Shown: in pieces, positions 1 to 64,000 of the stretch | How positions within the stretch are numbered: the first letter of the stretch is position 1 | How the letters are laid out: every line of letters begins with the position of its first letter | NCBI RefSeq assembly: GCF_964204645.1 | Contig: NW_027437452.1 | Span: 1-64,000 of the forward strand | Length of the DNA: 64,000 nt | Direction: 5' to 3' | DNA from: Tubulanus polymorphus | Taxonomy: Eukaryota > Nemertea > Palaeonemertea > Tubulaniformes > Tubulanidae | Translations under genes and position numbers: made by a program | Notes under the pieces: model-generated | The model's input: the letters and a program-made list of their open reading frames with translations, nothing else | Told to the model about the DNA's origin: nothing | Database searches by the model: none

Positions 1-1404
1 CATTTTCATTTATTTTTTCGATACGGGGAGAACTTGATGAGAAAACGTCTTCTCTAGGGCTGAACGACGTTTCCGGGTCGAAATGTATCGAAATGTGCTT
101 TTCCCAACGATTTGAGCGCTTTTGCGTATCGACATTTTCATTTTTTCGATACCGGGAAAACTTGATGAGAAAACGTCTTTTCTCGCGCTGAACGACGTTT
201 TCGGGTCGAAATGTGTCGAAAGGTGCTTTTCCCGTCGATTTGAGCGCTTTTGCGTATCGGCATTTTCATTTTTTCGATACGGGGAAAACTTGATGAGAAA
301 ATGTCTTTTCTCGCGCTGAACGACGTTTTCGGGTCGAAATGTATCGAAATGTGCTTTTCCGTTCGATTTGAGCGCTTTTGCGTATCGACATTTTCATTTT
401 TTCGATACGGGGAAAACTTGATGAGAAAACGTCTTTTCTCGCGCTGAACGACGTTTTCGGTTCGAAATGTGCTTTTCCCGTCGATTTGAGCGCTTTTGCG
501 TATCGACATTTTCATTTTTTCGATACTGGGAAAACTTGATGAGAAAACGTCTTTTCTCGCGCTGAACGACGTTTTTGGGTCGAAATGTGCTTTTCCCGTC
601 GATGTGAGCGCTTTTGCGCATCGACATTTTCATTTTTTCGATACGTGGAAAACTCGATGACAAAACGTCTTTTCTAGCGCTGAACGGCGTTTACGGGTCG
701 AAATGTGATTTTCCCGTCGATGTGAGCACTTTTGCGCATTGACATTTTCATTTTTTCTATACTGGGAAAACTTGATGAGAAAACGTCTTTTCTCGCGCTG
801 AACGACGTTTTTGGGTCGAAATGTGCTTTTCCCGTCGATGTGAGCGCTTTTGCGCATCGACATTTTCATTTTTTCGATACGTGGAAAACTCGATGACAAA
901 ACGTCTTTTCTCGCGCTGAACGACGTTTTTGGGTCGAAATGTGTCGAAATGTGGTTTTCCCATCGATTTGAGCGCTTTTGCGCATCGACAATTTCATTTT
1001 TTCGATACGGGGAAAACTTGATAAGAAAACGTCTTTTCTAGCGCTGAACGACGTTTTCGGGTCGAAATGTATCGAAATGTGCCTTTCCAGTCGATTTGAG
1101 CGCTTTTGCGTATCGACATTTTCATTTTTTCGATACTGGGAAAACTTGATGAGAAAACGTCTTTCTCGCGCTGAACGACGTTTTTGGTCGAAATGTATCG
1201 AAATATGCTTCTCCCCTCGATTTGAGCGCTTTTGCGCATCGACATTTTCATTTTTTCGATACGGTGAAAACTCGATGAGAAAACGTCTTTTCTCGCGCTG
1301 AACGACGTTTTCGGGTCGAAATGTATCGAAATGTGCTTTTCCAGTCGATTTGAGCGCTTTTGCGTATCGACATTTTCATTTTTTCGATACGGGGAAAACT
1401 TGAT
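1..1404. repeat. Satellite A array, left segment
   Basis: Head-to-tail tandem units of about 118 or 128 bp. The long form has a second copy of a 10-bp stretch (GTCGAAATGT or a variant such as ATCGAAATGT) next to the first. Landmarks in each unit are CATTTTCATTTTTTCGATAC, then GATGAGAAAACGTCTTTTCT, then CGCGCTGAACGACG, then GTCGAAATGTGC, then GATTTGAGCGCTTTTGCG. Single-base variants and small indels are frequent between neighbouring units, so this is an older, heterogeneous array. The array is cut by the left window edge and by the small insert that starts at 1405. Confidence 0.97.
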
Positions 1405-1598
1405 TGAATTTATTTGCAAAATAAATTGTTACAAAAAATATCGACACAATATACATTATATTCAGAGTAACAATATATAGTGCGAGGAGTAAGGAGAAGT
1501 CAAAATTTGACTTATACGAGTCCTTACCCCTCGGTCAACAATCACACTCACATGCACTCATCACTTACACATACACGCACATTCGTTACAAGTTACAA
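1405..1598. mobile_element. ~194-bp LTR-like or MITE-like insert in satellite A
   Basis: The satellite unit stops within ACTTGAT and resumes at GATGAGAAAACG. The 194 bp between are AT-rich and unrelated to the satellite. GAT sits on both sides (1402-1404 and 1599-1601), consistent with a 3-bp target duplication, or a 4-bp one with one mismatch (TGAT/AGAT). Positions 1405-1597 begin TG and end CA. On the minus strand an AATAAA lies near the end (1409-1414), so a small solo LTR in minus orientation is one reading. A MITE or SINE fragment is not excluded. There is no coding capacity and only a weak terminal inverted repeat. I do not recognise the family. Confidence 0.6.
1483..1533. repeat. Imperfect palindrome inside the small insert
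   Basis: The left arm has CGAGG, GTAAGGA and AGTCAAA in order; the right arm has their complements TTTGACT, TCCTTAC and CCTCG in reverse order. One mismatch (A versus G) separates CGAGG from GTAAGGA. The bulge between GTAAGGA and AGTCAAA is asymmetric. The palindrome occupies about a quarter of the insert and would fold as a long hairpin in either transcript. Confidence 0.8.
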
Positions 1599-2888
1599 GA
1601 TGAGAAAACGTCTTTTCTCGCGCTGAACGACGTTTTCGGGTCGAAATGTATCGAAATGTGCTTTTCCCGTCGATTTGAGCGCTTTTGCGTATCGGCATTT
1701 TCATTTTTTCGATACGGGGAAAACTCGATGAGTAAACGTCTTTTCTTGCGCTGAACGACGTTTTCGGTTCGAAATGTGCTTTTCCCGTCGATTTGAGCGC
1801 TTTTGCGTATCGACATTTTCATTTTTCGATACGGGGAAAACTTCATGAGAAAACGTCTTTTCTCGCGCTGAACGACGTTTTCGGGTCGAAATGTATCGAA
1901 ATGTGCTTTTCCCGTCGATTTGAGCGCTTTTGCGTATCGACATTTTCATTTTTTCGATACTGGGAAAACGTGATGAGAAAACGTCTTTTCTCGCGCTGAA
2001 CGACGTTTTTGGGTCGAAATGTGCTTTTCCCGTCGATGTGAGCGCTTTTGCGCATCGACATTTTCATTTTTTCGATACGGGGAAAACTTGATAAGAAAAC
2101 GTCTTTTCTAGCGCTGAACGACGTTTTCGGGTCGAAATGTATCGAAATGTGCTTTTGCCGTCGATTTGAGTGCTTTTGCGTATCGACATTTTCATTTTTT
2201 CGATACTGGGAAAACTTGATGAGAAAACGTCTTTTCTCGCGCTGAACGACGTTTTCGGGTCGAAATGTATCGAAATGTGCTTTTCCCGTCGATTTTAGCG
2301 CTTTTGCGTATCGGCATTTTCATTTTTTTCGATACGGGGAAAACTTGATGAGAAAACGTCTTTTCTCGCGCTGAACGACGTTTTTGGGTCGAAATGTGTC
2401 GAAATGTGCTTTTTCCGTCGATTTGAGCGCTTTTGCGCATCGACAATTTCATTTTTTCGATACGGAGAAGATCTGATGAGAAAACGTCTTTTCTCGCGCT
2501 GAACGACGTTTTCGGGTCGAAATGTGCTTTTCCCGTCGATTTGAGCGCTTTTGCGTATCGGCATTTTCATTTTTTTCGATACGGGGAAAACTTGATGAGA
2601 AAACGTCTTTTCTCGCGCTGAACGACGTTTTTGGGTCGAAATGTGTCGAAATGTGCTTTTTCCGTCGATTTGAGCGCTTTTGCGCATCGACAATTTCATC
2701 TTTTCGATACGGAGAAGATCTGATGAGAAAACGTCTTTTCTCGCGCTGAACGACGTTTTCGGGTCGAAATGTGCTTTTCCCGTCGATTGGAGCGCTTTTG
2801 CGTGTCGACATTTTCATTTTTTCGATACGGGGAAAACTTGATGAGAAAACGTCTTTTCTTGCGCTGAACGGCGTTTACGGGTCGAAAT

Positions 2889-3481
2889 GTGATTTTCCCG
2901 TCAGTTGGAGCGCTTTTGCGTGTCGACATTTTCATTTTTTCGATACGGAGAAGATCTGATGAGAAAACGTCTTTTCTCGCGCTTTACGACGTTTTCGGGT
3001 CGAAATGTGCTTTTCCCGTCGATTTGAGCATTTTTGCGCATCGACATTTTCATTTCTTCGATACGGGGAAAACTTGATGAGAAAACGTCTTTTTTTGCGC
3101 TGAAAGATGTTTTCTGGTCGAAATGTACTTTTCCCGTCAATTTGTGCGCTTTTGCGCATCGACATTTTCATTTATTTTTTCGATACGGGGAGAACTTGAT
3201 GAGAAAACGTCTTCTCTAGGGCTGAACGACGTTTCCGGGTCGAAATGTATCGAAATGTGCTTTTCCCGACGATTTGAGCGCTTTTGCGTATCGACATTTT
3301 CATTTTTTCGATACCGGGAAAACTTGATGAGAAAACGTCTTTTCTCGCGCTGAACGACGTTTTCGGGTCGAAATGTGTCGAAAGGTGCTTTTCCCGTCGA
3401 TTTGAGCGCTTTTGCGTATCGGCATTTTCATTTTTTCGATACGGGGAAAACTTGATGAGAAAACGTCTTTTCTCGCGCTGA
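2889..3481. repeat. Higher-order satellite block, copy 1 (offset 2207 bp)
   Basis: This run of units reappears at 5096-5688, exactly 2207 bp downstream. It includes the unusual run CATTTATTTTTTCG, the CTTCTCTAGGGC variant, and the diverged unit with GAAAGATGTTTTCTGG. The window starts at the same CATTTATTTTTTCG point, so a third copy begins at position 1. The conserved variant order shows that the duplicated object is a multi-unit block, not single monomers. Confidence 0.85.
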
Positions 3482-5095
3482 ACGACGTTTTCGGGTCGAA
3501 ATGTATCGAAATGTGCTTTTCCGTTCGATTTGAGCGCTTTTGCGTATCGACATTTTCATTTTTTCGATACGGGGAAAACTAGATGAGAAAACGTCTTTTC
3601 TCGCGCTGAACGACGTTTTCGGTTCGAAATGTGCTTTTCCCGTCGATTTGAGCGCTTTTGCGTATCGACATTTTCATTTTTTCGATACTGGGAAAACTTG
3701 ATGAGAAAACGTCTTTCTCGCGCATAATGACGTTTCTGGGTCGAAATGTGCTTTTCTCGTCGATATAAGCGCTTTTGCGTATCGACATTTTCATTTTTTC
3801 GATACTGGGAAAACTTGATGAGAAAACGTCTTTTCTCGCGCTGAACGACGTTTTTGGGTCAAAATGTGCTTTTCCCGTCGATGTGAGCGCTTTTGCGCAT
3901 CGACATTTTCATTTTTTCGATACGTGGAAAACTCGATGACAAAACGTCTTTTCTCGCGCTGAACGACGTTTTTGGGTCGAAATGTGCTTTTCCCATCGAT
4001 TTGAGCGCTTTTGCGCATCGACAATTTCATTTTTTCGATACGGGGAAAACTTGATAAGAAAACGTCTTTTCTAGCGCTGAACGACGTTTTCGGGTCGAAA
4101 TGTATCGAAATGTGCCTTTCCAGTCGATTTGAGCGCTTTTGCGTATCGACATTTTCATTTTTTCGATACTGGGAAAACTTGATGAGAAAACGTCTTTCAC
4201 GCGCTGAACGACGTTTTTGGGTCGAAATGTATCGAAATGTGCTTTTCCCGTCGATTTGAGCGCTTTTGCGTATCGACATTTTCATTTTTTCGATACTGGG
4301 AAAACGTGATGAGAAAACGTCTTTTCTCGCGCTGAACGACGTTTTTGGGTCGAAATGTGCTTTTCCCGTCGATGTGAGCGCTTTTGCGCATCGACATTTT
4401 CATTTTTTCGATACGGGGAAAACTTGATAAGAAAACGTCTTTTCTAGCGCTGAACGACGTTTTCGGGTCGAAATGTATCGAAATGTGCTTTTGCCGTCGA
4501 TTTGAGTGCTTTTGCGTATCGACATTTTCATTTTTTCGATACTGGGAAAACTTGATGAGAAAACGTCTTTTCTCGCGCTGAACGACGTTTTCGGGTCGAA
4601 ATGTATCGAAATGTGCTTTTCCCGTCGATTTTAGCGCTTGTGCGTATCGGCATTTTCATTTTTTTCGATACGGGGAAAACTTGATGAGAAAACGTCTTTT
4701 CTCGCGCTGAACGACGTTTTTGGGTCGAAATGTGTCGAAATGTGCTTTTTCCGTCGATTTGAGCGCTTTTGCGCATCGACAATTTCATTTTTTCGATACG
4801 AAGAAGATCTGATGAGAAAACGTCTTTTCTCGCGCTGAACGACGTTTTCGGGTCGAAATGTGCTTTTCCCGTCGATTGGAGCGCTTTTGCGTGTCGACAT
4901 TTTCATTTTTTCGATACGGGGAAAACTTGATGAGAAAACGTCTTTTCTCGCGCTGAACGACGTTTCTGGGTCGAAATGTGCTTTTCCCGTCGATTTGAGC
5001 GCTTTTGCGCATCGACAATTTCATTTTTACGATACGGAGAAAACTTGATGAGAAAACGTCTTTTCTTGCGCTGAACGGCGTTTACGGGTCGAAAT

Positions 5096-5688
5096 GTGAT
5101 TTTCCCGTCAGTTGGAGCGCTTTTGCGTGTCGACATTTTCATTTTTTCGATACGGAGAAGATCTGATGAGAAAACGTCTTTTCTCGCGCTTTACGACGTT
5201 TTCGGGTCGAAATGTGCTTTTCCCGTCGATTTGAGCATTTTTGCGCATCGACATTTTCATTTCTTCGATACGGGGAAAACTTGATGAGAAAACGTCTTTT
5301 TTTGCGCTGAAACATGTTTTCTGGTCGAAATGTACTTTTCCCGTCAATTTGTGCGCTTTTGCGCATCGACATTTTCATTTATTTTTTCGATACGGGGAGA
5401 ACTTGATGAGAAAACGTCTTCTCTAGGGCTGAACGACGTTTCCGGGTCGAAATGTATCGAAATGTGCTTTTCCCGACGATTTGACCGCTTTTGCGTATCG
5501 ACATTTTCATTTTTTCGATACCGGGAAAACTTGATGAGAAAACGTCTTTTCTCGCGCTGAACGACGTTTTCGGGTCGAAATGTGTCGAAAGGTGCTTTTC
5601 CCGTCGATTTGAGCGCTTTTGCGTATCGGCATTTTCATTTTTTCGATACGGGGAAAACTTGATGAGAAAACGTCTTTTCTCGCGCTGA
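5096..5688. repeat. Higher-order satellite block, copy 2 (offset 2207 bp)
   Basis: Counterpart of 2889-3481, carrying the same variants in the same order. It differs by a few substitutions, for example GAAACATG in place of GAAAGATG in the diverged unit and GACCGC in place of GAGCGC near 5484. Confidence 0.85.
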
Positions 5689-8159
5689 ACGACGTTTTCG
5701 GGTCGAAATGTATCGAAATGTGCTTTTCCGTTCGATTTGAGCGCTTTTGCGTATCGACATTTTCATTTTTTCGATACGGGGAAAACTTGATGAGAAAACG
5801 TCTTTTCTCGCGCTGAACGACGTTTTCGGTTCGAAATGTGCTTTTCCCGTCGATTTGAGCGCTTTTGCGTATCGAAATTTTCATTTTTTCGATACTGGGA
5901 AAACTTGATGAGAAAACGTCTTTTCTCGCGCATAATGACGTTTCTGGGTCGAAATGTGCTTTTCTCGTCGATTTGAGCGCTTTTGCGTATCGACATTTTC
6001 ATTTTTTCGATACTGGGAAAACTTGATGAGAAAACGTCTTTTCTCGCGCTGAACGACGTTTTTGGGTCGAAATGTGCTTTTCCCGTCGATGTGAGCGCTT
6101 TTGCGCATCGACATTTTCTTTTTTTCGATACGTGGAAAACTCGATGACAAAACGTCTTTTCTCGCGCTGAACGACGTTTTTGGGTCGAAATGTGTCGAAA
6201 TGTGCTTTTCCCGTCGATTTGAGCGCTTTTGCGCATCGACAATTTCATTTTTTCGATACGGGGAAAACTTGATAAGAAAACGTCTTTTCTAGCGCTGAAC
6301 GACGTTTTCGGGTCGAAATGTATCGAAATGTGCCTTTCCAGTCGATTTGAGCGCTTTTGCGTATCGACATTTTCATTTTTTCGATACGGGGAAAACTTGA
6401 TGAGAAAACGTCTTTTCTCGCGCTGAACGACGTTTTTGGGTCGAAATGTGTCGAAATGTGCTTTTCCCGTCGATTTGAGCGCTTTTGCGCATCGACAATT
6501 TCATTTTTTCGATACGGAGAAAACTTGATGAGAAAACGTCTTTTCTCGCGCTAAACGACGTTTTCGGGTCGAAATGTGCTTTTGCCGTCGATTTTAGCGC
6601 TTTTGCGTATCGATGTTTTCATTTTTTCGATATGGGGAAGATCTGATGAAAAAACGTCTTTTCTCGCGCTTTACGACGTTTTCGGGTCAAAATGTGCTTT
6701 TCCCGTCGATTTGAGCATTTTTGCGCATCGACATTTTCATTTCTTCGATACGGGGAGAACTTGATGAGAAAACGTCTTTTCTCGCGCTGAGCGACGTTTA
6801 CGGGTCGAAATGTATCGAAATGTGCTTTTCCCGACGATTTGAGCGCTTTTGCGTATCGACATTTTCATTTTTTCGATACGGGGAAAACTTGATGAGAAAA
6901 CGTCTTTTCTCGCGCTGAACGACGTTTTCGGGTCGAAATGTGTCGAAAGGTGCTTTTCCCGTCGATTTGAGCGCTTTTGCGTATCGGCATTTTCATTTTT
7001 TCGATACGGGGAAAACTTGATGAGAAAACGTCTTTTCTAGCGCTGAACGACGTTTACGGGTCGAAATGTGCTTTTTTTCGTCGATTTGAGCGCTTTTGCG
7101 TATCGACATTTTCATTTTTTCGATACGTGGAAAACTCGATGAGAAAACGTCTTTTCTCGCGCTGAACGACGTTTTTGGGTCGAAATGTGTCGAAATGTGC
7201 TTTTCCCGTCGATTTGAGCGCTTTTGCGCATCGACAATTTCATTTTTTCGATACGGGGAAAAATTGATGAGAAAACGTCTTTTCTCGCGCTGAACGACGT
7301 TTCTGGGTCGAAATGTGCTTTTCCCGTCGATTTGAGCGCTTTTGCGCATCGATATTTTCATTTTTTCGATATGGGGAAGATCTGATGAGAAAACGTCTTT
7401 TCTCGCGCTTAACGACGTTTTCGGGTCGAAATGTGCTTTTCCCGTCGATTTGAGCGCTTTTGCGTATCGGCATTTTCATTTTTTCGATACGGAGAAAACT
7501 TGATGAGAAAACGTCTTTTCTCGCGCTGAACGACGTTTTTGGGTCGAAATGTGTCGAAATGTGCTTTTTCCGTCGATTTGACCGCTTTTGCGCATCGACA
7601 ATTTCATTTTTTCGATACGGAGAAAACTTGATGAGAAAACGTCTTTTCTCGCGCTGAACGACGTTTTCGGGTCGAAATGTATCGAAATGTGCTTTTCCGT
7701 TCGATTTGAGCGCTTTTGCGTATCGGCATTTTCATTTTTTCGATACGGAGAAAACTTGATGAGAAAACGTCTTTTCTCGCGCTTAACGACGTTTTCGGGT
7801 CGAAATGTGCTTTTCCCGTCGATTTGAGCATTTTTGCGCATCGACATTTTCATTTCTTCGATACGGGGAAAACTTGATGAGAAAACGTCTTTTTTGCGCT
7901 GAAAGATGTTTTCTGGTCAAAATGTACTTTTCCCGTCAATTTGTGCGCTTTTGCGTATCGGCGTTTTCATTTTTTCGATACGGAGAAAACTTGATGAGAA
8001 AACGTCTTTTCTCGCGCTTAACGACGTTTTCGGGTCGAAATGTGCTTTTCCCGTCGATTTGAGCGCTTTTGCGTATCGACATTTTCATTTTTTCGATACG
8101 GGGAAAACTTGTTGAGAAAACGTCTTTTCTAGCGCTGAACGACGTTTTCGGGTCGAAAT

Positions 8160-11100
8160 GTGCTTTTCCCGTCGATTTTAGCGCTTTTGCGTATCGATGT
8201 TTTCATTTTTTCGATATGGGAAAGATCTGATGAAAAAACGTCTTTTCTCGCGCTTTACGACGTTTTCGGGTCAAAATGTGCTTTTCCCGTCGATTTGAGC
8301 ATTTTTGCGCATCGACATTTTCTTTTCTTCGATACGGGGAGAACTTGATGAGAAAACGTCTTTTCTCGCGCTGAACGACGTTTACGGGTCGAAATGTATC
8401 GAAATGTGCTTTTCCCGACGATTTGAGCGCTTTTGCGTATCGACATTTTCATTTTTTCGATACGGGGAAAACTTGATGAGAAAACGTCTTTTCTAGCGCT
8501 GAACGACGTTTACGGGTCGAAATGTGCTTTTTTTCGTCGATTTGAGCGCTTTTGCGTATCGACATTTTCATTTTTTCGATACGTGGAAAACTCGATGAGA
8601 AAACGTCTTTTCTCGCGCTGAACGACGATTTTGGGTCGAAATGTGTCGAAATGTGCTTTTCCCGTCGATTTGAGCGCTTTTTGCGTATCGGCATTTTCAT
8701 TTTTTCGATACGGAGAAAACTTGATGAGAAAACGTCATTTCTCGCGCTGAACGACGTTTTTGGGTCGAAATGTGTCGAAATGTGCTTTTTCCGTCGATTT
8801 GACCGCTTTTGCGCATCGACAATTTCATTTTTTCGATACGGGGAAAACTTGATGAGAAAACGTCTTTTCTCGCGCTGAACGACGTTTTCGGGTCGAAATG
8901 TATCGAAATGTGCTTTTCCGTTCGAATTGAGCGCTTTTGCGTATCGACATTTTCATTTCATCGATACGGGGAAAACTTGATGAGAAAACGTCTTTTTTTG
9001 CGCAGAAAGATGTTTTCTGGTCGAAATGTACTTTTCCCGTCAATTTGTGCGCTTTTGCGCATCGACATTTTCATTTTTTCGATACGGGGAGAACTTGATA
9101 AGAAAACGTCTTCTCTAGGGCTGAACGACGTTTCCGGGTCGAAATGTATCGAAATGTGCTTTTCCCGACGATTTGAGCGCTTTTGCGTATCGACATTTTC
9201 ATTTTTTCGATACCGGGAAAACTTGATGAGAAAACGTCTTTTCTCGCGCTGAACGACGTTTTCGGGTCGAAATGTGTCGAAAGGTGCTTTTCCCGTCGAT
9301 TTGAGCGCTTTTGCGTATCGGCATTTTCATTTTTTCGATACGGGGAAAACTTGATGAGAAAACGTCTTTTCTCGCGCTGAACGACGTTTTCGGGTCGAAA
9401 TGTATCGAAATGTGCTTTTCCGTTCGATTTGAGCGCTTTTGCGTATCGACATTTTCATTTTTTCGATACGGGGAAAACTTGATGAGAAAACGTCTTTTCT
9501 CGCGCTGAACGACGTTTTCGGGTCGAAATGTGCTTTTCCCGTCGATTTGAGCGCTTTTGCGTATCGGCATTTTCATTTTTTCGATACGGGGAAAACTTGA
9601 TGAGAAAACGTCTTTTCTCGCGCTGAACGACGTTTTCGGGTCGAAATATGCTTTTCCCGTCGATTTGAGCGCTTTTGCGTATCGACATTTTCATTTTTTC
9701 GATACTGGGAAAACTTGATGAGAAAACGTCTTTTCTCGCGCATAATGACGTTTCTGGGTCGAAATGTGCTTTTCTCGTCGATTTGAGCGCTTTTGCGTAT
9801 CGACATTTTCATTTTTTCGATACTGGGAAAACTTGATGAGAAAACGTCTTTTGTCGCGCTGAACGACGTTTTTGGGTCGAAATGTGCTTTTCCCGTCGAT
9901 GTGAGCGCTTTTGCGCATCGACATTTTCATTTTTTCGACACGTGGAAAACTCGATGAGAAAACGTCTTTTCTCGCGCTGAACGACGTTTTTGGGTCGAAA
10001 TGTGTCGAAATGTGCTTTTCCCGTCGATTTGAGCGCTTTTGCGCATCGACAATTTCATTTTTTCGATACGGGGAAAACTTGATAAGAAAACGTCTTTTCT
10101 AGCGCTGAACGACGTTTTCGGGTCGAAATGTATCGAAATGTGCTTTTCCCGTCGATTTGAGCGCTTTTGCGCATCGACAATTTCATTTTTACGATACGGA
10201 GAAAACTTGATGAGAAAACGTCTTTTCTTGCGCTGAACGACGTTTTTGGGTCGAAATGTGCTTCTCCCGTCGATTTGAGCGCTTTTGCTTATCGATATTT
10301 TCATTTTTTCGATATGGGGAAGATCTGATGAAAAAACGTCTTTTCTCGCGCTTTACGACGTTTTCGGGTCGAAATGTGCTTTTCCCGTCGATTTGAGCAT
10401 TTTTGGGCATCGACATTTTCATTTCTTCGATACGGGGAAAACTTGATGAGAAAACGTCTTTTTTTTGCGCTGAAAGATGTTTTCTGGTCGAAATGTACTT
10501 TTCCCGTCAATTTGTGCGCTTTTGCGCATCGACATTTTCATTTTTTCGATACGGGGAGAACTTGATGAGAAAACGTCTTCTCTAGGGCTGAACGACGTTT
10601 CCGGGTCGAAATGTATCGAAATGTGCTTTTCCCGACGATTTGAGCGCTTTTGCGTATCGACATTTTCATTTTTTCGATACCGGGAAAACAAACTTGATGA
10701 GAAAACGTCTTTTCTCGCGCTGAACGACGTTTTCGGGTCGAAATGTGTCGAAAGGTGCTTTTCCCGTCGATTTGAGCGCTTTTGCGTATCGGCATTTTCA
10801 TTTTTTCGATACGGGAAAACTTGATGAGAAACGTCTTTTCTCGCGCTGAACGACGTTTTCGGGTCGAAATGTATCGAAATGTGCTTTTCCGTTCGATTTG
10901 AGCGCTTTTGCGTATCGACATTTTCATTTTTTCGATACGGGGAAAACTTGATGAGAAAACGTCTTTTCTCGCGCTGAACGACGTTTTTGGGTCGAAATGT
11001 GCTTTTCCGTCGATTTGAGCGCTTTTGCGTATCGACATTTTCCTTTTTTTCGATACTGGGAAAACTTGATGAGAAAACGTCTTTTCTCGCGCATAATGAC

Positions 11101-12750
11101 GTTTCTGGGTCGAAATGTGCTTTTCTCGTCGATTTGAGCGCTTTTGCGTATCGACATTTTCATTTTTTCGATACTGGGAAAACTTGATGAGAAACGTCTT
11201 TTCTCGCGCTGAACGACGTTTTTGGGTCGAAATGTGCTTTTCCCGTCGATGTGAGCGCTTTTGTGCATCGATATTTTCATTTTTTCGACACGTGGAAAAC
11301 TCGATGAGAAAACGTCTTTTCTCGCGCTGAACGACGTTTTTGGGTCGAAATGTGTCGAAATGTGCTTTTCCCGTCGATTTGAGCGCTTTTGCGCATCGAC
11401 AATTTCATTTTTTCGATACGGGGAAAACTTGATAAGAAAACGTCTTTTCTAGCGCTGAACGACGTTTTCGGGTCGAAATGTATCGAAATGTGCTTTTCCC
11501 GTCGATTTGAGTGCTTTTGCGCATCGACAATTTCATTTTTTCGATACGGGGAAAACTTGATGAGAAAACGTCTTTTCTCGCGCTGAACGACGTTTCTCGG
11601 TCGAAATGTGCTTTTCCCGTCGATTTGAGCGCTTTTGCGCATCGATATTTTCATTTTTTCGATATGGGGAAGATCTGATGAGAAAACGTCTTTTCTCGCG
11701 CTTAACGACGTTTTCGGGTAGAAATGTGCTTTACCCGTCGATTTGAGCGCTTTTGCGTATCGGCATTTTCATTTTTTCGATACGGAGAAAACTTGATGAA
11801 AAAACGTCTTTTCTCGCGCTGAACGACGTTTTTGGGTCGAAATGTGTCGAAATGTGCTTTTTCCGTCGATTTGACCGCTTGGTGAAAACTTGATAAGAAA
11901 ACGTCTTTTCTAGCGCTGAACGACGTTTTCGGGTCGAAATGTATCGAAATGTGCTTTTCCCGTCGATTTGAGCGCTTTTGCCTATCGACATTTTCATTTT
12001 TTCGATACTGGGAAAACTTGATGTGAAAACGTCTTTTCTCGCGCTGAACGACGTTTTTGGGTCGAAATGTGCTTTTCCCGTCGATGTGAGCGCTTTTGCG
12101 CATCGACAATTTCATTTTTTCGACACGTGGAAAACTCGATGAGAAAACGTCTTTTCTCGCGCTGAACGACGTTTTTGGGTCGAAATGTGTCGAAATGTGC
12201 TTTTCCCGTCGATTTGAGCGCTTTTGCGCATCGACAATTTCTTTTTTTCGATACGGGGAAAACTTGATAAGAAAACGTCTTTCCTCGCGCTGAACGACGT
12301 TTTCGGGTCGAAATGTATCGAAATGTGCTTTTCCCGTCGATTTGAGCGCTTTTGCGTATCGACCTTTTCATTTTTTTGATACTGGGAAAACTTGATAAGA
12401 AAACGTCTTTTCTTGCGCTGAACGACGTTTTCGGGTCGAAATGTATCGAAATGTGCTTTTCCCGTCGATTTGAGCGCTTTTGCGCATCGACAATTTCATT
12501 TTTTCGATACGGGGAAAACTTGATGAGAAAACGTCTTTTCTCGCGCTGAACGACGTTTCTGGGTCGAAATGTGCTTTTCCCGTCGATTTGAGCGCTTTTG
12601 CGCATCGATATTTTCATTTTTTCGATATGGGGAAGATCTGATGAGAAACGTCTTTTCTCGCGCTTAACGACGTTTTCGGGTCGAAATGTGCTTTTCCCGT
12701 CGATTTGAGCGCTTTTGCGTATCGGCATTTTCATTTTTTCGATACGGGGA
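8160..12750. repeat. Large duplicated satellite block, copy 1
   Basis: About 4.6 kb of satellite A whose unit order and private variants recur near 17948-22780. The offset is 9788 bp at the left end, 10150 bp in the middle and about 10031 bp at the right. It steps where one copy has gained or lost one or a few units. Diagnostic shared features include the CATTTCATCGATACGG unit (8956 and 19106), the CTTCTCTAGGGC units, and a truncated unit reading GACCGCTTGGTGAAAAC (11873 and 21904). Confidence 0.85.
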
Positions 12751-15700
12751 AAACTTGATGAGAAAACGTCTTTTCTCGCGCTGAACGACGTTTTTGGGTC
12801 GAAATGTGCCGAAATGTGCTTTTTCCGTCGATTTGAGCGCTTTTGCGCATCGACAATTTCATTTTTTCGATACGGAGAAAACTTGATGAGAAAACGTCTT
12901 TTCTCGCGCTGAACGACGTTTTCGGTTCGAAATGTGCTTTTCCCGTCGATTTGAGCGCTTTTGCGTATCGACATTTTCATTTTTTCGATACTGGGAAAAC
13001 TTGATGAGAAAACGTCTTTTCTCGCGCTGAACGACGTTTTTGGGTCGAAATGTATCGAAATGTGCTTTTCCCGTCGATTTGAGCGCTTTTGCGCATCGAC
13101 AATTTCATTTTTTCGATACGGGGAAAACTTGATGAGAAAACGTCTTTTCTCGCGCTGAACGACGTTTCTGGGTCGAAATGTGCTTTTCCCGTCGATTTGA
13201 GCGCTTTTGCGCATCGATATTTTCATTTTTTCGATATGGGGAAGATCTGATGAGAAAACGTCTTTCTCGCGCTTAACGACGTTTTCGGGTCGAAATGTGC
13301 TTTTCCCGTCGATTTGAGCGCTTTTGCGTATCGGCATTTTCATTTTTTCGATACGGAGAAAACTTGATGAGAAAACGTCTTTTCTCGCGCTGAACGACGT
13401 TTTTGGGTCGAAATGTGTCGAAATGTGCTTTTTCCGTCGATTTGACCGCTTTGGGAAAACTTGATAAGAAAACGTCTTTTCTAGCGCTGAACGACGTTTT
13501 CGGGTCGAAATGTATCGAAATGTGCTTTTCCCGTCGATTTGAGCGCTTTTGCGTATCGACATTTTCATTTTTTCGATACTGGGAAAACTTGATGAGAAAA
13601 CGTCTTTTCTCGCGCTGAACGATGTTTTTGGGTCGAAATGTGCTTTTCCCGTCGATGTGAGCGCTTTTGCGCATCGACATTTTCATTTTTTCGATACGGG
13701 GAAAACTTGATGAGAAAACGTCTTTTCTCGCGCTGAACGACGTTTCTGGGTCGAAATGTATCGAAATGTGCTTTTCCCGTCGATTTGAGCGCTTTTGCGC
13801 ATCGACAATTTCATTTTTTCGATACGGGGAAAACTTGATGAGAAAACGTCTTTTCTCGCGCTGAACGACGTTTCTGGGTCGAAATGTGCTTTTCCCCGTC
13901 GATTTGAGCGCTTTTGCGCATCGATATTTTCATTTTTTCGATATGGGGAAGATCTGATGAGAAAACGTCTTTTCTCGCGCTTAACGACGTTTTCGGGTCG
14001 AAATGTGCTTTTCCCGTCGATTTGAGCGTTTTTGCGTATCGGCATTTTCATTTTTTCGATACGGGGAAAACTTGATGAGAAATCGTCTTTTCTCGCGCTG
14101 AACGACGTTTTCGGGTCGAAATGTGTCGAAATGTGCTTTTCCCGTCGATTTGAGCGTTTTTGCGTATCGGCATTTTCATTTTTTCGATACGGGGAAAACT
14201 TGATGAGAAAACGTCTTTTCTCGCGCTGAACGACGTTTTCGGGTCGAAATGTGTCGAAATGTGCTTTTTCCGTCGATTTGAGCGCTTTTGCGTATCGGCA
14301 TTTTCATTTTTTCGATACGGGGAAAACTTGATGAGAAAACGTCTTTTCTAGCGCTGAACGACGTTTTCGGGTCGAAATGTGCTTTTCCCGTTGATTTTAG
14401 CGCTTTTGCGTATCGATGTTTTCATTTTTTCGATATGGGAAAGATCTGATGAAAAAACGTCTTTTCTCGCGCTTTACGACGTTTTCGGGTCAAAATGTGC
14501 TTTTCCCGTCGATTTGAGCATTTTTGCGCATCGACATTTTCATTTCTTCGATACGGGGAGAACTTGATGAGAAAACGTCTTTCCTCGCGCTTAACGACGT
14601 TTTTGGGTCGAAATGTGCTTTTCCCGTCGATTTGAGCGTTTTTGCGTATCGGCATTTTCATTTTTTCGATACGGGGAAAACTTGATGAGAAAACGTCTTT
14701 TCTCACGCTGAACGACGTTTTTGGGTCGAAATGTGTCGAAATGTGCTTTTCCTGTCGATTTGAGCGCTTTTGCGCATCGACAATTTCATTTTTTCGATAC
14801 GGGGAAAACTTGATGAGAAAACGTCTTTCCTCGCGCTGAACGACGTTTTCGGGTCGAAATGTATCGAAATGTGCTTTTCCCGTCGATTTGAGCGCTTTTG
14901 CGTATCGACATTTTCATTTTTTTGATACTGGGAAAACTTGATGAGAAAACGTCTTTTCTCGCGCTGAACGACGTTTTTGGGTCGAAATGTGCTTTTCCCG
15001 TCGATGTGAGCGCTTTTGCGCATCGACATTTTCATATTTTTGATACGGGGAAAACTTGATAAGAAAACGTCTTTTCTAGCGCTGAACGACGTTTTCGGGT
15101 CGAAATGTATCGAAATGTGCTTTTCCCGTCGATTTGAGCGCTTTTGCGCATCGACAATTTCATTTTTTCGATACGGGGAAAACTTGATGAGAAAACGTCT
15201 TTTCTCGCGCTGAACGACGTTTCTGGGTCGAAATGTGCTTTTCCCGTCGATTTGAGCGCTTTTGCGCATCGATATTTTCATTTTTTCGATATGGGGAAGA
15301 TCTCATGAGAAAACGGCTTTTCTCGCGCTTAACGACGTTTTCGGGTCGAAATGTGCTTTTCCCGTCGATTTGAGCGTTTTTGCGTATCGGCATTTTCATT
15401 TTTTCGATACGGGGAAAACTTGATGAGAAAACGTCTTTTCTTGCGCTGAACGACGTTTTTGGGTCGAAATGTGTCGATATGTGCTTTTTCCGTCGATTTG
15501 AGCGCTTTTGCGCATCGACAATTTCATTTTTTCGATACGGAGAAAACTTGATGAGAAAACGTCTTTTCTCGCGCTGAACGACGTTTTCGGTTCGAAATGT
15601 GCTTTTCCCGTCGATTTGAGCGCTTTTGCGTATGGACATTTTCATTTTTTCGATACTGGGAAAACTTGATGAGAAAACGTCTTTTCTCGCGCTGAACGAC

Positions 15701-16127
15701 GTTTTCGGGTCGAAATGTATCGAAATGTGCTTTTCCCGTCGATTTGAGCGCTTTTGCGTATCGACCTTTTCATTTTTTCGATACGGGGAAAACTTGATGA
15801 GAAAACGTCTTTCCTCGCGCTGAACGACGTTTTCGGGTCGAAATGTATCGAAATGTGCTTTTCCCGTCGATTTGAGCGCTTTTGCGTATCGACATTTTCA
15901 TTTTTTCGATATGGGGAAGATCTGATGAGAAAACGTCTTTTCTCGCGCTTAACGACGTTTTCGGGTCGAAATGTATCGAAATGTGCTTTTCCCGTCGATT
16001 TGAGCGCTTTTGCGTATCGACATTTTCATTTTTTCGATATGGGGAAGATCTGATGAGAAAACGTCTTTTCTCGCGCTTAACGACGTTTTCGGGTCGAAAT
16101 GTGCTTTTCCCGTCGATTTGAGCGTTT

Positions 16128-17641
16128 TTGCGTATCGGCATTTTCATTTTTTCGATACGGGGAAAACTTGATGAGAAAACGTCTTTTCTCGCGCTGAACG
16201 ACGTTTTTAAGTCGAAATGTGTCGAAATGTGCTTTTTCCGTCGATTTGAGCGCTTTTGCGCATCGACAATTTCATTTTTTCGATACGGAGAAAACTTGAT
16301 GAGAAAACGTCTTTTCTCGCGCTGAACGACGTTTTCGGGTCGAAATGTATCGAAATGTGCTTTTCCCGTCGATTTGAGCGCTTTTGTGTATCGACATTTT
16401 CATTTTTTCGATACGGGGAAAACTTGATGAGAAAACGTCTTTCCTCGCGCTGAACGACGTTTTCGGGTCGAAATGTATCGAAATGCGCTTTCCCGTCGAT
16501 TTGAGCGCTTTTGCGTATCGACATTTTCATTTTTTGATACTGGGAAAACTTGATGAGAAAACGTCTTTTCTCGCGCTGAACGACGTTTTTGGGTCGAAAT
16601 GTGCTTTTCCCGTCGATGTGAGCGCTTTTGCGCATCGACATTTTCATTTTTTCGATACGGGGAAAACTTGATAAGAAAACGTCTTTTCTAGCGCTGAACG
16701 ACGTTTTCGGGTCGAAATGTATCGAAATGTGCTTTTCCGTCGATTTGAGCGCTTTTGCGTATCGACATTTTCATTTTTTCGATACTGGGAAAACTTGATG
16801 AGAAAACGTCTTTTCACGCGCATAACGACGTTTCTGGGTCGAAATGTGCTTTTCTCGTCGATTTGAGCGCTTTTGCGCATCGACAATTTCATTTTTTCGA
16901 TACGGGGAAAACTTGATAAGAAAACGTCTTTTCTAGCGCTGAACGACGTTTTCGGGTCGAAATGTATCGAAATGTGCTTTTCCTGTCGATTTGAGCGCTT
17001 TTGCGTATCGACATTTTCATTTTTTCGATACTGGGAAAACTTGATGAGAAAACGTCTTTTCTCGCGCTGAACGACGTTTTTGGGTCGAAATGTGCTTTTC
17101 CCGTCGATGTGAGCACTTTTGCGCATCGACATTTTCATTTTTTCGATACGTGGAAAACTCGATGAGAAAACGGCTTTTCTCGCGCTGAACGACGTTTTTG
17201 GGTCGAAATGTGTCGAAATGTGCTTTTCCCGTCGATTTGAGCGCTTTTGCGCATCGACAATTTCATTTTTTCGATACGGGGAAAACTTGATGAGAAAACG
17301 TCTTTCCTCGCGCTGAACGACGTTTTCGGGTCGAAATGTATCGAAATGTGCTTTTCCCGTCGATTTGAGCGCTTTTGCGTATCGACGTTTTCATTTTTTT
17401 GATACTGGGAAAACTTGATGAGAAAACGTCTTTTCTCGCGCTGAACGACGTTTTTGGGTCGAAAAGTGCTTTTCCCGTCGATGTGAGCGCTTTTGCGCAT
17501 CGTCATTTTCATTTTTTCGATACGGTGGAAAACTTGATAAGAAAACGTCTTTTCTAGCGCTGAACGACGTTTTCGGGTCGAAATGTATCGAAATGTGCTT
17601 TTCCCGTCGATTTGAGCGCTTTTGCGCATCGACAATTTCAT
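16128..17641. repeat. Duplicated satellite block, copy 1 (offset 6865 bp)
   Basis: About 1.5 kb recurring at 22993-24506 with a constant offset of 6865 bp, so no indel separates the copies. Shared private variants include GTTTTTAAGTCG, a unit with GATGCGCTTTCCCG-type shortening near 16482, and CTTTTCACGCGCATAACG. Confidence 0.85.
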
Positions 17642-17947
17642 TTTTTCGATACGGGGAAAACTTGATGAGAAAACGTCTTTTCTCGCGCTGAACGACGTTT
17701 CTGGGTCGAAATGTGCTTTTCCCGTCGATTTGAGCGCTTTTGCGCATCGATATTTTCATTTTTTCGATATGGGAAGATCTGATGAGAAAACGTCTTTTCT
17801 CGCGCTTAACGACGTTTTCGGGTCGAAATGTGCTTTTCCCGTCGATTTGAGCGTTTTTGCGTATCGGCATTTTCATTTTTTCGATACGGGGAAAACTTGT
17901 TGAGAAAACGTCTTTTCTAGCGCTGAACGACGTTTTCGGGTCGAAAT

Positions 17948-20900
17948 GTGCTTTTCCCGTCGATTTTAGCGCTTTTGCGTATCGATGTTTTCATTTTTTC
18001 GATATGGGAAAGATCTGATGAAAAAACGTCTTTTCTCGCGCTTTACGACGTTTTCGGGTCAAAATGTGCTTTTCCCGTCGATTTGAGCATTTTTGCGCAT
18101 CGACATTTTCATTTCTTCGATACGGGGAGAACTTGATGAGAAAACGTCTTTTCTCGCGCTGAACGACGTTTACGGGTCGAAATGTATCGAAATGTGCTTT
18201 TCCCGACGATTTGAGCGCTTTTGCGTATCGACATTTTCATTTTTTCGATACGGGGAAAACTTGATGAGAAAACGTCTTTTCTCGCGCTGAACGACGTTTT
18301 CGGGTCGAAATGTGTCGAAAGGTGCTTTTCCCGTCGATTTGAGCGCTTTTGCGTATCGGCATTTTCATTTTTTCGATACGGGGAAAACTTGATGAGAAAA
18401 CGTCTTTTCTAGCGCTGAACGACGTTTACGGGTCGAAATGTGCTTTTTTTGTCGATTTGAGCGCTTTTGCGTATCGACATTTTCATTTTTTCGATACGTG
18501 GAAAACTCGATGAGAAAACGTCTTTTCTCACGCTGAACGACGATTTTGGGTCGAAATGTGTCGAAATGTGCTTTTCCCGTCGATTTGAGCGCTTTTGCGC
18601 ATCGACAATTTCATTTTTTCGATACGGGGAAAACTTGATGAGAAAACGTCTTTTCTCGCGCTGAACGACGTTTCTGGGTCGAAATGTGCTTTTCCCGTCG
18701 ATTTGAGCGCTTTTGCGCATCGATATTTTCATTTTTTCGATATGGGGAAGATCTGATGAGAAAACGTCTTTTCTCGCGCTTAACGACGTTTTCGGGTCGA
18801 AATGTGCTTTTCCCGTCGATTTGAGCGCTTTTGCGTATCGGCATTTTCATTTTTTCGATACGGAGAAAACTTGATGAGAAAACGTCATTTCTCGCGCTGA
18901 ACGACGTTTTTGGGTCGAAATGTGTCGAAATGTGCTTTTTCCGTCGATTTGACCGCTTTTGCGCATCGACAATTTCATTTTTTCGATACGGAGAAAACTT
19001 GATGAGAAAACGTCTTTTCTCGCGCTGAACGACGTTTTCGGGTCGAAATGTATCGAAATGTGCTTTTCCGTTCGAATTGAGCGCTTTTGCGTATCGACAT
19101 TTTCATTTCATCGATACGGGGAAAACTTGATGAGAAAACGTCTTTTTTTGCGCAGAAAGATGTTTTCTGGTCGAAATGTACTTTTCCCGTCAATTTGTGC
19201 GCTTTTGCGCATCGACATTTTCATTTTTTCGATACGGGGAGAACTTGATAAGAAAACGTCTTCTCTAGGGCTGAACGACGTTTCCGGGTCGAAATGTATC
19301 GAAATGTGCTTTTCCCGACGATTTGAGCGCTTTTGCGTATCGACATTTTCATTTTTTCGATACCGGGAAAACTTGATGAGAAAACGTCTTTTCTCGCGCT
19401 GAACGACGTTTTCGGGTCGAAATGTGTCGAAAGGTGCTTTTCCCGTCGATTTGAGCGCTTTTGCGTATCGGCATTTTCATTTTTTCGATACGGGGAAAAC
19501 TTGATGAGAAAACGTCTTTTCTCGCGCTGAACGACGTTTTCGGGTCGAAATGTATCGAAATGTGCTTTTCCGTTCGATTTGAGCGCTTTTGCGTATCGAC
19601 ATTTTCATTTTTTCGATACGGGGAAAACTTGATGAGAAAACGTCTTTTCTCGCGCTGAACGACGTTTTCGGGTCGAAATGTGCTTTTCCCGTCGATTTGA
19701 GCGCTTTTGCGTATCGACATTTTCATTTTTTCGATACTGGGAAAACTTGATGAGAAAACGTCTTTTCTCGCGCATAATGACGTTTCTGGGTCGAAATGTG
19801 CTTTTCTCGTCGATTTGAGCGCTTTTGCGTATCGACATTTTCATTTTTTCGATACTGGGAAAACTTGATGAGAAAACGTCTTTTCTCGCGCTGAACGACG
19901 TTTTTGGGTTGAAATGTGCTTTTCCCGTCGATGTGAGCGCTTTTGCGCATCGACATTTTCATTTTTTCGACACGTGGAAAACTCGATGAGAAAACGTCTT
20001 TTCTCGCGCTGAACGACGTTTTTGGGTCGAAATGTGTCGAAATGTGCTTTTCCCGTCGATTTGAGCGCTTTTGCGCATCGACAATTTCATTTTTTCGATA
20101 CGGGGAAAACTTGATAAGAAAACGTCTTTTCTAGCGCTGAACGACGTTTTCGGGTCGAAATGTATCGAAATGTGCTTTTCCCGTCGATTTGAGCGCTTTT
20201 GCGCATCGACAATTTCATTTTTACGATACGGAGAAAACTTGATGAGAAAACGTCTTTTCTTGCGCTGAACGACGTTTTTGGGTCGAAATGTGCTTCTCCC
20301 GTCGATTTGAGCGCTTTTGCTTATCGATATTTTCATTTTTTCGATATGGGGAAGATCTGATGAAAAAACGTCTTTTCTCGCGCTTTACGACGTTTTCGGG
20401 TCGAAATGTGCTTTTCCCGTCGATTTGAGCATTTTTGGGCATCGACATTTTCATTTCTTCGATACGGGGAAAACTTGATAAGAAAACGTCTTTTTTTGCG
20501 CTGAAAGATGTTTTCTGGTCGAAATGTACTTTTCCCGTCAATTTGTGCGCTTTTGCGCATCGACATTTTCATTTTTTCGATACGGGGAAAACTTGATGAG
20601 AAAACGTCTTCTCTAGGGCTGAACGACGTTTCCGGGTCGAAATGTATCGAAATGTGCTTTTCTCGACGATTTGAGCGCTTTTGCGTATCGACATTTTCAT
20701 TTTTTCGATACCGGGAAAACTTGATGAGAAAACGTCTTTTCTCGCGCTGAACGACGTTTTCGGGTCGAAATGTGTCGAAAGGTGCTTTTCCCGTCGATTT
20801 GAGCGCTTTTGCGTATCGGCATTTTCATTTTTTCGATACGGGGAAAACTTGATGAGAAAACGTCTTTTCTCGCGCTGAACGACGTTTTCGGGTCGAAATG

Positions 20901-22780
20901 TATCGAAATGTGCTTTTCCGTTCGATTTGAGCGCTTTTGCGTATCGACATTTTCATTTTTTCGATACGGGGAAAACTTGATGAGAAAACGTCTTTTCTCG
21001 CGCTGAACGACGTTTTTGGGTCGAAATGTGCTTTTCCCGTCGATTTGAGCGCTTTTGCGTATCGACATTTTCCTTTTTTTCGATACTGGGAAAACTTGAT
21101 GAGAAAACGTCTTTTCTCGCGCATAATGACGTTTCTGGGTCGAAATGTGCTTTTCTCGTCGATTTGAGCGCTTTTGCGTATCGACATTTTCATTTTTTCG
21201 ATACTGGGAAAACTTGATGAGAAAACGTCTTTTCTCGCGCTGAACGACGTTTTTGGGTCGAAATGTGCTTTTCCCGTCGATGTGAGCGCTTTTGTGCATC
21301 GACATTTTCATTTTTTCGACACGTGGAAAACTCGATGAGAAAACGTCTTTTCTCGCGCTGAACGACGTTTTTGGGTCGAAATGTGTCGAAATGTGCTTTT
21401 CCCGTCGATTTGAGCGCTTTTGCGCATCGACAATTTCATTTTTTCGATACGGGGAAAACTTGATAAGAAAACGTCTTTTCTAGCGCTGAACGACGTTTTC
21501 GGGTCGAAATGTATCGAAATGTGCTTTTCCCGTCGATTTGAGTGCTTTTGCGCATCGACAATTTCATTTTTTCGATACGGGGAAAACTTGATGAGAAAAC
21601 GTCTTTTCTCGCGCTGAACGACGTTTCTGGGTCGAAATGTGCTTTTCCCGTCGATTTGAGCGCTTTTGCGCATCGATATTTTCATTTTTTCGATATGGGG
21701 AAGATCTGATGAGAAAACCTCTTTTCTCGCGCTTAACGACGTTTTCGGGTCGAAATGTGCTTTACCCGTCGATTTGAGCGCTTTTGCGTATCGGCATTTT
21801 CATTTTTTCGATACGGAGAAAACTTGATGAAAAAACGTCTTTTCTCGCGCTGAACGACGTTTTTGGGTCGAAATGTGTCGAAATGTGCTTTTTCCGTCGA
21901 TTTGACCGCTTGGTGAAAACTTGATAAGAAAACGTCTTTTCTAGCGCTGAACGACGTTTTCGGGTCGAAATGTATCGAAATGTGCTTTTCCCGTCGATTT
22001 GAGCGCTTTTGCCTATCGACATTTTCATTTTTTCGATACTGGGAAAACTTGATGTGAAAACGTCTTTTCTCGCGCTGAACGACGTTTTTGGGTCGAAATG
22101 TGCTTTTCCCGTCGATGTGAGCGCTTTTGCGCATCGACAATTTCATTTTTTCGACACGTGGAAAACTCGATGAGAAAACGTCTTTTCTCACGCTGAACGA
22201 CGTTTTTGGGTCGAAATGTGTCGAAATGTGCTTTTCCCGTCGATTTGAGCGCTTCTGCGCATCGACAATTTCATTTTTTCGATACGGGGAAAACTTGATA
22301 AGAAAACGTCTTTCCTCGCGCTGAACGACGTTTTCGGGTCGAAATGTATCGAAATGTGCTTTTCCCGTCGATTTGAGCGCTTTTGCGTATCGACCTTTTC
22401 ATTTTTTTGATACTGGGAAAACTTGATAAGAAAACGTCTTTTCTTGCGCTGAACGACGTTTTCGGGTCGAAATGTATCGAAATGTGCTTTTCCCGTCGAT
22501 TTGAGCGCTTTTGCGCATCGACAATTTCATTTTTTCGATACGGGGAAAACTTGATGAGAAAACGTCTTTTCTCGCGCTGAACGACGTTTCTGGGTCGAAA
22601 TGTGCTTTTCCCGTCGATTTGAGCGCTTTTGCGCATCGATATTTTCATTTTTTCGATATGGGGAAGATCTGATGAGAAAACGTCTTTTCTCGCGCTTAAC
22701 GACGTTTTCGGGTCGAAATGTGCTTTTCCCGTCGATTTGAGCGTTTTTGCGTATCGGCATTTTCATTTTTTCGATACGGG
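17948..22780. repeat. Large duplicated satellite block, copy 2
   Basis: Counterpart of 8160-12750. The truncated-unit junction GACCGCTTGGTGAAAAC at about 21904 is a rare event shared with 11873, so the copies descend from one duplication and not from parallel mutation. Whole-unit gains and losses (steps of about 118 bp or small multiples) are the main differences, as expected of unequal exchange. Confidence 0.85.
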
Positions 22781-22992
22781 GAAAACTTGATGAGAAAACG
22801 TCTTTTCTCGCGCTGAACGACGTTTTCGGGTCGAAATGTATCGAAATGTGCTTTTCCCGTCGATTTGAGCGCTTTTGCGTATCGACATTTTCATTTTTTC
22901 GATATGGGGAAGATCTGATGAGAAAACGTCTCTTCTCGCGCTTAACGACGTTTTCGGGTCGAAATGTGCTTTTCCCGTCGATTTGAGCGTTT

Positions 22993-24506
22993 TTGCGTAT
23001 CGGCATTTTCATTTTTTCGATACGGGGAAAACTTGATGAGAAAACGTCTTTTCTCGCGCTGAACGACGTTTTTAAGTCGAAATGTGTCGAAATGTGCTTT
23101 TTCCGTCGATTTGAGCGCTTTTGCGCATCGACAATTTCATTTTTTCGATACGGAGAAAACTTGATGAGAAAACGTCTTTTCTCGCGCTGAACGACGTTTT
23201 CGGGTCGAAATGTATCGAAATGTGCTTTTCCCGTCGATTTGAGCGCTTTTGTGTATCGACTTTTTCATTTTTTCGATACGGGGAAAACTTGATGAGAAAA
23301 CGTCTTTCCTAGCGCTGAACGACGTTTTCGGGTCGAAATGTATCGAAATGCGCTTTCCCGTCGATTTGAGCGCTTTTGCGTATCGACATTTTCATTTTTT
23401 GATACTGGGAAAACTTGATGACAAAACGTCTTTTCTCGCGCTGAACGACGTTTTTGGGTCGAAATGTGCTTTTCCCGTCGATGTGAGCGCTTTTGCGCAT
23501 CGACATTTTCATTTTTTCGATACGGGGAAAACTTGATAAGAAAACGTCTTTTTTAGCGCTGAACGACGTTTTCGGGTCGAAATGTATCGAAATGTGCTTT
23601 TCCGTCGATTTGAGCGCTTTTGCGTATCGACATTTTCATTTTTTCGATACTGGGAAAACTTGATGAGAAAACGTCTTTTCACGCGCATAACGACGTTTCT
23701 GGGTCGAAATGTGCTTTTCTCGTCGATTTGAGCGCTTTTGCGCATCGACAATTTCATTTTTTCGATACGGGGAAAACTTGATAAGAAAACGTCTTTTCTA
23801 GCGCTGAACGACGTTTTCGGGTCGAAATGTATCGAAATGTGCTTTTCCTGTCGATTTGAGCGCTTTTGCGTATCGACATTTTCATTTTTTCGATACTGGG
23901 AAAACTTGATGAGAAAACGTCTTTTCTCGCGCTGAACGACGTTTTTGGGTCGAAATGTGCTTTTCCCGTCGATGTGAGCACTTTTGCGCATCGACATTTT
24001 CATTTTTTCGATACGTGGAAAACTCGATGAGAAAACGGCTTTTCTCGCGCTGAACGACGTTTTTGGGTCGAAATGTGTCGAAATGTGCTTTTCCCGTCGA
24101 TTTGAGCGCTTTTGCGCATCGACAATTTCATTTTTTCGATACGGGGAAAACTTGATGAGAAAACGTCTTTCCTCGCGCTGAACGACGTTTTCGGGTCGAA
24201 ATGTATCGAAATGTGCTTTTCCCGTCGATTTGAGCGCTTTTGCGTATCGACGTTTTCATTTTTTTGATACTGGGAAAACTTGATGAGAAAACGTCTTTTC
24301 TCGCGCTGAACGACGTTTTTGGGTCGAAATGTGCTTTTCCCGTCGATGTGAGCGCTTTTGCGCATCGACATTTTCATTTTTTCGATACGGTGGAAAACTT
24401 GATAAGAAAACGTCTTTTCTAGCGCTGAACGACGTTTTCGGGTCGAAATGTATCGAAATGTGCTTTTCCCGTCGATTTGAGCGCTTTTGCGCATCGACAA
24501 TTTCAT
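22993..24506. repeat. Duplicated satellite block, copy 2 (offset 6865 bp)
   Basis: Counterpart of 16128-17641 without internal length change. A few substitutions separate them, for example ATGACAAAACG near 23418 against ATGAGAAAACG in copy 1. It lies directly after the right end of the larger duplication (17948-22780), so this part of the array is a chain of pasted blocks. Confidence 0.8.
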
Positions 24507-25700
24507 TTTTTCGATACGGGGAAAACTTGATGAGAAAACGTCTTTTCTCGCGCTGAACGACGTTTCTGGGTCGAAATGTGCTTTTCCCGTCGATTTGAGC
24601 GCTTTTGCGCATCGATATTTTCATTTTTTCGATATGGGGAAGATCTGATGAGAAAACGTCTTTTCTCGCGCTTAACGACGTTTTCGGGTCGAAATGTGCT
24701 TTTCCCGTCGATTTGAGCGTTTTTGCGTATCGGCATTTTCATTTTTTCGATACGGGGAAAACTTGATGAGAAAACGTCTTTTCTCGCGCTGAACGACGTT
24801 TTTGGGTCGAAATGTGTCGAAATGTGCTTTTTCCGTCGATTTGAGCGCTTTTGCGCATCAACAATTTCATTTTTTCGATACGGAGAAAACTTGATGAGAA
24901 AACGTCTTTTCTCGCTCTGAACGACGTTTTCGGTTCGAAATGTGCTTTTCCCGTCGATTTGAGCGCTTTTGCGTATCGACATTTTCATTTTTTCGATACG
25001 GGGAAAACTTGATGAGAAAACGTCTTTCCTCGCGCTGAACGACGTTTTCGGGTCGAAATGTATCGAAATGTGCTTTTCCCGTCGATTTGAGCGCTTTTGC
25101 GCATCGACAATTTCATTTTTTCGATACGGGGAAAACTTGATGAGAAAACGTCTTTTCTCGCGCTGAACGACGTTTCTGGGTCGAAATGTGCTTTTCCCGT
25201 CGATTTGAGCGCTTTTGCGCATCGATATTTTCATTTTTTCGATATGGGGAAGATCTGATGAGAAAACGTCTTTTCTCGCGCTTAACGACGTTTTCGGGTC
25301 GAAATGTGCTTTTCCCGTCGATTTGAGCGTTTTTGCGTATCGGCATTTTCATTTTTTCGATACGGGGAAAACTTGATGAGAAAACGTCTTTTCTCGCGCT
25401 GAACGACGTTTTTGGGTCGAAATGTGTCGAAATGTGCTTTTTCCGTCGATTTGAGCGCTTTTGCGCATCGACAATTTCATTTTTTCGATACGGAGAAAAC
25501 TTGATGAGAAAACGTCTTTTCTCGCTCTGAACGACGTTTTCGGTTCGAAATGTGCTTTTCCCGTCGATTTGAGCGCTTTTGCGTATCGACATTTTCATTT
25601 TTTCGATACGGGATAAACTTGATGAGAAAACGTCTTTCCTCGCGCTGAACGACGTTTTCGGGTCGAAATGTATCGAAATGTGCTTTTCCCGTCGATTTTA
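24490..25700. repeat. Tandem 610-bp five-unit higher-order repeat
   Basis: Two adjacent 610-bp blocks (about 24490-25096 and 25097-25706) with the same variants, including CTCGCTCTGAACG. The length equals three 118-bp plus two 128-bp units. The copies differ at a few positions, for example ATCAACAATTTC against ATCGACAATTTC and GGGATAAAC against GGGGAAAAC. This is the most recent local block duplication seen in satellite A. Confidence 0.8.
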
Positions 25701-27502
25701 GCGCTTTTGCGTATCGACATTTTCATTTTTTTGATACTGGGAAAACTTGATGAGAAAACGTCTTTTCTCGCGCTGAACGACGTTTTTGGGTCGAAATGTG
25801 CTTTTCCCGTCGATGTGAGCACTTTTGCGCATCGACATTTTCATTTTTTCGATACGGGGAAAACTTGATAAGAAAACGTCTTTTCTAGCGCTGAACGACG
25901 TTTTCGGGTCGAAATGTATCGAAATGTGCTTTTCCCGTCGATTTGAGCGCTTTTGCGTATCGACATTTTCATTTTTTCGATACTGGGAAAACTTGATGAG
26001 AAAACGTCTTTTCACGCGCATAACGACGTTTCTGGGTCGAAATGTGCTTTTCTCGTCGATTTGAGCGCTTTTGCGTATCGACATTTTCATTTTTTCGATA
26101 CTGGGAAAACTTGATAAGAAAACGTCTTTTCTAGCGCTGAACGACGTTTTCGGGTCGAAATGTATCGAAATGTGCTTTTCCCGTCGATTTGAGCGCTTTT
26201 GCGTATCGATATTTTCATTTTTTCGATATGGGGAAGATCTGATGAAAAAACGTCTTTTCTCGCGCTTTACGACGTTTTCGGGTCGAAATGTGCTTTTCCC
26301 GTCGATTGGAGCGCTTTTGCGTGTCGACATTTTCATTTTTTCGATACGGAGAAGATCTGATGAGAAAACGTCTTTTCTCACGCTGAACGACGTTTTCGGT
26401 TCGAAATGTATCGAAATGTGCTTTTCCCGTCGATTTGAGCGCTTTTGCGTATCGACATTTTCATTTGTTCGATATGGGGAAGATCTGATGAAAAAACGTC
26501 TTTTCACGCGCTTTACGACGTTTTCGGGTCGAAATGTGTCGAAAGGTGCTTTTCCCGTCGATTTGAGCGCCTTTGCGCATCGACAATTTCATTTTTTCGA
26601 TACGGGGAAAACTTGATGAGAAAACGTCTTTTCTAGCGCTGAACGACGTTTACGGGTCGAAATGTGCTTTTCCCGTCGATTTGAGCGCTTTTGCGCTTCG
26701 ACATTTTCATTTTTTCGATACGTGGAAAACTTGATGAGAAAACCTCTTTTCTCGCGCTGAACGACGTTTTTGGGTCGAAATGTGTCGAAATGTGCTTTTC
26801 CCGTCGATTTAAGCGCTTTTGCGCATCGACAATTTCATTTTTTCGATACGGGGAAAACTTGATGAGAAAACGTCTTTTCTCGCGCTGAACGACGTTTCTG
26901 GGTCGAAATGTGCTTTTCCCGTCGATTTGAGCCCTTTTGCGTATCGACATTTTCATTTTTTCGATACGGGGAAAACTTGATGAGAAAACGTCTTTCCTCG
27001 TGCTGAACGACGTTTACGGGTCGAAATGTGCTTTTCTCGTCGATTTGAGCGCTTTTGCGCTTCGACATTTCCATTTTTTCGATACGTGGAAAACTTGATG
27101 AGAAAACGTCTTTTCTCGCGCTGAACGACGTTTTCGGGTCGAAATGTATCGAAATGTGCTTTTCCGTTCGATTTGAGCGCTTTTGCGTATCGACATTTTC
27201 ATTTTTTCGATACGGGGAAAACTTGATGAGAAAACGTCTTTTCTCGCGCTGAACGACGTTTTCTGTTCGAAATGTGCTTTTCCGTCGATTTGAGCGCTTT
27301 TGCGTATCGACATTTTCATTTTTTCGATACTGGGAAAACTTGATGAGAAAACGTCTTTTCACGCGCATAACGACGTTTCTGGGTCGAAATGTGCTTTTCT
27401 CGTCGATTTGAGCGCTTTTGCGCATCGACAATTTCATTTTTTCGATACGGGGAAAACTTGATAAGAAAACGTCTTTTCTAGCGCTGAACGACGTTTTCGG
27501 GT

Positions 27503-27507
27503 CGAAA
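27503..27507. repeat. Left target-site duplication of the BEL element (CGAAA)
   Basis: CGAAA stands immediately before the TG of the 5' LTR and again immediately after the CA of the 3' LTR (32146-32150). Five bp is the usual duplication for BEL/Pao integrase. Removing the element and one copy leaves an uninterrupted satellite unit. Confidence 0.95.
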
Positions 27508-27749
27508 TGTCGAGAACAGGATGTTTATGAAAATATGTCAGTAACCATATAGTGTTCACTCCCCCTTAGCCTATGTAGCGAATCATCATATATATTAGCA
27601 TGCGCATGTGCAGTCGGGACAGATGGTTAGCCTGTGTGTGACCGAAATAAACGAGTATCTTATGATCTGTAGACTGAACCCGTCGTGTTTTTAGTCTTTC
27701 TCTTCTTTTATATCCGAACCTGGTCTTCTTTGTGACTCGCAACGCCACA
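27508..27749 (+). repeat. 5' LTR of the BEL element
   Basis: 242 bp, starting TGTCGAGAAC and ending GCCACA. It differs from the 3' LTR at three positions: A/T in TATGAAAAT, A/G in GACAGATGG and A/C in TTTTATATCC. That is about 1.2 percent divergence. An AATAAA at 27646-27651 is the likely polyadenylation signal and sits in the corresponding place in the other LTR. Confidence 0.96.
27646..27651 (+). promoter_or_regulatory. AATAAA polyadenylation signal in the 5' LTR
   Basis: AATAAA in the context GAAATAAACGAG. The 3' LTR counterpart is at 32042-32047; in a retrotransposon the 3' copy is the functional one. No convincing TATA box could be fixed upstream in the LTR. Confidence 0.6.
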
Positions 27750-27750
27750 T

Positions 27751-27762
27751 TGGTGCCGTGAC
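27751..27762 (+). promoter_or_regulatory. Primer binding site, tRNA-His-like
   Basis: TGGTGCCGTGAC begins one base after the 5' LTR. It is complementary to the 3' end of animal tRNA-His (acceptor stem TCACGGCA plus CCA) over 12 nt, after which the match ends. Position, the TGG start and the length fit minus-strand priming. The tRNA identity rests on my recall of the conserved tRNA-His acceptor sequence. Confidence 0.75.
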
Positions 27763-27775
27763 CAGGATCAGCCGA

Positions 27776-29908
27776 ATGGAGGATACTCAACTGAACCGGT
27801 CGACAATCACACGAACTGCAATCAGGCAGAAAGTTGATGATCTCGTCGTGAAATCGTCAACAATCGTCGAAGATTTTCGAACGACCGAAGACGATGTAGA
27901 TTTACTAAATATCTACATCGAGCAGATCACAGAAAAGTTAAGTCGACTAGAGAAGCTAGACTCGACGATCGAGGACCTAACTCCTTTAACGCATCTTTCG
28001 GACACAATTCAAGAAGCAGATGACTTCAGATCTAGCGTCATCGAAAAACGCGGCCGAATAATCCGATTTGTAGAAAAGGCGACGCACACAACGCAACCTC
28101 ATAATTCTTCGATGAACAATTCCGGTGCTTCTGCGACGCCATTTCGCCCGAACAAGGTAAATCTACCTAAACTTACGCTCGCAAAATTCGACGGCGATTT
28201 ACTCAAATGGCAGGAATTCATAGACGGATTCAATTCAGCGGTCAACGACGACCCGAATCTCGACGACGTCGTTAAGTTCCAATACTTACGCGCACAACTT
28301 AACGGCGAAGCTTACAGAGCGATCGAGGGTCTGGCCCTCACCGCGTCGAATTATGCGAACGCGCTTCAAGTACTGATAAAAAGGTATGGGCAACCGCAAA
28401 TCATTATCAGTGCATATATGCGAGCGTTATGGGAACTTTCGCGACCGACAGAAGACATGCAGAGTCTGATGGAATTTTCGGACAAACTGGAAACATATAT
28501 CCGAGGACTAAGTGCGCTCGGAAAAAACGAAGATAGCTACGGAGATTTGTTGACTCCGATTATCTTAGATAAACTGCCTGGGATGATACGACGACAGATA
28601 ACGAGGGATAATAACGGCGCGAATTGGAATCTCCAGTCGTTGCGAGATGCCCTTTCGAGAGAGATAACAGCGTTCCAGGCAGGAGTTTCAGTGTACCCAG
28701 AAACTGCTCACCTGGGTACCACGTCAGCGTTCCACGTGGGCAATGCGATCAAGAGAAAACCATTAAAATGTACATTTTGTAAAGGGACACATTTCGCGTC
28801 AGATTGTGTTCTTGTAACCGAACCAGAGAAACGCCTGGATATCGTTAAACGAGATAAACTTTGTTTTAATTGCATGGGCACTCATCGTTCTCGGGACTGT
28901 AAATCCAAGAACACATGTAAAAAGTGCAGAGGGAAACATCACACGTTACTATGTGGTTCCTCCCTTACAGAAACGCGCGAGATTTCTACGAAAGATCGAC
29001 CACAAAACGGAAGCAGAAGCGATTCTCACGATATAAAAACTGTTCATCAAACGTATGCCGGCGCCCAACAACCACGACCAGATGGGCCCATACTTCTTAA
29101 AACAGCTGTGGCGGAGATTTTTTCGCCATCAACTTCCGCTAATAACCGCTCGAATGGTCGTAAGATAAACATTTTACTGGACGAAGGCAGCCATAGATCG
29201 TTTATCACGACGCGAATTTCTGTCAGCTTAAATCTCCCACATCTGGGCCAAGAGGAAATCAATCTAGCGACGTTCGGAGAACAACTGGCCGGTCGGCGAT
29301 TACTTCACAGAACGAACTTTAACATCGCGTCATCAGAGGGTTCACCGATACTAATTGAAGCCCTCGTGATACCGACCATCTCCACGCCAATCAGCAATCT
29401 TGTAAACAATAAAGTTTTGGATCTTCCGCATCTGCGAAACCTAACTCTAGCGGAACAGCCATCATCAATAACCGGCGACTTTGATATCGATGTATTAATT
29501 GGCGCCGATTACTACTGGTCTATAGTCGGCGATAATACCGTGAAGGGCTACGGCCCGACTGCCGTTTCATCACGTATAGGGTATCTCTTATCAGGGCCCA
29601 TACCGAGCCACACCTTACTCACCGGAGTAAGGAATTCAACCGTTCTCAACGTATCTTGTGTGAGAAATATGGATCTCAATTCGCACCGCGGAGAGGAAGT
29701 CTCATTACAATCGTTTTGGGACTTAGAAACGATCGGCATCAAAGATGACGCTTCTTTGATAAAAAACCGTGGACTTGCTTATTCGGACTATATTAAAACC
29801 CATCTAACTGTTGATAGCGATGGACGCTATACTGCGAAACTACCTTGGAAAGAAAGCACACGAAATAATGAATTCTGCAGGCTTGGCCCTCAGAGCGTGG
29901 GCAACTAA
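27776..29908 (+). CDS. BEL gag-protease polyprotein, open frame of 710 aa
   Basis: I start at the ATG at 27776, 14 nt after the primer site; an in-frame GTG at 27758 overlaps the primer site and is not a credible start. Residues ~5-85 are rich in charged heptads (likely coiled coil). Residues ~115-305 match the DUF1759 type of BEL gag, with LPKLTLAKFDGD and a capsid-like helical run ending near ITAFQAG. Three CX2CX3HX4C zinc knuckles occupy about 332-393 and should bind genomic RNA. A DUF1758-like retroviral-type aspartic protease follows, with its active-site loop ILLDEGSHRSF (Asp 469). The third position of the usual D-[ST]-G is kept, but the second is Glu. The frame then reaches the pol linker (YTAKLPWKES) and ends in 18 residues of foreign frame after a deletion junction near 29850. 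The frame has no internal stop. Confidence 0.88.
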   Translation: MEDTQLNRSTITRTAIRQKVDDLVVKSSTIVEDFRTTEDDVDLLNIYIEQITEKLSRLEKLDSTIEDLTPLTHLSDTIQEADDFRSSVIEKRGRIIRFVEKATHTTQPHNSSMNNSGASATPFRPNKVNLPKLTLAKFDGDLLKWQEFIDGFNSAVNDDPNLDDVVKFQYLRAQLNGEAYRAIEGLALTASNYANALQVLIKRYGQPQIIISAYMRALWELSRPTEDMQSLMEFSDKLETYIRGLSALGKNEDSYGDLLTPIILDKLPGMIRRQITRDNNGANWNLQSLRDALSREITAFQAGVSVYPETAHLGTTSAFHVGNAIKRKPLKCTFCKGTHFASDCVLVTEPEKRLDIVKRDKLCFNCMGTHRSRDCKSKNTCKKCRGKHHTLLCGSSLTETREISTKDRPQNGSRSDSHDIKTVHQTYAGAQQPRPDGPILLKTAVAEIFSPSTSANNRSNGRKINILLDEGSHRSFITTRISVSLNLPHLGQEEINLATFGEQLAGRRLLHRTNFNIASSEGSPILIEALVIPTISTPISNLVNNKVLDLPHLRNLTLAEQPSSITGDFDIDVLIGADYYWSIVGDNTVKGYGPTAVSSRIGYLLSGPIPSHTLLTGVRNSTVLNVSCVRNMDLNSHRGEEVSLQSFWDLETIGIKDDASLIKNRGLAYSDYIKTHLTVDSDGRYTAKLPWKESTRNNEFCRLGPQSVGN

Positions 29909-30018
29909 TTGCCAGAGACTGCGTAATTTGGCGAGCTCGGATGGAGTAGCCGAGTCGAAACCCATCGCGAACGTCCTCGGGATCCGATGGGACACTCATA
30001 ACGACACCCTTAGCATCT
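29850..30018 (+). pseudogene. BEL pol fragment between RT and RNase H, after deletion of the RT core
   Basis: In a frame different from gag, the segment encodes GLALRAWATNCQRLRNLA followed by KPIANVLGIRWD, ending at TAA near 30018-30020. This resembles the BEL connection region downstream of the RT catalytic core (the typical 'LRKWASN ... VLGLRWD' stretch). The preceding sequence in the element is the start of the pol linker upstream of RT, so the RT palm with its catalytic aspartates is missing between them. The junction is around 29846-29862. The next BEL segment begins only a few bases after the stop, implying a second deletion that removed RNase H. Confidence 0.75.
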
Positions 30019-30021
30019 AAT

Positions 30022-30525
30022 TTGTGGTGGTTTGGCCCCGAATGGCTGAAACATGGCGACTGGCCCGTGGATAAATTATACGCTGACACTAGTACAGTTA
30101 ATATCCTCCACATCAACGATCCTCAACCCGGGCAGGTTGAAGACGCGGAGGACGAACGGATTGGTTTGGTAGAAATAATCGACATTGAACGATTCATAGA
30201 GTTGGGATCATTATTACGTGTCACCGCTTACGTTTTCTTGTTTGTCGCGAAACTTCAACGCCAGACAGATCGGTCCGCCGCGGATATGACGCCGAATGAC
30301 ATAGCCCGAGCTAGAACGGCGTGGATTAAAGCTGTGCAAAATGCTAATTATTCGAATGAAATTTTCGTGCTGCAGGGTAATCATGCAAAATCGCGAGCGC
30401 CCCTGACAAAACAGCTAAGGTTGTTTATTGGCGATGATAGCTTGTTGAGAGTTGGAGGGAGACTCCATAACGCCCCGATTGATTATGGCGCGAAATTCCC
30501 AATATTACTACCCCCGAAAGGGTGA
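30022..30525 (+). pseudogene. BEL pol fragment between RNase H and integrase
   Basis: An open stretch of 167 codons beginning LWWFGPEWL, matching the conserved tryptophan motif that follows RNase H in BEL pol. It then shows LGSLLRVTAYVFLFVAKL and LRVGGRLHNAPIDYGAKF, the usual stretch leading into the integrase zinc finger. It ends at TGA 30523-30525 while the integrase continues in the next frame from the same AAAGGG run, so a one-base indel there separates the two parts. No catalytic residues are expected in this segment. Confidence 0.8.
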
Positions 30526-31306
30526 GTTAACTGTGATTGATGCTCACGCGAGAGCACTTCATTTGGGTACAGAATCAACGATTAACCGTATTCGACAAAC
30601 GTATTGGATTCAAAGTATCAGGAAAGTCGTTAAATCTCTGTTGCGAAAATGTTACAATTGCAAAATCATTAGTGGTCAGCCATACCCACTACCGGACCCT
30701 GCACCGTTGCAGAAGAGCAGGCTGACAGATGCCCCTCCCTTTACCGTAACGGGAGTGGATTTCACCGGACATTTGTTCGTGAGAGATAACAACAGAGAAG
30801 CGAAAGCGTATATAGTCTTGTTTACATGTGCGAACACACGTGCCGTTCATCTCGAGGTTGTTTCTGATATGTCGTGTGCCACATTTCTTCTCGCCTTCCG
30901 ACGTTTCGCCGCACGTCGATCCTTACCTCAAAAGTTGATAAGTGATAACGGATCGGCATTCGTGGCCGCGGCGGGAGAATTAAAGAAGCTTCTCGATATT
31001 CATTCGGTTCGAAAATACATGCTCGAGAAAAATGTTGAATGGGTATTTATACCAAAGGCCGCCCCATGGCATGGTGGCTTTTGGGAACGTTTAGTTGGAC
31101 TTACGAAACAAGTTCTGAAACGTGTTTTAGTCCGCGCATACATATCGATGTCTGAACTTATTACGCTCGTCGCGGAAATCGAAATGGCGATCAACAACCG
31201 CCCGCTTACGTATTTGTCCGATGACGTAACTGACCCAGAACCGCTAACACCATCGCACCACCTTCACGGACGAGTTATGTCGAATCGGAGTATGGTGTTT
31301 CGATAA
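30518..31306 (+). pseudogene. BEL integrase, catalytic core intact but out of frame with flanking pol
   Basis: The frame contains an HHCC-type zinc finger (two His in DAHARALHLG, two Cys in KCYNC), then the rve core. The first Asp is in GVDFTG (codon 30758-30760), the second in SDNG (30944-30946) and the Glu in GFWERL (31085-31087), so the DDE triad is complete. NNRPLTYLSDD follows, as usual for BEL/Pao. It would integrate the cDNA and make the 5-bp duplication seen at the ends. It is joined by frameshifts at both sides (near 30520 and near 31270-31300), so this copy could make it only if the reading frame changed during translation. I class it as broken. Confidence 0.85.
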
Positions 31307-31731
31307 ACACACAAAACCTCCAGAAACGCGCACAAAGAGTGATGGAACTCTTCGAACATTTTCGGTCTCGTTGGACCAACGAATACGTTATTGCGCTACG
31401 TGAACGACATCTGTCCATGCGAAATAATGGCAGAACAAGCGAGATTCGATCAGGAGACGTTGTACTCGTACACGACGACCAAAAACGTAGAATTAACTGG
31501 AAGCTTGCGATCGTAACGAAACTGAACTACGGGAACGACGGCGCAGTTCGTTCAGCAGAAATTAGAATGGGCACTACAAATACTAGCCGACCTATAAATA
31601 AACTGTTCCCGCTTGAAATTAACACCGATATGGACTTTAAAGAGCCTGGCCCCGTTATAGCCTCCGATCCGCGACCCGTGCGAAACGCAGCGCGAAAGGC
31701 TCGTGCAAAAATCGTCGAATGTTTGAAATAG
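31291..31731 (+). pseudogene. BEL integrase C-terminal (DUF5641-like) domain
   Basis: In the frame of the 30022-30525 segment, the sequence has a leucine/tryptophan helix (ELFEHFRSRWTNEY), then GDVVLVHDD, INWKLAIV, a glycine turn followed by GAVRSAEI, and a RPINKLFPLE ending. That order is the DUF5641 domain closing BEL integrases. A methionine-initiated frame could start at 31342 (ATG). The frame differs from the integrase core, so a second indel lies upstream. It ends at TAG 31729-31731. Confidence 0.8.
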
Positions 31732-31903
31732 TTGCATAATAGTTACTATCAATGCCTGAATTTACTATTTAATCGTATTTTGAATTAACGTTTAGTTGTT
31801 TATTGATTTCCATAAGCTTTATTTACTTAATCCATTGTAATGATTAGTCATATATCTCTCCGTTCTTACTCTTTATTTGTTTACCTTTGTCGCCCCGGAG
31901 AAA
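31732..31903 (+). other. BEL 3' non-coding segment with purine tract
   Basis: About 170 bp of AT-rich sequence between the last pol stop and the 3' LTR, with no open frame of note. It ends in the purine run GGAGAAA (31897-31903) directly before the TG of the LTR, the expected plus-strand priming site. Confidence 0.75.
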
Positions 31904-32145
31904 TGTCGAGAACAGGATGTTTATGTAAATATGTCAGTAACCATATAGTGTTCACTCCCCCTTAGCCTATGTAGCGAATCATCATATATATTAGCATGCG
32001 CATGTGCAGTCGGGACAGGTGGTTAGCCTGTGTGTGACCGAAATAAACGAGTATCTTATGATCTGTAGACTGAACCCGTCGTGTTTTTAGTCTTTCTCTT
32101 CTTTTATCTCCGAACCTGGTCTTCTTTGTGACTCGCAACGCCACA
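31904..32145 (+). repeat. 3' LTR of the BEL element
   Basis: 242 bp, starting TGTCGAGAAC and ending GCCACA, aligned to the 5' LTR without gaps and with three substitutions. Its AATAAA is at 32042-32047. It is followed at once by CGAAA, the second copy of the target duplication. Confidence 0.96.
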
Positions 32146-32150
32146 CGAAA
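32146..32150. repeat. Right target-site duplication of the BEL element (CGAAA)
   Basis: Matches 27503-27507 exactly. The satellite continues as TGTATCGAAATGTGC, completing the 128-bp type unit that was interrupted on the left. Confidence 0.95.
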
Positions 32151-33553
32151 TGTATCGAAATGTGCTTTTCCCGTCGATTTGAGCGCTTTTGCGCATCGAC
32201 AATTTCATTTTTTCGATACGGGGAAAACTTGATGAGAAAACGTCTTTTCTCGCGCTGAACGACGTTTTCGGGTTGAAATGTATCGAAATGTGCTTTTCCC
32301 GTCGATTTGAGCGCTTTTGCGTATCGACATTTTCATTTTTTCGATACTGGGAAAACTTGATGAGAAAACGTCTTTTCTCGCGCTGAACGACGTTTTTGGG
32401 TCAAAATGTGCTTTTCCCGTCGATGTGAGCGCTTTTGCGCATCGACATTTTCATTTTTTTCGATACGGGGAAAACTTGATAAGAAAACGTCTTTTCTAGC
32501 GCTGAACGATGTTTTCGGGTCGAAATGTATCGAAATGTGCTTTTCCCGTCGATTTGAGCGCTTTTGCGTATCGACATTTTCATTTTTTCGATACTGGGAA
32601 AACTTGATGAGAAAACGTCTTTTCTCGCGCTGAACGACGTTTTTGGGTCGAAATGTGCTTTTCCCGTCGATGTGAGCGCTTTTGCGCATCGACATTTTCA
32701 TTTTTTCGATACGTGGAAAACTCGATGAGAAAACGTCTTTTCTCGCGCTGACCGACGTTTTTGGGTCGAAATGTGTCGAAATGTGCTTTTCCCGTCGATT
32801 TGAGCGCTTTTGCGCATCGACAATTTCATTTTTTCGATACTGGGAAAACTTGATGAGAAAACGTCTTTTCTCGCGCTGAACGACGTTTTTGGGTCGAAAT
32901 GTGCTTTTCCTGTCGATGTGAGCGCTTTTGCGCATCGACATTTTCATTTTTTCGATACGTGGAAAACTCGATGAGAAAACGTCTTTTCTCGCGCTGAACG
33001 ACGTTTTTGGGTCGAAATGTGTCGAAATGTGCTTTTCCCGTCGATTTGAGCGCTTTTGCGCATCGACAATTTCATTTTTTCGATACGAGGAAAACTTGAT
33101 GAGAAAACGTCTTTTCTCGCGCTGAACGACGTTTCTGGGTCGAAATGTGCTTTTCCCGTCGATTTGAGCGCTTTTGCGCATCGACAATTTCATTTTTTCG
33201 ATACGGAGAAAACTTGATGAGAAAACGTCTTTTCTCGCGCTGAACGACGTTTTCGGGTCGAAATGTGCTTTTCCCGTCGATTTGAGCGCTTTTGCGCATC
33301 GACAATTTCATTTTTTCGATACGGAGAAAACTTGATGAGAAAACGTCTTTTCTCGCGCTGAACGACGTTTTCGGGTCGAAATGTGCTTTTCCCGTCGATT
33401 TGAGCGCTTTTGCGCATCGATATTTTCATTTTTTCGATACTGGGAAAACTTGATGAGAAAACGTCTTTTCTCGCGCTGAACGACGTTTTTGGGTCGAAAT
33501 GTGTCGAAATGTGCTTTTTCCGTCGATTTGAGCGCTTTTGCGCATCGACAATT

Positions 33554-34335
33554 TCATTTTTTCGATACGGAGAAAACTTGATGAGAAAACGTCTTTTCTC
33601 GCGCTGAACGACGTTTTCGGGTCGAAATGTGCTTTTTCAGTCGATTTGAGCGCTTTTGCGTATCGACATTTTCATTTTTTCGATACGGGGAAAACTTGAT
33701 GAGAAAACGTCTTTTCTCGCGCTGAACGACGTTTTCGGTTCGAAATGTGCTTTTTCCGTCGATTTGAGCGCTTTTGCGTATCGACATTTTCATTTTTTCG
33801 ATACTGGGAAAACTTGATGAGAAAACGTCTTTTCTCGCGCTGAACGACGTTTTCGGGTCGAAATGTATCGAAATGTGCTTTTCCGTTCGATTTGAGCGCT
33901 TTTGCGTATCGATATTTTCATTTTTTCGATACGGGGAAAACTTGATGAGAAAACGTCTTTCCTCGTGCTGAACGACGTTTACGGGTCGAAATGTGCTTTT
34001 CTCGTCGATTTGAGCGCTTTTGCGTATCGGCATTTTCATTTTTTCGATACGGGGAAAACTTGATGAGAAAACGTCTTTTCTAGCGCTGAACGACGTTTAC
34101 GGGTCGAAATGTGCTTTTCTCGTCGATTTGAGCGCTTTTGCGCTTCGACATTTTCATTTTTTCGATACGGGGAAAACTTGATGAGAAAACGTCTTTTCTC
34201 GCGCTGAATGACGTTTTCGGGTCGAAATGTATCGAAATGTGCTTTTCCCGTCGATTTGAGCGCTTTTGCGTATCGACATTTTCATTTTTTCGATACTGGG
34301 AAAACTTGATGAGAAAACGTCTTTTCTCCCGCTGA
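33554..34335. repeat. Duplicated satellite block, copy 1 (offset ~3515 bp)
   Basis: Recurs at 37069-37849 with an offset of 3515 bp that becomes 3514 bp after an indel near 37590, where copy 2 reads CTTTTTAGCG for CTTTTCTAGCG. Shared variants include GCTTTTTCAGTCG and CTTTCCTCGTGCTG. Confidence 0.8.
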
Positions 34336-37068
34336 ACGACGTTTTTGGGTCGAAATGTGCTTTTCCCGTCGATTTGAGCGCTTTTGCGCATCGACAATTT
34401 CATTTTTTCGATACGGAGAAAACTTGATGAGAAAACGTCTTTTCTCGCGCTGAACGACGTTTTCGGGTCGAAATGTGCTTTTCCCGTCGATTTGAGCGCT
34501 TTTGCGCATCGACAATTTCATTTTTTCGATACGGAGAAAACTTGATGAGAAAACGTCTTTTCTCGCGCTGAACGACGTTTTCGGGTCGAAATGTGCTTTT
34601 CCCGTCGATTTGAGCGCTTTTGCGTATCGATATTTTCATTTTTTCGATATGGGGAAGATCTGATGAAAAAACGTCTTTTCTCGCGCTTTACGACGTTTTC
34701 GGGTCGAAATGTGTCGAAAGGTGCTTTTCCCGTCGATTTGAGCGCCTTTGCGCGTCGACAATTTCATTTTTTCGATACGGGGAAAACTTGATGAGAAAAC
34801 GTCTTTTCTAGCGCTGAACGACGTTTACGGGTCGAAATGTGCTTTTCTCGTCGATTTGAGCGCTTTTGCGCTTCGACATTTTCATTTTTTCGATACGTGG
34901 AAAACTCGATGTGAAAACGTCTTTTCTCGCGCTTAACGACGTTTCTGGGTCGAAATGTGCTTTTCCCGTCGATTTGAGCGCTTTTGCGCATCGATATTTT
35001 CATTTTTTCGATACTGGGAAAACTTGATGAGAAAACGTCTTTTCTCGCGCTGAACGACGTTTTTGGGTCGAAATGTGTCGAAATGTGTTTTTTCCGTCGA
35101 TTTGAGCGCTTTTGCGCATCGACAATTTCATTTTTTCGATACGGGGAAAACTTGATGAGAAAACGTCTTTTCTAGCGCTGAACGACGTTTACGGGTCGAA
35201 ATGTGCTTTTCTCGTCGATTTGAGCGCTTTTGCGTATCGACATTTTCATTTTTTCGATACGGGGAAAACTTTATGAGAAAACGTCTTTTCTCGCGCTGAA
35301 CGACGTTTTCGGTTCGAAATGTGCTTTTCCCGTCGATTTGAGCGCTTTTGCGTATCGACATTTTCATTTTTTCGATACGGGGAAAACTTGATGAGAAAAC
35401 GTCTTTCCTCGTGCTGAACGACGTTTACGGGTCGAAATGTGCTTTTCTCGTCGATTTGAGCGCTTTTGCGCATCGATATTTTCATTTTTTCGATACTGGG
35501 AAAACTTGATGAGAAAACGTCTTTTCTCGCGCTGAACGACGTTTTTGGGTCGAAATGTGTCGAAATGTGCTTTTTCCGTCGATTTGAGCGCTTTTGCGCA
35601 TCGACAATTTCATTTTTTCGATACGGGGAAAACTTGATGAGAAAACGTCTTTTCTAGCGCTGAACGACGTTTACGGGTCGAAATGTGCTTTTCTCGTCGA
35701 TTTGAGCGCTTTTGCGTATCGACATTTTCATTTTTTCGATACGGGGAAAACTTGATGAGAAAACGTCTTTTCTCGCGCTTTACGACTGTTTCGGGTCGAA
35801 ATGTGTCGAAAGGTGCTTTTCCCGTCGATTTGAGCGCTTTTGCGCATCGACAATTTCATTTTTTCGATACGTGGAAAACTTGATGAGGAAACGTCTTTTC
35901 TCGCGCTGAACGACGTTTTTTGGTCGAAATGTGTCGAAATGTGCTTTTCCCGTCGATTTGAGCGCTTTTGCGCATCGACAATTTCATTTTTTCGATACGG
36001 GGAAAACTTGATGAGAAAACGTCTTTTCTCGCGCTGAACGACGTTTCTGGGTCGAAATGTGCTTTTCCCGTCGATTTGAGCGCTTTTGCGCATCGATATT
36101 TTCATTTTTTCGATATGGGGAAGATCTGATGAGAAAACGTCTTTTCTCGCGCTTATCGACGTTTTCGGGTCGAAATGTGCTTTTCCCGTCGATTTGAGCG
36201 CTTTTGCGTATCGGCATTTTCATTTTTTCGATACGGGGAAAACTTGATGAGAAAACGTCTTTTCTCGCACTGAACGACCTTTTTGGGTCGAAATGTGTCG
36301 AAATGTGCTTTTTCCGTCGATTTGAGCGCTTTTGCGCATCGACAATTTCATTTTTTCGATACGGAGAAAACTTGATGAGAAAACGTCTTTTCTCGCGCTG
36401 AACGACGTTTTCGGGTCGAAATGTATCGAAATGTGCTTTTCCGTTCGATTTGAGCGCTTTTGCGTATCGACATTTTCATTTTTTCGATACGGGGAAAACT
36501 TGATGAGAAAACGTCTTTTCTCGCGCTGAACGACGTTTTCGGTTCGAAATGTGCTTTTCCCGTCGATTTGAGCGCTTTTGCGTATCGACATTTTCATTTT
36601 TTCGATACTGGGAAAACTTGATGAGAAAACGTCTTTTCTCGCGCTGATCGACGTGTTCGGGTCGAAATGTATCGAAATGTGCTTTTCCGTTCGATTTGAG
36701 CGCTTTTGCGTATCGACATTTTCATTTTTTCGATACGGGGAAAATTTGATGAGAAAACGTCTTTCCTCGTGCTGAACGACGTTTACGGATCGAAATGTGC
36801 TTTTCTCGTCGATTTGAGCGCTTTTGCGTATCGGCATTTTCATTTTTTCGATACGGGGAAAACTTGATGAGAAAACGTCTTTTCTCGCGCTGAACGACGT
36901 TTCTGGGTCGAAATGTGCTTTTCCCGTCGATTTGAGCGCTTTTGCGCATCGATATTTTCATTTTTTCGATATGGGGAAGATCTGATGAGAAAACGTCTTT
37001 TCTCGCGCTTATCGACGTTTTCGGGTCGAATTTTCCGTCGATTTGAGCGCTTTTGCGCATCGACAATT

Positions 37069-37849
37069 TCATTTTTTCGATACGGAGAAAACTTGATGAG
37101 AAAACGTCTTTTCTCGCGCTGAACGACGTTTTCGGGTCGAAATGTGCTTTTTCAGTCGATTTGAGCGCTTTTGCGTATCGACATTTTCATTTTTTCGATA
37201 CGGGGAAAACTTGATGAGAAAACGTCTTTTCTCGCGCTGAACGACGTTTTCGGTTCGAAATGTGCTTTTTCCGTCGATTTGAGCGCTTTTGCGTATCGAC
37301 ATTTTCATTTTTTCGATACTGGGAAAACTTGATGAGAAAACGTCTTTTCTCGCGCTGAACGACGTTTTCGGGTCGAAATGTATCGAAATGTGCTTTTCCG
37401 TTCGATTTGAGCGCTTTTGCGTATCGATATTTTCATTTTTTCGATACGGGGAAAACTTGATGAGAAAACGTCTTTCCTCGTGCTGAACGACGTTTGCGGG
37501 TCGAAATGTGCTTTTCTCGTCGATTTGAGCGCTTTTGCGTATCGGCATTTTCATTTTTTCGATACGGGGAAAACTTGATGAGAAAACGTCTTTTTAGCGC
37601 TGAACGACGTTTACGGGTCGAAATGTGCTTTTCTCGTCGATTTGAGCGCTTTTGCGCTTCGACATTTTCATTTTTTCGATACGGGGAAAACTTGATGAGA
37701 AAACGTCTTTTCTCGCGCTGAATGACGTTTTCGGGTCGAAATGTATCGAAATGTGCTTTTCCCGTCGATTTGAGCGCTTTTGCGTATCGACATTTTCATT
37801 TTTTCGATACTGGGAAAACTTGATGAGAAAACGTCTTTTCTCCCGCTGA
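37069..37849. repeat. Duplicated satellite block, copy 2 (offset ~3515 bp)
   Basis: Counterpart of 33554-34335. A second block pair, about 36400-36850 and 39080-39530 with offset 2678 bp, lies interleaved with this one and includes the shortened-unit junction. Confidence 0.75.
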
Positions 37850-40800
37850 ACGACGTTTTTGGGTCGAAATGTGCTTTTCCCGTCGATGTGAGCGCTTTTG
37901 CGCATCGACATTTTCATTTTTTCGATTCGGGGAAAACTTGATAAGAAAACTTCTTTTCTAGCGCTGAACGACGTTTTCGGGTCGAAATGTATCGAAATGT
38001 GCTTTTCCCGTCGATTTGAGCGCTTTTGCGTATCGACATTTTCATTTTTTCGATACTGGGAAAACTTGATGAGAAAACGTCTTTTCTCGCGCTGAACGAC
38101 GTTTTTGGGTCAAAATGTGCTTTTCCCGTCGATGTGAGCGCTTTTGCGCATCGACATTTTCATTTTTTCGATACGTGGAAAACTCGATGAGAAAACGTCT
38201 TTTCTCGCGCTGAACGACGTTTTTGGGTCGAAATGTGTCGAAATGTGCTTTTCCCGTCGATTTGAGCGCTTTTGCGCATCGACAATTTCATTTTTTCGAT
38301 ACGGGGAAAACTTGATGAGAAAACGTTTTTTCTCGCGCTGAACGACGTTTCTGGGTCGAAATGTGCTTTTCCCGTCGATTTGAGCGCTTTTGCGCATCGA
38401 CAATTTCATTTTTACGATACGGAGAAAACTTGATGAGAAAACGTCTTTTCTTGCGCTGAACGACGTTTTTGGGTCGAAATGTGCTTCTCCCGTCGATTTG
38501 AGCGCTTTTGCTTATCGATATTTTCATTTTTTCGATATGGGGAAGATCTGATGAAAAAACGTCTTTTCTCGCGCTTTACGACGTTTTCGGGTCGAAATGT
38601 GCTTTTCCCGTCGATTTGAGCGCTTTTGCTTATCGATATTTTCATTTTTTCGATATGGGGAAGATCTGATGAGAAAACGTCTTTTCTCACGCTGAACGAC
38701 GTTTTTGGGTCGAAATGTGTCGAAATGTGCTTTTTCCGTCGATTTGAGCGCTTTTGCGCATCGACAATTTCATTTTTTCGATACGGGGAGAACTTGATGA
38801 GAAAACGTCTTTTCTAGCGCTGAACGACGTTTACGGGTCGAAATGTATCGAAATGTGCTTTTCCCGACGATTTGAGCGCTTTTGCGTATCGACATTTTCA
38901 TTTTTTCGATACGGGGAAAACTTGATGAGAAAACGTCTTTTCTCGCGCTGAACGACGTTTTCGGGTCGAAATGTGTCGAAAGGTGCTTTTCCCGTCGATT
39001 TGAGCGCTTTTGCGTATCGGCATTTTCATTTTTTCGATACGGGGAAAACTTGATGACAAAACGTCTTTTCTCGCGCTGAACGACGTTTTCGGGTCGAAAT
39101 GTATCGAAATGTGCTTTTCCGTTCGATTTGAGCGCTTTTGCGTATCGACATTTTCATTTTTTCGATACGGGGAAAACTTGATGAGAAAACGTCTTTTCTC
39201 GCGCTGAACGACGTTTTCGGTTCGAAATGTGCTTTTCCCGTCGATTTGAGCGCTTTTGCGTATCGACATTTTCATTTTTTCGATACTGGGAAAACTTGAT
39301 GAGAAAACGTCTTTTCTCGCGCTGAACGACGTTTTCGGGTCGAAATGTATCGAAATGTGCTTTTCCGTTCGATTTGAGCGCTTTTGCGTATCGACATTTT
39401 CATTTTTTCGATACGGGGAAAACTTGATGAGAAAACGTCTTTCCTCGTGCTGAACGACGTTTACGGGTCGAAATGTGCTTTTCTCGTCGATTTGAGCGCT
39501 TTTGCGTATCGGCATTTTCATTTTTTCGATACGGGGAAAACTTGATGAGAAAACGTCTTTTCTCGCGCTGAACGACGTTTCTGGGTCGAAATGTGCTTTT
39601 CCCGTCGATTTGAGCGCTTTTGCGCATCGATATTTTTCATTTTTTCGATATGGGGAAGATCTGATGAGAAAACGTCTTTTCTCGCGCTTATCGACGTTTT
39701 CGGGTCGAATTTTCCGTCGATTTGAGCGCTTTTGCGCATCGACAATTTCATTTTTTCGATACGGAAAAAACTTGGTGAGAAAACGTCTTTTCTCGCGCTG
39801 AACGACGTTTTCGGGTCGAAATGTATCGAAATGTGCTTTTCCGTTCGATTTGAGCGCTTTTGCGTATCGACATTTTCATTTTTTCGATACGGGGAAAACT
39901 TGATGAGAAAACGTCTTTTCTCGCGCTGAACGACGTTTTTGGGTCGAAATGTGTCGAAATGTGCTTTTTCCGTCGATTTGAGCGCTTTTGCGCATCGACA
40001 ATTTCATTTTTTCGATACGGGGAAAACTTGATGAGAAAACGTCTTTTCTCGCGCTGAACGACGTTTCTGGGTCGAAATGTGCTTTTCCCGTCGATTTGAG
40101 CGCTTTTGCGCATCGACAATTTCATTTTTTCGATACGGAGAAAACTTGATGAGAAAACGTCTTTTCTCGCGCTGAACGACGTTTGCGGGTCGAAATGTAT
40201 CGAAATGTGCTTTTCCGTTCGATTTGAGCGCTTTTGCGTATCGACATTTTCATGTTTTCGATACGGGGAAAACTTGATGAGAAAACGTCTTTTCTCGCGC
40301 TGAACGACGTTTTCGGTTCGAAATGTGCTTTTCCCGTCGATTTGAGCGCTTTTGCGTATCGACATTTTCATTTTTTCGATACTGGGAAAACTTGATGAGA
40401 AAACGTCTTTTTACGCGCATAACGACGTTTCTGGGTCGAAATGTGCTTTTCTCGTAGATTTGAGCGCTTTTGCGCATCGACAATTTCATTTTTTCGATAC
40501 GGGGAAAACTTGATAAGAAAACGTCTTTTCTAGCGCTGAACGACGTTTTCGGGTCGAAATGTATCGAAATGTGCTTTTCCCGTCGATTTGAGCGCTTTTG
40601 CGTATCGACATTTTCATTTTTTCGATACTGGGAAAACTTGATGAGAAAACGTCTTTTCTCGCGCTGAACGACGTTTTTGGTTCGAAATGTGCTTTTCCCG
40701 TCGATGTGAGCGCTTTTGCGCATCGACATTTTCATTTTTTCGATACGTGGAAAACTCGATGAGAAAACGTCTTTTCTCGCGCTGAACGACGTTTTTGGGT

Positions 40801-41040
40801 CGAAATGTGCTTTTCCCGTCGATTTGAGCGCTTTTGCGCATCGACAATTTCATTTTTTCGATACGGGGAAAACTTGATGAGAAAACGTCTTTTCTCGCGC
40901 TGAACGACGTTTCTGGGTCGAAATGTGCTTTTCCCGTCGATTTGAGCGCTTTTGCGCATCGACAATTTCATTTTTTCGATATGGGGAAGATCTGATGAGA
41001 AAACGTCTTTTCTCGCGCTGAACGACGTTTTCGGGTCGAA

Positions 41041-44000
41041 AAGTGCTTTTCCTGACGATTTGAGCGCTTTTACGCATCGACATTGTCGTTTTTCCGATAG
41101 GGGGAATATTTGATACGAAAACGTATTTTCTCGCGCTGTACGACGTTTTCGCGTCGAAAAGTGCTTTTCCTGACGATTTGAGCGCTTTTACGCATCGACA
41201 TTGTCGTTTTCCCGATAGGGGGAATATTTGATACGAAAACGTCTTTTCTCGCGCTGAACGACGTTTTCGGGTCGAAAAGTGCTTTTCCTGACGATTTGAG
41301 CGCTTTTACGCATCGACATTGTCGTTTTTCCGATAGGGGGAATATTTGATACGAAAACGTATTTTCTCGCGCTGTACGACGTTTTCGCGTCGAAAAGTGC
41401 TTTTCCTGACGATTTGAGCGCTTTTACGCATCGACATTGTCGTTTTCCCGATAGGGGGAATATTTGATACGAAAACGTCTTTTCTCGCGCTGAACGACGT
41501 TTTCGGGTCGAAAAGTGCTTTTCCTGACGATTTGAGCGCTTTTACGCATCGACATTGTCGTTTTTCCGATAGGGGGAATATTTGATACGAAAACGTCTTT
41601 TCTCGCGCTGAACGACGTTTTCGGGTCGAAAAGTGCTTTTCCTGACGATTTGAGCGCTTTTACGCATCGACATTGTCGTTTTTTCGATAGGGGGAATATT
41701 TGATACGAAAACGTCTTTTCTTGCGCTGAACGACGTTTTCGGGTCGAAAAGTGCTTTTCCTGACGATTTGAGCGCTTTTACGCATCGACATTGTCGTTTT
41801 TCCGATAGGGGGAATATTTGATACGAAAACGTATTTTCTCGCGCTGTACGAAGTTTTCGCGTCGAAAAGTGCTTTTCCTGACGATTTGAGCGCTTTTACG
41901 CATCGACATTGTCGTTTTTCCGATCGGGGGAATATTTGATACGAAAACGTCTTTTCTCGCGCTGTACGACGTTTTCGCGTCGAAAAGTGTTTTTCCTGAC
42001 GATTTGAGCGCTTTTACGCATCGACATTGTCGTTTTTTCGTTAGGGGGAATATTTGATACGAAAACGTCTTTTCTCGCGCTGAACGACGTTTTCGGGTCG
42101 AAAAGTGCTCTTCCTGACGATTTGAGCGCTTTTACGCATCGACATTGTCGTTTTTCCGATAGGGGGAATATTTGATACGAAAACGTATTTTCTCGCGCTG
42201 TACGACGTTTTCGCGTCGAAAAGTGCTTTTCCTGACGATTTGAGCGCTTTTACGCATCGACATTGTCGAATTCCCGATAGGGGGAATATTTGATACGAAA
42301 ACGTCTTTTCTCGCGCTGAACGACGTTTTCGGGTCGAAAAGTGCTTTTCCTGACGATTTGAGCGCTTTTACGCATCGACATTGTCGTTTTTCCGATAGGG
42401 GGAATATTTGATACGAAAACGTCTTTTCTCGCGCTGTACGACGTTTTCGCGTCGAAAAGTGTTTTTCCTGACGATTTGAGCGCTTTTACGCATCGACATT
42501 GTCGTTTTTTCGTTAGGGGGAATATTTGATACGAAAACGTCTTTTCTCGCGCTGAACGACGTTTTCGGGTCGAAAAGTGCTCTTCCTGACGATTTGAGCG
42601 CTTTTACGCATCGACATTGTCGTTTTTCCGATAGGGGGAATATTTGATACGAAAACGTATTTTCTCGCGCTGTACGAAGTTTTCGCGTCGAAAAGTGCTT
42701 TTCCTGACGATTTGAGCGCTTTTACGCATCGACATTGTCGTTTTTCCGATCGGGGGAATATTTGATACGAAAACGTCTTTTCTCGCGCTGTACGACGTTT
42801 TCGCGTCGAAAAGTGTTTTTCCTGACGATTTGAGCGCTTTTACGCATCGACATTGTCGTTTTTTCGTTAGGGGGAATATTTGATACGAAAACGTCTTTTC
42901 TCGCGCTGAACGACGTTTTCGGGTCGAAAAGTGCTCTTCCTGACGATTTGAGCGCTTTTACGCATCGACATTGTCGTTTTTCCGATAGGGGGAATATTTG
43001 ATACGAAAACGTATTTTCTCGCGCTGTACGACGTTTTCGCGTCGAAAAGTGCTTTTCCTGACGATTTGAGCGCTTTTACGCATCGACATTGTCGAATTCC
43101 CGATAGGGGGAATATTTGATACGAAAACGTCTTTTCTCGCGCTGAACGACGTTTTCGGGTCGAAAAGTGCTTTTCCTGACGATTTGAGCGCTTTTACGCA
43201 TCGACATTGTCGTTTTTCCGATAGGGGGAATATTTGATACGAAAACGTATTTTCTCGCGCTGTACGACGTTTTCGCGTCGAAAAGTGCTTTTCCTGACGA
43301 TTTGAGCGCTTTTACGCATCGACATTGTCGTTTTCCCGATAGGGGGAATATTTGATACGAAAACGTCTTTTCTCGCGCTGAACGACGTTTTCGGGTCGAA
43401 AAGTGCTTTTCCTGACGATTTGAGCGCTTTTACGCATCGACATTGTCGTTTTTCCGATAGGGGGAATATTTGATACGAAAACGTCTTTTCTCGCGCTGAA
43501 CGACGTTTTCGGGTCGAAAAGTGCTTTTCCTGACGATTTGAGCGCTTTTACGCATCGACATTGTCGTTTTTTCGATAGGGGGAATATTTGATACGAAAAC
43601 GTCTTTTCTCGCGCTGAACGACGTTTTCGGGTCGAAAAGTGCTTTTCCTGACGATTTGAGCGCTTTTACGCATCGACATTGTCGTTTTTTCGATAGGGGG
43701 AATATTTGATACGAAAACGTCTTTTCTCGCGCTGAACGACGTTTTCGCGTCGAAAAGTGCTTTTCCTGACGATTTGAGCGCTTTTACGCATCGACATTGT
43801 CGTTTTTCCGATAGGGGGAATATTTGATACGAAAACGTATTTTCTCGCGCTGTACGACGTTTTCGCGTCGAAAAGTGCTTTTCCTGACGATTTGAGCGCT
43901 TTTACGCATCGACATTGTCGTTTTTCCGATCGGGGGAATATTTGATACGAAAACGTCTTTTCTCGCGCTGAACGACGTTTTCGGGTCGAAAAGTGCTTTT

Positions 44001-47000
44001 CCTGACGATTTGAGCGCTTTTACGCATCGACATTGTCGTTTTCCCGATAGGGGGAATATTTGATACGAAAACGTCTTTTCTCGCGCTGAACGACGTTTTC
44101 GGGTCGAAAAGTGCTTTTCCTGACGATTTGAGCGCTTTTACGCATCGACATTGTCGTTTTTCCGATAGGGGGAATATTTGATACGAAAACGTCTTTTCTC
44201 GCGGTGAACGACGTTTTCGGGTCGAAAAGTGCTTTTCCTGACGATTTGAGCGCTTTTACGCATCGACATTGTCGTTTTTTCGATAGGGGGAATATTTGAT
44301 ACGAAAACGTCTTTTCTCGCGCTGAACGACGTTTTCGGGTCGAAAAGTGCTTTTCCTGACGATTTGAGCGCTTTTACGCATCGACATTGTCGTTTTTCCG
44401 ATAGGGGGAATATTTGATACGAAAACGTATTTTCTCGCGCTGTACGACGTTTTCGCGTCGAAAAGTGCTTTTCCTGACGATTTGAGCGCTTTTACGCATC
44501 GACATTGTCGTTTTTCCGATCGGGGGAATATTTGATACGAAAACGTCTTTTCTCGCGCTGTACGACGTTTTCGCGTCGAAAAGTGTTTTTCCTGACGATT
44601 TGAGCGCTTTTACGCATCGACATTGTCGTTTTCCCGATAGGGGGAATATTTGATACGAAAACGTCTTTTCTCGCGCTGAACGACGTTTTCGGGTCGAAAA
44701 GTGCTTTTCCTGACGATTTGAGCGCTTTTACGCATCGACATTGTCGTTTTTCCGATAGGGGGAATATTTGATACGAAAACGTCTTTTCTCGCGCTGAACG
44801 ACGTTTTTGGGTCGAAAAGTGTTTTTCCTGACGATTTGAGCGCTTTTACGCATCGACATTGTCGTTTTTTCGTTAGGGGGAATATTTGATACGAAAACGT
44901 CTTTTCTCGCGCTGAACGACGTTTTCGGGTCGAAAAGTGCTCTTCCTGACGATTTGAGCGCTTTTACGCATCGACATTGTCGTTTTTCCGATAGGGGGAA
45001 TATTTGATACGAAAACGTATTTTCTCGCGCTGTACGACGTTTTCGCGTCGAAAAGTGCTTTTCCTGACGATTTGAGCGCTTTTACGCATCGACATTGTCG
45101 AATTCCCGATAGGGGGAATATTTGATACGAAAACGTCTTTTCTCGCGCTGAACGACGTTTTCGGGTCGAAAAGTGCTTTTCCTGACGATTTGAGCGCTTT
45201 TACGCATCGACATTGTCGTTTTTCCGATAGGGGGAATATTTGATACGAAAACGTATTTTCTCGCGCTGTACGACGTTTTCGCGTCGAAAAGTGCTTTTCC
45301 TGACGATTTGAGCGCTTTTACGCATCGACATTGTCGTTTTCCCGATAGGGGGAATATTTGATACGAAAACGTCTTTTCTCGCGCTGAACGACGTTTTCGG
45401 GTCGAAAAGTGCTTTTCCTGACGATTTGAGCGCTTTTACGCATCGACATTGTCGTTTTTCCGATAGGGGGAATATTTGATACGAAAACGTCTTTTCTCGC
45501 GCTGAACGACGTTTTCGGGTCGAAAAGTGCTTTTCCTGACGATTTGAGCGCTTTTACGCATCGACATTGTCGTTTTTTCGATAGGGGGAATATTTGATAC
45601 GAAAACGTCTTTTCTCGCGCTGAACGACGTTTTCGGGTCGAAAAGTGCTTTTCCTGACGATTTGAGCGCTTTTACGCATCGACATTGTCGTTTTTTCGAT
45701 AGGGGGAATATTTGATACGAAAACGTCTTTTCTCGCGCTGAACGACGTTTTCGCGTCGAAAAGTGCTTTTCCTGACGATTTGAGCGCTTTTACGCATCGA
45801 CATTGTCGTTTTTCCGATAGGGGGAATATTTGATACGAAAACGTATTTTCTCGCGCTGTACGACGTTTTCGGGTCGAAAAGTGCTTTTCCTGACGATTTG
45901 AGCGCTTTTACGCATCGACATTGTCGTTTTTTCGATAGGGGGAATATTTGATACGAAAACGTCTTTTCTCGCGCTGAACGACGTTTTCGCGTCGAAAAGT
46001 GCTTTTCCTGACGATTTGAGCGCTTTTACGCATCGACATTGTCGTTTTTCCGATAGGGGGAATATTTGATACGAAAACGTATTTTCTCGCGCTGTACGAC
46101 GTTTTCGCGTCGAAAAGTGCTTTTCCTGACGATTTGAGCGCTTTTACGCATCGACATTGTCGTTTTTCCGATCGGGGGAATATTTGATACGAAAACGTCT
46201 TTTCTCGCGCTGAACGACGTTTTCGGGTCGAAAAGTGCTTTTCCTGACGATTTGAGCGCTTTTACGCATCGACATTGTCGTTTTCCCGATAGGGGGAATA
46301 TTTGATACGAAAACGTCTTTTCTCGCGCTGAACGACGTTTTCGGGTCGAAAAGTGCTTTTCCTGACGATTTGAGCGCTTTTACGCATCGACATTGTCGTT
46401 TTTCCGATAGGGGGAATATTTGATACGAAAACGTCTTTTCTCGCGGTGAACGACGTTTTCGGGTCGAAAAGTGCTTTTCCTGACGATTTGAGCGCTTTTA
46501 CGCATCGACATTGTCGTTTTTTCGATAGGGGGAATATTTGATACGAAAACGTCTTTTCTCGCGCTGAACGACGTTTTCGGGTCGAAAAGTGCTTTTCCTG
46601 ACGATTTGAGCGCTTTTACGCATCGACATTGTCGTTTTTCCGATAGGGGGAATATTTGATACGAAAACGTATTTTCTCGCGCTGTACGACGTTTTCGCGT
46701 CGAAAAGTGCTTTTCCTGACGATTTGAGCGCTTTTACGCATCGACATTGTCGTTTTTCCGATCGGGGGAATATTTGATACGAAAACGTCTTTTCTCGCGC
46801 TGTACGACGTTTTCGCGTCGAAAAGTGTTTTTCCTGACGATTTGAGCGCTTTTACGCATCGACATTGTCGTTTTCCCGATAGGGGGAATATTTGATACGA
46901 AAACGTCTTTTCTCGCGCTGAACGACGTTTTCGGGTCGAAAAGTGCTTTTCCTGACGATTTGAGCGCTTTTACGCATCGACATTGTCGTTTTTCCGATAG

Positions 47001-50000
47001 GGGGAATATTTGATACGAAAACGTCTTTTCTCACGCTGAACGACGTTTTTGGGTCGAAAAGTGTTTTTCCTGACGATTTGAGCGCTTTTACGCATCGACA
47101 TTGTCGTTTTTTCGTTAGGGGGAATATTTGATACGAAAACGTCTTTTCTCGCGCTGAACGACGTTTTCGGGTCGAAAAGTGCTCTTCCTGACGATTTGAG
47201 CGCTTTTACGCATCGACATTGTCGTTTTTCCGATAGGGGGAATATTTGATACGAAAACGTATTTTCTCGCGCTGTACGACGTTTTCGCGTCGAAAAGTGC
47301 TTTTCCTGACGATTTGAGCGCTTTTACGCATCGACATTGTCGAATTCCCGATAGGGGGAATATTTGATACGAAAACGTCTTTTCTCGCGCTGAACGACGT
47401 TTTCGGGTCGAAAAGTGCTTTTCCTGACGATTTGAGCGCTTTTACGCATCGACATTGTCGTTTTTCCGATAGGGGGAATATTTGATACGAAAACGTATTT
47501 TCTCGCGCTGTACGACGTTTTCGCGTCGAAAAGTGCTTTTCCTGACGATTTGAGCGCTTTTACGCATCGACATTGTCGTTTTCCCGATAGGGGGAATATT
47601 TGATACGAAAACGTCTTTTCTCGCGCTGAACGACGTTTTCGGGTCGAAAAGTGCTTTTCCTGACGATTTGAGCGCTTTTACGCATCGACATTGTCGTTTT
47701 TCCGATAGGGGGAATATTTGATACGAAAACGTCTTTTCTCGCGCTGAACGACGTTTTCGGGTCGAAAAGTGCTTTTCCTGACGATTTGAGCGCTTTTACG
47801 CATCGACATTGTCGTTTTTTCGATAGGGGGAATATTTGATACGAAAACGTCTTTTCTCGCGCTGAACGACGTTTTCGGGTCGAAAAGTGCTTTTCCTGAC
47901 GATTTGAGCGCTTTTACGCATCGACATTGTCGTTTTTTCGATAGGGGGAATATTTGATACGAAAACGTCTTTTCTCGCGCTGAACGACGTTTTCGCGTCG
48001 AAAAGTGCTTTTCCTGACGATTTGAGCGCTTTTACGCATCGACATTGTCGTTTTTCCGATAGGGGGAATATTTGATACGAAAACGTATTTTCTCGCGCTG
48101 TACGACGTTTTCGCGTCGAAAAGTGCTTTTCCTGACGATTTGAGCGCTTTTACGCATCGACATTGTCGTTTTTCCGATCGGGGGAATATTTGATACGAAA
48201 ACGTCTTTTCTCGCGCTGAACGACGTTTTCGGGTCGAAAAGTGCTTTTCCTGACGATTTGAGCGCTTTTACGCATCGACATTGTCGTTTTCCCGATAGGG
48301 GGAATATTTGATACGAAAACGTCTTTTCTCGCGCTGAACGACGTTTTCGGGTCGAAAAGTGCTTTTCCTGACGATTTGAGCGCTTTTACGCATCGACATT
48401 GTCGTTTTTCCGATAGGGGGAATATTTGATACGAAAACGTCTTTTCTCGCGGTGAACGACGTTTTCGGGTCGAAAAGTGCTTTTCCTGACGATTTGAGCG
48501 CTTTTACGCATCGACATTGTCGTTTTTTCGATAGGGGGAATATTTGATACGAAAACGTCTTTTCTCGCGCTGAACGACGTTTTCGGGTCGAAAAGTGCTT
48601 TTCCTGACGATTTGAGCGCTTTTACGCATCGACATTGTCGTTTTTCCGATAGGGGGAATATTTGATACGAAAACGTATTTTCTCGCGCTGTACGACGTTT
48701 TCGCGTCGAAAAGTGCTTTTCCTGACGATTTGAGCGCTTTTACGCATCGACATTGTCGTTTTTCCGATCGGGGGAATATTTGATACGAAAACGTCTTTTC
48801 TCGCGCTGTACGACGTTTTCGCGTCGAAAAGTGTTTTTCCTGACGATTTGAGCGCTTTTACGCATCGACATTGTCGTTTTCCCGATAGGGGGAATATTTG
48901 ATACGAAAACGTCTTTTCTCGCGCTGAACGACGTTTTCGGGTCGAAAAGTGCTTTTCCTGACGATTTGAGCGCTTTTACGCACATTGTCGTTTTCCCGAT
49001 AGGGGGAATATTTGATACGAAAACGTCTTTTCTCGCGCTGAACGACGTTTTCGGGTCGAAAAGTGCTTTTCCTGACGATTTGAGCGCTTTTACGCATCGA
49101 CATTGTCGTTTTTTCCGATAGGGGGAATATTTGATACGAAAACGTCTTTTCTCGCGCTGAACGACGTTTTCGGGTCGAAAAGTGCTTTTCCTGACGATTT
49201 GAGCGCTTTTACGCATCGACATTGTCGTTTTTTCGATAGGGGGAATATTTGATACGAAAACGTCTTTTCTCGCGCTGAACGACGTTTTCGGGTCGAAAAG
49301 TGCTTTTCCTGACGATTTGAGCGCTTTTACGCATCGACATTGTCGTTTTTTCCGATAGGGGGAATATTTGATACGAAAACGTCTTTTCTCGCGCTGAACG
49401 ACGTTTTCGGGTCGAAAATTGCTTTTCCTGACGATTTGAGCGCTTTTACGCATCGACATTGTCGTTTTCCCGATAGGGGGAATATTTGATACGAAAACGT
49501 CTTTTCTCGCGCTGAACGACGTTTTCGGGTCGAAAAGTGCTTTTCCTGACGATTTGAGCGCTTTTACGCATCGACATTGTCGTTTTTTCGATAGGGGGAA
49601 TATGTGATACGAAAACGTCTTTTCTCGCGCTGAACGACGTTTTCGCGTCGAAAAGTGCTTTTCCTGACGATTTGAGCGCTTTTACGCATCGACATTGTCG
49701 TTTTTCCGATCGGGGGAATATTTGATACGAAAACGTCTTTTCTCGCGCTGTACGACGTTTTTGCGTCGAAAAGTGCTTTTCCTGACGATTTGAGCGCTTT
49801 TACGCATCGACATTGTCGTTTTCCCGATAGGGGGAATATTTGATACGAAAACGTCTTTTCTCGCGCTGAACGACGTTTTCGGTCCGAAAAGTGCTTTTCC
49901 TGACGATTTGAGCGCTTTTACGCATCGACATTGTCGTTTTCCCGATAGGGGGAATATTTGATACGAAAACGTCTTTTCTCGCGCTGAACGACGTTTTTGG

Positions 50001-53000
50001 GTCGAAAAGTGCTTTTCCTGACGATTTGAGCGCTTTTACGCATCGACATTGTCGTTTTTTCGATAGGGGGAATATTTGATACGAAAACGTCTTTTCTCGC
50101 GCTGAACGACGTTTTCGGGTCGAAAAGTGCTTTTCCTGACGATTTGAGCGCTTTTACGCATCGACATTGTCGTTTTTCCGATAGGGGGAATATTTGATAC
50201 GAAAACGTCTTTTCTCGCGCTGAACGACGTTTTCGGGTCGAAAAGTGCTTTTCCTGACGATTTGAGCGCTTTTACGCATCGACATTGTCGTTTTCCCGAT
50301 AGGGGGAATATTTGATACGAAAACGTCTTTTCTCGCGCTGAACGACGTTTTCGGGTCGAAAAGTGCTTTTTCCTGACGATTTGAGCGCTTTTACGCATCG
50401 ACATTGTCGTTTTTTCGATAGGGGGAATATTTGATACGAAAACGTCTTTTCTCGCGCTGAACGACGTTTTCGCGTCGAAAAGTGCTTTTCCTGACGATTT
50501 GAGCGCTTTTACGCATCGACATTGTCGTTTTTCCGATAGGGGGAATATTTGATACGAAAACGTCTTTTCTCGCGCTGTACGACGTTTTTGCGTCGAAAAG
50601 TGCTTTTCCTGACGATTTGAGCGCTTTTACGCATCGACATTGTCGTTTTCCGGATAGGGGGAATATTTGATACGAAAACGTCTTTTCTCGCGCTGAACGA
50701 CGTTTTCGGTCCGAAAAGTGCTTTTCCTGACGATTTGAGCGCTTTTACGCATCGACATTGTCGTTTTCCCGATAGGGGGAATATTTGATACGAAAACGTC
50801 TTTTCTCGCGCTGAACGACGTTTTTGGGTCGAAAAGTGCTTTTCCTGACGATTTGAGCGCTTTTACGCATCGACATTGTCGTTTTTTCGATAGGGGGAAT
50901 ATTTGATACGAAAACGTCTTTTCTCGCGCTGAACGACGTTTTCGCGTCGAAAAGTGCTTTTCCTGACGATTTGAGCGCTTTTACGCATCGACATTGTCGT
51001 TTTTCCGATAGGGGGAATATTTGATACGAAAACGTCTTTTCTCGCGCTGTACGACGTTTTTGCGTCGAAAAGTGCTTTTCCTGACGATTTGAGCGCTTTT
51101 ACGCATCGACATTGTCGTTTTCCCGATAGGGGGAATATTTGATACGAAAACGTCTTTTCTCGCGCTGAACGACGTTTACGGGTCGAAAAGTGCTTTTCCT
51201 GACGATTTGAGCGCTTTTACGCATCGACATTGTCGTTTTTCCGATAGGGGGAATATTTGATACGAAAACGTCTTTTCTCGCGCTGTACGACGTTATTGCG
51301 TCGAAAAGTGCTTTTCCTGACGATTTGAGCGCTTTTACGCATCGACATTGTCGTTTTCTGGATAGGGGGAATATTTGATACGAAAACGTCTTTTCTCGCG
51401 CTGAACGACGTTTTCGGTCCGAAAAGTGCTTTTCCTGACGATTTGAGCGCTTTTACGCATCGACATTGTCGTTTTCCCGATAGGGGGAATATTTGATACG
51501 AAAACGTCTTTTCTCGCGCTGAACGACGTTTTTGCGTCGAAAAGTGCTTTTCCTGACGATTTGAGCGCTTTTACGCATCGACATTGTCGTTTTCCCGATA
51601 GGGGGAATATTTGATACGAAAACGTCTTTTCTCGCGCTGAACGACGTTTAAGGGTCGAAAAGTGCTTTTCCTGACGATTTGAGCGCTTTTACGCATCGAC
51701 ATTGTCGTTTTTCCGATAGGGGGAATATTTGATACGAAAACGTCTCTTCTCGCGCTGAACGACGTTTTCGGGTCGAAAAGTGCTTTTCCTGACGATTTGA
51801 GCGCTTTTACGCATCGACATTGTCATTTTTTCGATAGGGGGAATATTTGATACGAAAACGTCTTTTCTCGCGCTGAACGACGTTTTCGCGTCGAAAAGTG
51901 CTTTACCTGACGATTTGAGCGCTTTTACGCATCGACATTGTCGTTTTTCCGATAGGGGGAATATTTGATACGAAAACGTCTTTTCTCGCGCTGTACGACG
52001 TTTTTGCGTCGAAAAGTGCTTTTCCTGACGATTTGAGCGCTTTTACGCATCGACATTGTCGTTTTCTCGATAGGGGGAATATTTGATACGAAAACTTCTT
52101 TTCTCGCGCTGAACGACGTTTTCGGGTCGAAAAGTGCTTTTCCTGACGATTTGAGCGCTTTTACGCATCGACATTGTCGTTTTTCCGATAGGGGGAATAT
52201 TTGATACGAAAACGTCTTTTCTCGCGCTGAACGACGTTTTCGGGTCGAAAAGTGCTTTTCCTGACGATTTGAGCGCTTTTACGCATCGACATTGTCGTTT
52301 TCCCGATAGGGTGAATATTTGATACGAAAACGTCTTTTCTCGCGCTGAACGACGTTTTCGGGTCGAAAAGTGCTTTTCCTGACGATTTGAGCGCTTTTAC
52401 GCATCGACATTGTCGTTTTTTCGATAGGGGGAATATTTGATACGAAAACGTCTTTTCTCGCGCTGAACGACGTTTTCGCGTCGAAAAGTGCTTTTCCTGA
52501 CGATTTGAGCGCTTTTACGCATCGACATTGTCGTTTTTCCGATAGGGGGAATATTTGATACGAAAACGTCTTTTCTCGCGCTGTACGACGTTTTTGCGTC
52601 GAAAAGTGCTTTTCCTGACGATTTGAGCGCTTTTACGCATCGACATTGTCGTTTTCCGGATAGGGGGAATATTTGATACGAAAACGTCTTTTCTCGCGCT
52701 GAACGACGTTTTCGGTCCGAAAAGTGCTTTTCCTGACCATTTGAGCGCTTTTACGCATCGACATTGTCGTTTTCCCGATAGGGGGAATATTTGATACGAA
52801 AACGTCTTTTCTCGCGCTGAACGACGTTTTCGGGTCGAAAAGTGCTTTTCCTGACGATTTGAGCGCTTTTACGCATCGACATTGTCGTTTTTCCGATAGG
52901 GGGAATATTTGATACGAAAACGTCTTTTCTCGCGCTGAACGACGTTTTCGGGTCGAAAAGTGCTTTTCCTGACGATTTGAGCGCTTTTACGCATCGACAT

Positions 53001-56000
53001 TGTCGTTTTTTCGATAGGGGGAATATTTGATACGAAATCGTCTTTTCTCGCGCTGAACGACGTTTTCGCGTCGAAAAGTGCTTTTCCTGACGATTTGAGC
53101 GCTTTTACGCATCGACATTGTCGTTTTTCCGATAGGGGGAATATTTGATACGAAAACGTCTTTTCTCGCGCTGTACGACGTTTTTGCGTCGAAAAGTGCT
53201 TTTCCTGACGATTTGAGCGCTTTTACGCATCGACATTGTCGTTTTTTCGATAGGGGGAATATTTGATACGAAAACGTCTTTTCTCGCGCTGAACGACGTT
53301 TTCGCGTCGAAAAGTGCTTTTCCTGACGATTTGAGCGCTTTTACGCATCGACATTGTCGTTTTTCCGATAGGGGGAATATTTGATACGAAAACGTCTTTT
53401 CTCGCGCTGTACGACGTTTTTGCGTCGAAAAGTGCTTTTCCTGACGATTTGAGCGCTTTTACGCATCGACATTGTCGTTTTCCGGATAGGGGGAATATTT
53501 GATACGAAAACGTCTTTTCTCGCGCTGAACGACGTTTTCGGTCCGAAAAGTGCTTTTCCTGACGATTTGAGCGCTTTTACGCAACGACATTGTCGTTTTC
53601 CCGATAGGGGGAATATTTGATACGAAAACGTCTTTTCTCGCGCTGAACGACGTTTTTGCGTCGAAAAGTGCTTTTCCTGACGATTTGAGCGCTTTTACGC
53701 ATCGACATTGTCGTTTTCCCGATAGGGGGAATATTTGATACGAAAACGTCTTTTCTCGCGCTGAACGACGTTTACGGGTCGAAAAGTGCTTTTCCTGACG
53801 ATTTGAGCGCTTTTACGCATCGACATTGTCGTTTTTCCGATAGGGGGAATATTTGATACGAAAACGTCTCTTCTCGCGCTGAACGACGTTTTCGGGTCGA
53901 AAAGTGCTTTTCCTGACGATTTGAGCGCTTTTACGCATCGACATTGTCGTTTTTTCGATAGGGGGAATATTTGATACGAAAACGTCTTTTCTCGCGCTGA
54001 ACGACGTTTTCGCGTCGAAAAGTGCTTTACCTGACGATTTGAGCGCTTTTACGCATCGACATTGTCGTTTTTCCGATAGGGGGAATATTTGATACGAAAA
54101 CGTCTTTTCTCGCGCTGTACGACGTTTTTGCGTCGAAAAGTGCTTTTCCTGACGATTTGAGCGCTTTTACGCATCGACATTGTCGTTTTCCCGATAGGGG
54201 GAATATTTGATACGAAAACTTCTTTTCTCGCGCTGAACGACGTTTTCGGGTCGAAAAGTGCTTTTCCTGACGATTTGAGCGCTTTTACGCATCGACATTG
54301 TCGTTTTTCCGATAGGGGGAATATTTGATACGAAAACGTATTTTCTCGCGCTGTACGAAGTTTTCGCGTCGAAAAGTGCTTTTCCTGACGATTTGAGCGC
54401 TTTTACGCATCGACATTGTCGTTTTTCCGATCGGGGGAATATTTGATACGAAAACGTCTTTTCTCGCGCTGTACGACGTTTTCGCGTCGAAAAGTGTTTT
54501 TCCTGACGATTTGAGCGCTTTTACGCATCGACATTGTCGTTTTCCCGATAGGGGGAATATTTGATACGAAAACGTCTCTTCTCGCGCTGAACGACGTTTT
54601 CGGGTCGAAAAGTCCTTTTCCTGACGATTTGAGCGCTTTTACGCATCGACATTGTCGTTTTTTCGTTAGGGGGAATATTTGATACGAAAACGTCTTTTCT
54701 CGCGCTGAACGACGTTTTCGCGTCGAAAAGTGCTTTTCCTGACGATTTGAGCGCTTTTACGCATCGACATTGTCGTTTTTCCGATAGGGGGAATATTTGA
54801 TACGAAAACGTATTTTCTCGCGCTGTACGACGTTTTCGCGTCGAAAAGTGCTTTTCCTGACGATTTGAGCGCTTTTACGCATCGACACTGTCGTTTTCCC
54901 GATAGGGGGAATATTTGATACGAAAACGTCTTTTCTCGCGCTGAACGACGTTTTCGGGTCGAAAAGTGCTTTTCCTGACGATTTGAGCGCTTTTACGCAT
55001 CGACATTGTCGTTTTTCCGATAGGGGGAATATTTAATACGAAAACGTCTTTTCTCGCGCTGAACGACGTTTTCGGGTCGAAAAGTGCTTTTCCTGACGAT
55101 TTGAGCGCTTTTACGCATCGACATTGTCGTTTTTTCGATAGGGGGAATATTTGATACGAAAACGTCTTTTCTCGCGCTGAACGACGTTTTCGGGTCGAAA
55201 AGTGCTTTTCCTGACGATTTGAGCGCTTTTACGCATCGACATTGTCGTTTTTCCGATAGGGGGAATATTTGATACGAAAACGTCTTTTCTCGCGCTGAAC
55301 GACGTTTTCGGGTCGAAAAGTGCTTTTCCTGACGATTTGAGCGCTTTTACGCATCGACATTGTCGTTTTTCCGATAGGGGGAATATTTGATACGAAAACG
55401 TCTTTTCTCGCGCTGAACGACGTTTTCGGGTCGAAAAGTGCTTTTCCTGACGATTTGAGCGCTTTTACGCATCGACATTGTCGTTTTTCCGATAGGGGGA
55501 ATATTTGATACGAAAACGTATTTTCTCGCGCTGTACGACGTTTTCGCGTCGAAAAGTGCTTTTCCTGACGATTTGAGCGCTTTTACGCATCGACATTGTC
55601 GTTTTCCGGATAGGGGGAATATTTGATACGAAAACGTCTTTTCTCGCGCTGAACGACGTTTTCGGTCCGAAAAGTGCTTTTCCTGACGATTTGAGCGCTT
55701 TTACGCAACGACATTGTCGTTTTCCCGATAGGGGGAATATTTGATACGAAAACGTCTTTTCTCGCGCTGAACGACGTTTTTGCGTCGAAAAGTGCTTTTC
55801 CTGACGATTTGAGCGCTTTTACGCATCGACATTGTCGTTTTCCCGATAGGGGGAATATTTGATACGAAAACGTCTTTTCTCGCGCTGAACGACGTTTACG
55901 GGTCGAAAAGTGCTTTTCCTGACGATTTGAGCGCTTTTACGCATCGACATTGTCGTTTTTTCGATAGGGGGAATATTTGATACGAAAACGTCTTTTCTCG

Positions 56001-59000
56001 CGCTGAACGACGTTTTCGGTCCGAAAAGTGCTTTTCCTGACCATTTGAGCGCTTTTACGCATCGACATTGTCGTTTTCCCGATAGGGGGAATATTTGATA
56101 CGAAAACGTCTTTTCTCGCGCTGAACGACGTTTTCGGGTCGAAAAGTGCTTTTCCTGACGATTTGAGCGCTTTTATGCATCGACATTGTCGTTTTTCCGA
56201 TAGGGGGAATATTTGATACGAAAACGTCTTTTCTCGCGCTGAACGACGTTTTCGGGTCGAAAAGTGCTTTTCCTGACGATTTGAGCGCTTTTATGCATCG
56301 ACATTGTCGTTTTTTCGATAGGGGGAATATTTGATACGAAAACGTCTTTTCTCGCGCTGAACGACGTTTTCGCGTCGAAAAGTGCTTTTCCTGACGATTT
56401 GAGCGCTTTTACGCATCGACATTGTCGTTTTTCCGATAGGGGGAATATTTGATACGAAAACGTCTTTTCTCGCGCTGTACGACGTTTTTGCGTCGAAAAG
56501 TGCTTTTCCTGACGATTTGAGCGCTTTTACGCATCGACATTGTCGTTTTCCCGATAGGGGGAATATTTGATACGAAAACGTCTTTTCTCGCGCTGAACGA
56601 CGTTTTCGGGTCGAAAAGTGCTTTTCCTGACGATTTGAGCGCTTTTACGCATCGACATTGTCGTTTTTCCGATAGGGGGAATATTTGATACGAAAACGTC
56701 TTTTCTCGCGCTGAACGACGTTTTCGGGTCGAAAAGTGCTTTTCCTGACGATTTGAGCGCTTTTACGCATCGACATTGTCGTTTTTTCGATAGGGGGAAT
56801 ATTTGATACGAAAACGTCTTTTCTCGCGCTGAACGACGTTTTCGCGTCGAAAAGTGCTTTTCCTGACGATTTGAGCGCTTTTACGCATCGACATTGTCGT
56901 TTTTCCGATAGGGGGAATATTTGATACGAAAACGTCTTTTCTCGCGCTGTACGACGTTTTTGCGTCGAAAAGTGCTTTTCCTGACGATTTGAGCGCTTTT
57001 ACGCATCGACATTGTCGTTTTCCCGATAGGGGGAATATTTGATACGAAAACGTCTTTTCTCGCGCTGAACGACGTTTTCGGGTCGAAAAGTGCTTTTCCT
57101 GACGATTTGAGCGCTTTTACGCATCGACATTGTCGTTTTTCCGATAGGGGGAATATTTGATACGAAAACGTCTTTTCTCGCGCTGAACGACGTTTTCGGG
57201 TCGAAAAGTGCTTTTCCTGACGATTTGAGCGCTTTTACGCATCGACATTGTCGTTTTTTCGATAGGGGGAATATTTGATACGAAAACGTCTTTTCTCGCG
57301 CTGAACGACGTTTTCGCGTCGAAAAGTGCTTTTCCTGACGATTTGAGCGCTTTTACGCATCGACATTGTCGTTTTTCCGATAGGGGGAATATTTGATACG
57401 AAAACGTCTTTTCTCGCGCTGTACGACGTTTTTGCGTCGAAAAGTGCTTTTCCTGACGATTTGAGCGCTTTTACGCATCGACATTGTCGTTTTCCCGATA
57501 GGGGGAATATTTGATACGAAAACTTCTTTTCTCGCGCTGAACGACGTTTTCGGGTCGAAAAGTGCTTTTTCTGACGATTTGAGCGCTTTTACGCATCGAC
57601 ATTGTCGTTTTTCCGATAGGGGGAATATTTGATACGAAAACGTCTTTTCTCGCGCTGAACGACGTTTTCGGGTCGAAAAGTGCTTTTCCTGACGATTTGA
57701 GCGCTTTTACGCATCGACATTGTCGTTTTCCCGATAGGGTGAATATTTGATACGAAAACGTCTTTTCTCGCGCTGAACGACGTTTTCGGGTCGAAAAGTG
57801 CTTTTCCTGACGATTTGAGCGCTTTTACGCATCGACATTGTCGTTTTTTCGATAGGGGGAATATTTGATACGAAAACGTCTTTTCTCGCGCTGAACGACG
57901 TTTTCGCGTCGAAAAGTGCTTTTCCTGACGATTTGAGCGCTTTTACGCATCGACATTGTCGTTTTTCCGATAGGGGGAATATTTGATACGAAAACGTCTT
58001 TTCTCGCGCTGTACGACGTTTTTGCGTCGAAAAGTGCTTTTCCTGACGATTTGAGCGCTTTTACGCATCGACATTGTCGTTTTCCCGATAGGGGGAATAT
58101 TTGATACGAAAACGTCTTTTCTCGCGCTGAACGACGTTTTCGGTCCGAAAAGTGCTTTTCCTGACGATTTGAGCGCTTTTACGCATCGACATTGTCGTTT
58201 TCCCGATAGGGGGAATATTTGATACGAAAACGTCTTTTCTCGCGCTGAACGACGTTTTTGGGTCGAAAAGTGCTTTTCCTGACGATTTGAGCGCTTTTAC
58301 GCATCGACATTGTCGTTTTTTCGATAGGGGGAATATTTGATACGAAAACGTCTTTTCTCGCGCTGAACGACGTTTTCGCGTCGAAAAGTGCTTTTCCTGA
58401 CGATTTGAGCGCTTTTACGCATCGACATTGTCGTTTTTCCGATAGGGGGAATATTTGATACGAAAACGTCTTTTCTCGCGCTGTACGACGTTTTTGCGTC
58501 GAAAAGTGCTTTTCCTGACGATTTGAGCGCTTTTACGCATCGACATTGTCGTTTTCCCGATAGGGGGAATATTTGATACGAAAACGTCTTTTCTCGCGCT
58601 GAACGACGTTTACGGGTCGAAAAGTGCTTTTCCTGACGATTTGAGCGCTTTTACGCATCGACATTGTCGTTTTCCCGATAGGGGGAATATTTGATACGAA
58701 AACGTCTTTTCTCGCGCTGAACGACGTTTTCGGGTCGAAAAGTGCTTTTCCTGACGATTTGAGCGCTTTTACGCATCGACATTGTCGTTTTTCCGATAGG
58801 GGGAATATTTGATACGAAAACGTCTTTTCTCGCGCTGAACGACGTTTTCGGGTCGAAAAGTGCTTTTCCTGACGATTTGAGCGCTTTTACGCATCGACAT
58901 TGTCGTTTTTTCGATAGGGGGAATATTTGATACGAAAACGTCTTTTCTCGCGCTGAACGACGTTTTCGGGTCGAAAAGTGCTTTTCCTGACGATTTGAGC

Positions 59001-60637
59001 GCTTTTACGCATCGACATTGTCGTTTTTTCGATAGGGGGAATATTTGATACGAAAACGTCTTTTCTCGCGCTGAACGACGTTTTCGGGTCGAAAAGTGCT
59101 TTTCCTGACGATTTGAGCGCTTTTACGCATCGACATTGTCGTTTTCCCGATAGGGGGAATATTTGATACGAAAACGTCTTTTCTCGCGCTGAACGACGTT
59201 TTCGGGTCGAAAAGTGCTTTTCCTGACGATTTGAGCGCTTTTACGCATCGACATTGTCGTTTTTTCGATAGGGGGAATATGTGATACGAAAACGTCTTTT
59301 CTCGCGCTGAACGACGTTTTCGCGTCGAAAAGTGCTTTTCCTGACGATTTGAGCGCTTTTACGCATCGACATTGTCGTTTTTCCGATAGGGGGAATATTT
59401 GATACGAAAACGTCTTTTCTCGCGCTGTACGACGTTTTTGCGTCGAAAAGTGCTTTTCCTGACGATTTGAGCGCTTTTACGCATCGACATTGTCGTTTTC
59501 CCGATAGGGGGAATATTTGATACGAAAACGTCTTTTCTCGCGCTGAACGACGTTTTCGGTCCGAAAAGTGCTTTTCCTGACGATTTGAGCGCTTTTACGC
59601 ATCGACATTGTCGTTTTCCCGATAGGGGGAATATTTGATACGAAAACGTCTTTTCTCGCGCTGAACGACGTTTTTGGGTCGAAAAGTGCTTTTCCTGACG
59701 ATTTGAGCGCTTTTACGCATCGACATTGTCGTTTTTTCGATAGGGGGAATATTTGATACGAAAACGTCTTTTCTCGCGCTGAACGACGTTTTCGCGTCGA
59801 AAAGTGCTTTTCCTGACGATTTGAGCGCTTTTACGCATCGACATTGTCGTTTTTCCGATAGGGGGAATATTTGATACGAAAACGTCTTTTCTCGCGCTGT
59901 ACGACGTTTTTGCGTCGAAAAGTGCTTTTCCTGACGATTTGAGCGCTTTTACGCATCGACATTGTCGTTTTCCCGATAGGGGGAATATTTGATACGAAAA
60001 CGTCTTTTCTCGCGCTGAACGACGTTTTCGGGTCGAAAAGTGCTTTTCCTGACGATTTGAGCGCTTTTACGCATCGACATTGTCGTTTTTCCGATAGGGG
60101 GAATATTTGATACGAAAACGTCTTTTCTCGCGCTGAACGACGTTTTCGGGTCGAAAAGTGCTTTTCCTGACGATTTGAGCGCTTTTACGCATCGACATTG
60201 TCGTTTTTTCGATAGGGGGAATATTTGATACGAAAACGTCTTTTCTCGCGCTGAACGACGTTTTCGCGTCGAAAAGTGCTTTTCCTGACGATTTGAGCGC
60301 TTTTACGCATCGACATTGTCGTTTTTCCGATAGGGGGAATATTTGATACGAAAACGTCTTTTCTCGCGCTGTACGACGTTTTTGCGTCGAAAAGTGCTTT
60401 TCCTGACGATTTGAGCGCTTTTACGCATCGACATTGTCGTTTTCCCGATAGGGGGAATATTTGATACGAAAACTTCTTTTCTCGCGCTGAACGACGTTTT
60501 CGGGTCGAAAAGTGCTTTTCCTGACGATTTGAGCGCTTTTACGCATCGACATTGTCGTTTTTCCGATAGGGGGAATATTTGATACGAAAACGTCTTTTCT
60601 CGCGCTGAACGACGTTTTCGGGTCGAAAAGTGCTTTT
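41041..60637. repeat. Satellite B array, homogeneous 118-bp units (about 166 copies)
   Basis: Same orientation and evident homology to satellite A, but with fixed differences: AAAAGTGCTTTTCCTGACG replaces AAATGTGCTTTTCCCGTCG, TTTTACGCATCG replaces TTTTGCGYATCG, CATTGTCG replaces CATTTTCAT, and GATAGGGGGAATATTTGATACG replaces the GGGGAAAACTTGATGAG part. The period is 118 bp almost throughout; the 128-bp form is absent. Variation is limited to a few sites: GTCTTTT/GTATTTT, CTGAACG/CTGTACG, TCGGGTCG/TCGCGTCG/TTGCGTCG/TCGGTCCG, and TTTCCGAT/TCCCGAT/TTTCGAT/TTTCGTT. Length changes are few, such as a 4-bp deletion at about 48983 (GCACATTG for GCATCGACATTG). The array ends where the next element cuts a unit after GTGCTTTT. 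Confidence 0.97.
42268..48449. repeat. 17- and 19-unit higher-order repeats in satellite B
   Basis: Rare variants mark the period. A GAATTC-creating variant occurs at 42268, 43094, 45100 and 47342 (spacings 826, 2006 and 2242 bp, i.e. 7, 17 and 19 units). A CGCGGTGAACG variant occurs at 44201, 46443 and 48449 (2242 and 2006 bp, i.e. 19 and 17 units). The order of common variants between the marks is the same. The 19-unit and 17-unit versions differ by two units (236 bp). Confidence 0.85.
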
Positions 60638-61018
60638 TGCAACAGAAAATAAGTCGGAACAAATTGTTAGATGGAAAAGGCCAAGCGCCCCAGCTGCTTG
60701 ACGTTTATTTGAAAAATTATACCAAAACACGTGACAACCTAATTTGCTGTCACGTACAAAATTACAATATCATCAATCTAACAAAGAAATACAAAGTCAT
60801 ACAAAACTAACTAGGTCAACCGCCCCAGCTGGATTGACCTAGTTTCTGATTTAAACAATTATCGGAAAAAATACTACGCGGTCAAACGCCCCTGCTGTTT
60901 GACCTATTTATGAATACAAGTAACTACACCACTATTACTAAGAAGTCAAACGCCCCAGCTGTTTGACCTAGTTCGGAGTAAAAAGTCCTCGATTAATCGT
61001 AAGTGGGCTATAAAAATG
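60634..61018 (-). repeat. Terminal 385-bp repeat B2 of the PAT/Ngaro-type element
   Basis: Identical, as far as I can compare by eye, to 61274-61658 at an offset of 640 bp. The outer edge falls in the T run of GTGCTTTTTGCAACAG, where the satellite gives GTGCTTTT and the element begins in TTTTTGCAACAG, so the exact join is ambiguous by about 4 bp. No target duplication can be tested with one end visible; recombinase-inserted elements are not expected to have one. Confidence 0.9.
60682..60967. repeat. Four-hairpin array in repeat B2
   Basis: Four stem-loops: 60682-60700 (CAAGC/GCTTG), 60811-60842 (CTAGGTCAA/TTGACCTAG), 60880-60904 (GGTCAAAC/GTTTGACC) and 60945-60967 (GTCAAAC/GTTTGAC). All carry the loop GCCCCAGCT or a close variant (GCCCCTGCT in the third). 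Stems 2 to 4 share GTCAA/TTGAC. The loop is as conserved as the stem, suggesting a bound site and not only a fold. Confidence 0.9.
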
Positions 61019-61048
61019 GGCTAGAAAAGATTAATCGTAAGAGGGCTA
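60991..61048. repeat. 20-bp direct repeat across the repeat/segment boundary
   Basis: GATTAATCGTAAGTGGGCTA at 60991-61010 recurs at 61029-61048 with one change (GAGGGCTA). The first copy is inside repeat B2 and the second in the middle segment, 38 bp apart. Only the first copy is present next to the other repeat (61631-61650), because the recombinase gene side follows there. Confidence 0.85.
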
Positions 61049-61273
61049 ACAAATGCCGTAGGCGCAGGTAGGGGATGGAGGGTGGTAAAATGTTAAACTT
61101 TACGCCTGAGTTCCGGAACTGAAAAGGACGTGTTTACTTCGCGTTGATTGGCTGGTTGGCTAATAGCACGAGGGCGGCGCCACCGGCTGGTGCTATGTTG
61201 CCCGCCGGGAGAAGAACTTCATTTTCTGTCGCAAAAATGCTGATGGGCAACTGGTCATTCGCACATCTTTTGT
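61019..61273 (-). repeat. Middle segment A2 of the split direct repeat
   Basis: 255 bp between the two 385-bp repeats, single copy in this window. In the PAT/Ngaro layout it should be repeated as A1 at the missing 5' end. It is GC-richer than the flanking repeats around GGGCGGCGCCACCGG. It contains a hairpin ATAGCAC/GTGCTAT at 61163-61196 and one arm of the inverted repeat at 61221-61237. No coding role is evident; short frames across it are artefacts of the repeats. Confidence 0.75.
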
Positions 61274-61290
61274 TTTTTGCAACAGAAAAT
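61221..61290. repeat. 17-bp inverted repeat spanning the A2/B1 junction
   Basis: ATTTTCTGTCGCAAAAA (61221-61237) and TTTTTGCAACAGAAAAT (61274-61290) are inverted copies with one mismatch, separated by 36 bp. The right arm is the outermost part of the 385-bp repeat, so the same arm also forms the element's outer end at 60634-60650. In this element class the B1/A2 junction has the same sequence as the junction of the circular intermediate, so paired arms there are a good candidate recombinase site. Confidence 0.8.
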
Positions 61291-61658
61291 AAGTCGGAAC
61301 AAATTGTTAGATGGAAAAGGCCAAGCGCCCCAGCTGCTTGACGTTTATTTGAAAAATTATACCAAAACACGTGACAACCTAATTTGCTGTCACGTACAAA
61401 ATTACAATATCATCAATCTAACAAAGAAATACAAAGTCATACAAAACTAACTAGGTCAACCGCCCCAGCTGGATTGACCTAGTTTCTGATTTAAACAATT
61501 ATCGGAAAAAATACTACGCGGTCAAACGCCCCTGCTGTTTGACCTATTTATGAATACAAGTAACTACACCACTATTACTAAGAAGTCAAACGCCCCAGCT
61601 GTTTGACCTAGTTCGGAGTAAAAAGTCCTCGATTAATCGTAAGTGGGCTATAAAAATG
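61274..61658 (-). repeat. Internal 385-bp repeat B1 of the PAT/Ngaro-type element
   Basis: Matches 60634-61018 without a difference that I can find. Its inner edge is TAAAAATG at 61651-61658, after which the copies diverge (CC here, GG at the other copy). Identity between the two copies indicates a recent insertion or recent conversion. Confidence 0.9.
61322..61607. repeat. Four-hairpin array in repeat B1
   Basis: Same four stem-loops as in the outer repeat, at 61322-61340, 61451-61482, 61520-61544 and 61585-61607, with unchanged stems, loops and spacing. Confidence 0.9.
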
Positions 61659-61664
61659 CCACAA

Positions 61665-61682
61665 AGCCACCCACCTGTGGCT
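61665..61682. other. Short stem-loop just downstream of the recombinase stop
   Basis: AGCCAC and GTGGCT pair around a CCACCT loop, in the gap of about 36 bp between the recombinase stop (61695) and repeat B1. It could be a transcript 3' structure. There is no run of T on the coding strand to support a terminator, and the element is eukaryotic. Confidence 0.4.
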
Positions 61683-61694
61683 GAGCCCACACGA

Positions 61695-62648
61695 TCACCT
61701 CGCAATCCTTATGTATTTACGGAAGGCCTCGGAATTCCACCGGCCTGCCGCCCTAATCTGTGCGTCGGGGACTCCCCTCGATGCTGCATCGGTTGCAGCG
61801 CCGATGCGGAAGGAGTGACCCTTGAACGCCCTAGGTGACAGTTTACACCATTCCAGCAGGCACACGAGGCGACGGTCGAATGCTCGCCTTAACCACGGAG
61901 CTCCACTGCAGTCTATAAAAAGCGGGCCTGGACGCGGGCCTCGGCGCTGTAAATAAGTGGTGATAGTCGATCGGGCATCGGTAACCCTGGTCGAAAGGGA
62001 GGAAAAATCAACCTGTATGACCTGAGGGCCAACGCGTGCGCTGTGCTTAAACTTCTTTAGGACTATTTGGAGACCAAAGGCGGTGAGTGCCACGTCTTCG
62101 AGCTGTACTACACTCTGCGTTAGGGCGAGTGTCCTCGGTAAGAGCTCCCCTAGGCGGAAATAACCACAAAACGCGATGGTCATAACCGATTTCACTAAAA
62201 GGCGGTTGTAGGACAGACTTTCCGTCACAGCAAGACAGTCAAATAAACGGGCCAAAACATCTGCGGTAATTGGGAGACGAACGTCGAAACTCCGCGATAG
62301 ATTTCTCGCGCCTGCTAACATTTTCTGAATGATAAATGATCGACAAGGGTCGGCTTCCCCTTTTATCTTGTGAAAATATGAAATTGCCGACAATGTCGAC
62401 GCAGTAGCTGCGGCCGACAAACCCTTTTCGTGCAAATGTGCGACGAACAAGACGATGGAATATTCTGAAAGTGGGACCAAAATTGTGATGCCCAACTGCT
62501 GGCCAAACGCGACTAGCTTACCCCAAGACCGATCATAGGCCTTCGCGGTTTCCGTCGTCAAAGCCGCTGCTAACAGGGCGTCTATAGTAGGTTTATATTT
62601 GCTGGCAGCCAAGACTGGGGAACCGGCGTAGGTTGAGGGTCGGCCCAT
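61695..62648 (-). CDS. Tyrosine recombinase of the PAT/Ngaro-type element (317 aa)
   Basis: It should integrate the circular double-stranded cDNA by site-specific strand exchange, with no staggered cut. Residues ~20-115 form the SAM-like DNA-binding domain (LTTETAKAYDRSWGKL, then LFVAHLHEKGLSAAA). The catalytic domain has the first Arg in FCGYFRLGELL (Arg 165), a lysine-rich strand (LKKFKHS, ~198-203), HSFRIGAAT giving His 278 and Arg 281, a Trp in AGRWNSEAF (304) in the position often held by His/Trp, and the nucleophile Tyr 312 in FRKYIR. The R-K-HxxR-W-Y set is complete and the length is normal. The ATG at 62648 lies inside the end of the RT-RNase H frame, a 67-bp overlap in another frame, so it is translated by reinitiation, frameshift or a separate message. 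No break is seen. Confidence 0.92.
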   Translation of the reverse strand: MGRPSTYAGSPVLAASKYKPTIDALLAAALTTETAKAYDRSWGKLVAFGQQLGITILVPLSEYSIVLFVAHLHEKGLSAAATASTLSAISYFHKIKGEADPCRSFIIQKMLAGARNLSRSFDVRLPITADVLARLFDCLAVTESLSYNRLLVKSVMTIAFCGYFRLGELLPRTLALTQSVVQLEDVALTAFGLQIVLKKFKHSARVGPQVIQVDFSSLSTRVTDARSTITTYLQRRGPRPGPLFIDCSGAPWLRRAFDRRLVCLLEWCKLSPRAFKGHSFRIGAATDAASRGVPDAQIRAAGRWNSEAFRKYIRIAR

Positions 62649-64000
62649 GGCGCTTCCATGCGAAATCGACGAAACTGGAACCGAGAAAGTAGGTCGGGTA
62701 AAATGTTATATTTTCCGGGTATATGTTCGCTAATGAAAACGATGTTAAATTTCAAACAAACAGAGACCATCTTGCGTACGAGGGTCATCATAGCCTTGTC
62801 CCGTGAAGATTGTTTATTAATAACGTGGACCACCGATTGGTTATCGGAATTAAAACATATAGTCTTATTTTTCCAATGTGCCCCCCAGATTGATAGTGCG
62901 GCAACGATTGGGTATAGTTCAAGGACCGCGATCGAACAAGACTTCCAGCTTAAAGGCCACGAACCGTGGAACCAGTGGGTGCCGTAAACGGCACCGTAAC
63001 CAAAAGCACCGGCGGAATCAGTGTACAAATTCAAACGATCGTTAGTGAGCTTACGCTCATCGATGAAAAATGATCGACCGTTAAAATTTGAAAGGAAGAC
63101 GTTCCAGACCCGGAGATCATTCTTCGCGCTCGCCGTCAGTGAAATGTGCAACGAACGGTGAGGCACGCCCACGGTGAGGTCGATCAGCCTCCTGAGAAAC
63201 GGTCGTCCCGGTACGATGACTGAGCAGGCAAAATTCAACGTCCCTAGTAGTGACTGTAACTCTCGCAAAGTCACTTTCCGTTTAGACAGGAATGTTTCCA
63301 CCAGGGCCATGCATTTTGCCAATTTATCTTCCGGCAAACGTGCCTCGTGCAAAATAGTATCGAGCATGATGCCGGCAAACGGTAGGATTTGCGACGGGCG
63401 AAAAGTTTTGACTTCCTTTATGGGTACGCCGAGCTGTTCGCATAGGTCAAGAAAATTTATCAGATCGCGGTCGCACTTAGATTTGCCCTTAGCAATAATC
63501 AAAAAATCATCTAAAATATGTACAATGTGGGAAATCCCGAGCTTATTAATCGCAATCCATTTAATACACGACGAGAACCGGTCAAAAATCGCGCAGGAGC
63601 TGGCTGCGCCCATGGGCAGAACAGCGTCGACGTAAAAAAGACCGTCTAAAGTGAAACCCAACAGTGGTTGGTCTAACTTATGTATAGGGATTATCCTGAA
63701 AGCCGACTCTATGTCGGTCTTTGCTAGGAAAACATCGTCACCAAGGGACTTGATGATTTTAATCGCATCCTGGATTGTCGAGTATTTAATGGTGGATGCC
63801 TCCTCGGGAATAAAATCGTTTATCGACGAGCCTTCCGGGTACGATAGATGATGAATAACCCTAAAACCCCCGGAGCTTTTAGGAACTACCCCTAGGGGTG
63901 AAACGTGAATTGGGGTACCGTCCGGCATGAATGGAGTCTGAAAAGGGCCCAGAACTCTACCCGTTGCAAGCTCTTTGTTGACTCTTTCGCGTATCACGTC
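62582..64000 (-). CDS. Reverse transcriptase-RNase H of the PAT/Ngaro-type element, 5' end outside window
   Basis: The frame is open to the right edge. An apparent start at 63997 is a GTG inside the frame, so the true start is beyond the window; numbering here is from that codon. RT motifs are in order: FRVIHHLSYP (45-54), KTDIESAF with catalytic Asp 95, LPMGAASSCAIF (127-138), HILDDFL with Asp 163 and 164 (LDD in place of YxDD, as in the DIRS group) and ILPFAGIMLD (204-213). RNase H follows with Asp 327 (YTDSAGAFGYGA), Glu 360 (VLELYP), Asp 385 (SDNQS) and HIPGKYNILPDLLSR (His 425, Asp 435). All expected catalytic residues are present. It ends at 62582 inside the recombinase start region. 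No methyltransferase-like domain follows RNase H. The protein would copy the element RNA into DNA in the virus-like particle or nucleus. Confidence 0.92.
   Translation of the reverse strand, partial: DVIRERVNKELATGRVLGPFQTPFMPDGTPIHVSPLGVVPKSSGGFRVIHHLSYPEGSSINDFIPEEASTIKYSTIQDAIKIIKSLGDDVFLAKTDIESAFRIIPIHKLDQPLLGFTLDGLFYVDAVLPMGAASSCAIFDRFSSCIKWIAINKLGISHIVHILDDFLIIAKGKSKCDRDLINFLDLCEQLGVPIKEVKTFRPSQILPFAGIMLDTILHEARLPEDKLAKCMALVETFLSKRKVTLRELQSLLGTLNFACSVIVPGRPFLRRLIDLTVGVPHRSLHISLTASAKNDLRVWNVFLSNFNGRSFFIDERKLTNDRLNLYTDSAGAFGYGAVYGTHWFHGSWPLSWKSCSIAVLELYPIVAALSIWGAHWKNKTICFNSDNQSVVHVINKQSSRDKAMMTLVRKMVSVCLKFNIVFISEHIPGKYNILPDLLSRFQFRRFRMEAPWADPQPTPVPQSWLPANINLL

Follow-up and report, generated by a model that had tools for sequence, protein, structure and literature searches.

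The window, by which we mean the whole 64,000-nucleotide stretch of DNA analysed here, is filled almost throughout by a tandem satellite with a 118-bp unit (positions 12–60637; longer periods, including 236, 246 and 354 bp, also occur), and this satellite array is the insertion site of a minus-strand retrotransposon whose 3′ half makes up the last 3.4 kb of the window. A reverse transcriptase (RT) ORF that runs past the window end (62582–64000, minus strand; Pfam RVT_1, E 3.4e-12) overlaps a tyrosine recombinase (YR) ORF of 317 aa (61695–62648, minus strand; Pfam Phage_int_SAM_1, E 5.5e-6), in which the catalytic-domain residues GYFRLGEL, HSFR and a C-terminal KYIR can be picked out by eye. 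Downstream of the two ORFs follow, in sense order and all on the minus strand, an internal repeat B1 (61276–61658), an internal repeat A2 (61087–61275), a 68-bp link and the terminal repeat B2 (60636–61018), which forms the outer end of the element. B1 and B2 are 383-bp stretches without a single difference at an offset of 640 bp, and the partner of A2, A1, lies outside the window at C35:67127-67315.

Split direct repeats of the form A1...B1-A2-B2 are present, with the internal pair downstream of YR, and by this layout, which matches the Ngaro layout given in the portion of PMC4157794 used here, the element is a Ngaro-like YR retrotransposon. The same portion of that source has the absence of a methyltransferase domain set Ngaro apart from DIRS and PAT, and Pfam searches for such a domain found none in the RT (window part) and YR ORFs (E 0.001) or in the Gag-like and 5′ ORFs (E 1). 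The Gag-like ORF, of 323 aa, lies upstream of RT (L063:277-1248, minus strand); it gave no significant Pfam match, and its C-terminus carries cysteine/histidine clusters that by eye resemble CCCH and CCHC knuckles. The 5′ ORF is GDSL-like, matching Lipase_GDSL_2 weakly (E 1.4e-5; 26.1 bits, under the curated 32.9), and an SGNH hydrolase ORF occurs in some Ngaro elements. Between the GDSL-like and gag ORFs we also observed tandem repeats (L063:1283-2140, plus-strand frames), one frame of which consists of repeated EAGKLSPYTNYYFLGTCP.

The ends of the element lie in A-tracts. Of 17 listed outer B ends (GTTGC), 16 run directly into four or more A; L028 does not, and L002 and L050 are one end counted twice. 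Four or more A also stand immediately before the outer A start (CAAAAGATG) in 11 of 14 cases. In the window copy the satellite resumes on both sides, and flanks and ends share just a T/A-tract with no further duplication; this copy integrated without a target-site duplication. Elsewhere in the genome, L004, L005 and L008 each consist of an A-B unit bordered immediately on both sides by host DNA, the structure predicted for solo forms left by A1 x A2 recombination. Three copies of the window's own family (F1, below) on contig C8 (L006, L007 and L008) share a host flank past the B end, which would fit a duplication of the locus once the element was in place.

Four hairpins of one plan in each B repeat

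Each B repeat contains four hairpins, all on the minus strand, which we number from the element end inwards as H1 (60680–60702 in B2; 61320–61342 in B1), H2 (60809–60844; 61449–61484), H3 (60880–60904; 61520–61544) and H4 (60945–60967; 61585–61607). On the sense strand the four have a common plan, namely a stem of at least 7 bp that closes in C-G, a bulged A, two GC/GC pairs and a tetraloop, which in the order H4, H3, H2, H1 reads UGGG, AGGG, UGGG, UGGG. H1, for example, is GUCAAGC-A-GC-UGGG-GC-GCUUGGC, and H2 is built of 11-bp arms, a bulged U, 2 bp, the bulged A, GC/GC and UGGG, its one-base bulge being present in most copies. Read on the plus strand, the spacer between the arms is GCCCCAGCT in H1, H2 and H4 and GCCCCTGCT in H3 (general form GCCCC(A/T)GCT); on the sense strand, what appears in AGCUGGGGC as a loop is itself structured, consisting of the bulged A, the GC/GC pairs and the tetraloop UGGG. 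RNAfold of each hairpin alone returns the common fold. H1 of B2 is found as an inverted repeat, by folding and with a covariance model of the hairpin, as are H2, H3 and H4 of B2; in B1, H2, H3 and H4 are found as inverted repeats and with the model, and H1 with the model. Run up to E 1 on the window together with the 5′ part of the element, retrieved in addition, this model matched these eight hairpins, all on the minus strand, and nothing else. H1 is the hairpin nearest the element end, about 40 bp inside it, and one base sense-upstream of H1 stands AATAAA, a poly(A)-signal-like hexamer (60704–60709, minus strand) found at the same place in other copies.

The preliminary description of this DNA, made from the sequence alone, had proposed four hairpins with one loop in each terminal repeat, and this holds for B2 (60680–60967), to an extent beyond dinucleotide shuffles, and for the identical 383-bp copy B1 (61320–61607). 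Its statement that stems 2–4 share GTCAA/TTGAC is right for H2–H4 and too narrow, as H1 also has the core bar one mismatch, which on the sense strand is a U-G wobble and leaves only five exact pairs on the plus strand. Its summary that the stems vary and the loop stays is only half right: the GTCAA/TTGAC core and the loop are conserved to about the same degree, and between two families of elements (F1 and F2, below) the loop itself differs as a block.

Chance inverted repeats can be ruled out as the source of the array. Inverted repeats whose arms match exactly over 7 bp or more, with spacers of 5–15, number four in the B repeat (H2, H3, H4 and a fifth; H1 is not counted), whereas 500 dinucleotide shuffles averaged 0.216 and never gave more than three. 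For spacers of exactly 9 the count is two (H3 and H4), compared with a shuffle mean of 0.018 and a maximum of one. The fifth inverted repeat, ACGTGACA / TGTCACGT, lies between H2 and H1 (60729–60755 and 61369–61395, assigned to neither strand) and has perfect 8-bp arms around an 11-nt spacer unrelated to those of the other four; it is absent from the preliminary description, and none was found in the F2 sequences inspected. A known Rfam RNA was also considered and rejected: 60600–64000 gave one match, outside the hairpins (E 0.31; 24.2 bits, against a gathering threshold of 87).

Pattern searches of the genome separate from background to differing degrees. Patterns with the 8-bp and 9-bp stems each gave 12 matches and their backwards controls none, whereas a 23-letter pattern with up to three mismatches gave at least 138 matches (control 75) and arms-only patterns gave at least 210 (control 128) and 57 (control 41). 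Judged by these backwards controls, the weak matches are largely background. At least one further match with exact arms has another loop (C2:20491639), and a similarity search of the 268-Mb genome with the B repeat returned at least 46 matches.

The array and its loop in related elements

We sorted the related loci into working groups, F1 to F5, by repeat similarity and recombinase identity. F1 comprises the window element and the copies L001–L012, which have the window's array, with one hairpin altered or absent in a few copies. F2, whose recombinase (C6:11203189) is 55% identical to that of the window over residues 2–303, has four hairpins in series, GUCAAAC/GUUUGAC, GUCAAAAC/GUUUUGGC, GUCAAAAAC/GUUUUUGAC and GUCAAGC/GCUUGGC, with stems of 7, 8, 9 and 7 bp and equal arms in all 34 scored hairpins. 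Four hairpins are also present at L038, where one closes with U-A instead of C-G, and a two-hairpin group (L033, L034 and L036) retains H4 and H1; a recombinase fragment beside L036 is 39% identical to that of the window over 91 residues. At L039 (541–605), H1 is present in tandem duplicate, 38 bp apart, and the second has the loop UAAG.

The genome also houses a family further removed from the window element. At its six loci (L064, L065 and L069–L072, with recombinase matches of 32–60%, the higher percentages covering short stretches), the covariance model found nothing at E 1. These six account for part of a set of 13 regions downstream of other recombinase matches in which the model likewise found nothing at E 1; the remaining seven follow partial recombinase matches, are possibly truncated and carry little weight. 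Because this more distant family is without the motif, the array is a clade feature, and we can rule out that it is a general trait of all Ngaro-like elements. The absence of hairpins from related elements, which the preliminary description had regarded as telling against it, is thus real for the six-locus family, but F2, L038 and the L036 group have them. The distant family instead has a single hairpin, GUCAUUUAU-ACUA-AUAAAUGAC, with another loop, 13 nt past AATAAA in all eight occurrences. A hairpin at the site past AATAAA may therefore be more widespread than the array. Among H1-like matches, the hexamer stands just before 31 of the 37 scanned, 15 of the 31 being F1 copies.

Tandem B-A units of 566–568 bp that retain the hairpins were observed at two loci, L025 and L023 (near C6:12.91 and C6:13.90 Mb), where they adjoin an F1-like gag start that is 93% identical over about 60 aa. 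These loci appear to be non-autonomous derivatives with multiplied end repeats, and their retention of the hairpins would fit a cis-acting signal.

The hairpins are better kept than the rest of the repeat between diverged families; equal drift would have counted against the preliminary description. Among 19 non-F1 loci found by repeat similarity only (L013–L031), identity with the window occurs in 0.366 of loci at hairpin positions and in 0.223 elsewhere, a difference that 20 of 394 circular shifts of the hairpin mask equalled. In a set of 33 diverged loci, 15 of which were found via hairpin patterns (L033–L048 without L037), the values are 0.400 and 0.170, with three of 394 shifts as good. 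Conservation is uneven within this set (H4 0.35, H3 0.33, H2 0.19, H1 0.74), H2 being little kept, and the best-kept part of the repeat is H1 with its surroundings up to the repeat end. When one sequence of F1 is aligned with one of F2, with gap columns excluded, which flatters the spacers, the hairpins are identical at 22/23, 20/23, 20/24 and 21/23 aligned positions; four of the five non-hairpin segments also keep similarity (z 2.5, 5.3, 4.2 and 5.3), and for the H3–H2 spacer 90 of 200 shuffles align equally well (z 0.1).

Covariation was assessed in an alignment of 19 hand-picked related hairpins, from which the 8- and 9-bp stems (four of the 23 rows of the fuller alignment) were left out. 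The covariation score (0.228 versus 0.140 in shuffles) and the share of paired cells (96.5% versus 92.8%) were each reached by none of 500 shuffles. Two of the five pair measures are unremarkable, namely changes on both sides of a pair (2 versus 1.4; 247 of 500 shuffles as high) and further pair types (7 versus 5.9; 28 of 500). Among the four stems, the co-variation of paired bases claimed in the preliminary description reduces essentially to one pair, the sixth, and to stem length. At pair 2, U-A (9), U-G (6) and C-G (2) together with two unpaired cases make up the 19 hairpins, a wobble path that is paired on the sense strand only.

The tetraloop is family-specific. Among scored F1 hairpins it is UGGG in 52 of 68 and AGGG in 16 of 68, and all 16 of the latter have the flanks of H3; in F2, 30 of 34 are UAGG and each of the remaining four is an isolated departure. 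UAGG occurs in none of the 68 scored F1 hairpins and UGGG in none of the 34 scored F2 hairpins. These counts come from a regular expression that requires at least six pairs and arms differing by no more than one base; decayed hairpins escape it, and the 17 "other" loci scored alongside are a chosen set. Copies within a family are not independent, and the real unit of comparison is the hairpin position. Flanking sequence (AATAAAC ahead of H1 and CTTTTC behind it; TTC behind H4) allows H1 and H4 to be matched between F1 and F2, and both hairpins differ at the same loop base. UAGG is also found in the second and third hairpins of F2, whose correspondence to H2 and H3 of F1 is uncertain. The loop differs, then, as a block between F1 and F2. 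Since the stems differ in length, gene conversion would need to halt at the loop edges to produce this pattern, and selection by one reader of all the loops appears the simpler reading.

What may read the hairpins

Our preferred reading, put forward with moderate confidence, is that the array constitutes a set of family-specific RNA recognition tags that a protein of the element would read on the element's own RNA. Three parts of this reading are inferred from the sequences, namely that the hairpins act as RNA, that they are read by a protein of the element, and the identity of that protein. If the Ngaro layout is assumed, a sense RNA from A1 to B2 would carry two B copies and with them eight copies of one hairpin, and an element-encoded RNA-binding protein could read bulge and loop and so select its own RNA. 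Were this reader Gag, the outcome would be packaging into particles; were it RT, cDNA synthesis would start close to the 3′ end, H1 being one base past AAUAAA and about 40 nt short of the element end. We put forward packaging by Gag tentatively, consider recognition of the 3′ end by RT a fainter possibility, and assign what confidence remains within the tag reading to another element protein. A packaging signal in the RNA, which was among the roles offered in the preliminary description, is accordingly retained as one of two leading options.

It is improbable, in our estimation, that the repeats are instead double-stranded sites for YR or an accessory protein, with inverted half-sites around a 9-bp spacer. 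The dyad symmetry and the 9-bp spacer would suit such sites, as would an extension of the right arm (CCTAGTT or similar, plus strand) common to H2–H4 even without a left-arm match, and the spacer is common to all the hairpins, as it is between sites in recombinase overlap regions. Against this, the element ends in an A-tract at a distance of about 40 bp or more, the GTCAA and TTGAC half-sites move apart from 13 through 15 to 17 bp as the F2 stems lengthen, and the hairpins start at 0, 64, 129 and 265 in F1 but at 0, 70, 172 and 232 in F2. Because paired length differs between hairpins, outer and inner helices are offset by one base, and half-site and hairpin spacings vary, a folded single strand is favoured over a duplex site. 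Recruitment of the recombinase at the crossover and a part in cDNA circularisation, both among the roles offered in the preliminary description, are not supported as the primary reading, given the A-tract ends and the spacings that vary between families.

The sense RNA is likely the acting form. The sense strand is favoured because two U-G pairs, one in H1 of both families and one in H3 of F2, become C-A mismatches on the antisense strand, and because of the wobble path at pair 2. Folding energies are −13.2 (sense) versus −8.4 (antisense) kcal/mol for F2 H3 and −11.0 versus −9.1 kcal/mol for H1; F2 H2 and L038 H3 fold better antisense. Over the whole B repeat the sense fold (z −2.55) is weaker than the antisense fold (z −3.97), and in the sense minimum-energy structure H3 pairs with H4 in place of separate hairpins. 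One-sided changes in single copies show no skew towards G-U (about 13 G-U versus 10 A-C in a hand tally that omits rows out of register and the U-G that H1 has inherited).

Comparably improbable is that a host protein binds the hairpins, as RNA or as DNA, and acts in transcript stability, 3′-end processing or transcription. The proximity of H1 to AATAAA in the 31 of 37 H1-like matches is what such a protein might lead one to expect, as is the different hairpin past AATAAA in the distant family (8/8 occurrences, six loci), but if one host protein were the reader, families sharing a genome would not be expected to differ in the loop as a block.

More doubtful still is that the hairpins form in single-stranded cDNA and are read there by YR in the manner of integron attC sites, in which, according to the part of PMC2727003 relied on here, a YR recognizes a single strand that folds and leaves extrahelical bases. 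The evidence from paired length and bulge would serve a folded cDNA as well as an RNA, but the element ends do not lie within hairpins, and four to eight copies exceed the need of one recombination site; nor did a box of the attC type stand out by eye. On this account, to which we give the same slim chance, YR would read the bulged A and loop in the hairpin series, and the family loop would be a code that blocks action across families; if true, a eukaryotic retrotransposon would be putting folded single strands to an attC-like use. Because the ends sit in an A-tract about 40 bp outside the hairpins, the hairpins are not crossover sites. Core sites of the loxP/FRT type, with crossover in the spacer between the arms, are ruled out on the same ground, as is, for the integrated ends, strand exchange inside a folded hairpin as in attC.

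Least plausible is that the array has no function and reflects one inverted repeat duplicated repeatedly, with similarity kept by conversion or recent descent, because although local duplication is real (the doubled H1 of L039, 38 bp apart), the flank-matched H1 and H4 both differ between F1 and F2 at the same loop base, and one loop sits on stems of unequal length, so that conversion tracts must stop at the loop edges.

Comparison with known systems

We know of no such array in this class of elements. The claim of the preliminary description that none has been described in PAT/Ngaro ends stands within the open literature searched, where we found no hairpin array in these repeats (the founding Ngaro descriptions lie outside that scope), and the word "hairpin" is absent on a term search of three papers on YR elements (PMC4157794, PMC9210276 and PMC3783388). 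The four-hairpin array in each B repeat sets the present element apart from described Ngaro-type elements. Stem-loops in RNA have, however, been tied to cDNA priming in the related DIRS class, where they were postulated to prime DIRS RNA (PMC3601003, citing other work, in the section used here).

The plan of the MS2 operator is a stem, a bulged A, 2 bp and a tetraloop, and the present hairpins resemble it by analogy only. The array is also like the dispersed packaging signals of MS2 and the hepatitis B virus core, in which several stem-loops with one recognition motif occur in one RNA, as described in the excerpts used of PMC4751978, PMC7612645 and PMC8677749. Unlike those signals, the hairpins here are clustered in an end repeat and are nearly identical copies, and we draw the parallel as an analogy without claiming homology. 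With integron attC sites, as outlined in the same part of PMC2727003, the hairpins share a folded strand, an extrahelical base and an element mobilised by a YR; they differ in that the crossover lies elsewhere, the hairpins are short and in series, and a DNA form is only putative.

The selection of RNA, the priming of cDNA and the making of circular forms in Ngaro, PAT and DIRS elements have, to our knowledge, been largely inferred to date, and a countable, family-specific cis-acting element would provide a handle on RNA selection, priming and circularisation in all three. Two families of one genome with different common loops offer a ready-made system for swaps, and the apparent non-autonomous copies that keep the hairpins point to where use in trans may be sought.

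The closest tested precedent, by analogy, appears to be the recognition of stringent LINE 3′ tails. In the zebrafish LINE ZfL2, whether the cognate protein recognizes the 3′ stem-loop depends on the loop, and stems can be swapped, and in UnaL2 a bulged base in the 3′ stem-loop matters (PMC4176376, in the passages used). The present hairpins are similar in their family-specific loop, exchangeable stem, bulged base and predicted position near the RNA 3′ end, and dissimilar in that there are four per repeat and eight per element, in a different class of element with a different integration chemistry, and known from sequence alone. Stem-loop tags that act in cis are already familiar from retroelements, and what appears to be new here is the arrangement of such putative tags as a series array in this class.
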